A DNA stretch of 34,396 nucleotides from Candidatus Omnitrophota bacterium (GTDB lineage: Bacteria > Omnitrophota > Gorgyraeia > Duberdicusellales > 4484-171). Below, piece by piece: positions 1 through 34,396 of the stretch (positions are counted from its first letter, which is position 1; the number at the start of each line of letters is the position of its first letter). The stretch lies in assembly GCA_028703535.1 (NCBI GenBank), contig JAQVMQ010000010.1, positions 1-34,396 on the forward strand, written 5' to 3'. Below the pieces are notes generated by a model, which saw only the letters and a list, made by a program, of their open reading frames with translations, had not been told where the DNA came from and did no database searches. The position numbers and the translations under genes were made by a program.

Positions 1-263
1 AGAGGTTTTTTTAATAAATTTGAATTAACAGAAAGATTTATAGTAATTTCTTTTTTTATTATGGCAGATAATGTTTTTTGTATATTCTTGAGATAATGGT
101 TTTCGACCCATGATTTAAAAAAAGCGTCAGGCGCTTCAAGCTGCAAAATATCGTTCGAGAGCTCTTTAAAATTTAAAGGGAGCAACCAGGTTTCGTAAGA
201 TGTCTCCCCTACAATATCACGAAGTTTTTTTAGACAATCTTGCCACATCGGTTCATTTTTCAT
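1..263 (-). CDS. dnaA: DnaA replication initiator, N-terminal part (cut by window edge)
   Basis: Reading the minus strand from ATG at 263 gives about 87 residues with no stop up to the window edge, beginning MKNEPMWQDCLKKLRDIVGE. Two stretches, ETSYETWLLPLNFKEL and LQLEAPDAFFKSWVENHY, match the DnaA domain I pattern (ETWL-PL, then L-APN-F---W----Y). Domain I mediates DnaA self-assembly and helicase loading at the origin. An AAGG ribosome-binding site lies 5 bases before the ATG. The gene is divergent from rpmH, the usual arrangement at a bacterial oriC, with DnaA boxes directly upstream of its start. The AAA+ and DNA-binding domains lie outside the window. The identification rests on domain I plus context. 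Confidence 0.9.
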   Translation of the reverse strand, partial: MKNEPMWQDCLKKLRDIVGETSYETWLLPLNFKELSNDILQLEAPDAFFKSWVENHYLKNIQKTLSAIIKKEITINLSVNSNLLKKP

Positions 264-285
264 AAAAGGCCTTGATTTTCAAGAG

Positions 286-314
286 TAATTCACAGAATTC
301 ACAAGTTATTCACA
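286..314 (+). other. DnaA box cluster (probable oriC element)
   Basis: Three spaced copies of a TTCACA-type element occur: TAATTCACA at 286-294, GAATTCACA at 295-303 and TTATTCACA at 306-314. The third matches the DnaA box consensus TTATNCACA exactly; the first has one mismatch and the second two. All point the same way and sit 23-51 bases upstream of the dnaA start. An AT-rich stretch follows at about 331-415 and could act as the unwinding element. Position between dnaA and rpmH supports an origin or dnaA autoregulatory role; which of the two cannot be decided here. Confidence 0.72.
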
Positions 315-415
315 CCCCAAAGGAGATCAAATATTCACTTTTTTTAAAAATTATATAAAAAAATGGAATTGAGTTGATTATACTCCAAAAATATACCAAT
401 GCAATATTTTTATAG

Positions 416-443
416 TTGACACTTATACTATCTATGCTACAAT
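416..443 (+). promoter_or_regulatory. Strong sigma-70 type promoter of rpmH
   Basis: TTGACA at 416-421 (perfect -35), a 16-base spacer and TACAAT at 438-443, with TG at 435-436 giving an extended -10 (TGC-TACAAT). The expected transcription start is near 450, only one or two bases before the rpmH ATG at 452, so the transcript would be essentially leaderless. Confidence 0.8.
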
Positions 444-451
444 TTTGTGCT

Positions 452-589
452 ATGAAAAAAGGATTAAAAACACCTACTAAAGTAAAAGGCAAACGGAAAC
501 ACGGATTTAGAGTAAGACAAGCTTCCTCTGAAGGAAAAGCCATAATAAGCAGACGGCGTAAAAAAGGACGTACGAAGCTTAGTGCATGA
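452..589 (+). CDS. rpmH: 50S ribosomal protein bL34
   Basis: The 45-codon frame ends KRKHGFRVRQASSEGKAIIS followed by RRRKKGRTKLSA, the bL34 signature. bL34 is a very basic small protein of the large ribosomal subunit, and the length is normal for the family. There is no Shine-Dalgarno sequence; the ATG sits at the predicted transcription start of a near-consensus promoter. The stop overlaps the yidD start by four bases (ATGA), so rpmH and yidD are translationally coupled. The family's usual next gene, rnpA, is missing between rpmH and yidD. It is too short for default ORF callers but unmistakable. Confidence 0.96.
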   Translation: MKKGLKTPTKVKGKRKHGFRVRQASSEGKAIISRRRKKGRTKLSA

Positions 590-795
590 AAAATATAGGC
601 TTTTTTCTTCTTTATATATATAGAAATTTATCTTATAGATTGCCAAAAGGAAGTTGTAAATTTTACCCTACTTGCTCCTAATATGCCGAACACGCGTTAA
701 AAAAATATAAAACAATTAAAGCATATAAGCTTATTGTTTTGCGTCTTTTAAAATGTAACCCCTTTAATAAAGGTGGATACGACCCTTTGATTTAA
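586..795 (+). pseudogene. yidD: YidD membrane-insertion helper, interrupted by an in-frame TAA
   Basis: From ATG at 586 the frame reads a 69-residue YidD protein with one interruption. The part before the stop ends LPKGSCKFYPTCS; then TAA at 679-681; then YAEHALKKYKTIKAYKLIVL and finally LRLLKCNPFNKGGYDPLI before the real stop at 793-795. Both halves match YidD: the Cys pair in C-FYPTCS, then YA--A, then the C-PF--GGYDP end. The stop replaces the variable residue straight after PTCS and is one base from CAA, GAA or AAA. YidD is a small membrane-associated protein that helps YidC-dependent insertion. The yidC start is one base past the yidD stop and has no close ribosome-binding site, so yidC may depend on coupling. 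Sequencing error, recent decay or readthrough remain open; TAA is an ordinary stop elsewhere in this window. Confidence 0.85.
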
Positions 796-796
796 T

Positions 797-2251
797 ATGA
801 ACACAGATAATCGTCTATTATTGGCTGTTTTTCTTTCACTTTTATTGTTTTTTGGATATACTGCTTTTTTTAAACCAAAATCTTCTACTTTGTTGGAAAA
901 TTCTTCCGAAAAAGTCTTTTCACAGAAACAGGAACTTGACCAAATTGCCGAAATTTCAGAAACGACCGATGTTTTGAAACAAAAAGAAACAGAAAAATTT
1001 GTTGTAACATATTCTGAGACAAGAGGATATATAAAAAATATAGAGCTTTTGTCTCCAAAAGATACTCTCAATTTTGAAAATATCGGTCTTTTTCCCAATA
1101 TTGATATTGTATCAGGAGATTTGTCAAGACAGTATACAGCAGAAGATAAAACAAATCGTTTGGTATTTACTGATCTTGAAGCGGGAATAACAAAGACCTT
1201 TATTTTTGACGGATATCTTATAACACTTGAAACAGAAACAAAGATTGCCTCTCCTCTTCTTCTTTTTTCTGTAAAAAAAGACAAAGATGTCTTAAGCCAG
1301 CGTTATCAGGAAATCTTTTCTTTTGACGGAACCGGATTCAAAAAAATACCTTTACGCAAGACACAGGAAAGAGTTTTTTCAAAAAATCAATTCTCCGGCG
1401 CCCGAGACAGATACTATTGCGCTTCTTTGTTAAAGGGTGATTATGATATAAAAGTTAACATTCAAAAAAATGGTGATGAAGCACTTCTTTACTTATTAAA
1501 TCCATCGAAAAAAATAACACTGTATGTCGGTCCACAAATACAAAAAAACTTACAACCTCTTGGTCTACAAAAGATTATAAACTATGGCGTTTTCCATTTC
1601 ATTGCAATAATCATTTTAAAAATGCTTAATTTTATATTTTTTATTACAAAAAGTTGGGGTTTTAGTTTAATAACATTGGCTGTTATTATTTATTTTATTC
1701 TTTTTCCTTTTACGGCTAAAAGTACAAAAGCAATGAACGCTATGAAGAAAATTCAGCCGGAAATGGAAAAATTAAAAGAAAAATATAAAAATGATCCTCA
1801 ACAGATGAACGCAGCAATTATGAAACTTTATAAAGAAAATAAAGTTAACCCATTAGGCGGGTGCTTACCTTTGTTTTTTCAAATTCCGGTTTTTATTGCA
1901 TTATATCAAATTTTACCTAAATTTGTTGAACTTAAAGGAAGTTCTTTTTTATGGATAAAAGATCTGTCATTGCCGGATAATTTATTTACTCTTCCCTTCT
2001 CGCTACCTGTAATTGGAAACAGTATAAACATATTACCTATTATAATTATGGTAATAAGCATTATTCAGCAGAAGGTAATGACTTCAGTTGCAACAGACTC
2101 TTCTGCTAAGCAACAAAAGGCAATAGGATTATTCTTTGCAGTATTTATAGGGGTTATTTTTTATAGCTTTCCTTCTTGTTTAGTATTATATTGGTTAATA
2201 CAAAATCTTTTGACCCTTCTTTATCAAATAAAAACGTCATCTAAAAAATAA
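797..2251 (+). CDS. yidC: YidC membrane protein insertase
   Basis: The product is 484 residues with the diderm-type YidC plan: an N-terminal membrane segment (about 7-25), a periplasmic beta-rich domain (about 50-255), then the Oxa1/60KD_IMP core with the remaining membrane segments (about 265-480). The core holds the cytoplasmic hairpin with KKIQPEMEKLKEKYKNDPQQ and the family stretch NPLGGCLPLFFQIPVFIALY. YidC inserts and folds inner-membrane proteins alone or with SecYEG. The start follows the yidD stop by one base and lacks a close Shine-Dalgarno sequence, which fits coupling. The genes that usually follow at an origin (jag, mnmE, mnmG, rsmG) are not here; parS sites and parA come next. 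Confidence 0.97.
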   Translation: MNTDNRLLLAVFLSLLLFFGYTAFFKPKSSTLLENSSEKVFSQKQELDQIAEISETTDVLKQKETEKFVVTYSETRGYIKNIELLSPKDTLNFENIGLFPNIDIVSGDLSRQYTAEDKTNRLVFTDLEAGITKTFIFDGYLITLETETKIASPLLLFSVKKDKDVLSQRYQEIFSFDGTGFKKIPLRKTQERVFSKNQFSGARDRYYCASLLKGDYDIKVNIQKNGDEALLYLLNPSKKITLYVGPQIQKNLQPLGLQKIINYGVFHFIAIIILKMLNFIFFITKSWGFSLITLAVIIYFILFPFTAKSTKAMNAMKKIQPEMEKLKEKYKNDPQQMNAAIMKLYKENKVNPLGGCLPLFFQIPVFIALYQILPKFVELKGSSFLWIKDLSLPDNLFTLPFSLPVIGNSINILPIIIMVISIIQQKVMTSVATDSSAKQQKAIGLFFAVFIGVIFYSFPSCLVLYWLIQNLLTLLYQIKTSSKK

Positions 2252-2252
2252 A

Positions 2253-2274
2253 GATATTTTCACGTGAAAATATC
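2253..2274. promoter_or_regulatory. parS-like centromere palindrome 1
   Basis: A perfect 22-base palindrome centred on TTTTCACGTGAAAA. The core matches the bacterial parS consensus TGTTTCACGTGAAACA at the central 12 bases (TTTCACGTGAAA). ParB binds such sites and loads as a clamp for origin segregation. It starts two bases after the yidC stop. Confidence 0.82.
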
Positions 2275-2348
2275 GAAAGTATCTATTTATTATTTAGAAG
2301 TATAGGTAAGGTATTGAAGCGTAAGAGCTTAATTAGATTACTTTAATG

Positions 2349-2382
2349 ATATTCCGTGTTTTCACGTGAAAACACGGAATAT
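2349..2382. promoter_or_regulatory. parS-like centromere palindrome 2 (extended)
   Basis: A perfect 34-base palindrome (17 + 17) with the core GTTTTCACGTGAAAAC, the closest of the three to the parS consensus. It ends seven bases before the -35 of the predicted parAB promoter. There is no T-run after it, so a terminator reading is unlikely. Confidence 0.85.
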
Positions 2383-2388
2383 AAGAAC

Positions 2389-2417
2389 TTGACCGTAGTA
2401 ATAACTTGTATTAAAAT
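2389..2417 (+). promoter_or_regulatory. Predicted parAB promoter
   Basis: TTGACC at 2389-2394, a 17-base spacer, TAAAAT at 2412-2417. The predicted start is near 2424, so parS 2 lies just upstream of the -35 and parS 3 lies in the 5' leader. This placement suggests control of the operon by ParB. Confidence 0.6.
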
Positions 2418-2439
2418 ATGTCAAATCATTGGTGGGGGC

Positions 2440-2457
2440 TATTTTCACGTGAAAATA
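2440..2457. promoter_or_regulatory. parS-like centromere palindrome 3
   Basis: A perfect 18-base palindrome, TATTTTCACGTGAAAATA, with the same CACGTG-centred core as the other two. It sits 15 bases before the parA start codon, between the predicted transcription start and the ribosome-binding site. Confidence 0.82.
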
Positions 2458-2472
2458 TAAAAAGGATATATT

Positions 2473-3258
2473 TTGGGAAAGATAATAGGCGTTTGTAATC
2501 AAAAAGGTGGAACAGCAAAAACAACTTCGGCTATCAATATAAGTTCGTTTTTAGGGTTACTTGGCCGAAAAACCCTTATCATTGATATGGATCCTCAAGC
2601 GAATGCTACATCAGGACTTGGTTTTAATAATGAAAATCAAGCATCGGTATATGATCTTTTAATGGGACGCAAAGCCCTTAAAGAATGCCTTTTCCAGACA
2701 AAGTGGGAAAACCTTCATATAATTCCCGGAGATATTGCTCTTACAGGCGGAGAAATAGAGTTGGTAGAAAAAGAAAATAGAGAAACACAATTAAAAAATG
2801 TATTAGCGGAAATAAAAGAAGTCTATCAATATATTATTATTGACGCACCGCCGTCATTAAGTTTATTAACATTAAATGTTTTAGTTGCATCAGATTCATT
2901 AATTGTACCTATACAATGTGAATATTTTGCGTTGGAAGGGGTTTCGAAGTTATTGCAAACAATTGAACTTGTAACAAGAAGGTTAAATACTCATCTAGAA
3001 ATCGAAGGTATACTTTTAACTATGGCTGATTTTCGAACAAGGCTAACTTTACAAGTTATTGAAGAAGTAAGACAATATTTTAAAGATAAAGTTTTTAATA
3101 CAGTAATTCCTAGAAACATAAAATTAGCAGAAGCTCCGAGTTTTGGAAAACCTATATCACATTATGATAAAGAATGTATAGGGGCTAAAGCCTATGGCTC
3201 AGTTACCGGAGAATTACTTAAAGAAAAAATAGATTATGAGCAGATTAAGGGAAGCTAA
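2473..3258 (+). CDS. parA: ParA/Soj chromosome-partitioning ATPase
   Basis: The product is 261 residues, a normal length for chromosomal ParA. The deviant Walker A, QKGGTAKTT (residues about 10-18), has the signature lysine; DMDPQANATSGLG and IIIDAPPSLSLLTLNVL supply the other nucleotide-binding motifs. ParA binds DNA non-specifically as an ATP dimer and drives movement of ParB-parS complexes. The start is TTG at 2473 with AAAGGA six bases upstream; there is no nearby ATG that keeps the N-terminal MGKIIGVCNQKGG. It is first in a parA-parB-ndk-yicC operon. Confidence 0.97.
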   Translation: MGKIIGVCNQKGGTAKTTSAINISSFLGLLGRKTLIIDMDPQANATSGLGFNNENQASVYDLLMGRKALKECLFQTKWENLHIIPGDIALTGGEIELVEKENRETQLKNVLAEIKEVYQYIIIDAPPSLSLLTLNVLVASDSLIVPIQCEYFALEGVSKLLQTIELVTRRLNTHLEIEGILLTMADFRTRLTLQVIEEVRQYFKDKVFNTVIPRNIKLAEAPSFGKPISHYDKECIGAKAYGSVTGELLKEKIDYEQIKGS

Positions 3259-3272
3259 AAGGAGGCAACTCT

Positions 3273-4118
3273 ATGGTACAGAAGGTGTTAGGAAAAGGGC
3301 TTGAAGCCTTGATTCCAATTAGGACTAAAGAAGACGAGAAATTAATAGGCGGAGACGGACAATTGGTATTTTTGCCGATGGATAAAATAAGACCCGGTAA
3401 ATATCAACCCAGACTCGAGATGAAAACGGATGAAATAAAAGAATTAGCTAATTCAATCAAAGAAAAAGGAATCATTCAGCCTATAGTTGTCAGAAAGCTT
3501 AATGATGATGATCATTATGAAATAGTCGCGGGAGGACGCAGGCATATGGCTGCAAAATCTTTAGCTATGAAGGAAATGCCGGTAATAATTAAAGAATTAT
3601 CCGATCAAGATGCCTTAATTTTTGCGATAGTTGAAAACCTACAAAGGAAAAGTTTAAATGGTATTGATGAGGCACAGGCTTTAAAAAAACTTATGGATGA
3701 ATTTAATTTCACCCTTGATGAGATGGCCAGGGTGTTGGGAAAAGATAAAACAACGATAGCTAATACTGTCAGGTTATTAAAATTGCCTGTCAATATACAA
3801 GAGGCTGTTAGACAAGGAGTTATAACATCAACCCAAGCGCGTACCATCCTGGGGGTTAATAACGAAGATGAACAAAAAAAGATTTTTTATCAGATAGTAA
3901 CTGAAAAGCTATCTGTTAGAGAAATTGAAAAAAGAGTTCAAAAGAAAAAAGGCAAAAAGGAAGAAAAGGATCCATTTGTTATTGAAGTGCAAGATTCATT
4001 ACAAAAAAATCTGGGCACAAAAGTTCAAATTATTAATAAGAAAAAAAATAAAGGGAAAATAGTAATCGAGTATTATGGGTTGGAAGATTTGGAACGAATA
4101 TTAAAACGAATAAAATAA
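3273..4118 (+). CDS. parB: ParB/Spo0J partition protein (CTPase, parS binding)
   Basis: The product is 281 residues. It begins with the typical KVLGKGLEALIP, followed by the ParB N-terminal domain with the CTP-binding motif GGRRHMAAKSL, then a helix-turn-helix (TLDEMARVLGKDKTTIANTV) and a basic linker with a C-terminal dimerisation segment. ParB binds parS, loads and spreads as a CTP-controlled clamp. Three perfect parS-like palindromes lie just upstream of parA and are its likely targets. A strong AAGGAGG precedes the ATG. The stop overlaps a TAATG junction with the ndk region. Confidence 0.97.
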   Translation: MVQKVLGKGLEALIPIRTKEDEKLIGGDGQLVFLPMDKIRPGKYQPRLEMKTDEIKELANSIKEKGIIQPIVVRKLNDDDHYEIVAGGRRHMAAKSLAMKEMPVIIKELSDQDALIFAIVENLQRKSLNGIDEAQALKKLMDEFNFTLDEMARVLGKDKTTIANTVRLLKLPVNIQEAVRQGVITSTQARTILGVNNEDEQKKIFYQIVTEKLSVREIEKRVQKKKGKKEEKDPFVIEVQDSLQKNLGTKVQIINKKKNKGKIVIEYYGLEDLERILKRIK

Positions 4119-4132
4119 TGAAGGGAGAAAAA

Positions 4133-4624
4133 ATGGAAGAAGCAACGTTAGTTATTATTAAGCCTGACGGTATAAAAAAATCTTTAACAGGAAATATTCT
4201 TAGCCGTTTGTCAGAAGCAAAACTAAAGATTATGGGATCTAAAATGGTTAAAGTCTCCAATGATCTTGCGGAAAAACACTATGAACACTTGAGAGATAAA
4301 CCTTTTTTTTCTGAATTGATAGAATATATTACAGGAAAAGTACATGATGAAAACAGGGTTATGGCATTGGTTTATTACGGAGAAGATGCGATATCAAAAG
4401 TAAGAAGAATCGCCGGTTCGACAAATCCGGAAGAAGCAGACCCCATAAGTATTAGAGGAGCCTATGGAAGGATATTAACGACAGGTATTTTTGAAAATGT
4501 TATTCACGCTTCGTCTGAGGCCGCAGAAGCTGAGAGAGAAATAAAATTGTGGTTTGACCCGGATGAGATTGTTTTTGATTTATATCCTTGTCAGATCAAA
4601 GATGGAAGGAGCGAATGGAAATGA
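4133..4624 (+). CDS. ndk: Nucleoside diphosphate kinase
   Basis: The product is 163 residues from ATG 4133, chosen over the in-frame ATG at 4118 because AAGGGAG lies 5 bases before it and the protein then begins MEEATLVIIKPDG as family members do. Key features: the IKPDG strand, RRIAGSTNPEEADPISIRGA, and NVIHASS with the catalytic His that is phosphorylated during transfer of the gamma-phosphate between nucleotides. It is slightly longer than the usual 135-150 residues, because of an insert around GKVHDENRV and a C-terminal tail. It overlaps yicC by four bases. Confidence 0.95.
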   Translation: MEEATLVIIKPDGIKKSLTGNILSRLSEAKLKIMGSKMVKVSNDLAEKHYEHLRDKPFFSELIEYITGKVHDENRVMALVYYGEDAISKVRRIAGSTNPEEADPISIRGAYGRILTTGIFENVIHASSEAAEAEREIKLWFDPDEIVFDLYPCQIKDGRSEWK

Positions 4625-5394
4625 GAGCGATGACAGCATATTCAACTGTTGTAAAGAAGCAAGGGAATAAAATCGTTCAGGTGGTTTTGAGGTCTTTAAA
4701 TTTTAAGTATCTTGATATTTTTATTCATAATTTACCGAATGAAGATATTTTTGTAGAGGATAAAATAAAAAAAGAAATCAATAAAAAACTTTCAAGGGGA
4801 AGGATAGAGGTTTATTTATTTTTCTCGCAAAAAATCAAGGTGCCGGAGATAAACGAGGAAATAATTAAGCAATATATACAAAAAATCAAAGTATTATCGA
4901 AGAAATATAAGATAAAAAATGATTTAGATATGAGTGATATTATTAATTTGCCGGGTGTCTTTTCTTCAGGGACTGAAAAAGCTGATGAAAAAATGATTAT
5001 GGCTGCGCTCAAAGAGGCGACAGATAAACTGATTGTTTTTAAAGAAAACGAAGGCAAAGCGATTGCGGTTGAAATAAAAAAGAACATCAAAGAAATAAAC
5101 GAGAGTGTTTTAAGAATAAAACATGTAATGCCTAAAAATTTTCCTGAAAATGATAAAGAAGATATTGCAGAAGAAATATCTCTTTTAATTTTTTATGGCG
5201 ATAAAATGTTAAAAGTTATAACGGATAAACAAGAAACAACCAAAGGAAAAAAAATAGATTTTCTTACGCAAGAAATTTTGCGGGAGCTTAATGCGGCATC
5301 CAGCAAAACACGCAATAGCAAAATAGCAGAATTAATCGTAGAATCTAAAAGCTGTATAGAACGCATTAGAGAGCAAGCTCAGAATATAGAATAA
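4621..5394 (+). CDS. yicC: YicC-family protein (probable endoribonuclease)
   Basis: The product is 257 residues from ATG 4621, overlapping the ndk stop as ATGA and with AAGGAG nine bases upstream. An ATG two codons earlier (4615) is possible but only three bases from that site. The N-terminus MRAMTAYS matches the YicC start (M-RSMTGY/F), and the C-terminus GKKIDFLTQEILREL followed by ASSKT and IREQAQNIE matches DUF1732. YicC in E. coli is reported to act in RNA turnover; specificity here is unknown. It is last in the parA operon. No clear terminator follows. Confidence 0.92.
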   Translation: MRAMTAYSTVVKKQGNKIVQVVLRSLNFKYLDIFIHNLPNEDIFVEDKIKKEINKKLSRGRIEVYLFFSQKIKVPEINEEIIKQYIQKIKVLSKKYKIKNDLDMSDIINLPGVFSSGTEKADEKMIMAALKEATDKLIVFKENEGKAIAVEIKKNIKEINESVLRIKHVMPKNFPENDKEDIAEEISLLIFYGDKMLKVITDKQETTKGKKIDFLTQEILRELNAASSKTRNSKIAELIVESKSCIERIREQAQNIE

Positions 5395-5664
5395 AAAGTA
5401 CAGCTTATCAATAGACGTAAGACATATAATTTTTATGTTTTTTGGCCTTTGAGATTTTGATGTCATTCTTTAATGTGTTTTATGTATCGGTTAAGTTTTC
5501 GGGCTGGTGTTAAAAGAATGGAAACGGCTTATCTATATTTCAGGGTTATTTCTCAGCTTTTTCATGAAAGCGGTTTCTTTTATTTGTTTTTCATAAACCA
5601 GTCATGATAAAAAAGATGTTATCCTTTAATTAGTCCATTATGGATTGGAAAGAAGGAGTTGATT

Positions 5665-6033
5665 ATGAAAAAAATCGTTGTTTTTATTATGATAAGTTTT
5701 ATTGTAACAAATCTTTTTGCAAACACATTTGGCTATCTTGAAAAAGGAATGAAGGTCCGGCTTAAAGCAGAAAAAGAATGGGGTGCCGTTTATTTTGGTG
5801 AAGAAACACAAGGGGTGAACGGCTCTCTGTCTCATATTATGGCGCAAGATAAAGTCGGGTATCTTGAAAATTATTTAGGACGCTTTTCTTATGAGATAAC
5901 AAGCGGTACGAAAGCGAAAGTCTTGGAAACAAATTACACTTCAAAATTAGTTAAAGTAGAGATTCAAGAAGGACCATATGTTAAAAAAACAGGTTGGGTT
6001 CTTGAAACACAGCTGGAACTAGATAGAGAATAA
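5665..6033 (+). CDS. Small secreted protein, function unknown
   Basis: The product is 122 residues from ATG 5665, with AAGGAG six bases upstream (an in-frame TTG at 5659 is less likely). Residues 1-20 form a clear signal peptide (MKKIVVFIMISFIVTNLFAN), cleaved probably after LFA. The mature part is about 100 residues, rich in beta-type patterns: GYLEKGMKVRLKAEKEWGAV, then a repeat-like segment with TSGTKAKVLE and VKVEIQEGPYVKKTGWV. That layout (short strands, GW near the end) resembles a bacterial SH3-like domain, but I do not recognise a family. It stands alone between two gene-free gaps. Confidence 0.7.
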   Translation: MKKIVVFIMISFIVTNLFANTFGYLEKGMKVRLKAEKEWGAVYFGEETQGVNGSLSHIMAQDKVGYLENYLGRFSYEITSGTKAKVLETNYTSKLVKVEIQEGPYVKKTGWVLETQLELDRE

Positions 6034-6340
6034 CAGTTGCTACCTTTTAACGGGAAGTGGGATTGGAACGAATGAAAAATATCTCACCGATTTATTAAAA
6101 TCGGTGGTGTGGATATGCGAAATGCTTACTTGTTAAATTGTTGTTTAGTTTATAAAATAAAACCCTATAGAGTTTAAAAGAATTTCTTAATTTCGTAGAA
6201 GCTAAAAAGATAACCGCTTAAAGTATCTATAAATCTATTAAATGTAAATTTCTAGTAAGGGTTGTAATATATATCCCATTGCCTAGACAGTATGAAAATC
6301 TAGCTATTACTTTCTGTGAATTTATGCTAAAGTAAGTTAT
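6034..6340. other. Gene-free gap with one small hairpin
   Basis: No convincing gene on either strand. CACCGATT at 6085-6092 and AATCGGTG at 6099-6106 form an 8-bp stem with a 6-base loop; no T-run follows, so terminator function is uncertain. TGC-TAAAGT at 6325-6333 could be an extended -10 for the PilZ gene, with its start almost at the ATG, but there is no matching -35. Confidence 0.4.
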
Positions 6341-6676
6341 ATGGACGAACAAAGAGAAGAAAAACGCATAGATGTTAATCTTCAAATTAAATACAAGGTT
6401 GAAAACAGTATTCTTGGGAATAAGACAAAAATACAAAATCTTTCTGCCGGAGGGTTGTGTATGTCGTCTTTTCAACGCCTTGTTCCCGGGTTAACGCTTT
6501 CTTTGTCTTTTGCCATCCCTGAATTCGAGGATGAAATATCTTTAAAGGGGCAGGTTGTCTGGCAGAAAGAGCAGGAAAATGTTTCTAATTTGTTTTTGTT
6601 GGGGGTTAAATTTCAAAATGCTACGCGAGAAATAAAAACACATATAAATGACTTTGTTTTTGGGATATATCCGTGA
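6341..6676 (+). CDS. Single-domain PilZ protein (c-di-GMP receptor family), copy 1
   Basis: The product is 111 residues, essentially one PilZ domain. The N-terminal REEKRIDVNL carries the RxxxR arginines and NLSAGGLCM carries the D/N-x-S-x-x-G motif, the two halves of the c-di-GMP pocket. The rest alternates strands (LKGQVVWQKE, FLLGVKFQN) as in the PilZ barrel. Such proteins usually relay c-di-GMP to motility, pilus or envelope machinery. No Shine-Dalgarno sequence is obvious before the ATG. A second PilZ gene follows at 7682, beyond a small peptide gene and a repeat array. The target is unknown. Confidence 0.85.
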   Translation: MDEQREEKRIDVNLQIKYKVENSILGNKTKIQNLSAGGLCMSSFQRLVPGLTLSLSFAIPEFEDEISLKGQVVWQKEQENVSNLFLLGVKFQNATREIKTHINDFVFGIYP

Positions 6677-6751
6677 CAGCAGACCTTAGCTATAGACAAA
6701 GTAAGACAAGAGCCCTTTCTAAAAACTAATATGAGAAAGTAGTAGAAAATT

Positions 6752-6946
6752 ATGAAAAAGGAAATAGTTAATAAAAATAAATGGTTCAAACCCGAAATAT
6801 CAAAAATAAAACTCAATCCGGAGCAAGCAATTTTAAGCTGTTGTGATGCTTTAACTCGTGTTGCAGTTGTTGCTCCATGGAATCTTACACAGTGCGAAAA
6901 TGCTGTGACACAGTGTGGCACGTATTCAGAAAGTGTTGCAAGTTAA
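6752..6946 (+). CDS. Small Cys-containing peptide, possible RiPP precursor
   Basis: The product is 64 residues. An N-terminal lysine-rich segment leads into KWFKPEISKIKLNPEQAILS (10-29), followed by CC at 30-31, a hydrophobic stretch with VAVVAPW, then C48 and C55 and a Ser/Gly-rich end. The pattern W-KPEI--I-LNPEQA-LS-C resembles, from memory, leaders of short peptides associated with radical-SAM maturation. No maturase, PqqD-like recognition protein or transporter is in the window, so this is an orphan candidate. The ribosome-binding site is weak. The composition and clear leader/core division support a real gene, but the evidence is modest. Confidence 0.55.
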   Translation: MKKEIVNKNKWFKPEISKIKLNPEQAILSCCDALTRVAVVAPWNLTQCENAVTQCGTYSESVAS

Positions 6947-7263
6947 TGTTTTTATTTAATTTTTTAGGTTTTAACAAAGATGTTTCTACAAAATCTTCTA
7001 ATTAGCTATTAGCCAACAGTTGTGAGCGAAATTGATGTAAAAATAAGAAATGCTAGTAATACAAAAGTCTGAAAAACAATTTAGAAAAGAAAAAATAGAT
7101 AAACGCCAGCTATAAACTTCTTTTGTGATTACTCCCGGCTATCGGCAAGCACGATGACATTAGTATAATTGTCAGCAATATTGGTATAAAATGTAAAAAT
7201 GATTTTGCGGGTATAGCGAACGGAAAAAATCAAATAAAAATTAAAAAATAACATTTTAGTATG
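6947..7263. other. Gene-free gap before the repeat array
   Basis: AT-rich sequence with no supported gene or RNA. I see a short GC-richer patch near 7135-7155 (CTCCCGGCTATCGGCAAGC) but no defined structure. Confidence 0.5.
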
Positions 7264-7522
7264 TAAGATACTTCGTGGCCACGCTCAGTATCATTGAAAA
7301 TCGATGAGAGGCTAGATAAAAGTATTAAGCATAAGATACTTCGCGGCCACGCTCAGTATCATTGAAAATCGATGAGAGGCTAGATAAAAGTATTAAGCAT
7401 AAGATACTTCGTGGCCACGCTCAGTATCATTGAAAATCGATGAGAAACTAGATAAAAGTATTAAGTATAAGATACTTCGCGGCCACGCTCAGTATCATTG
7501 AAAATCGATGAGAAACTAGATA
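7264..7522. repeat. Tandem array of a 68-bp repeat, four copies
   Basis: Units start at 7264, 7332, 7400 and 7468 (exactly 68 bases apart); the fourth is incomplete and loses similarity after about 7522. Each unit contains GATACT...AGTATC arms (7267-7272 and 7287-7292 in unit 1) around a central CGTGGCCACG palindrome (7274-7283), then TCATTGAAAATCGATGA. Units differ at two sites: CGTGG in units 1 and 3, CGCGG in units 2 and 4; GAGAGGC in units 1-2, GAGAAAC in units 3-4. That pattern fits duplication of a two-unit block. The period is not a multiple of three and the units contain stops, so it is not a coding repeat. Function unknown. Confidence 0.93.
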
Positions 7523-7681
7523 TTTATCATTTTCAATGAAAAAATAGTAGAAAAAAACATTTAGCATGATATTATCTTCATTGGCTGTTTTATCTATAAA
7601 AATGTAAGCGGTTACAGAAAGCAGAGAGATAGTAAAACAACAATTTTGAAAGTATGTTATTATCTAGTTAAAGGGGGAAAT
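7523..7681. other. Gap after the repeat array
   Basis: No gene. ATTTTCAATG at 7529-7538 is the exact reverse complement of CATTGAAAAT at 7496-7505 inside repeat unit 4, so a 10-bp stem could close over the end of the array. ACATTT-AGCATG near 7557-7568 resembles ACATTTTAGTATG just before the array (7251-7263). Confidence 0.5.
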
Positions 7682-8047
7682 ATGAAGAAAAAAGAAGTAG
7701 AAAAAATAGAGGAAAGAAGACAGAACATACGAGTGAAAAAAACACTTTCTGTTGTTCAATGTGATTCTGAATATTTATTAGAGCATAATTATTTGAGTAT
7801 GGATATCTCAGAAAACGGGATCTGTCTGCTTTCCACTAATAGGATTGAAATAGGCGAAGATATTACTTTGGGTATTTATTTGCCGGAAAGTAAAATCCCT
7901 GTTGTTGCTACAGGAAGCGTTGTTCGCAGAAATGAAACAGGCGACGAGAAATATCCTTATCTTGTCGGTATACAGTTTACTCAAATAAATGATACAGATT
8001 ATGAAAGAATACAGGCGCACATAAGATATTATACTTTACAGGAATAA
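7682..8047 (+). CDS. Single-domain PilZ protein (c-di-GMP receptor family), copy 2
   Basis: The product is 121 residues from ATG 7682, preceded by AAAGGGGG; an in-frame TTG at 7646 has no such site. The motif RRQNIRV gives RxxxR, and MDISENGICLL gives DxSxxG, so both c-di-GMP binding halves are intact. Conserved strands follow (GSVVRRNE, YLVGIQFTQI). It ends with a helix (YERIQAHIRYYTLQE). It is more canonical than the PilZ protein at 6341 (DxS rather than NxS). It has no operon partner; partners are likely elsewhere, for example the pilus motor operon in this window (inference). Confidence 0.9.
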   Translation: MKKKEVEKIEERRQNIRVKKTLSVVQCDSEYLLEHNYLSMDISENGICLLSTNRIEIGEDITLGIYLPESKIPVVATGSVVRRNETGDEKYPYLVGIQFTQINDTDYERIQAHIRYYTLQE

Positions 8048-8117
8048 GCGAATAGTTCTTTCAGAGTTTTTAAAAAAACTTTTGTTTTCTGCCTTTCAAA
8101 TATATCTACATCTAGGA

Positions 8118-8145
8118 TTTATCTTTATAAAAAATGTGATAGAAT
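8118..8145 (+). promoter_or_regulatory. Possible extended -10 promoter of the CBS-comM operon
   Basis: TGA-TAGAAT at 8137-8145 is an extended -10; the only -35-like sequence at 16 bases is a poor TTTATC (8118-8123). The expected start near 8152 is just before the AAAAGGA ribosome-binding site. Confidence 0.4.
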
Positions 8146-8166
8146 ATCCTTTTAAAAGGAGTATGT

Positions 8167-8814
8167 ATGAAAAAAATATTGAAATGCTTACCGGTGTTTT
8201 TTTCTGTGATCCAAACAACGTCAGGTTTTGCTAAAGAAATTTATAGTGATAGTAAAATTTTTATGAATAATGCGGAGGAGTATGTTTTTACGCATTATAT
8301 CCTTTATGTTATTTTAGGATTTTTTGTGTTAGTAGCCGGGTTTTTTGTTGCGGGTAAAATAATTATGAAGCTTAGCACAAAAGATAAGATTTTAGCTCTT
8401 CATTTACACGAAGTGATGGAGCAGGCTAAGCTTATTGTAGAAAGGAACGACAGTCTTTCGGAAACAGCTATTCTTTTAAGCAGGGAAAAAAAGGAATATG
8501 CGGTTGTCATTGGTGCTATGCGAAAACTCGAAGGAGTTATTTTAAAAAAAGATATTGATAGATGGGCGGTGGAGACCAAAAGCGGCGAAGACAATTCGAG
8601 AGCGCACACCGTTAAAGATATTATGACGGCGCCGGTTAAATTAGGACCGTATGATAATTTTTCTGTGGCAGTTCATCTTTTTGTAAAAGACAATTTAGAT
8701 ATCATTGCCGTTGTTGATGCTGACGAACGGTTAGTAGGTGTTATTAACAAGAGATTAATTCTTTCAACAATCGACCGTTTAATTTTTATGCAAAGTAATA
8801 TTGATAAGAATTAA
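8167..8814 (+). CDS. Membrane-anchored CBS-domain protein
   Basis: The product is 215 residues. Residues 1-22 look like a signal peptide or first membrane segment; a second hydrophobic segment lies at about 44-68 (YILYVILGFFVLVAGFFVAG). The cytoplasmic part has two CBS motifs: about 78-130 (LIVERNDSLSETAILLSREK then GVILKKDIDRW) and about 148-205 (VKDIMTAPVKLGPYDNFSVA then LVGVINKRLIL). CBS pairs usually bind adenine nucleotides and regulate a partner. The stop overlaps the comM start (TAATG), so the two are coupled, although no functional link is known to me. Confidence 0.8.
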   Translation: MKKILKCLPVFFSVIQTTSGFAKEIYSDSKIFMNNAEEYVFTHYILYVILGFFVLVAGFFVAGKIIMKLSTKDKILALHLHEVMEQAKLIVERNDSLSETAILLSREKKEYAVVIGAMRKLEGVILKKDIDRWAVETKSGEDNSRAHTVKDIMTAPVKLGPYDNFSVAVHLFVKDNLDIIAVVDADERLVGVINKRLILSTIDRLIFMQSNIDKN

Positions 8815-10340
8815 TGGTAACAAAAGTTTTTTGTTTAGCGTGCCTTGGCTTAAAAGTATCTCAAGTCGAAATTGAAGTTGATATTCAAAAAGGGCTACCG
8901 GGAATATCTGTCATAGGGTTGGCGGATGAAGCCGTAAGAGAAAGCAAACACCGAGTAAAATCGGCAATAAAAAATAGCGGGTTCGAAATCCCTTCCAAAA
9001 AAATAGTCATTAATCTTGCACCGGCAAACATACAGAAATCAGGCAGTCATTATGATCTTGCAATGGCATTAGCTTGGCTTAATAGTAATTTTCAAACGAA
9101 TATAGACTTTCAAAAATATTATCTTATCGGAGAGCTTTCGTTAGATGGGATGATTCGCCCTGTAGATGGCATTCTTCCAATGGTTTTAAAAGCACGTGAG
9201 GATAATAAAAAAATTATAATACCCTGCGAGAATAAACAGGAAGCATCTTTGGTCGAAGGTGTTCAGCTTTATGCAGCTAAAGATCTGAAAGAAGTATATA
9301 ATTTACTTTTAAATGATACGTGTATTTATTGGCAGAAAAACGGAGCAAGCTATCAAAATAATATAAGTAGTTATGATATCGATTTCAATGAAGTTAAAGG
9401 ACAACAGCAAGCTAAGCGGGCGATAGAGATAGCTGTTGCCGGGATGCATAATATTCTTATGATAGGGCCTCCGGGTGTAGGGAAATCTATGCTGGCGGCT
9501 AGAATACCGACAATTTTACCGGAAATGAACAGGGATGAAATGATAGAAGTTACAAAAATACATAGTATAGCCGGCAGTTTGAAAAAAAGAAAAGTGCCGT
9601 TAATAACAGAAAGGCCATTTAGGGCGCCTCATCATACATTGTCGCATATTGCTTTGGTCGGAGGGGGGACACGAGTTATGCCGGGGGAGATAACTTTAGC
9701 GCATCATGGTGTTTTATTTATGGATGAGCTGCCTGAATTTAATAGATTAGCATTGGAGTCATTAAGGCAGCCTTTAGAAAAAAAAGAGATAAATATAGCC
9801 AGAGCTCAACAGCATGTAACTTTCCCTTCAAATTTTTTGTTTGTTGGCGCAATGAATCCTTGCCCTTGCGGTTATTTATTGTCTAAAGATAAAACATGCC
9901 GATGTACTTCATATCAGATACAAAAATACCGCAATAAAATATCAGGGCCATTGTTAGATAGAATTGATATACATATAGAGCTTACAAATATAGGATTAGA
10001 GTCTATTTTTGATAAAAAAGAAGAAAAAGAAGGGTCTAAAGAAATAAAAAAAAGAATTGAAAATACTCGCAGTAAACAAATTGAGAGATTTGACACTTCT
10101 GTGCAATTTAATTCTCAAATAAAAAATAAAAATTTAGAAAAACTATGTAATTTATCTCAAAATGCAGAAAAAATGCTCAAAAAAGCCGTTAAATATTATA
10201 ATTTTAGTTTGAGGGCATATACCAAGATAATTAAGGTCGCAAGAACAATAGCCGATTTGGAAGATCATAACACAATTCAGGAAACAGATATCGCAGAGGC
10301 CGTACAATATCGCAGTCTTGATAAAGCACTGTGGCTCTAA
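8814..10340 (+). CDS. comM: ComM/YifB-family Mg-chelatase-like AAA+ ATPase
   Basis: The product is 508 residues, normal for the family. Order: N-terminal ChlI-like fold (VEIEVDIQKGLPGISVIGLA, IVINLAPANIQKSGSHYDLA), Walker A GPPGVGKSM at about 218, Walker B VLFMDELPEF, the RAPHHTLSHIALVGGG segment, a Cys cluster CPCGYLLSKDKTCRCT and the C-terminal Mg_chelatase_C helices. ComM is a hexameric helicase that extends branches during natural-transformation recombination. A type IV pilus block 3 kb downstream makes DNA uptake conceivable, but ComM also occurs in non-competent bacteria. The start overlaps the CBS gene stop. Confidence 0.95.
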   Translation: MVTKVFCLACLGLKVSQVEIEVDIQKGLPGISVIGLADEAVRESKHRVKSAIKNSGFEIPSKKIVINLAPANIQKSGSHYDLAMALAWLNSNFQTNIDFQKYYLIGELSLDGMIRPVDGILPMVLKAREDNKKIIIPCENKQEASLVEGVQLYAAKDLKEVYNLLLNDTCIYWQKNGASYQNNISSYDIDFNEVKGQQQAKRAIEIAVAGMHNILMIGPPGVGKSMLAARIPTILPEMNRDEMIEVTKIHSIAGSLKKRKVPLITERPFRAPHHTLSHIALVGGGTRVMPGEITLAHHGVLFMDELPEFNRLALESLRQPLEKKEINIARAQQHVTFPSNFLFVGAMNPCPCGYLLSKDKTCRCTSYQIQKYRNKISGPLLDRIDIHIELTNIGLESIFDKKEEKEGSKEIKKRIENTRSKQIERFDTSVQFNSQIKNKNLEKLCNLSQNAEKMLKKAVKYYNFSLRAYTKIIKVARTIADLEDHNTIQETDIAEAVQYRSLDKALWL

Positions 10341-10369
10341 GGCCTAGGGAAAAACATCTTTAAAAAAGG

Positions 10370-10397
10370 TTGCCCTTAAAATAAAAAAGATTATAAT
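10370..10397 (+). promoter_or_regulatory. Predicted sigma-70 type promoter upstream of the DUF212 gene
   Basis: TTGCCC at 10370-10375, a 16-base spacer and a perfect TATAAT at 10392-10397. The start is expected near 10404, giving a leader of about 29 bases that contains GAGAGGA. Confidence 0.6.
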
Positions 10398-10432
10398 AAA
10401 TGCACGCATATTGAAAAGATGAGAGGACAAAA

Positions 10433-10867
10433 TTGGAATTTTTCAGCAGTAAGATAATTTGGGCAACATTTTTTAGTTGGGCAATTGCCCAAGGTATAAA
10501 GATTGTTATAGGCTTGCAGCATGAGAAAAAATTTAATTTTTATTGGCTGCTTAGAACGGGCGGGATGCCGTCGGCACATAGCGCGGCGGTAATGGCTTTA
10601 GCGAGCTCGATAGGGAAAGTTGAAGGGTTTGATTCACCTATTTTCGTTTTGAGCCTCGGATTTGCGCTTATAACGATGTTTGATGCACAAACATGGCGGC
10701 GATATATAGGAGTACAGGCTCGTATTTTGAATAAAATGATGGAAGATATACAGGAAAAAGGCAAAATAGAAGAGAAAAAGCTTAGAGAGCTTGTCGGGCA
10801 CACTCCAATGGAAGTTTTTGTCGGTGCATTGATAGGCGTTTTTATTACACTTGTTTTTTTCCCTTAA
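10433..10867 (+). CDS. DUF212 / divergent PAP2-family membrane protein
   Basis: The product is 144 residues with three or four hydrophobic segments. The motifs RTGGMPSAHSAAVMAL and a C-terminal LVGHTPMEVFVGALIGV are the divergent PAP2 (YuiD-like) signatures; GGMPSAHSA contains the phosphatase-type serine and histidine. Members are integral membrane proteins presumed to act on lipid phosphates; the substrate is unknown. The start is TTG 10433, placed 5 bases after GAGAGGA; no ATG preserves the family N-terminus. The LysM-L,D-transpeptidase gene follows after 21 bases, probably in the same transcript. Confidence 0.85.
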   Translation: MEFFSSKIIWATFFSWAIAQGIKIVIGLQHEKKFNFYWLLRTGGMPSAHSAAVMALASSIGKVEGFDSPIFVLSLGFALITMFDAQTWRRYIGVQARILNKMMEDIQEKGKIEEKKLRELVGHTPMEVFVGALIGVFITLVFFP

Positions 10868-10888
10868 AAATGTTATCAGGAGAGGATA

Positions 10889-11725
10889 ATGCGAAAGAAT
10901 TGTAAAAGATTATATTCATTTTTTTTGATTTTTTGTTTGATACTTTGTTCTTGTGGGAAAAAACCCGAACAACAGAAATTTACTGTAAATAAGGAACAGG
11001 AAAAAGTTTTACCTATGGAAATAATTCCTGAAGATGAGTTTCAGGGGAGTCTTTTAGATCTTAGAAAAATGTATATAAAGAATCTTGAAACGAATACGGA
11101 AATAGAAGCGTTAGAGGCTATACAAAATAAAATAGAAGATCTTAATATTAAAATAATTTTTTCCGATATTATTGATGATTGCAGTCAGAAATATATTGTT
11201 ATGCCGGGTGATACTTTATCCAAAATTGCGAAAAAAAATGGGACAACTGTCGGGCTGATTAAGCGTGCTAATAGTATGGATAGTGATTTAATAAAGATAA
11301 ATCAGAAATTAAAGATTCATACATGTCCTTTTTCTGTTGTTGTTGATAAATCACAAAATAAGTTGTTTCTTAAGCGCAAAGGAGAAGTTATTAAAACGTA
11401 TACGGTTTCGACAGGGAAAGATAACTCTACGCCTGTAGGAAATTTTACTATAGGTAATGAAAAACTTAAAGATCCTGTTTGGTGGAAGGCGGGGGCTGTT
11501 ATAGGGCCTGATAGCGAAGAGAATATTTTAGGGACAAGATGGCTGCCGTTAGTTGGGAAGGATACTAATGACGAAGATATTCAGGGTTATGGCATACATG
11601 GGACGACGAAGCCTGATGAACTTGGCATGCAGGTTACGGCGGGATGTGTCAGAATGAAAAATCAGGACGTTGAAGATTTGTATGATTTATTGCCGGTTGG
11701 GGCAAATGTGCAAATTTTAGATTAA
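10889..11725 (+). CDS. LysM and L,D-transpeptidase (YkuD) lipoprotein
   Basis: The product is 278 residues. The N-terminus MRKNCKRLYSFFLIFCLILC followed by SCGKK is a lipoprotein signal with lipobox LCSC. A LysM domain lies at about 109-154 (YIVMPGDTLSKIAKKNGTTV), followed by a YkuD domain (about 156-277) with HGTTKPDELG, His237 and catalytic Cys253 in TAGCVRM. L,D-transpeptidases make 3-3 peptidoglycan cross-links or attach proteins to the wall; LysM binds glycan. It begins 21 bases after the DUF212 gene, with a GGAGAGGA site. The stop is followed by accA after 7 bases. Confidence 0.93.
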   Translation: MRKNCKRLYSFFLIFCLILCSCGKKPEQQKFTVNKEQEKVLPMEIIPEDEFQGSLLDLRKMYIKNLETNTEIEALEAIQNKIEDLNIKIIFSDIIDDCSQKYIVMPGDTLSKIAKKNGTTVGLIKRANSMDSDLIKINQKLKIHTCPFSVVVDKSQNKLFLKRKGEVIKTYTVSTGKDNSTPVGNFTIGNEKLKDPVWWKAGAVIGPDSEENILGTRWLPLVGKDTNDEDIQGYGIHGTTKPDELGMQVTAGCVRMKNQDVEDLYDLLPVGANVQILD

Positions 11726-11732
11726 AGAATAT

Positions 11733-12683
11733 ATGAAAAATTGGGATTTTGAAAAACCTATATTGGAGCTGGAACAAAAGATTCAGGAATTGAAACATTT
11801 TTCTGAAGATAAACACGTAGATTTATCTGCTGAGATAAAAGAACTGAATAAGAAACTTAAAGAATTATATAAAAAAACCTATTCACAACTTACGCCTTGG
11901 CAGAAAGTACAAATTGCCAGGCATCCACAAAGACCGACTACATTAGATTATATAGAGCTTATTATGACGGAGTTTCTTCCATTACATGGTGATAGGCTTT
12001 TTAGGGATGATAAAGCCTTGATTACCGGGTTTGCTAAACTTGAGGGGAAAAAAGTTGCCGTTATAGGGCATCAAAAAGGTAAGGATGTTAATGAAAATGT
12101 ACAGAGGAATTTCGGGTGTGCGCATCCTGAAGGATACAGAAAGGCTATGCGGATAATGACGCTTGCTGACAGGTTTTCTATTCCGATAATATGTTTTATC
12201 GACACACCGGGCGCGTATCCGGGAATAGGAGCGGAAGAACGGGGACAGGCGCAAGCTATTGCTGAAAATATACGCGATATGTTTGCTTTGAAAGTACCTA
12301 TAATTGTTGTAATAATCGGAGAAGGCGGAAGCGGAGGAGCCTTAGGGATAGGCATAGGCGATAAGGTAATGATAATGGAATATGCTTATTATTCTGTTAT
12401 TTCTCCGGAAGGGTGTGCCGCTATTTTATGGAAGGATGCGGCGAGAAAAGAAGATGCTGCTAAGGTTTTAAAATTGACTGCACCTGAATTATTAAATAAT
12501 GGCCTTGTTGATAAGATAATTAGCGAACCGCAAGGTGGTGCACACAAAGATCCAGCTAAAACGGCAGAATTTCTTAAAAAAGAATTAATTGAACAAATAG
12601 AAGAAATATCAAAGATACCTCCGGAAGACCGTATAAGTTTAAGGTACAAAAAATATAGAAAGGTCGGCGTATTTGCGGAATAA
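11733..12683 (+). CDS. accA: Acetyl-CoA carboxylase carboxyltransferase subunit alpha
   Basis: The product is 316 residues, the typical AccA length. It begins NWDFEKPILELEQKIQELKH as the family does, continues with LTPWQKVQIARHPQRPTTLD, and has the carboxyltransferase core with IDTPGAYPGIGAEERGQAQA and IGEGGSGGALGIGIGDKV (oxyanion-hole glycines). With AccD it transfers CO2 from carboxybiotin to acetyl-CoA, the first step of fatty acid synthesis. Shine-Dalgarno is weak (TAAAGAAT). The 3' end overlaps the PadR-like gene by 11 bases. accD is not in the window. Confidence 0.97.
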   Translation: MKNWDFEKPILELEQKIQELKHFSEDKHVDLSAEIKELNKKLKELYKKTYSQLTPWQKVQIARHPQRPTTLDYIELIMTEFLPLHGDRLFRDDKALITGFAKLEGKKVAVIGHQKGKDVNENVQRNFGCAHPEGYRKAMRIMTLADRFSIPIICFIDTPGAYPGIGAEERGQAQAIAENIRDMFALKVPIIVVIIGEGGSGGALGIGIGDKVMIMEYAYYSVISPEGCAAILWKDAARKEDAAKVLKLTAPELLNNGLVDKIISEPQGGAHKDPAKTAEFLKKELIEQIEEISKIPPEDRISLRYKKYRKVGVFAE

Positions 12684-13218
12684 AACCAACATTCATCAAA
12701 TACAAAAAGTTATAATTTTAGGGTTGCTTCATTCCCAAAAAATCTCGGGTTATGATATAAAAAAATTTTTGAACCACGAATTCAGTATAATAGCTCAGCC
12801 TGAAAATAAATCAGTTTATTATCCTCTGAAAAAAATGATTTCCGAAAAATTAATTAGGATGTCTGTTGTTGAAGGAGATACAAAATTAAAAAAATATATT
12901 TACAGCATAACGGCTAAAGGAAAAAAAACTTTTCAGGAAATTTGCAATTCAATTTTATTATCTGAAAAAAGACCGTTTTTTGACATGGATATCCCTTTAT
13001 ATTTTTTACCGTTTTTAGATACAAAAAAAACTATGGCTCGTCTTAAAATAAGAAGAAAATTCTTCGTGAAAGCCAGGAAATGGTTAGAGAACAAAGAAAA
13101 AGAAGAAAACAAAGGATATAAACAGTTTCTCATAAACCATCAGCTAAAGTTATTGGAGGCTGAAGAGATTTTTTTAATTGAAATTATGGAAAAAATTAAA
13201 AGTAGAGCTATATTATAG
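12673..13218 (+). CDS. PadR-like winged-helix transcriptional regulator
   Basis: The product is 181 residues. The N-terminal half fits PadR: VIILGLLHSQKISGYDIKKF, then NKSVYYPLKKMISEKLI with the recognition helix, and a wing with KKYIYSITAKGKKTFQEI. The C-terminal half is helical (ARLKIRRKFFVKARKWLENK), as in PadR-s2 dimerisation regions. The TTG start at 12673 overlaps accA by 11 bases; AAAGG lies about 9 bases before it. Regulators of this family usually repress nearby genes under a small-molecule signal. The pilin-like operon starts 57 bases later, so it is a possible target (inference only). Confidence 0.72.
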   Translation: MRNKTNIHQIQKVIILGLLHSQKISGYDIKKFLNHEFSIIAQPENKSVYYPLKKMISEKLIRMSVVEGDTKLKKYIYSITAKGKKTFQEICNSILLSEKRPFFDMDIPLYFLPFLDTKKTMARLKIRRKFFVKARKWLENKEKEENKGYKQFLINHQLKLLEAEEIFLIEIMEKIKSRAIL

Positions 13219-13274
13219 TTATAGTTTTTGTTACTTTTAAATGGTAACCTTTAATTAGGGGGAAAAAGAAGAAA

Positions 13275-13682
13275 ATGAAAAAATGTTTTACTTTAGTGGA
13301 GATATTAGTTTCTGTTATGGTTATGGGGATAGCGCTTACAGTGTTTTTGGGTGCCTATTCTTCTATGGTATTTCTGGGCGAATTTTCAGGTGTTCAGGCG
13401 AAGGTTATGAATGCTTTGTCCTTTAAGGCGGAAGATATAAAAAAAGACGGATATTCGATTTCAAAGGCTTTGGATGGGACGAAGTTTGTCCTTGAAGGGA
13501 TAGCTTCGGAATCAGCGGAAGGGGTGATTTTTTTCTATGATATAGAAAATTCAGATCAGCTTGTTAAGCTTAGACTTTTAGCAAAAATTAAAATTAATGA
13601 TAGAATTGTAGGAGAGATAGACGTAACGGATCGAAATGCGTCAAATTCGCGTTTTGAATTAATAACCTTTATACCGAAATGA
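13275..13682 (+). CDS. Minor prepilin-like protein 1 (Cys before cleavage site)
   Basis: The product is 135 residues. MKKC followed by FTLVEILVSVMVMGIALTVF is a class III signal peptide: short basic leader, F+1, E+5 and a hydrophobic alpha-1 helix. The residue before the cut is Cys rather than Gly. The rest is a small pseudopilin/minor-pilin domain without further motifs (PulI/PilV-like position in the operon). The start ATG has AGGGGGA upstream. Its stop overlaps the next pilin-like gene as ATGA. It probably caps or initiates a type IV pilus or type II secretion pseudopilus. Confidence 0.83.
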   Translation: MKKCFTLVEILVSVMVMGIALTVFLGAYSSMVFLGEFSGVQAKVMNALSFKAEDIKKDGYSISKALDGTKFVLEGIASESAEGVIFFYDIENSDQLVKLRLLAKIKINDRIVGEIDVTDRNASNSRFELITFIPK

Positions 13683-14305
13683 AAAAACAAATTAAAAGAA
13701 AAAATAGTTTTACTCTGTTGGAAACATTAATGGTTGTGAGTTTGTTTTTGGTTTTTATTTTAATAATCTTTCAGTTTATAACGGTAACACAAAAAACAAG
13801 AGCGATTCAAGAAAGCAAAGTAACTGTGCAAATCCAAGCACAGCACGCGATGCATAGCATTGTTTCAAGGCTTAAATTGTCGGGGGCTGGTTGGGTGGGT
13901 TGTTCTGTAGATGTTTCAGATGGTATTGAATTCTGTTACCCAATATTTTCTGATAATGATGTTTTTTATGAAAAAACCGATAAAATAGATACATATAGAA
14001 CAAAATTTTATCATGATGCAGTAAATAATAGATTGATGATGGCTCAAAAAAATATAGATGGTACGATAGAAGTTTCTTCTATAGCAAATAATGTAACAGG
14101 CTTGACTTTTTCTTGTGAGGCGGGAGATTGCTCGACAGTACGCGTAGGAGTGACGACTAACGAACAAAATGAATATACAATTGCGACAAAAGTAGAATTG
14201 CGTAATACAAATATTGAGGCGGATGTATTTAATTTTCCCGCGGCTGATGAAGAAGAAACGGGAGAAGAGGGCGAGGAAGGCGGGTCAGAAGATATTGAAG
14301 GATAG
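13679..14305 (+). CDS. Minor prepilin-like protein 2 (PulJ/PilW type, Ser before cleavage site)
   Basis: The product is 208 residues. The leader MKKQIKRKNS is followed by FTLLETLMVVSLFLVFILII, with Ser at -1 instead of Gly. A PilW/PulJ-type segment follows (QAQHAMHSIVSRLKLSGAGW). There is a Cys pair in FSCEAGDCSTVRVG. The C-terminus is a very acidic tail (ADEEETGEEGEEGGSEDIEG) that looks disordered and may bind cations. The ATGA overlap with the previous gene and a 36-base gap to the next place it in one operon. Confidence 0.83.
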   Translation: MKKQIKRKNSFTLLETLMVVSLFLVFILIIFQFITVTQKTRAIQESKVTVQIQAQHAMHSIVSRLKLSGAGWVGCSVDVSDGIEFCYPIFSDNDVFYEKTDKIDTYRTKFYHDAVNNRLMMAQKNIDGTIEVSSIANNVTGLTFSCEAGDCSTVRVGVTTNEQNEYTIATKVELRNTNIEADVFNFPAADEEETGEEGEEGGSEDIEG

Positions 14306-14341
14306 TGAATAAAGGGACCTTTTTTATAAGGAGAAAGATTA

Positions 14342-16078
14342 ATGATGAAAAAATCAATTGCTTTGATCTTTGTATGCCTTGTTTCGGTGGTTTTAGCCAT
14401 AGTTTTAGGATCTCTATTTTTAAGAGTAAAAGGGGCATATGAGTTTTCAAGAGTTACAAAGGAAATATTGCAGGCTGAAAATTTAGCAGAAAGTTGTTGT
14501 TATTTCGGAGTAGAAAAGCTTAATAATAAACTTACACAAGAGGTAGAAGCAGATTATTCAACGCTTACTAAATATTGGGATGAAGATGAGAGTAACGGCA
14601 CTCCTTTAGACTTTTTGTGTTATTTAGCAGAAGTTGAAAATGTTCCTAATTTGGAATTCAAAGAGGGTGATTGCCTAGGTGCGCAAGCGCAATCAGATCA
14701 ATTAGAAATTCTTCTTGATGAAGATGAGTTGCCGGATGATGAGTTGGGTGGAGAAGCTTTAGGAACAGATATAAGTTCAATAACTATATATTTAAGAGAA
14801 AGAGAAGACGCGGATGAAAATCTTCCTTATGAATTTACTGTAAGCGCAACAGCTTCAGTAAATGGTACGACACGAACTGTTAATCTAATAGGAGGAGAAT
14901 TTGGTATAGAAATAGAAAAAGCTAAATTTTCCAGATACGCGTTATTTACTACTAAACACACGTCTCCGTCAGGTTCTTTAGTATGGTTTACTGATGATAC
15001 AAAGTTTTATGGACCGGTACATACTAATGGGCAATTTTGTTTTGCGTTTAATCCGGGTGCTTATTTTAGCGATGTTGTTACTCAAGCTGATCAATATGCG
15101 CGGTTTTATAATAATGGATGGACAAAAGAAAGAGATGATGATCATTATGGAACTACAGATGTGCCTACTTTTGATGCAGGGTTTACCAGGGGCATTACAG
15201 CAGATAGTTTAGGAGATTCTGTTTCAAAAGAGTATGTGAAAAATGAGGCTTTAAGCACAATGAGTGAGCCATCTTCTGCGGGTGTTTATTTACCGGCAAA
15301 TACAAGTTCAGCTACAGAAACTATTGCAGGTACGCTCATCGGAGGTATTTATGTTAGAGGAGATGCTGAAATAGGGTTGAGCGTGGATAGTACTGATAAC
15401 GCGGTGTATACCATAGAGAGACGGGTTAGTTGGTATACTACAACGACAACAACTGTAACGGTTGATAGGCCCGGTAATATTACAACGGTCAATGACGGTT
15501 CGGCTACTTCTGTTTATTTGGGGGTACCGGATGGTGCGTCAGGGGATGGAACGATAATTTATGTCTCGGGTGATATAGATTCTTTAAGCGGAACGGTACA
15601 ACAAGATACAGATATAACGATTACGAGTGAAGATGATATGTTTATTACCGGGAATATTTTGTATGAAGCGTATGACCTTGATGAAAATGGTAATCCTACG
15701 GCGGAAGGCTATGACAATGTATTAGGTCTTATCTCGTGGGAAGGAGATGTTATAATAGGAACAACGGCACCGAACGATTTAAGTATATACGCTGTTATTA
15801 TGGCGCCAAATGGTGTGTTTACAGTTTATAATTACGATAGAGGCACGACGCGGGGCGATGTAACGTTATTGGGCGGTGTGATTACTGACAAATATGGGGC
15901 TTTTGGAACGTTTTCAAGTTATGGCGCTCAAACAGGGTATGGACGGAACTTTGTTTATGACAGCAGAATGAAAAACATGGCGCCTCCTTATTTTCCTGAG
16001 ACCAGCAATCTTACAATAAGTGCCCCGGAATTAGATGATGTGAAAAATTTGAAGATGATTTGGAGGGAGGACATATAA
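14342..16078 (+). CDS. PilX-like N-terminus with large DUF4900-type domain
   Basis: The product is 578 residues. The start ATG at 14342 has AAGGAG 8 bases upstream. Residues 1-30 are a hydrophobic helix (SIALIFVCLVSVVLAIVLGS) without the FT-xE prepilin box, as in PilX/GspK-type proteins. Residues 30-60 continue as a helix (EILQAENLAESCCYFGVEKL). Next comes a Ser/Thr/Asp-rich region, then FSRYALFTTKHTS with FYGPVHTNGQFCF, the pattern of proteins annotated DUF4900 (from memory). Later parts are beta-rich, with alternating Gly/Asp/Ile as in beta-helix-like proteins. It is probably a surface-exposed tip or adhesin component of the pilus (inference). Its stop overlaps the next start (TAATG). Confidence 0.72.
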   Translation: MMKKSIALIFVCLVSVVLAIVLGSLFLRVKGAYEFSRVTKEILQAENLAESCCYFGVEKLNNKLTQEVEADYSTLTKYWDEDESNGTPLDFLCYLAEVENVPNLEFKEGDCLGAQAQSDQLEILLDEDELPDDELGGEALGTDISSITIYLREREDADENLPYEFTVSATASVNGTTRTVNLIGGEFGIEIEKAKFSRYALFTTKHTSPSGSLVWFTDDTKFYGPVHTNGQFCFAFNPGAYFSDVVTQADQYARFYNNGWTKERDDDHYGTTDVPTFDAGFTRGITADSLGDSVSKEYVKNEALSTMSEPSSAGVYLPANTSSATETIAGTLIGGIYVRGDAEIGLSVDSTDNAVYTIERRVSWYTTTTTTVTVDRPGNITTVNDGSATSVYLGVPDGASGDGTIIYVSGDIDSLSGTVQQDTDITITSEDDMFITGNILYEAYDLDENGNPTAEGYDNVLGLISWEGDVIIGTTAPNDLSIYAVIMAPNGVFTVYNYDRGTTRGDVTLLGGVITDKYGAFGTFSSYGAQTGYGRNFVYDSRMKNMAPPYFPETSNLTISAPELDDVKNLKMIWREDI

Positions 16079-16302
16079 TGAAAAAGAAAAAATTTATTTT
16101 GGGCATAATTTTATTACTATGTATAATATTGGTAATAGCCTTGAATATATCAACCAATAATCTTTTAAGAGAAGCCGAAAAAGGTGAAGAAGTGAAAAAT
16201 GTTATTTTTAAGGTCGATAAAAAAACGGATGTACCTATGACACAAGAAGTGAAAGAACAGGGCGATATTGTTCTTGATAAAAATGCCGTTCTTTTATATT
16301 AA
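16078..16302 (+). CDS. Small single-pass membrane protein, function unknown
   Basis: The product is 74 residues from ATG 16078, which has GGAGGGAGGA just upstream and overlaps the preceding stop as TAATG. Residues 5-26 form one membrane segment (FILGIILLLCIILVIALNIS); about 45 residues follow outside or in the periplasm, with no Cys and a hydrophobic end (VLDKNAVLLY). I do not recognise a family. Tight packing between the PilX-like gene and the response regulator suggests a pilus-operon accessory. Confidence 0.65.
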   Translation: MKKKKFILGIILLLCIILVIALNISTNNLLREAEKGEEVKNVIFKVDKKTDVPMTQEVKEQGDIVLDKNAVLLY

Positions 16303-16318
16303 TAACGAAAGGTCTTTG

Positions 16319-16690
16319 ATGAGAAAAGTATTGATAGCGGATGATGAAAAAGAGATAGTTTCATTTTTGGAAAGAGGGATTAAAAGAGAAGGGTTTGATG
16401 TGAGCATTGCGTATAATGGACGGCAAGCGATAGAAGTTATAGAAAAAAATGAGCCGGATATCATAATTTTAGATATAATGATGCCGGAGATAGATGGGCT
16501 GGGGGTTTTAAAATGGATAAAGGAAAATAAAAAGAATATCTATGTTATTTTGGCTTCGGCTCGTAAAGAAGTGCAGGATATGAGTAAAGGCTATTCTATG
16601 GAAGCGGACTATTATATAACAAAGCCTTATGAGTTAAGTGAAATTCTTAAAGGCATGAATTTACTTTTTGCCATGGAAAAGGAGAACTGA
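16319..16690 (+). CDS. Stand-alone response regulator receiver protein
   Basis: The product is 123 residues, one REC domain and nothing else. The start is ATG 16319, with AAAGG six bases upstream; a longer frame from 16268 runs through the upstream gene and lacks a site. Acidic pair D8/D9, phospho-acceptor D52 (IIILDIMMPEIDGLG), Ser in VILASAR and Lys in YYITKPYE are all present, so it should be phosphorylatable. Without an output domain it likely acts by protein contact, as CheY- or PilG/H-like regulators do. No histidine kinase is in the window. Its stop overlaps the next start (TGATG). Confidence 0.9.
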   Translation: MRKVLIADDEKEIVSFLERGIKREGFDVSIAYNGRQAIEVIEKNEPDIIILDIMMPEIDGLGVLKWIKENKKNIYVILASARKEVQDMSKGYSMEADYYITKPYELSEILKGMNLLFAMEKEN

Positions 16691-17985
16691 TGGCCGCGTT
16701 AGTTAATTTGAAATTGAAGAGAAAGCTTTTCATAGCAATGGCGCTTACGACTATTATTCCATTTTTAGCTGTTACTTGTTATTTTTCAGGGATAGAAATT
16801 TCATTTTTAGCGGTAATAGCGATTTTATTTTTAACTTCTTTTGGATGGGTGATTATATTTAATGTGTTTTTAGGGATAATCAAAGTAAATGATAAATACT
16901 CTTCTATGATACAAAAAGAAAAAGAACATCCCGCGGTAGATGAAGTTCAAAATATAGAAGGTATTATCAATGTTATGTCTGATAAAGTTAAGACAGGGCT
17001 AACGTATCTTAAAGAATATAGTAACAGAACAAAAGAGCTGAATCGTGAAATATCAAAAAAGGTGTTAACTTTATCAACAATATTAAAAGCTAATGAGATG
17101 TTTTCCGAAACAAATGATTCAGAAAAAGTGGTTAAGATTTTGGTAGAAGGGCTTAAAAATGTTTTAAATGTGCATGGTTGTTTTTTATGTCTCGAGAACG
17201 AAGATAGCCACGAGATGGTTGTTGTTAAAAAAGTCGGGATAGAAGATTCTGATCTTGATCAAAAAGTGGAAGAAGACAGATTGTTTTTTGCACGGCTTGT
17301 AAGAACGTGTTTATTTGATGAGAGCATGAAAACAATTAAAAATTGGAAGAAAGAACTCAATGCTACTGATATTATTTTTACGCCAATTACATCAGGAGAA
17401 AAACGAATAGGGTTTTTATGTGTTTTTGATAACAGAGATTATGCTGGATATATTTGTGATGAGATAGAAACAGTAAGTCTTTTTGCTCAGAATATAGCTG
17501 TTATGTGGGACCATAAAATATTAGAATTAAAAATAGATAGTCTTGAGATAACAGATAGTTTAACCGGGTTGTATAACAGTAAATATATGATACAAAAATT
17601 AGAAGAAGAGACACTTAGAGCACAGGCATGTCAGAGACCTTGCGGGTTTATTCTTGTAAAACTAGAAAAATATAAAGAGTATCAACAATTACACGGGGAT
17701 CTTGAAACGGAGCGAGTGCTTAAAAAAACTGCGAGGTTATTTAAGCGGATATTATCCATAACGGATATCTCGGGACGCATGGAAACAGATAAATTAGCAA
17801 CTATTTTAATTGAAAAAACGAAGCGGGAAACAGTTAAATTGAAAACTATGATAGAAAACACTTTAAAAAGTAATGTTAAAGAAATAGAAATAAGTGTCAG
17901 TATGGCGGAAGTACCAATAGATGGTATTAATGCTCAGCAAATATTAAACATCGTGCAGGAAAGGTTGAACCAAAGTGAGCAGTAA
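16690..17985 (+). CDS. Membrane GAF protein with degenerate GGDEF domain
   Basis: The product is 431 residues. Two membrane segments lie at about 13-33 and 36-63, then a helical linker, a GAF domain (about 115-285, VKILVEGLKNVLNVHGCFLC to IETVSLFAQNIAVMWD) and a GGDEF-fold domain (about 290-425) opening with ITDSLTGLYNSKYM. The signature GRYGGDEFAVIL is replaced by GRMETDKLATIL (362-373), so diguanylate cyclase activity is unlikely. The domain may bind GTP or partners, or sense instead. It is coupled to the response regulator before it and overlaps the MshEN gene after it. The GAF ligand is unknown. Confidence 0.83.
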   Translation: MAALVNLKLKRKLFIAMALTTIIPFLAVTCYFSGIEISFLAVIAILFLTSFGWVIIFNVFLGIIKVNDKYSSMIQKEKEHPAVDEVQNIEGIINVMSDKVKTGLTYLKEYSNRTKELNREISKKVLTLSTILKANEMFSETNDSEKVVKILVEGLKNVLNVHGCFLCLENEDSHEMVVVKKVGIEDSDLDQKVEEDRLFFARLVRTCLFDESMKTIKNWKKELNATDIIFTPITSGEKRIGFLCVFDNRDYAGYICDEIETVSLFAQNIAVMWDHKILELKIDSLEITDSLTGLYNSKYMIQKLEEETLRAQACQRPCGFILVKLEKYKEYQQLHGDLETERVLKKTARLFKRILSITDISGRMETDKLATILIEKTKRETVKLKTMIENTLKSNVKEIEISVSMAEVPIDGINAQQILNIVQERLNQSEQ

Positions 17986-18412
17986 AAAACGAATAGACAA
18001 ACCTTTAGGGGAAATACTGGTTGATAGGGAAGTTATAACTAAAGACCAGTTGGAAAAAGCCTTACTGGAACAGAAAAAAGATGGGGGGCTGATAGGAGAT
18101 ACCATAGTTAAATTAGGGTTTGCGCAGGAAGAAGATATAGCGCATTGTCTTTCTTTGCAATACGGATTTCCTTATTTGCCGCTAGAGAATTATGAGATAC
18201 CCAAAGAAGTTGTTAATGTTATACCAAAAGCGGTTGCGGAACATTATTGTATAATACCTATAGATAAAATGGATAATATGCTGACAGTGGCTATGGCGGA
18301 TCCGCTTAATATCCATGCGATAGAAGATATAGAAGAAATCACAGGCTGTGAGATACAAATTTTTGTTAGTACATCGTCCGATGTACGTAAAAGCATAGAC
18401 CTCTTTTTTTAA
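17975..18412 (+). CDS. Stand-alone MshEN (T2SSE_N) domain protein, candidate c-di-GMP sensor
   Basis: The product is 145 residues from GTG 17975, overlapping the preceding gene. The whole protein equals the N-terminal regulatory domain of PilB/GspE ATPases. Two copies of the MshEN nucleotide motif (LGxxL...L...L..Q) can be read: KPLGEILVDREVITKDQLEK (9-28) and LIGDTIVKLGFAQEEDIAHC (39-58). A domain with TVAMADPLNIHAIEDIEEIT follows, as in the two ATPases next door. There is no ATPase part and no frameshift: it stops cleanly one base before the next ATG. A separate sensor for the motor ATPases is the best guess. Confidence 0.85.
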   Translation: MSSKKRIDKPLGEILVDREVITKDQLEKALLEQKKDGGLIGDTIVKLGFAQEEDIAHCLSLQYGFPYLPLENYEIPKEVVNVIPKAVAEHYCIIPIDKMDNMLTVAMADPLNIHAIEDIEEITGCEIQIFVSTSSDVRKSIDLFF

Positions 18413-18413
18413 A

Positions 18414-20117
18414 ATGGCACAAAAAAGTTTTATTGATTATATTGTAGACGAAAAGATACTTTCTCGTGAACAAACCGATAATCTTTTAAAAATTTGCCGT
18501 GATAGAAAAACCTCATTAGTTGAAACGATAATAAAAGAAAATCAAGCTACCGAAAAGCAGATATTAGCCGCGTTATCCGGGTATTTGTCAATGCCGCCTA
18601 TTCGCGTAACACAAATGGATATAGCCAAGGAGATACTTCTTCTTGTTCCGGAAAAAACCGCTCGAGCAAGAAATATTATACCTATAGGCAAGATCGGTAA
18701 TACGCTTACTGTTGCGATGGCAGATCCGCTAAATGTCATAATGATCGATGATCTTAAAAATATGACCGGGCTTGAGATCAATCCGGTTATAGCGGGACTT
18801 TCTGAAATACAGTCTGCAATATCAAATAGCTATTCTTTTAAATCTGTTACATCGTTAGAAGAAATTATGTCGGAAAAAAAATCAGACTCTTTGGAGCTTC
18901 TGACGGAAACAAAAGAGAATATTTCTCAAGAACAAATAATAAAATCTTTAGATGACGCCCCTGTTATAAAGTTTACTCAATTTTTGCTTGAACGTGCTAT
19001 AACAGAACGGACATCAGATGTCTTTATTGAGCCGTTGACAAAAAAGGGGAGAATAAGATTTCGCATAGACGGGATTCTACAGGAAGTAGACAGTTATCCT
19101 AAGACCATTCATCCCTTTATTGTCTCCAGGATCAAAGTTCTAAGTAAACTTAATATAACTGAGCATAGGATGCCGCAAGACGGCAGGTTTAGATTGCTAT
19201 ATAACAGTCGCCAGGTTGATTTCAGGGTTTCTGTCATGCCCTCGTGTATGGGCGAGAAAGTTGTATTGAGGGTTTTAGATCAATCAGCCGGGATGCTCGA
19301 TCTTGATACGCTTGGCTTTTCTGAAAAAGTTGTTACGGAACTTAAAGAAGATAGTTTAAAACCTCATGGATTGATTTTGGTATGCGGGCCAACAGGTTCC
19401 GGAAAAAGTACAAGCTTATATTCAATACTTAAACATGTATATACACCTGAAAAAAATATAACGACAGTTGAGGACCCTGTTGAATATCAAATAAAGGGGA
19501 TAAGCCAGGCAGCGATAAATCCTTCTATAGGCCTTACATTCGGGGCATGTTTAAGATCTATACTTCGTCAGGATCCGGATGTTGTTATGATTGGTGAAAT
19601 TCGCGATTCTGAAACTGCGGATATTGCGATTAAAGCTGCATTGACTGGCCATTTAGTTTTGGCTACTATACATACAACAACAAGTGCGGGGGCTATAACA
19701 AGACTTATTAATATGGGGATAGAGCCTTTTTTATTGTCAACAACTCTTATAGGCGCGTTGGCGCAGAGATTATCACGTAAACTTTGTTCGCGGTGTAAGG
19801 AGAAGTTTGAAGTTACCGAGCAGATAAAAGAAAGATATGGTCTACCTAAATCCGCGACGTTATATAAAAGTAAAGGGTGTAATAGGTGTTTACAGCAGGG
19901 ATTTTCCGGACGTGTGTCCATAGGCGAGTATCTACGAGTTACAGACCAAATAAAAGAATTAATATATAAAAACACTTCAGAACATGAGATAAAAAGAGCT
20001 TCCAGAAAGCTTGGGATGAGGACTTTGCGGGAAGACGGGTTAGAAAAAGTTGCGGCAGGTATTACCACTTTAGAGGATATACTTAAACGTACCGCGCAAG
20101 ATGAAGATATAGATTAA
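18414..20117 (+). CDS. pilB: PilB/GspE-family assembly ATPase 1
   Basis: The product is 567 residues. N-terminal MshEN-like domain (about 1-145), then the ATPase: Asp-box region (SDVFIEP, where the usual His is Phe), GRIRFRIDGILQEVDSYP, Walker A GPTGSGKST (325-333), TTVEDPVEYQIKG, RQDPDVVMIGEIRDSETADI, the His box as TIHTTTSAGA (usually TLHTNDAxGA), and a Cys4 zinc site in CSRCKEKF...GCNRC. It powers pilus or pseudopilus assembly at the inner membrane. There is no clear Shine-Dalgarno; translation is probably coupled. The next gene is a second ATPase. Confidence 0.93.
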   Translation: MAQKSFIDYIVDEKILSREQTDNLLKICRDRKTSLVETIIKENQATEKQILAALSGYLSMPPIRVTQMDIAKEILLLVPEKTARARNIIPIGKIGNTLTVAMADPLNVIMIDDLKNMTGLEINPVIAGLSEIQSAISNSYSFKSVTSLEEIMSEKKSDSLELLTETKENISQEQIIKSLDDAPVIKFTQFLLERAITERTSDVFIEPLTKKGRIRFRIDGILQEVDSYPKTIHPFIVSRIKVLSKLNITEHRMPQDGRFRLLYNSRQVDFRVSVMPSCMGEKVVLRVLDQSAGMLDLDTLGFSEKVVTELKEDSLKPHGLILVCGPTGSGKSTSLYSILKHVYTPEKNITTVEDPVEYQIKGISQAAINPSIGLTFGACLRSILRQDPDVVMIGEIRDSETADIAIKAALTGHLVLATIHTTTSAGAITRLINMGIEPFLLSTTLIGALAQRLSRKLCSRCKEKFEVTEQIKERYGLPKSATLYKSKGCNRCLQQGFSGRVSIGEYLRVTDQIKELIYKNTSEHEIKRASRKLGMRTLREDGLEKVAAGITTLEDILKRTAQDEDID

Positions 20118-20118
20118 A

Positions 20119-21804
20119 ATGACATTAAAAGAACGTATTATTTCAGAAATAGGTGTTAACAAAGATTTTTCTAAAGAATTTATAAAAGAGCTTTGTAAAA
20201 CAGCCAATTACAAAGAATTTAAAGATAAATTAATATCTGAAAAAGATATAAAAGAAGAAGAAATATTATTATTGTTTTCTAAAGAATTCAGAATACCTTT
20301 TCTGGACATACAGCGTTATAAAATCCCTCAGACTAACAGCGTTCTTTTACCGATGGAGATAGCTTATAAATATTTGGTTTTGCCTATCTATAAAATCGGA
20401 GAAGTATTGACTATAGCAACATCAAATCCGTTGGATATTATTGCGTATGACGATATAAAACTTGTTACGGGTATAAAAAAAATAGATATAGTCTTATCGA
20501 GGGAAAAAGATATAGAAAAAACTTTAAAGTTTTTATATAAGAGCAGAGAAGAGAATATTTCGTTAGATAATCTTTCTTCTCAAACAGATATTTTGCCCGA
20601 AATGGGGGACATGGAAGATTCTCTTGAGAATATGATAAGCGAAAGTAAAAATCCTCCGATAGTAAGAGCAATAGACGCTATTATTTATAACGCTCTTAAT
20701 AAAGGGGCATCAGATATTCATATTATTCCGGATGAAGACGGGCTGGATGTTAAATATCGGATAGATGGTGTTTTAATTCAAGAATTTCATTTTCCTAAAA
20801 AAGTTCAAATGGCCGTATTCGCGCGGTTAAAGATAATATCTTCGTTAGACATAACGGAGAACAGAATACCGCAGGACGGGCGTTTTAAGGTAAGATATCA
20901 GGAACGGGAAGTAGATTTTCGTGTTTCAAGCCTGCCGATAAAATTCGGCGAAAAATTCGTTTTGCGTGTATTGGATAAAAAACGTTTATCCGTTGGCATG
21001 AAACAATTGGGATTTTCTTCGGAACCTTTAAAAATTTTTGAACGAGCCGTTGCTTCGCCTTTTGGTATGATTTTAGTTACCGGCCCGACAGGAAGCGGAA
21101 AATCAACTACGTTATATTCTATAATCGCGCAACTTAATCGAAGCGACAAGAATATAATAACCATTGAGGATCCTATAGAATATAACATCGATGGGCTTAC
21201 ACAGGTACATGTTAATCCTGATATAGGTTTGACTTTCGCTGAGGTTTTGCGGGCGGTTCTTAGGCAATCGCCGGATATAGTCATGGTTGGTGAAATAAGA
21301 GATTTCGAAACGGCAGATATAGCAATAAAAGCATCCTTAACAGGAGAATTACTTTTTTCAACGCTACATACAAATTCTGCAGCAGGCGCGTTTGTTCGAT
21401 TAATAGATATGGGTGCTGAGCCCTTTCTTTTGGCATCTTCACTTGTTGCAACAACAGCACAGCGGCTTGCACGTATGTTGTGCCCAAAATGTAAAGAAAA
21501 AGTGATTGTGGAAAAAGAAGTTCTAAGAAAATTTGGGTTTCCTGACGATAAAACTGAGTTTTTTAAAGCCAAAGGGTGTAAACATTGTGGAGGAAGCGGC
21601 TATAAGGGGCGGGTAGCGCTTATTGAAATAATACTATTGGATGATACAATAAAACAAATGGTAGTTGAAAATAAATCCGAACAGGAAATAGAACAATATG
21701 CTAAAGAAAAAAAAGGGTTTCAAAATCTAAGAATGGACGGATATCTTAAATGTTTGGAAGGAATAACGGCGATAGAAGAAGTTATCAGAGTAACAACAGA
21801 ATAA
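20119..21804 (+). CDS. pilB: PilB/GspE-family assembly ATPase 2
   Basis: The product is 561 residues and parallels its upstream neighbour. N-terminal region (1-145) keeps PNPLDI-like features (LTIATSNPLDIIAYDDIKLV) but the MshEN motif is poor. ATPase core: ASDIHIIP Asp box with His, Walker A GPTGSGKST (322-330), NIITIEDPIEYNIDG, RQSPDIVMVGEIRDFETADI, TLHTNSAAGAFVRLIDMGAE, and the zinc pair CPKCKEK...GCKHCGGSG. It has more canonical catalytic boxes than ATPase 1. The two are divergent, not recent duplicates, suggesting separate duties (for example assembly and secretion, or assembly and retraction-like). There is no PilT-type short ATPase in the window. Confidence 0.93.
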   Translation: MTLKERIISEIGVNKDFSKEFIKELCKTANYKEFKDKLISEKDIKEEEILLLFSKEFRIPFLDIQRYKIPQTNSVLLPMEIAYKYLVLPIYKIGEVLTIATSNPLDIIAYDDIKLVTGIKKIDIVLSREKDIEKTLKFLYKSREENISLDNLSSQTDILPEMGDMEDSLENMISESKNPPIVRAIDAIIYNALNKGASDIHIIPDEDGLDVKYRIDGVLIQEFHFPKKVQMAVFARLKIISSLDITENRIPQDGRFKVRYQEREVDFRVSSLPIKFGEKFVLRVLDKKRLSVGMKQLGFSSEPLKIFERAVASPFGMILVTGPTGSGKSTTLYSIIAQLNRSDKNIITIEDPIEYNIDGLTQVHVNPDIGLTFAEVLRAVLRQSPDIVMVGEIRDFETADIAIKASLTGELLFSTLHTNSAAGAFVRLIDMGAEPFLLASSLVATTAQRLARMLCPKCKEKVIVEKEVLRKFGFPDDKTEFFKAKGCKHCGGSGYKGRVALIEIILLDDTIKQMVVENKSEQEIEQYAKEKKGFQNLRMDGYLKCLEGITAIEEVIRVTTE

Positions 21805-21805
21805 C

Positions 21806-23002
21806 ATGCCTGTATATAAATATTCAATAAAAAATCGGGATGGAAGGACAATAAAAGGAAAGCTTGAAGCTGAATCCGAACAGAAAATCATAGAATATTT
21901 TCAAAAAGAACAAAATATTATTTTATCGATAGAAAAAGTAAAACAAGCTAAAACTTACTCTGGCGGAAGTGTAAAAATAAATGAATTAGTTATTTTTTCA
22001 AGGCAGTTGACTACTTTGATAGAAAGCGGCATATCGGTTGTTGAATCTTTGAGCGCTTTGCAGGACCAAATAGAGAATGCTTATTTCAAAAAAGTTGTCG
22101 GCAATATTTTAAGAGATATAAAAGAGGGTGATTCTTTTTCTCACGCTTTATCTAAACAAAAAAAAGTTTTTCCGGAGATCTATATTAATATGACAGAGGC
22201 AGCTGAAGTCAGCGGAAATCTTCCGGATATTTTAAACCGTGTTTCAACATATCTTGAAAAATCTGAAAGCATGAAACGTAAAGTAAAAACAGCGATGTAT
22301 TATCCGGTTACTATAGTTTTTATAGCCGGAGGTATTACAACTTTTTTAATGATTAAAGTAGTACCGTTATTCCAGGATATTTTTAAAGCACTTGGCGGGA
22401 CACTGCCTTTGCCTACCAGAATATTAATAGCCGTTTCGGATTTTTTGCGGACAAATATTTTAATGGGGATAGTCGGATTAATCGTTATCGTGATAGCTTT
22501 TATACAGTTTAGAGCGACAAAAAAAGGACGGTATCTTTGTGATAAACTTATGCTTAAAATACCTATCATAGGAGATTTGCTTCTAAAAGCATCTATAGCC
22601 CGTTTCGCCAGGACATTTGCTACTTTGCTTAAAAGCGGTGTACAGGTTATAAAGTGTCTGGATATTGTTGGAAAAACATCGGGCAACAAGATAATAGAAG
22701 AAGCTATTGCTTTGTCTAAAGAACAAATTCAGCAAGGTCAACCTATTTCGCTGCCTTTAGAAAGAAGTAAAGTTTTCCCTTCCATGGTAATTAAAATGAT
22801 AGGCGTTGGAGAAAGAAGCGGACAACTGGAAGGAATGCTTAATAAAATTGCTGAGTTTTATGAAGACCAAACGGATACTATGGTGTCGGGGCTTAGCAGT
22901 TTGCTGGAACCTTTGATCATAGCTTTCTTGGGGTTGGTTGTTGGGGGGATTGTAGTGTCTTTGTTTCTTCCAATATTAACTATAACACAATACATAGGAT
23001 AA
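21806..23002 (+). CDS. pilC: Type IV pilus / type II secretion inner-membrane platform protein
   Basis: The product is 398 residues, standard for PilC/GspF. N-terminal MPVYKYSIKNRDGRTIKGKL, then two T2SSF domains (about 65-190 and 268-390), each ending with membrane segments: ISVVESLSALQDQIENAYFK, MTEAAEVSGNLPDILNRVST and MIGVGERSGQLEGMLNKIAE are family hallmarks. It is the platform that couples motor ATPase motion to pilin insertion. The ATG follows the ATPase 2 stop by one base, so it is coupled. It is the last gene of this operon; a strong hairpin follows at 23067-23096. Confidence 0.95.
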   Translation: MPVYKYSIKNRDGRTIKGKLEAESEQKIIEYFQKEQNIILSIEKVKQAKTYSGGSVKINELVIFSRQLTTLIESGISVVESLSALQDQIENAYFKKVVGNILRDIKEGDSFSHALSKQKKVFPEIYINMTEAAEVSGNLPDILNRVSTYLEKSESMKRKVKTAMYYPVTIVFIAGGITTFLMIKVVPLFQDIFKALGGTLPLPTRILIAVSDFLRTNILMGIVGLIVIVIAFIQFRATKKGRYLCDKLMLKIPIIGDLLLKASIARFARTFATLLKSGVQVIKCLDIVGKTSGNKIIEEAIALSKEQIQQGQPISLPLERSKVFPSMVIKMIGVGERSGQLEGMLNKIAEFYEDQTDTMVSGLSSLLEPLIIAFLGLVVGGIVVSLFLPILTITQYIG

Positions 23003-23066
23003 TTGAATTACAAATTATTTTGGCTGTGATTAAGAGTATTAAACCGTTATGTGTTTTGGCTTACTG

Positions 23067-23096
23067 TAATAACTATCGGCTTGCCGATAGTTATTA
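23067..23096 (+). terminator. Strong hairpin after pilC (possible terminator or RNA end)
   Basis: A 13-bp perfect stem (23067-23079 with 23084-23096) and a CTTG loop, 64 bases past the pilC stop. No T-run follows, so if it ends the operon it does so by a non-standard or processing route. Confidence 0.45.
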
Positions 23097-23295
23097 GTAT
23101 TAGAGAAAGGCTTAATATTTTGGTAAGATAGGCAAAGTCCAGATAACGGATAAATTTCAAACAATAGAGTTAAAGATTTCAATATTAACGGGAAAAATGA
23201 GATTTTTATGAAAAAACAAGGCCCAATATATAGGCGGATAATAGCGATATAACAATATATGGTTAAATAGGTGCTTTTTATGAGGTTGTAGCGGT

Positions 23296-23324
23296 TTGAC
23301 ACTCATAACGCCATATGTTATAGT
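23296..23324 (+). promoter_or_regulatory. Strong sigma-70 type promoter of the major pilin gene
   Basis: Perfect TTGACA at 23296-23301, a 17-base spacer, TATAGT at 23319-23324, with TG at 23316-23317 (extended -10). The start is expected near 23331, giving a leader of about 119 bases. It is the strongest-looking promoter in the pilus region, as expected for a major subunit. Confidence 0.75.
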
Positions 23325-23449
23325 TAAATTGAGCCCAAAGCTATGGGCAAAAAGTTCTTTATTATATTTTTTTTGAAAAGCCTTATATGCCTGTAAAAAG
23401 GAGGTGTAAGGGGCAAAAGAGGCGAAAAGTAAAAAAACAAGGGGGTTAT

Positions 23450-23944
23450 ATGTTAAGAAAAGGTTTTACTCTTATCGAAATCATGATCGTAGTTGCTATT
23501 ATAGCATTACTTTCAGCAGTAGCGGTTCCTAATATTTTACGTGCCAGATTAAATGCTAATGAAACAGCGGCGATAGCAAATTTGAAAACACTTTTTGCGT
23601 CTGCCCAGAGTTTTTTAGCGGCAACAGGTGATGAGCCAACGATTTTTAACGATATGTCAACGGCAACACCGCCATATATAGACGGTTCATGGGCCGGTGC
23701 AGCGGCGGCTTCAGTGGTGTCAAAAGGCGGATATGATTTTCAATATAGCGATGGAACTGCAGCGAATGGCTCTTTCCATTTTTCTGCGACACCTACAACT
23801 TATGGTACAACAGGAAACAGGTCGTTTTATGTTGATGAATCAGGTGTAATGTTTACAACAGACGGAACCGCTGATGTAGCGGCTGATCCGGGACATGCTG
23901 CGACATCAGGCAGTGCTCCAAGTGCTTCTTGGACTGCATTATAA
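23450..23944 (+). CDS. Major type IV pilin / pseudopilin
   Basis: The product is 164 residues from ATG 23450, with AAGGGGG four bases before. The class III leader MLRKG is followed by FTLIEIMIVVAIIALLSAVA, with Gly at -1 and Glu at +5, and the rest of alpha-1 with VPNILRARLNANETAAIANL. The C-terminal domain is Gly/Ala/Ser/Thr-rich (GSWAGAAAASVVSKGGYDFQ), has no Cys, and ends in SGSAPSASWTAL. It has its own strong promoter, a structured leader and an intrinsic terminator, so it can be expressed at high level independently of the motor operon. Whether it forms a pilus or a secretion pseudopilus cannot be told from sequence. Confidence 0.93.
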   Translation: MLRKGFTLIEIMIVVAIIALLSAVAVPNILRARLNANETAAIANLKTLFASAQSFLAATGDEPTIFNDMSTATPPYIDGSWAGAAAASVVSKGGYDFQYSDGTAANGSFHFSATPTTYGTTGNRSFYVDESGVMFTTDGTADVAADPGHAATSGSAPSASWTAL

Positions 23945-23963
23945 TTTTTAAGTAATAATTTTA

Positions 23964-23992
23964 GGCGGGAGAATTTTCTCCCGCCTTTTTAT
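23964..23992 (+). terminator. Intrinsic terminator of the pilin gene
   Basis: GGCGGGAGA (23964-23972) pairs with TCTCCCGCC (23977-23985) across a 4-base loop, followed at once by a TTTTTATTTTTT tract. It is a textbook rho-independent terminator 19 bases after the stop codon. Confidence 0.93.
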
Positions 23993-24098
23993 TTTTTAAA
24001 GTCCCTCAATAGTTGTAACGTCCCCTTATAAAAGAACATATGTCTTTAAGCAGAGCTTGCCTTTAGAGAGTGTCGTATATTTGTCCATGCGCTTTCTA

Positions 24099-24127
24099 TT
24101 GCATAAATATCTTTTTTTGCATATAAT
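24099..24127 (+). promoter_or_regulatory. Predicted promoter of the pilM-secretin operon
   Basis: TTGCAT at 24099-24104, a 17-base spacer, TATAAT at 24122-24127. The start is expected near 24134, only about five bases before the pilM ATG, leaving no room for a Shine-Dalgarno sequence. Confidence 0.65.
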
Positions 24128-24138
24128 GATAGCCAAAT

Positions 24139-25092
24139 ATGTTAAATAAATTAATAAATTCTTTTAAGAAGACACAGGGGGCGTATTGGGTTATCGATAT
24201 TAATTCTACGACCTTTAAAGCTGTTTTTTATAATGATAATAAAATAACAGAAATAATTAATGATGAAAAAAATTTAACGGCTAACTTTCAAAAATTAAAA
24301 TCAAAAGATGTTTATGGTTCCAAGAAACATGTATCGTTAAGGGGAAGCGATACAATAATCCGATACTTTCTTTTTCCTAAAATGGAACGGAAAGCGACTC
24401 ATGACGGGATTTTTTACGAATTGAATAAACATATCCCTTTTTTGCCCAATGATGTATATTTTGATTTTGATATCTTAGACAGTACAAACCAAAAAGAAAA
24501 CGCTATTTTATTGGGAGTTGCCAAGAAAAAAACAGTTGATTTGGTTTTGGATAATGCGCAAAGTCTTGGTTTGGAAATAGAAGATATTTCTTTGTCGGCG
24601 GTAAATCTTATAAATTTGGTTCGCGAGAAAGAAGAAAAAGGGAATTGCTGTATATTTGATATTGCCGATGATGCTACTTCTATTATCATTTTACAAAACG
24701 GCATACCTGTTATAACAAGAGATGCAAATATAGGCGCAGACAGCTTATTAAAGGAAGTTATTAAAAAAAGAAACGCGGAAGAGACTTTAGAAGTGCTTGA
24801 AGATCAAGTGACTAAAGATTTTTGGAAAACACTCACGAAATCACCGGAAATTTTCACAAAAGAAACCAAAAGCACTTTTGATTATTTTGAGCTTAATAAG
24901 GGGGAAAAAATAGATAAAATATATTTGGCAGGCAAAATTATGGATTATCCCGACGCTGTTGATTTTTTTAGTTCTAATTTTTCGGCAAATACGGAGCTTT
25001 TGAATAATTTTCCATTTTTAAATATAGAAGATAATAAAAAAAACAAAATTTTCTTATGTGAATTTGCCTCGTTAGCGGGTATGTTAATATGA
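24139..25092 (+). CDS. pilM: PilM-like actin-fold protein
   Basis: The product is 317 residues. The N-terminal YWVIDINSTTFKAVFY fits the phosphate-1 loop of the PilM/FtsA fold (VDIGSSSVKA in relatives), and CCIFDIADDATSIIILQNG fits phosphate 2 (DIG---T-I). It lies in the usual PilM-N-O order; PilM binds the cytoplasmic tail of PilN and links the alignment complex to the motor. Divergence from classical PilM is notable, so ATP binding is unproven. No ribosome-binding site precedes the ATG. It overlaps pilN by four bases (ATGA). Confidence 0.83.
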   Translation: MLNKLINSFKKTQGAYWVIDINSTTFKAVFYNDNKITEIINDEKNLTANFQKLKSKDVYGSKKHVSLRGSDTIIRYFLFPKMERKATHDGIFYELNKHIPFLPNDVYFDFDILDSTNQKENAILLGVAKKKTVDLVLDNAQSLGLEIEDISLSAVNLINLVREKEEKGNCCIFDIADDATSIIILQNGIPVITRDANIGADSLLKEVIKKRNAEETLEVLEDQVTKDFWKTLTKSPEIFTKETKSTFDYFELNKGEKIDKIYLAGKIMDYPDAVDFFSSNFSANTELLNNFPFLNIEDNKKNKIFLCEFASLAGMLI

Positions 25093-25658
25093 GTGTAAAA
25101 ATAAGAATAAATCTTAATCCAAATAAAAAAGAGAAAACAGAAGCTGTTATTGATAAGATTACGGAATATACACCGTATTTAGGGGTAGCAGCCGCTGTTT
25201 TTCTTGTATTTGTTTTATTGCTTCAGGTTTGGGTCTTTTTTGCGGCGGCTGGCGGTGTCGGTATTAATATGGAGTGGAATAAGTGGGAAGATAGATATAT
25301 CGAGCTTGAGAAGATGAAAAGCGATATGATATCTTTAGAGAAGGAAAAAGGGGAACTACTATCTAAAAAAACAGAGGCTGGAAATGCTTCTGAGCTTTTA
25401 GCGGGGATATTCAGAGCGTTGCCGGAAAGCGCATGGCTTATCAGTCTTAATGTTGATGAGAATGAAGTTTTATTAAGAGGGAATATAGTGGCTGTGGACA
25501 AGAATGCGCTTGGCCTTATAAGTGAAGTTTTTATACAGAAATTAAAAGAAGAGATTATGTTTGAAAAAAAATATAGTAATATAAAAATCAAGAAAACAAA
25601 AAATATTAAAAATAAAGGTGTCGATGTTATTGAGTTTGAAATATTATGTACAATATAA
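25089..25658 (+). CDS. pilN: PilN-like inner-membrane alignment protein
   Basis: The product is 189 residues. The short cytoplasmic N-terminus SVKIRINLNPNKKEK corresponds to the PilN tail (INLLP--) that binds PilM. One membrane segment lies at about 29-50 (YLGVAAAVFLVFVLLLQVWV), then a coiled coil (about 60-95, ELEKMKSDMISLEKEKGELL) and a ferredoxin-like periplasmic domain (LPESAWLISLNVDENEVLLR). It forms the inner-membrane part of the alignment complex with PilO. It overlaps both neighbours. Confidence 0.85.
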   Translation: MSVKIRINLNPNKKEKTEAVIDKITEYTPYLGVAAAVFLVFVLLLQVWVFFAAAGGVGINMEWNKWEDRYIELEKMKSDMISLEKEKGELLSKKTEAGNASELLAGIFRALPESAWLISLNVDENEVLLRGNIVAVDKNALGLISEVFIQKLKEEIMFEKKYSNIKIKKTKNIKNKGVDVIEFEILCTI

Positions 25659-26146
25659 AAAAATATATAACTAAAGAACGTTTAATTTTTATTGGGTTGT
25701 TGTTCGTTCTAATATTGGAAATATTTGTTCTTGTCCCTTATGGTGTAGGCAGAGTTTTCGCATTAACTAAAAAAAACAATGAAAGCCGTAAAAAAATTAG
25801 CGCGGTCAAAGCTGAATGGCCGAGAAAAGACAGCTATATGGAGAAGAAAAATAAGTTATCTGAAAGTATAGAAAAAGAAAAAACAAGTTTATCCGTATGT
25901 GGCTCATTGGAAGATCTTATTTCTTATGTATCTGCGTGCGCAAATAAAAGCAAGGTAAGAATAGAAACCATCGCGCCTATAGGAGACGAGGGGCTTGCGA
26001 TAGAGTTTAGCGGAGGATATCATCATTTTGGCAATTTTTTTGATATGCTGCAAAATGAAAAGTATTTAGTGAAAGTAAAGAAAATAATGATCATAGCCGA
26101 AGATAATGTTAATGTTTTGTCTGCGGAGGTATACCCGGTAAGATGA
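25646..26146 (+). CDS. pilO: PilO-like inner-membrane alignment protein
   Basis: The product is 166 residues with one membrane segment at about 12-33 (LIFIGLLFVLILEIFVLVPY), then a coiled-coil stretch (KKNKLSESIEKEKTSLSV) and a small alpha/beta domain (LEDLISYVSACANKSKVRIE, FSGGYHHFGNFFDMLQNEKY), the PilO pattern. It is the partner of PilN. The start overlaps pilN by 13 bases and the end overlaps the next gene by four (ATGA). Confidence 0.83.
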   Translation: MYNIKKYITKERLIFIGLLFVLILEIFVLVPYGVGRVFALTKKNNESRKKISAVKAEWPRKDSYMEKKNKLSESIEKEKTSLSVCGSLEDLISYVSACANKSKVRIETIAPIGDEGLAIEFSGGYHHFGNFFDMLQNEKYLVKVKKIMIIAEDNVNVLSAEVYPVR

Positions 26147-26484
26147 CAAAAAGAATATTTATAATAATTGTTTTTTTAAGTTTTATGTTTTTTTGCATGA
26201 ACGGATTCGCGGAATATGAGTTTTCGGAGCGGTTTAGAGATCCTTTCGATTCTTTAGTCAGTGATACTGGACAGATCTTAGCATATAAGATGAAAACACG
26301 TATGCCTAAAATAATTTTAAATGGTGTTTTATTTCTCCCCGAAGGTAACAGCGCGATTATAAATAATGAAGTTGTTCGGGAAGGGGAAATCATAGGTACA
26401 GTAAAACTTATTAAAATTACCGAAAATAGTATTGTTATTGAAGATGAAGGACTGCAAAAAGAAATAAAAATAATAGAAGAATAA
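26143..26484 (+). CDS. PilP/GspC-like secreted adaptor protein
   Basis: The product is 113 residues. A hydrophobic signal lies at 1-23 (IFIIIVFLSFMFFCMNGFAE), then FSERFRDPFDSLVSD (the RDPF motif of PilP and GspC N-termini), then a small beta domain (ILNGVLFLPEGNSAIINNEV, GEIIGTVKLIKITENSIVIE) typical of the homology region that contacts the secretin N0 domain. It has no lipobox Cys at the cleavage site. Position between pilO and the secretin gene supports a PilP-like role. Confidence 0.75.
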   Translation: MTKRIFIIIVFLSFMFFCMNGFAEYEFSERFRDPFDSLVSDTGQILAYKMKTRMPKIILNGVLFLPEGNSAIINNEVVREGEIIGTVKLIKITENSIVIEDEGLQKEIKIIEE

Positions 26485-26518
26485 GAAAATATTATTTGTA
26501 ATAAAATAAGGGGCTAAA

Positions 26519-27922
26519 ATGAAAAAACTATTTTTTTTAATGATACTGATGTTGTGCGGTATAGTTTATGCGCAGGACGGTATTATTTCTTCAATAAAAT
26601 TCAAAGATGCAGATATAGCGTTAGTTTTAAAAGCGGTAGCTTCTAATGCCTATAAAGATGGTAAGAAGATCAATATTGTTAAAAGCCCGTCTGTTCAGGC
26701 GGTAGTCGACGTTGACCTTGAAGGTGTCGACTGGCAGACTGCGCTTAAAGTTATATTAAAAGCGCATGATTTTGGGTATGAATGGGTAGGAGACAGTATT
26801 ATTCTTGTCGCGCCTTTTGAAGAATTAGCACAGCAGCGTCAAAAAGAAGCACTGGCTTTGGAAGAAGAAGCGCTTAGGATGAAAACGTTTATTTTAAGTT
26901 ATGCTAAAGTTTCTGATTTATCAGAAACAATAAAGGGATTGTTGTCTGACCGCGGCAAGATGACAACCGATACTAGGTCTAATGCCGTTGTTATTACGGA
27001 TACTCAGGCAAGTTTAGAAAATATTGAAAGAAATATAGTAATTTTAGATAAAATGACTCAGCAGGTTATGATAGAAGTAAAAATTGTTGAAACAAATCTT
27101 AATAAAGAAGAAAACCTAGGGATTAAATGGGATTTAAATATTTCTGCTAGCGGGTCGAAACGGCCTACGACTTTTCCATGGACAACAGACAGTGCGGGCA
27201 GTAAATATTTTCCTTTGGTTGAATATCCTTCATCTATATTGACAGAAGAAGAGACAACGGTGGACACGTCTTCAGGATATAGTTCCACAAGTACTACTCA
27301 GACAGTTTTAAACAGCCTTGCTGCTGGTTTTCCGCAAGTTAGCGATGGAGACTTTGCCTATGGCACTATAGATGCTACGGGGCTTGGTGTTGCGTTAGAG
27401 GCATTAAAAGCCAGGTCAGGAACTGAGATAGTCTCTAATCCGAAAATAATGACTATGGATAATTCACCCGCGACTATAAAGGTTGCTACGGAATGGCCTA
27501 TACCTAAATATTCTTTTAATCAGGAGACGGGCTCATGGACTATTACCGGATTTGAATTTAAGCCTATAGGTGTGAATCTAAGCGTTATACCCCAAATAAA
27601 CAATAAAGGTTTTATAACTATGGAAATAGTCCCTGAAATAAGTGAAGTTACCGGCGAAATAGCCTTTGATTCAGGTGGCGCGACGTTACCTTTGATTGAT
27701 ACACAAACGTCTTCAACGAAAGTTATGGTTAAAGATGGTGAGACTTTAGTTATAGGCGGACTAATAAAAGATAAAACCGGCGATAGTTCACAAAAAGTGC
27801 CGATTTTGGGAGATATTCCATTAATAGGCAGACTTTTTACTTATAAAAGTAAAACGGAAGAAAAAAAGGATTTGCTTATTTTCCTTACACCCAGAATTAT
27901 TTCGGCAGAAGGTAATAAATAA
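26519..27922 (+). CDS. pilQ: Secretin, outer-membrane channel (PilQ/GspD family)
   Basis: The product is 467 residues, short for PilQ because it lacks AMIN domains. Signal peptide 1-19 (MKKLFFLMILMLCGIVYAQ), STN/N0 domain (about 22-105; IALVLKAVASNA), one N1-type domain (about 125-185; KTFILSYAKVSDLSETIKGL), then the secretin core (190-462) with VALEALKARSGTEIVSNPKI and the C-terminal VPILGDIPLIGRLFTYKS and LLIFLTPRII signatures. It forms the outer-membrane gate for the pilus or secreted substrate. It has an AAGGGG site and is followed by GspA/GspB-type helpers. Confidence 0.95.
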   Translation: MKKLFFLMILMLCGIVYAQDGIISSIKFKDADIALVLKAVASNAYKDGKKINIVKSPSVQAVVDVDLEGVDWQTALKVILKAHDFGYEWVGDSIILVAPFEELAQQRQKEALALEEEALRMKTFILSYAKVSDLSETIKGLLSDRGKMTTDTRSNAVVITDTQASLENIERNIVILDKMTQQVMIEVKIVETNLNKEENLGIKWDLNISASGSKRPTTFPWTTDSAGSKYFPLVEYPSSILTEEETTVDTSSGYSSTSTTQTVLNSLAAGFPQVSDGDFAYGTIDATGLGVALEALKARSGTEIVSNPKIMTMDNSPATIKVATEWPIPKYSFNQETGSWTITGFEFKPIGVNLSVIPQINNKGFITMEIVPEISEVTGEIAFDSGGATLPLIDTQTSSTKVMVKDGETLVIGGLIKDKTGDSSQKVPILGDIPLIGRLFTYKSKTEEKKDLLIFLTPRIISAEGNK

Positions 27923-27925
27923 TTT

Positions 27926-28723
27926 ATGTATAATAATTTTTATGGGTTGGATTTTTCACCTTTTAATATTACAGCTAATCCTGAAAATTTTTTTGAAAGC
28001 GAATCACATAAAAAAGCATTAGCTAATCTTATTTACGGGATAGACAGTAAAAAAGGTATTATTTTACTTACAGGCGAAGTTGGAACAGGTAAAACGACTT
28101 TGTGTAAGTATTTGTTGGAGAATATTTCCCAAAATACAAAAACATCGGTTATTCTTAATCCGTGTTATAAGGAAACAGAGTTATTTCGGGCTATTTTACA
28201 GGATTTTGGAGTCCAGGGTGAATGGAAGTCAAAATTACAGATAGTAAATGCTTTGAATGGTTTTCTTTTACAAAATAATTTATCCGGAGGTAACGCCGTG
28301 TTAATTATTGATGAAGCTCAGAATATGAGTGTGCGTCAATTGGAACAAATACGGCTTTTATCTAATCTGGAAACAAAAGATAAAAAACTTTTACAGATTG
28401 TTTTATCGGGGCAGCCTGAATTATTAGAAAAAATCAATATGTCAAAGTTAAGACAAATTAAACAAAGAATTTTTGTTAAATATAATTTAACACCTTTGAC
28501 GAAGCAAGAAGTGAAAGAATACGTGTTTTTTAAAATAAAGAGTTGTAAAAATAAAGAAGTCTTTGTTGATGAGGCTAGTTTTGATTTGATTTATAATTTT
28601 TCTAATGGTATACCGCGTTTGATTAATATGTTATGTGACAGAGCTTTACTTGCGGGATTTGTTAGTGAAAACACCAAACTTAATAAACAAATATTCTCAG
28701 AATGTATAAAGGAACTTATGTAA
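27926..28723 (+). CDS. GspA/ExeA-like AAA ATPase
   Basis: The product is 265 residues. It begins with the family start (MYNNFYGLDFSPFNITANPE), Walker A GEVGTGKTT (about 51-59), Walker B AVLIIDEAQNMS, sensor region LLQIVLSGQPEL, and the end NGIPRLINMLCDRALLAGF. ExeA with ExeB helps the secretin assemble across peptidoglycan in Aeromonas. ExeA also has a membrane segment and peptidoglycan-binding domain; both are absent here, leaving only the ATPase. The next gene encodes a GspB-like protein, completing the pair. Confidence 0.88.
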   Translation: MYNNFYGLDFSPFNITANPENFFESESHKKALANLIYGIDSKKGIILLTGEVGTGKTTLCKYLLENISQNTKTSVILNPCYKETELFRAILQDFGVQGEWKSKLQIVNALNGFLLQNNLSGGNAVLIIDEAQNMSVRQLEQIRLLSNLETKDKKLLQIVLSGQPELLEKINMSKLRQIKQRIFVKYNLTPLTKQEVKEYVFFKIKSCKNKEVFVDEASFDLIYNFSNGIPRLINMLCDRALLAGFVSENTKLNKQIFSECIKELM

Positions 28724-28737
28724 AAAAGGCGGGCAAT

Positions 28738-29157
28738 ATGAGTGTTATATATGAAGCTTTAAAAAAAGCGGAAGAAGCAAAAAAAGAAAGAACAATTAAC
28801 GAAAAAACAAAAGTAAACAGGCCCAAGAAGAACAAAAATACTTTTTATGTTATTTTGATAATATTAAGTCTTTTTTCTGCCGTGCAAATACTTTTTCTGC
28901 ATAAAGAAGAGAAAAGCTTTACAGGTTTTTCGTATCATCCGCTTACAAATGATGATAAAAATGCTTACAGCTTGAATAAACGAAATGGTTTTGTTCTGCA
29001 GGGTATAGTTAAGGATAATGACAGTTTTGCCGCATATATAAATAATGACCGCGTAGTGCAAGGCGGAAAAGTTGATAGCGCTAGTGTAGTTAAGATTGAT
29101 GCCGTTTCTGTTGAGCTTGACGACTTAGGGGAAATCATAAATCTCACATTAAAGTAA
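28738..29157 (+). CDS. GspB-like membrane protein
   Basis: The product is 139 residues from ATG 28738 (preceded by AAGGCGGG), which gives the typical GspB start MSVIYEALKKAEEAKKERTI. A membrane segment lies at about 35-53 (FYVILIILSLFSAVQILFLH), and the C-terminal domain (FVLQGIVKDNDSFAAYINND, KIDAVSVELDDLGEIINLTL) fits T2SSB, a homology domain related to GspC. It probably works with the ATPase upstream in secretin placement. The upstream in-frame ATG at 28702 overlaps the previous gene and is less likely. Confidence 0.85.
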   Translation: MSVIYEALKKAEEAKKERTINEKTKVNRPKKNKNTFYVILIILSLFSAVQILFLHKEEKSFTGFSYHPLTNDDKNAYSLNKRNGFVLQGIVKDNDSFAAYINNDRVVQGGKVDSASVVKIDAVSVELDDLGEIINLTLK

Positions 29158-29160
29158 TAC

Positions 29161-29219
29161 ACGAAAATAAGATGAAAATCCTTTTCATATACCCGCAACT
29201 GGTATATTTTTATTTTCGT
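29161..29219 (+). ncRNA. Predicted three-way-junction RNA between the GspB-like gene and rlmN
   Basis: An outer 10-bp stem (29161-29170 with 29210-29219) encloses two hairpins: ATGAAAA-TCC-TTTTCAT (29172-29188) and ATACC-loop-GGTAT (29189-29205). A T-rich run follows (29219-29234), so it may work as a terminator, or as a cis-acting leader of rlmN whose ATG is 17 bases away. It does not match any riboswitch I know. Confidence 0.5.
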
Positions 29220-29235
29220 TTTCTTGATTTTTATT

Positions 29236-30273
29236 ATGAAAAAAATAGATATTAAAGATTATTCTTTGGAGAACCTTCGTCGGTTGTTTTTTGAACGGGA
29301 CATTAAAAAATTTCATGCAGATCATGTTTTTAAATGGTGTTATCGGGAAAGGCTTGAAGTTTTTGATAATATGTCGGACATTTCGAAAAATAATAGAGAG
29401 TTTTTGTCAAAAATTTTTTATTTTTCCGAAATTTTTCCGGAAAAAAGACATAAAGCCAAAGATGGAACGATAAAATATCTTTTTAGGTTAAATGATAAAG
29501 AAACAATTGAAACGGCTTTTATCCCTGAAAAAAACAGGAATACTATTTGTGTTTCAACCCAAGTAGGATGCAAGTTTCGATGCAAGATGTGTGCCAGCGG
29601 AGACAAAGGGTTTGTCAGGAACTTAGCCGTGAGTGAGATATTAAACCAGTTACTTTCGGTAATAGACGATAATTCTCTTGAAAAAATTGATAATATTGTA
29701 TTTATGGGGATAGGCGAACCGTTTGATAATTATGGAAATTTATGCGAAAGTTTAGAAATTATAACAGATAAAAAAGGGCTTGCAGTCCCGGCACATAAAA
29801 TTTGTGTTTCTACTTGCGGGCTGGTGCCTGAAATATTAGCGTTTTCACATGATTTTCCCAAAATAAAATTATCTGTTTCATTGCATGCTTGTGATGATAT
29901 GCTAAGAGATTATATTATGCCGGTAAATAAAAAATATACTTTAAAAGAATTGACGGGCGCTTTAAGAAAGATCAGTCTAAATTCACGGCATAAAGTTACT
30001 CTAGAATATGTTTTGATCAGAAACAAAAATATGAGAGATATTGATATTAATAACCTTGCAAAAATTGCTAAAAAAATTACTGCTAAAGTGAATTTTATAA
30101 CTCTCAACGGAGAAAAAGATGGGTTAATAGGGCCGGATAGCAAGGAACTTGAGGAGTTTTTAAGGAAAGTGAAAAAAACAGATATACAATTTACTGTTCG
30201 AAAAACCCGAGGTAAAGAGATTTCTGCTTCTTGCGGGCAATTAAGAACCGGTGAAACGGCAGATGAAAGATAG
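29236..30273 (+). CDS. rlmN: Dual-specificity radical SAM methyltransferase RlmN
   Basis: The product is 345 residues from ATG 29236 (an in-frame TTG at 29224 is less likely). N-terminal helical domain, then the radical SAM core with GCKFRCKMCASG (CX3CX2C binds the 4Fe-4S cluster), MGIGEPFDN, SVSLHA, and the two methyl-relay cysteines in VSTCGLVP and SASCGQLR (Cys333). It adds a C2 methyl group to A2503 in 23S rRNA and to A37 in some tRNAs. It overlaps the next gene by 11 bases. Confidence 0.96.
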   Translation: MKKIDIKDYSLENLRRLFFERDIKKFHADHVFKWCYRERLEVFDNMSDISKNNREFLSKIFYFSEIFPEKRHKAKDGTIKYLFRLNDKETIETAFIPEKNRNTICVSTQVGCKFRCKMCASGDKGFVRNLAVSEILNQLLSVIDDNSLEKIDNIVFMGIGEPFDNYGNLCESLEIITDKKGLAVPAHKICVSTCGLVPEILAFSHDFPKIKLSVSLHACDDMLRDYIMPVNKKYTLKELTGALRKISLNSRHKVTLEYVLIRNKNMRDIDINNLAKIAKKITAKVNFITLNGEKDGLIGPDSKELEEFLRKVKKTDIQFTVRKTRGKEISASCGQLRTGETADER

Positions 30274-31021
30274 AAACAAATTTATTTTGTTATGTTTTTT
30301 TGCAGGAATATTTTTTTATTTTGGGCGAACGCTTCATTTTAGCATTGAAAATATTCATTTTTTTTTAAACAAGATACCATCAGTTTATTTATATTTATTT
30401 TTTGTCGGTTTTTATGTAGTAGGTACTTTTATCGTATGGCATCTTAAAGATATTTTAAAAATAGTTGGTGCTTTGTTGTTCGGAGCTTTGGGGAGCAGCC
30501 TTCTTATCTATCTCGCGGAAATAATAAATGCTTATATTTTTTTCAAAATAGCCGAGTGGGGTGGGAAAGATTATATTTCTAAAAATGTGCAGGGGAGGTT
30601 TAAGAAGATCTATTATGAATTAAAGGCTTTTAATATTATTTGGCTGTTTATTTTACGTTCGGTCCCGTTGATTCCTTACAGGGTGTTGGATATGTCGTTT
30701 GGTTTTAGCGGTTATTCTTTTTCTAGATATATGCTAGTGGTTGTTTTTGCGTCATTCCCCAGAATTTTTTGGATCCAATTTATTTTATCTTCGCTTCGCG
30801 GTTTTTCTCCTGACACATTTTCGGTTTGTTTTTCCGGTAACATTTTTTCCTGTATGCCGAAGATAGTTATTGGCTTGCAGAGTTATTTTATGGAGCATGC
30901 TTTAATTACTATTTTGAGTTTTCTTTATTTTATGGTAGCATTTGTAGTATTTTTGTTGGCGGGTAGGAAGATGAAACATAGTGAAGAAGTTCAAAAAGGC
31001 AGTGTAGACCATGCAGGATGA
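30263..31021 (+). CDS. TVP38/TMEM64 (DedA-like) membrane protein
   Basis: The product is 252 residues from ATG 30263, overlapping rlmN by 11 bases; GTG 30251 is an alternative start. There are five or six membrane segments. The central conserved block has GALLFGALGSSLLIYLAEII, the helix with GRFKKIYYELKAFNIIWLFI and LRSVPLIPYRVLDMSFGFSG, the hallmark of the VTT/SNARE-associated fold proposed for lipid scrambling or transport. The substrate is unknown. It is coupled to the methyltransferase gene after it. Confidence 0.87.
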   Translation: MKDRNKFILLCFFAGIFFYFGRTLHFSIENIHFFLNKIPSVYLYLFFVGFYVVGTFIVWHLKDILKIVGALLFGALGSSLLIYLAEIINAYIFFKIAEWGGKDYISKNVQGRFKKIYYELKAFNIIWLFILRSVPLIPYRVLDMSFGFSGYSFSRYMLVVVFASFPRIFWIQFILSSLRGFSPDTFSVCFSGNIFSCMPKIVIGLQSYFMEHALITILSFLYFMVAFVVFLLAGRKMKHSEEVQKGSVDHAG

Positions 31022-31961
31022 GATATATAAATTACCGAAAGAATTTTTACACAGAATCAAAGCATTATATCCTCATAATTATAATGAAATAGTACATACG
31101 TTTCTTAAGAAAAAATTATTAGCTTTTCGCGTTAATTATTCTAAGGCGAGTTTAGTGGAAATAAGAAAAAAAGCGGCGAATGCTCATTTAAAAATCAAAG
31201 AGCTAAAATTTCCGAAAGGCACATTCCTTTTGAACTCGGATCTGAGGCAATTGCAAAAAACAAAAATGTATGATGATGGCGAAATATTTGTCCAAAATAT
31301 TTCAAGTATGTTAGTTCCAATAGTTTTGTCGCCTGTGCCGGGGGATAAAATACTGGATCTTTGTGCCGCGCCGGGCGCTAAAACAACACAAATATTGTCT
31401 ATAGCGGAAAACATTGATTTAACCGCAATAGAAAAATCACGAACACGTTATTATAAATTATTAGCTAATTTAAAAAATCAGGGATTTGAGAATAAAGCCA
31501 CGGTTCTGATTATGGACGGTATATGGGTGCGCAAGAAATTTCCGGAAGAATTTGATAAGATATTGCTTGATGCACCTTGTTCGGCAGAAGGACTTTTTTA
31601 TATTTTAAATCCGAAAAGTTATGGCTATTGGAAATTAAACAAGATAAAGGAAGCTGTAAGTAAGCAAAAACAGCTTCTAAATGCGGCTTTTTATGCGCTT
31701 AAAGAAGGCGGCGAGCTTGTTTATTCAACTTGCACTTTTGCGCCGGAAGAAAATGAAGCAATGGTGGATTGGTTTCTTAAAAAATATAAAGATAAAATAG
31801 AGCTTTTACCTGTAGAGTTAGAGTTGGACAATGCTTGCTCCGGTATAAAACATTGGAAAGGTAATAGATTCAGGTTTAACGTACAATATGTGAAAAGAAT
31901 TATACCGGATAAATATTTTGAAGCTTTTTTTATCGCTAAATTTAAGAAAATAGCTGCATGA
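31011..31961 (+). CDS. NOL1/NOP2/Sun-family RNA m5C methyltransferase
   Basis: The product is 316 residues. SAM-binding motif I ILDLCAAPGAKTTQIL, acidic VLIMDG, motif IV LLDAPCSAEGLF with its Cys, motif VI VYSTCTFAPEENEAMVDWFL with the catalytic Cys. N-terminal RNA-interaction region (1-90) is short and there is no PUA or RsmF-type C-terminal extension. It methylates a cytosine in rRNA or tRNA; RsmF-like 16S C1407 is one possibility but the target cannot be fixed. It overlaps the membrane protein gene by 11 bases. Confidence 0.92.
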   Translation: MQDEIYKLPKEFLHRIKALYPHNYNEIVHTFLKKKLLAFRVNYSKASLVEIRKKAANAHLKIKELKFPKGTFLLNSDLRQLQKTKMYDDGEIFVQNISSMLVPIVLSPVPGDKILDLCAAPGAKTTQILSIAENIDLTAIEKSRTRYYKLLANLKNQGFENKATVLIMDGIWVRKKFPEEFDKILLDAPCSAEGLFYILNPKSYGYWKLNKIKEAVSKQKQLLNAAFYALKEGGELVYSTCTFAPEENEAMVDWFLKKYKDKIELLPVELELDNACSGIKHWKGNRFRFNVQYVKRIIPDKYFEAFFIAKFKKIAA

Positions 31962-32299
31962 AGTCGGGATTTTACAGCAATATAATTAGTAAGACATTTT
32001 AATTGAAAATACGGGTGAGATAAGCAAGTTCTCTATATAGAACTTTGGTGTATACTAAGCTATAAAAGAAGATAGCTGATAACGAGCGCAGAAGTCGAGA
32101 GAATAAATAAAAATTTTTAAGCAAAAAGCAAATGAACCAGCCAATATTAAAATATCTTGACATTGCTATTGGCGATTATACAATAAAATAAGGTTGAAAA
32201 TATTGGCTTTTTAAGAAAGAACGGTCAGCTTTTTTATAGGTGTGTTTTCAGCTTAGGTGTTCGTGGTGGTTTAGGTATTTTTTTAAAAAGGAGGTTTTG
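31962..32299. other. Gap before HU with two small inverted repeats and the hup promoter and leader
   Basis: No gene seen. AAGTTCT/AGAACTT (32026-32045, 6-base loop) and AGCTAT/ATAGCT (32058-32077, 8-base loop) are adjacent small hairpins or operator-like dyads. The hup promoter is at 32157-32184, followed by a leader of about 108 bases with U-rich tracts. Confidence 0.55.
32157..32184 (+). promoter_or_regulatory. Strong promoter of the HU gene
   Basis: Perfect TTGACA at 32157-32162, a 16-base spacer, TACAAT at 32179-32184: the same two hexamers and spacing as the rpmH promoter. The start is expected near 32191. Confidence 0.75.
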
Positions 32300-32569
32300 A
32301 TGAACAAGGTGGAACTCGTAGAGAAAGTGGCAGAGCTAACAGAAACAAAAAAACAGGCACAAGAGATCGTAGAAACTATTCTTGCTTCAATTAAGGGCGC
32401 GCTTAAAAAGAAAGAAGATGTTGCGATCGCAGGGTTTGGTGCTTTCAAAGTAAAAAAAGTTAAAGCTAAAACAGCGCGCAATCCTAAAACAGGCGAAGCA
32501 ATTAAAGTGCCTGCTAAAAATAAAGTTACATGGAAACCTTCAAAAGAGGTAAAAGAGCTTGTAAACTAA
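32300..32569 (+). CDS. hup: HU-family DNA-binding protein
   Basis: The product is 89 residues from ATG 32300, with AAGGAGG six bases upstream (a longer frame from 32240 has no site). It starts MNKVELVEKVAELTETKKQA, has the GFGAFKV turn, the DNA-clamping arm KAKTARNPKTGEAIKVPAKN and the end TWKPSKEVKELVN, all normal HU. HU bends and compacts DNA and assists DnaA at oriC. Its own strong promoter and a following terminator make it monocistronic. Confidence 0.96.
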   Translation: MNKVELVEKVAELTETKKQAQEIVETILASIKGALKKKEDVAIAGFGAFKVKKVKAKTARNPKTGEAIKVPAKNKVTWKPSKEVKELVN

Positions 32570-32580
32570 TAGTTTTATAA

Positions 32581-32623
32581 ATAAATAAAACGGCGTATCA
32601 TTTCGGTGCGCCGTTTTATTTAT
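32581..32623 (+). terminator. Intrinsic terminator after HU, possibly bidirectional
   Basis: A 15-bp perfect stem (32581-32595 with 32609-32623) with core ACGGCG...CGCCGT, a 13-base loop, A-rich on the left arm and T-rich on the right. Confidence 0.85.
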
Positions 32624-32684
32624 CTCTGAGCGATAAAACTACGGTCTTTAATCTACAAAGATTCCTTATAATAAGGATTATTTA

Positions 32685-34396
32685 ATGTATTTTAAATTTG
32701 TTGATAATAATGGGACTTTTCAAGTATCTGTTCCTGATTTTTGGAAAACATATTTTCCTTTAACAGACAAGTCAGGTAGTTTGTTAAGCGCTATTACTCC
32801 CGGATTAGCCGGCGATATTAAAGCTGATAATGAACGTTATCTTATGCCGCCTGCCGCTATGGAAGATTTGCGTACTAACTATCTGTGTAAACGGGATTTT
32901 TTTATAAAGACAGATAAATCGATTATAAGATTATCCGAGAAAGCAGATGATATATTAACTGCAGGATTTTTATATCATGTAATTGAAAAAAAGACAAAAG
33001 GGCTATGTTTTAAAATAACTTCTTTTATACCTCATGATATGCCCGTTGAGATTATGTTGGTTGAGATAAAAAATATAAGCAAAAAAAAGATCAGACTCGA
33101 ACCAACATCTTTTTTGCCCATATATGCCAGAAGCGAAAAATGTCTACATGATCATAGGCATGTCAGCTCTTTGCTTAATAAAGTTGATATAACAAAAAAT
33201 TCTATACGGGTTAGTCCGACCATGATTTTCAATGAGCATGGTCACAAACAAAATAAAAATGTTTATTTTGTTTGTGGGTATGAAGGGCCGGGCGTGAATC
33301 CGTTGGGTCAATTCCCGTCACTTGATATGTTTTACGGTAATGGCGGGGCAGTATACCCCGACGCTATTTATAAAATGATAGAACCTGTTACAAAAAGCAA
33401 GACAGATTTCGACGGTAAAGAAATGTGTGCGGCTTTTAGATTTAACGAAAAAGAACTTAAGCCGGGGATGAGCGCTGAATATTGTATTTTTTCGGGAATA
33501 ACGAAAAACCCCGAAGATATACGAAGATATTACCTAAAGATTAATTCTCCAAAAAAGATATTGAAAAAATTAGAGAATACAAAGGCTTATTGGCAACGAT
33601 ATATTCAAACTCTGTCTTTTGATTTTTCGGACAATAATTTTAATAATTGGATTAAATGGGTATCGTTACAACCAACGTTGAGAAAGCTTTTCGGTTGTTC
33701 ATTCCTTCCTCATTTTGATTATGGCAAAGGAGGACGTGGTTGGCGGGATCTTTGGCAGGATGCCTTAGCTTTGACCTTGATAGATCCCCAACGAGCTAAA
33801 GCTATAATAGTAGATAGCTGTAAAGGAATCAGAACGGATGGATCAAATGCTACCATTATTAACAGTGATGGGACTTTTATGTCTGACAGGAATAAGATTT
33901 CACGGGTATGGATGGACCACGGGGTTTGGCCTTACTTAACAATAAAATTTTATGTTAACAGAACTAATGATATTGATGTTTGGTTGAAAGAATTGTCTTA
34001 TTTCCGGGACAGTCAGCTTAATAGAGCGAAAAAGAGAGATAAGATTTTTTGTCAAAATGATTTTTTATTGCGTGGCAATAATAACCGTGTATATCAGGGC
34101 ACGGTGTTGGAACATGTTTTAATTCAGCAGTTAGTCCAGTTTTTTAATGTAGGAGAACATAACATTATTAAGTTGGAAAATGCTGATTGGAATGATGGTC
34201 TTGATATGGCATCAGATAAGGGCGAAAGTGTCGCATTTTCTTTTATGTATGCTCATAATCTGCGGGATATGATAGTTGTTCTTGAGCAATTAAAACAGCA
34301 ACATACGGAAATAAAGGTTTTTAAGGAATTCAAGATATTGATAGATACTCTTGACCATTCAGTAAACTATAATAAGTATAGCGCTAAAATAAAGTT
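32685..34396 (+). CDS. GH94-like glycoside phosphorylase (cellobiose phosphorylase family), 5' part
   Basis: The frame is open for 570 codons to the window edge. It starts at ATG 32685, with AAGGA 7 bases upstream. N-terminal beta-sandwich (residues about 1-290) has GSLLSAITPGLAGD and YGNGGAVYPDAIY; the catalytic helical barrel begins around 320, with GRGWRDLWQDALALTLIDP and ENADWNDGLDMA (residues 500-507), the segment that in GH94 carries the catalytic acid (from memory). Enzymes of this family split beta-linked glucans with phosphate. Exact substrate (cellobiose, cellodextrin, cyclic glucan) cannot be told; the C-terminus is missing. TATAAT at 32667-32672 lies upstream, with no good -35. 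Confidence 0.85.
   Translation, partial: MYFKFVDNNGTFQVSVPDFWKTYFPLTDKSGSLLSAITPGLAGDIKADNERYLMPPAAMEDLRTNYLCKRDFFIKTDKSIIRLSEKADDILTAGFLYHVIEKKTKGLCFKITSFIPHDMPVEIMLVEIKNISKKKIRLEPTSFLPIYARSEKCLHDHRHVSSLLNKVDITKNSIRVSPTMIFNEHGHKQNKNVYFVCGYEGPGVNPLGQFPSLDMFYGNGGAVYPDAIYKMIEPVTKSKTDFDGKEMCAAFRFNEKELKPGMSAEYCIFSGITKNPEDIRRYYLKINSPKKILKKLENTKAYWQRYIQTLSFDFSDNNFNNWIKWVSLQPTLRKLFGCSFLPHFDYGKGGRGWRDLWQDALALTLIDPQRAKAIIVDSCKGIRTDGSNATIINSDGTFMSDRNKISRVWMDHGVWPYLTIKFYVNRTNDIDVWLKELSYFRDSQLNRAKKRDKIFCQNDFLLRGNNNRVYQGTVLEHVLIQQLVQFFNVGEHNIIKLENADWNDGLDMASDKGESVAFSFMYAHNLRDMIVVLEQLKQQHTEIKVFKEFKILIDTLDHSVNYNKYSAKIK

What the first reader, a model, noticed from the sequence alone, without database searches (positions are those of the whole stretch)
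7264..7522. 68-bp tandem array built from palindromic units
Four units at exact 68-base spacing each carry nested dyads (GATACT/AGTATC around CGTGGCCACG). The variant pattern (T,C,T,C at one site; GG,GG,AA,AA at another) shows that a two-unit block was duplicated. In the C variants the stem keeps a G-U pair only if the minus strand is transcribed, hinting at a minus-strand structured RNA. It is GC-richer than its surroundings and is not CRISPR (no spacers).
Basis: seen in the sequence. Interest (0 to 1): 0.6.

Follow-up and report, generated by a model that had tools for sequence, protein, structure and literature searches.

The report
Hairpin repeat that docks onto genes
The 68-base array is an expanded copy of a previously unlisted small folded repeat that, across one order of uncultivated Omnitrophota bacteria, sits flush against the first bases of tRNA genes and ribosome-binding sites and pairs with them, which suggests a movable RNA leader that may control the genes it precedes.

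Summary
The array is real: four units, 68-base spacing, window 7264-7522; the last unit runs on to 7539. It is one copy of a dispersed structured element ("E", about 75 nt) with 41 matches in this genome and copies in 28 of 42 genomes of the same order, but almost nowhere else in Omnitrophota. Rfam 15 has no matching family.

E folds as hairpin 1, stem 2 and a small inner hairpin; in 116 aligned copies 20 of 21 pairs show compensatory changes.

Position is the main finding. Of 98 copies from relatives, 53 end flush on intact tRNA 5' ends and 28 on Shine-Dalgarno/start regions. Stem 2 continues into the tRNA: 161 of 162 contact bases pair, against 56% with swapped tRNAs. Empty sites (tRNA-Met, tRNA-Ala, clpP) and mixed subtypes at orthologous genes show gain or turnover at those boundaries.

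Best explanation: a non-autonomous, BOX/REPIN-like mobile hairpin element co-transcribed as a leader. No resident Y1 transposase or reverse transcriptase explains it. The window copy is an array with no gene docked. Function is inferred; no expression data were available.

The parts
7248..7266 (+). Degenerate loop-motif (M) tail just upstream of unit 1 (ATAACATTTTAGTATGTAA), as seen upstream of hairpin 1 in relatives (..AATAACATTAAGTATAA)
   Evidence: Sequence reading against relatives; weak, by resemblance
7264..7331 (+). Unit 1 (68 nt; T and GG variants); 5' part of the element only
7332..7399 (+). Unit 2 (68 nt; C and GG variants); 5' part only
7400..7467 (+). Unit 3 (68 nt; T and AA variants); 5' part only
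7468..7539 (+). Unit 4 (C and AA variants): complete element with stem 2 closed
   Evidence: R1 match 7466-7540, 91.8 bits, E 8.2e-15; R2 72.7 bits, E 1.6e-13
7267..7292 (+). Hairpin 1 of unit 1 (GATACT-TC-GTG-GCCA-CGC-TC-AGTATC); copies at 7335-7360, 7403-7428 and 7471-7496
   Evidence: Covariation in relatives; fold of unit 4
7495..7496 (+). TC (YC) dinucleotide that can pair with hairpin 1's foot GA (7471-7472) or with GA 7538-7539 after stem 2
   Evidence: 28 of 28 relatives keep the second pairing, 13 double-changed cells
7497..7505 (+). Stem 2, 5' arm (ATTGAAAAT)
7506..7528 (+). Loop of stem 2 with the M motif (..GAGAAACTAGATA..)
   Evidence: Alignment A2/A3
7529..7537 (+). Stem 2, 3' arm (ATTTTCAAT), present only after unit 4
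7538..7539 (+). GA: the GR position that in relatives is the first GG/GA of a tRNA 5' end or Shine-Dalgarno sequence; here no gene follows
7682..8047 (+). Next gene: PilZ-domain protein, ATG about 142 nt after the element (not docked)
   Evidence: PF07238 E 1.9e-14; start read

Best explanation
The array is a locally amplified copy of a short, non-autonomous, structured interspersed element (E). E spreads, or is exchanged, within and between loci of one Omnitrophota order and settles flush against gene starts. Anatomy: hairpin 1, stem 2 and a small inner hairpin; the dinucleotide YC can pair either with the foot of hairpin 1 or with the first GR of the gene. SHOWN: the folded strand is conserved by covariation; copies sit flush on tRNA 5' ends and Shine-Dalgarno sites; the 5' arm matches the particular tRNA; copies are present at some orthologous genes and absent at others; subtypes turn over; tandem growth occurs. 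INFERRED: because E lies in sense direction immediately before the gene it is co-transcribed as a leader; stem 2 extended by YC:GR would cover the first tRNA bases (RNase P site) or the edge of the Shine-Dalgarno sequence, and hairpin 1 competing for YC would free them, so E would work as a portable, BOX-like leader that tunes the gene it precedes. The window copy has no docked gene and has expanded by tandem duplication of its 5' part. The enzyme that moves E is unknown.
For: Dispersed copies in the own genome (41 places at E up to 1) and in 28 of 42 genomes of the order, almost none outside. Covariation: 12 of 21 pairs double-changed on 28 copies, score 0.466 vs 0.173 shuffled and at most 0.105 slid; 20 of 21 on 116 copies. 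Dual pairing of YC. Docking: 53 tRNA + 28 Shine-Dalgarno of 98 copies. Isotype-matched arm: 161/162 vs 56% swapped, max 68%. Empty sites: tRNA-Met and tRNA-Ala in G042, clpP in G003/G050. Orthologous copies no more alike (0.808) than between-genome pairs in general (0.802), genome-private variants. Nested and inverted copies. Sense strand: G-U 84 vs A-C 33. Helices abut in folds.
Against: No expression data, so transcription and any effect on the gene are inferred. No mobilising enzyme: Y1 transposases are absent from six E-bearing genomes, reverse transcriptases almost everywhere. Presence/absence could also arise by loss plus gene conversion. The window copy itself, L098 and L113 do not precede a gene in sense. 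Arm matching could come from quasi-palindrome correction or the insertion process rather than from selection for a switch. A4 is fitted to the model.
Confidence: 0.62

Rival explanations
1. E is a vertically inherited cis-regulatory leader RNA (riboswitch-like or protein-bound) of translation-related genes, often lost, with copies homogenised by gene conversion; it is not a mobile element.
For: Strong structure conservation, target-matched arm, sense orientation, enrichment at tRNA and housekeeping genes, and the same genes recurring in genus g4.
Against: Orthologous copies are not more alike than random pairs; exact empty sites between close relatives; strong copy-number swings within a genus (29, 17, 11, 5 and 3 in g4); nested and inverted copies; copies with no gene (window, L098).
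Confidence: 0.2
2. E is a purely selfish REP/REPIN-type DNA element; hairpins matter only as single-stranded DNA for transposition. Flush docking reflects its target rule (a GR dinucleotide at tRNA ends and Shine-Dalgarno sites), and the arm match is produced by insertion chemistry or quasi-palindrome correction.
For: Empty sites, subtypes, arrays, nested copies. Copies without a gene keep the YC:GR pairing. L113 meets a tRNA from its 3' side, where the other strand also begins GG. Hairpin 1 resembles a palindrome that also occurs in inverse orientation upstream (hpA), as in REPIN doublets.
Against: No resident Y1 transposase in six E-bearing genomes. The Y1 genes whose flanks were readable carry other palindromes. 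The G-U excess on one strand is expected for RNA rather than DNA. Sense orientation is nearly constant.
Confidence: 0.17
3. A neutral local tandem duplication with no relatives and no structure.
For: The window array itself docks on no gene, and local duplication is how the four units arose.
Against: Dozens of relatives and order-wide conserved structure.
Confidence: 0.01

Closest known systems
BOX elements of Streptococcus pneumoniae (boxA-boxBn-boxC; PMC3049150)
   Same: Dispersed non-autonomous repeats, modular with a variable number of a tandem inner module, predicted RNA fold, found near genes and able to change expression of downstream genes (read).
   Different: BOX is delimited by terminal inverted repeats similar to an IS and is not reported to end flush on tRNA starts or to match its arm to the gene; E is in another phylum with no sequence relation shown.
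REP / BIME / REPIN elements (PMC3116915, PMC3733652)
   Same: Short palindromes, dispersed, tandem clusters, inverted doublets (hpA against hairpin 1).
   Different: REPs carry a GTAG or CGTC tag and GTAG REPs flank a RAYT gene; E has neither in what was read. E adds stem 2, the M loop and gene docking.
BrickBuilt MITE with an internal minisatellite, Porphyromonas gingivalis (PMC4596501)
   Same: A tandem array inside a dispersed non-coding element with leader and tail parts.
   Different: BrickBuilt has a 23-nt repeat and lies 49-591 nt from genes (abstract); E lies at 0 nt from the gene in most copies of relatives.
bcr1-type structured mobile repeats of the Bacillus cereus group (from memory; only located, not read)
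   Same: Mobile repeat with a conserved RNA-like fold.
   Different: No docking to gene starts known to me; different sequence and host.

Membership tests
REP/REPIN (RAYT-associated) | GTAG or CGTC tag at the foot of the palindrome | tested here: not met
   Feet of hairpin 1 read TAAG-GCACTTCG.. and ..AGTGCC; no GTAG or CGTC tag (definition from PMC3733652)
REP/REPIN (RAYT-associated) | Same palindrome flanks a Y1 transposase (RAYT) gene in the genome | tested here: not met
   Y1_Tnp genes of the own genome: the flanks that could be read have other palindromes (output partly cut); no Y1_Tnp at all in G004, G015, G023, G042, G043, G046
REP/REPIN (RAYT-associated) | Doublets of inverted palindromes | tested here: inconclusive
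   A palindrome of inverse design (hpA) often lies just upstream of E, but not in all copies and with different sequence
BOX-like modular repeat | Variable number of an inner tandem module between fixed end modules | tested here: met
   Window 3+1 units, own C15 two arrays of 5+1 units, G003 arrays
BOX (S. pneumoniae family itself) | Terminal inverted repeats and sequence similarity to BOX | not tested
   No BOX sequence was fetched; different phylum
MITE | Terminal inverted repeats and target-site duplication | tested here: inconclusive
   Empty sites define the 3' boundary; GR flanks both ends, compatible with a 2-bp duplication, but the 5' end is not sharply defined
Known RNA family (riboswitch, leader, T-box etc.) | Match to an Rfam model | tested here: not met
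   No Rfam 15 match to E at gathering threshold in the window or at E up to 10 in seven loci with copies
CRISPR array | Repeats separated by unique spacers | tested here: not met
   Units are contiguous and 96% alike over the full 68 nt
Cis-regulatory leader RNA (functional class) | Transcribed with the gene and changes its expression | not testable with these tools
   No expression data; only position, strand bias and pairing

The most novel reading that the evidence does not exclude
E is a mobile cis-regulatory RNA: one portable leader switch that installs itself directly before genes, has its arm re-matched to each target, and controls pre-tRNA 5' maturation and mRNA translation by one principle, competition for the first two G/R bases of the gene.
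Probability: 0.22. Interest if true: 0.9.

Novelty: new variant of a known kind. Interest (0 to 1): 0.66.

Why it matters
Interspersed bacterial hairpin repeats are usually treated as intergenic clutter. A family whose copies end exactly at tRNA +1 or at the Shine-Dalgarno sequence, with one arm matched to the particular tRNA, makes two open questions testable: how such non-autonomous repeats choose sites without a resident transposase, and whether they become leader switches. It would also be an uncommon case of structured leaders on bacterial tRNA genes, and it adds an RNA motif to a phylum with little experimental work.

Tried and rejected
RAYT/IS200-type mobilisation as a resident system: Y1 genes with other palindromes, absent from six E-bearing genomes. 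Retro-type mobilisation by resident reverse transcriptases: RVT_1 in 4 of 37 genomes only. Rfam membership: none. CRISPR: no spacers. Minus-strand RNA: disfavoured by G-U counts and gene orientation. Intrinsic terminator: none found. Literature strings for the CTTCG..CTCAG palindrome class: no hits; nothing on such a repeat in Omnitrophota. A plain vertical leader model was marked down. Scans outside the order gave only weak hairpins of different sequence.

Full report
OBSERVATION. The array is real and the only one in the window: TRF reports 7264-7522, period 68, 3.8 copies, 96% matches, and repeat search puts the units at exact 68-base spacing. The variants are as reported. GC is 36.5% against 27% in the flanks. 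The last unit differs from the others: it runs on to 7539 and gains an arm (ATTTTCAAT, 7529-7537) complementary to ATTGAAAAT (7497-7505). Units 1-3 lack it.

RELATIVES IN THE SAME GENOME. A DNA search of the window's own genome (1.41 Mb, 90 contigs) gives nine matches, eight of them elsewhere. Reading them shows a common plan: hairpin 1 with a 2x2 TC/TC internal loop and a variable inner stem, then stem 2 around a loop with a conserved motif. A covariance model from nine copies (R1) finds 41 places at E up to 1, among them two arrays of six units each on C15 that, like the window, end in one complete unit. The organism is probably a Candidatus Omnitrophota bacterium: the neighbouring Mg-chelatase/ComM-like gene has its best hit (53% identity) in that phylum, as are most of its other top hits.

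RELATIVES ELSEWHERE. R1 hits 12 of 36 other genomes of the same family. A second model from 28 copies (R2) hits 28 of 42 genomes of the order. In the class, 29 of 384 genomes hit, 26 of them in the order; the three others look different when read. The phylum search agrees. The element is therefore essentially restricted to one order. Rfam 15 contains nothing like it.

STRUCTURE. On the MAFFT alignment of 28 copies, 95.1% of cells pair, 12 pairs show changes on both sides, and the covariation score is 0.466 against 0.173 for shuffles and at most 0.105 for slid pairings. On 116 distinct copies the figures are 94.9%, 20 of 21 pairs, and 0.441 against 0.162 (this alignment is fitted to the model). 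The dinucleotide at the 3' foot of hairpin 1 (YC) also pairs with the two bases after stem 2 in 28 of 28 sequences, with 13 double-changed cells. So GR, YC and GR vary together: 75 rows GG/CC/GG and 6 rows GA/TC/GA among the 104 best. G-U pairs (84) outnumber A-C oppositions (33) on the element strand, which favours RNA of that strand.

POSITION. Of 98 copies from relatives read with flanks, 53 end flush on the 5' end of an intact tRNA gene and 28 flush on a Shine-Dalgarno sequence with a start codon a few bases on. Most of the other 17 meet truncated tRNA starts or contig ends. Isotypes include Ala, Asp, Gly, His, Lys, Met, Pro, Ser and Val. Protein genes, named by eye from their N-terminal sequences, include clpP, clpC, rpoA, L32, an EF-G-like factor, nifU, tpiA, dapA, ribH and purM. 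In the tRNA copies the 5' arm is complementary not only to the element's own 3' arm but also 1-6 nt into the tRNA (tRNA start as called by ARAGORN): 161 of 162 contact positions pair, while swapping in tRNAs of other isotypes gives 56% on average and at most 68% in 1000 draws (the arm was located as the best window, a mild bias). Gly copies have CCGC against GCGG; His copies mostly CCAC against GTGG. Folding shows hairpin 1, stem 2 and the acceptor stem abutting with no linker in several cases.

GAIN AND TURNOVER. In genus g17, tRNA-Met in G043 carries the element between a conserved promoter and the tRNA, while G042 has the same promoter and no element; G016 has a version without hairpin 1. 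tRNA-Ala(ggc) has it in G016, twice (once inverted) in G043, and not in G042. In genus g4, clpP has it between the upstream gene and GGAGG in G048 and G049, while G003 and G050 have ATTAA or ATTAAA directly before GGAGG. In these three cases the stem-2 3' arm is absent from the empty site. At orthologous genes of g4 the copies are no more alike (0.808, nine pairs) than between-genome pairs in general (0.802; within genomes 0.834), subtypes are mixed, and G003 has a private variant in many copies. Yet the same genes recur, which points to repeated insertion or conversion at preferred sites. Nested, chimeric and inverted copies were read, and copies followed by 5' tRNA fragments plus a second repeat.

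WHO MOVES IT. Y1 transposases (IS200/RAYT type) are present in the own genome, but the flanks that could be read show other palindromes, and six element-bearing genomes have none. Reverse transcriptases occur in 4 of 37 genomes. No resident enzyme is implicated. Incompleteness of the assembled genomes limits this negative.

HOW IT MOST LIKELY WORKS. Shown: a conserved folded strand, flush sense position, target-matched arm, dual pairing of YC, presence/absence at orthologous genes, tandem growth. Inferred: E is transcribed with the gene as its leader; extended stem 2 covers the RNase P site of tRNAs or the edge of the Shine-Dalgarno sequence; hairpin 1 competes for YC and frees it. The alternative that the match comes from insertion chemistry or quasi-palindrome correction is open.

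THE WINDOW COPY. Units 1-3 are 5' parts, unit 4 is complete, and nothing docks at 7540: the next gene, a PilZ-domain protein, begins at 7682. It is best seen as an expanded, off-gene copy. Promoter-like matches lie around it, eight found where 4.0 (sd 1.8) are expected, which is weak evidence.

WHAT IS KNOWN. BOX elements (PMC3049150), REPINs (PMC3116915), GTAG/CGTC REPs (PMC3733652) and the BrickBuilt MITE (PMC4596501) are the nearest kinds. E shares modular arrays, fold and dispersal with them but fails the REP tag and RAYT tests. No description of gene-matched flush docking was met in the texts read; the library holds open papers only, so an earlier description elsewhere cannot be excluded.

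Noticed in passing
window 6752-6946 (+); similar ORFs in L007 and L009: 64-aa Cys-containing peptide ORF (MKKEIVNKNKWFKPEISKIKLNPEQAILSCCDALTR..) with relatives sharing a KP.I..I.L...QAIL..C leader; looks like a precursor-peptide (RiPP-like) family, no NCBIfam match.
   Followed up: partly
L156, L227, L239, L193, L229, L234: The element is followed by a 5' fragment of a tRNA (about 12-57 nt), then a second hairpin repeat (X: AATGAGACT-[variable stem]-TAGTCGAATTRATCC), then the full tRNA gene: tRNA genes with duplicated 5' ends.
   Followed up: partly
L129 1712-1965 (-): Group I intron (RF00028, 93.6 bits) about 130 nt upstream of an element copy that docks on tRNA-Gly.
   Followed up: no
L011, L013, L014: Y1 transposase genes of this genome are flanked by their own, near-perfect palindromes (e.g. 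CCAACCAATTCCATCCCTGGGATGGAATTGG), unrelated to the element.
   Followed up: no
L251 / L296 (tRNA-Met of G016): A version of the element without hairpin 1 (stem 2 and loop motif only) docks on tRNA-Met, so stem 2 may be the minimal docking part.
   Followed up: no
L246, L247, L248: Outside the order, weak R2 hits are a different two-hairpin unit (GATCCTTCGGC..GCCTCAGGATC AAGAAAAAT...ATTTTTCTTG), either a distant cousin or an unrelated repeat.
   Followed up: no
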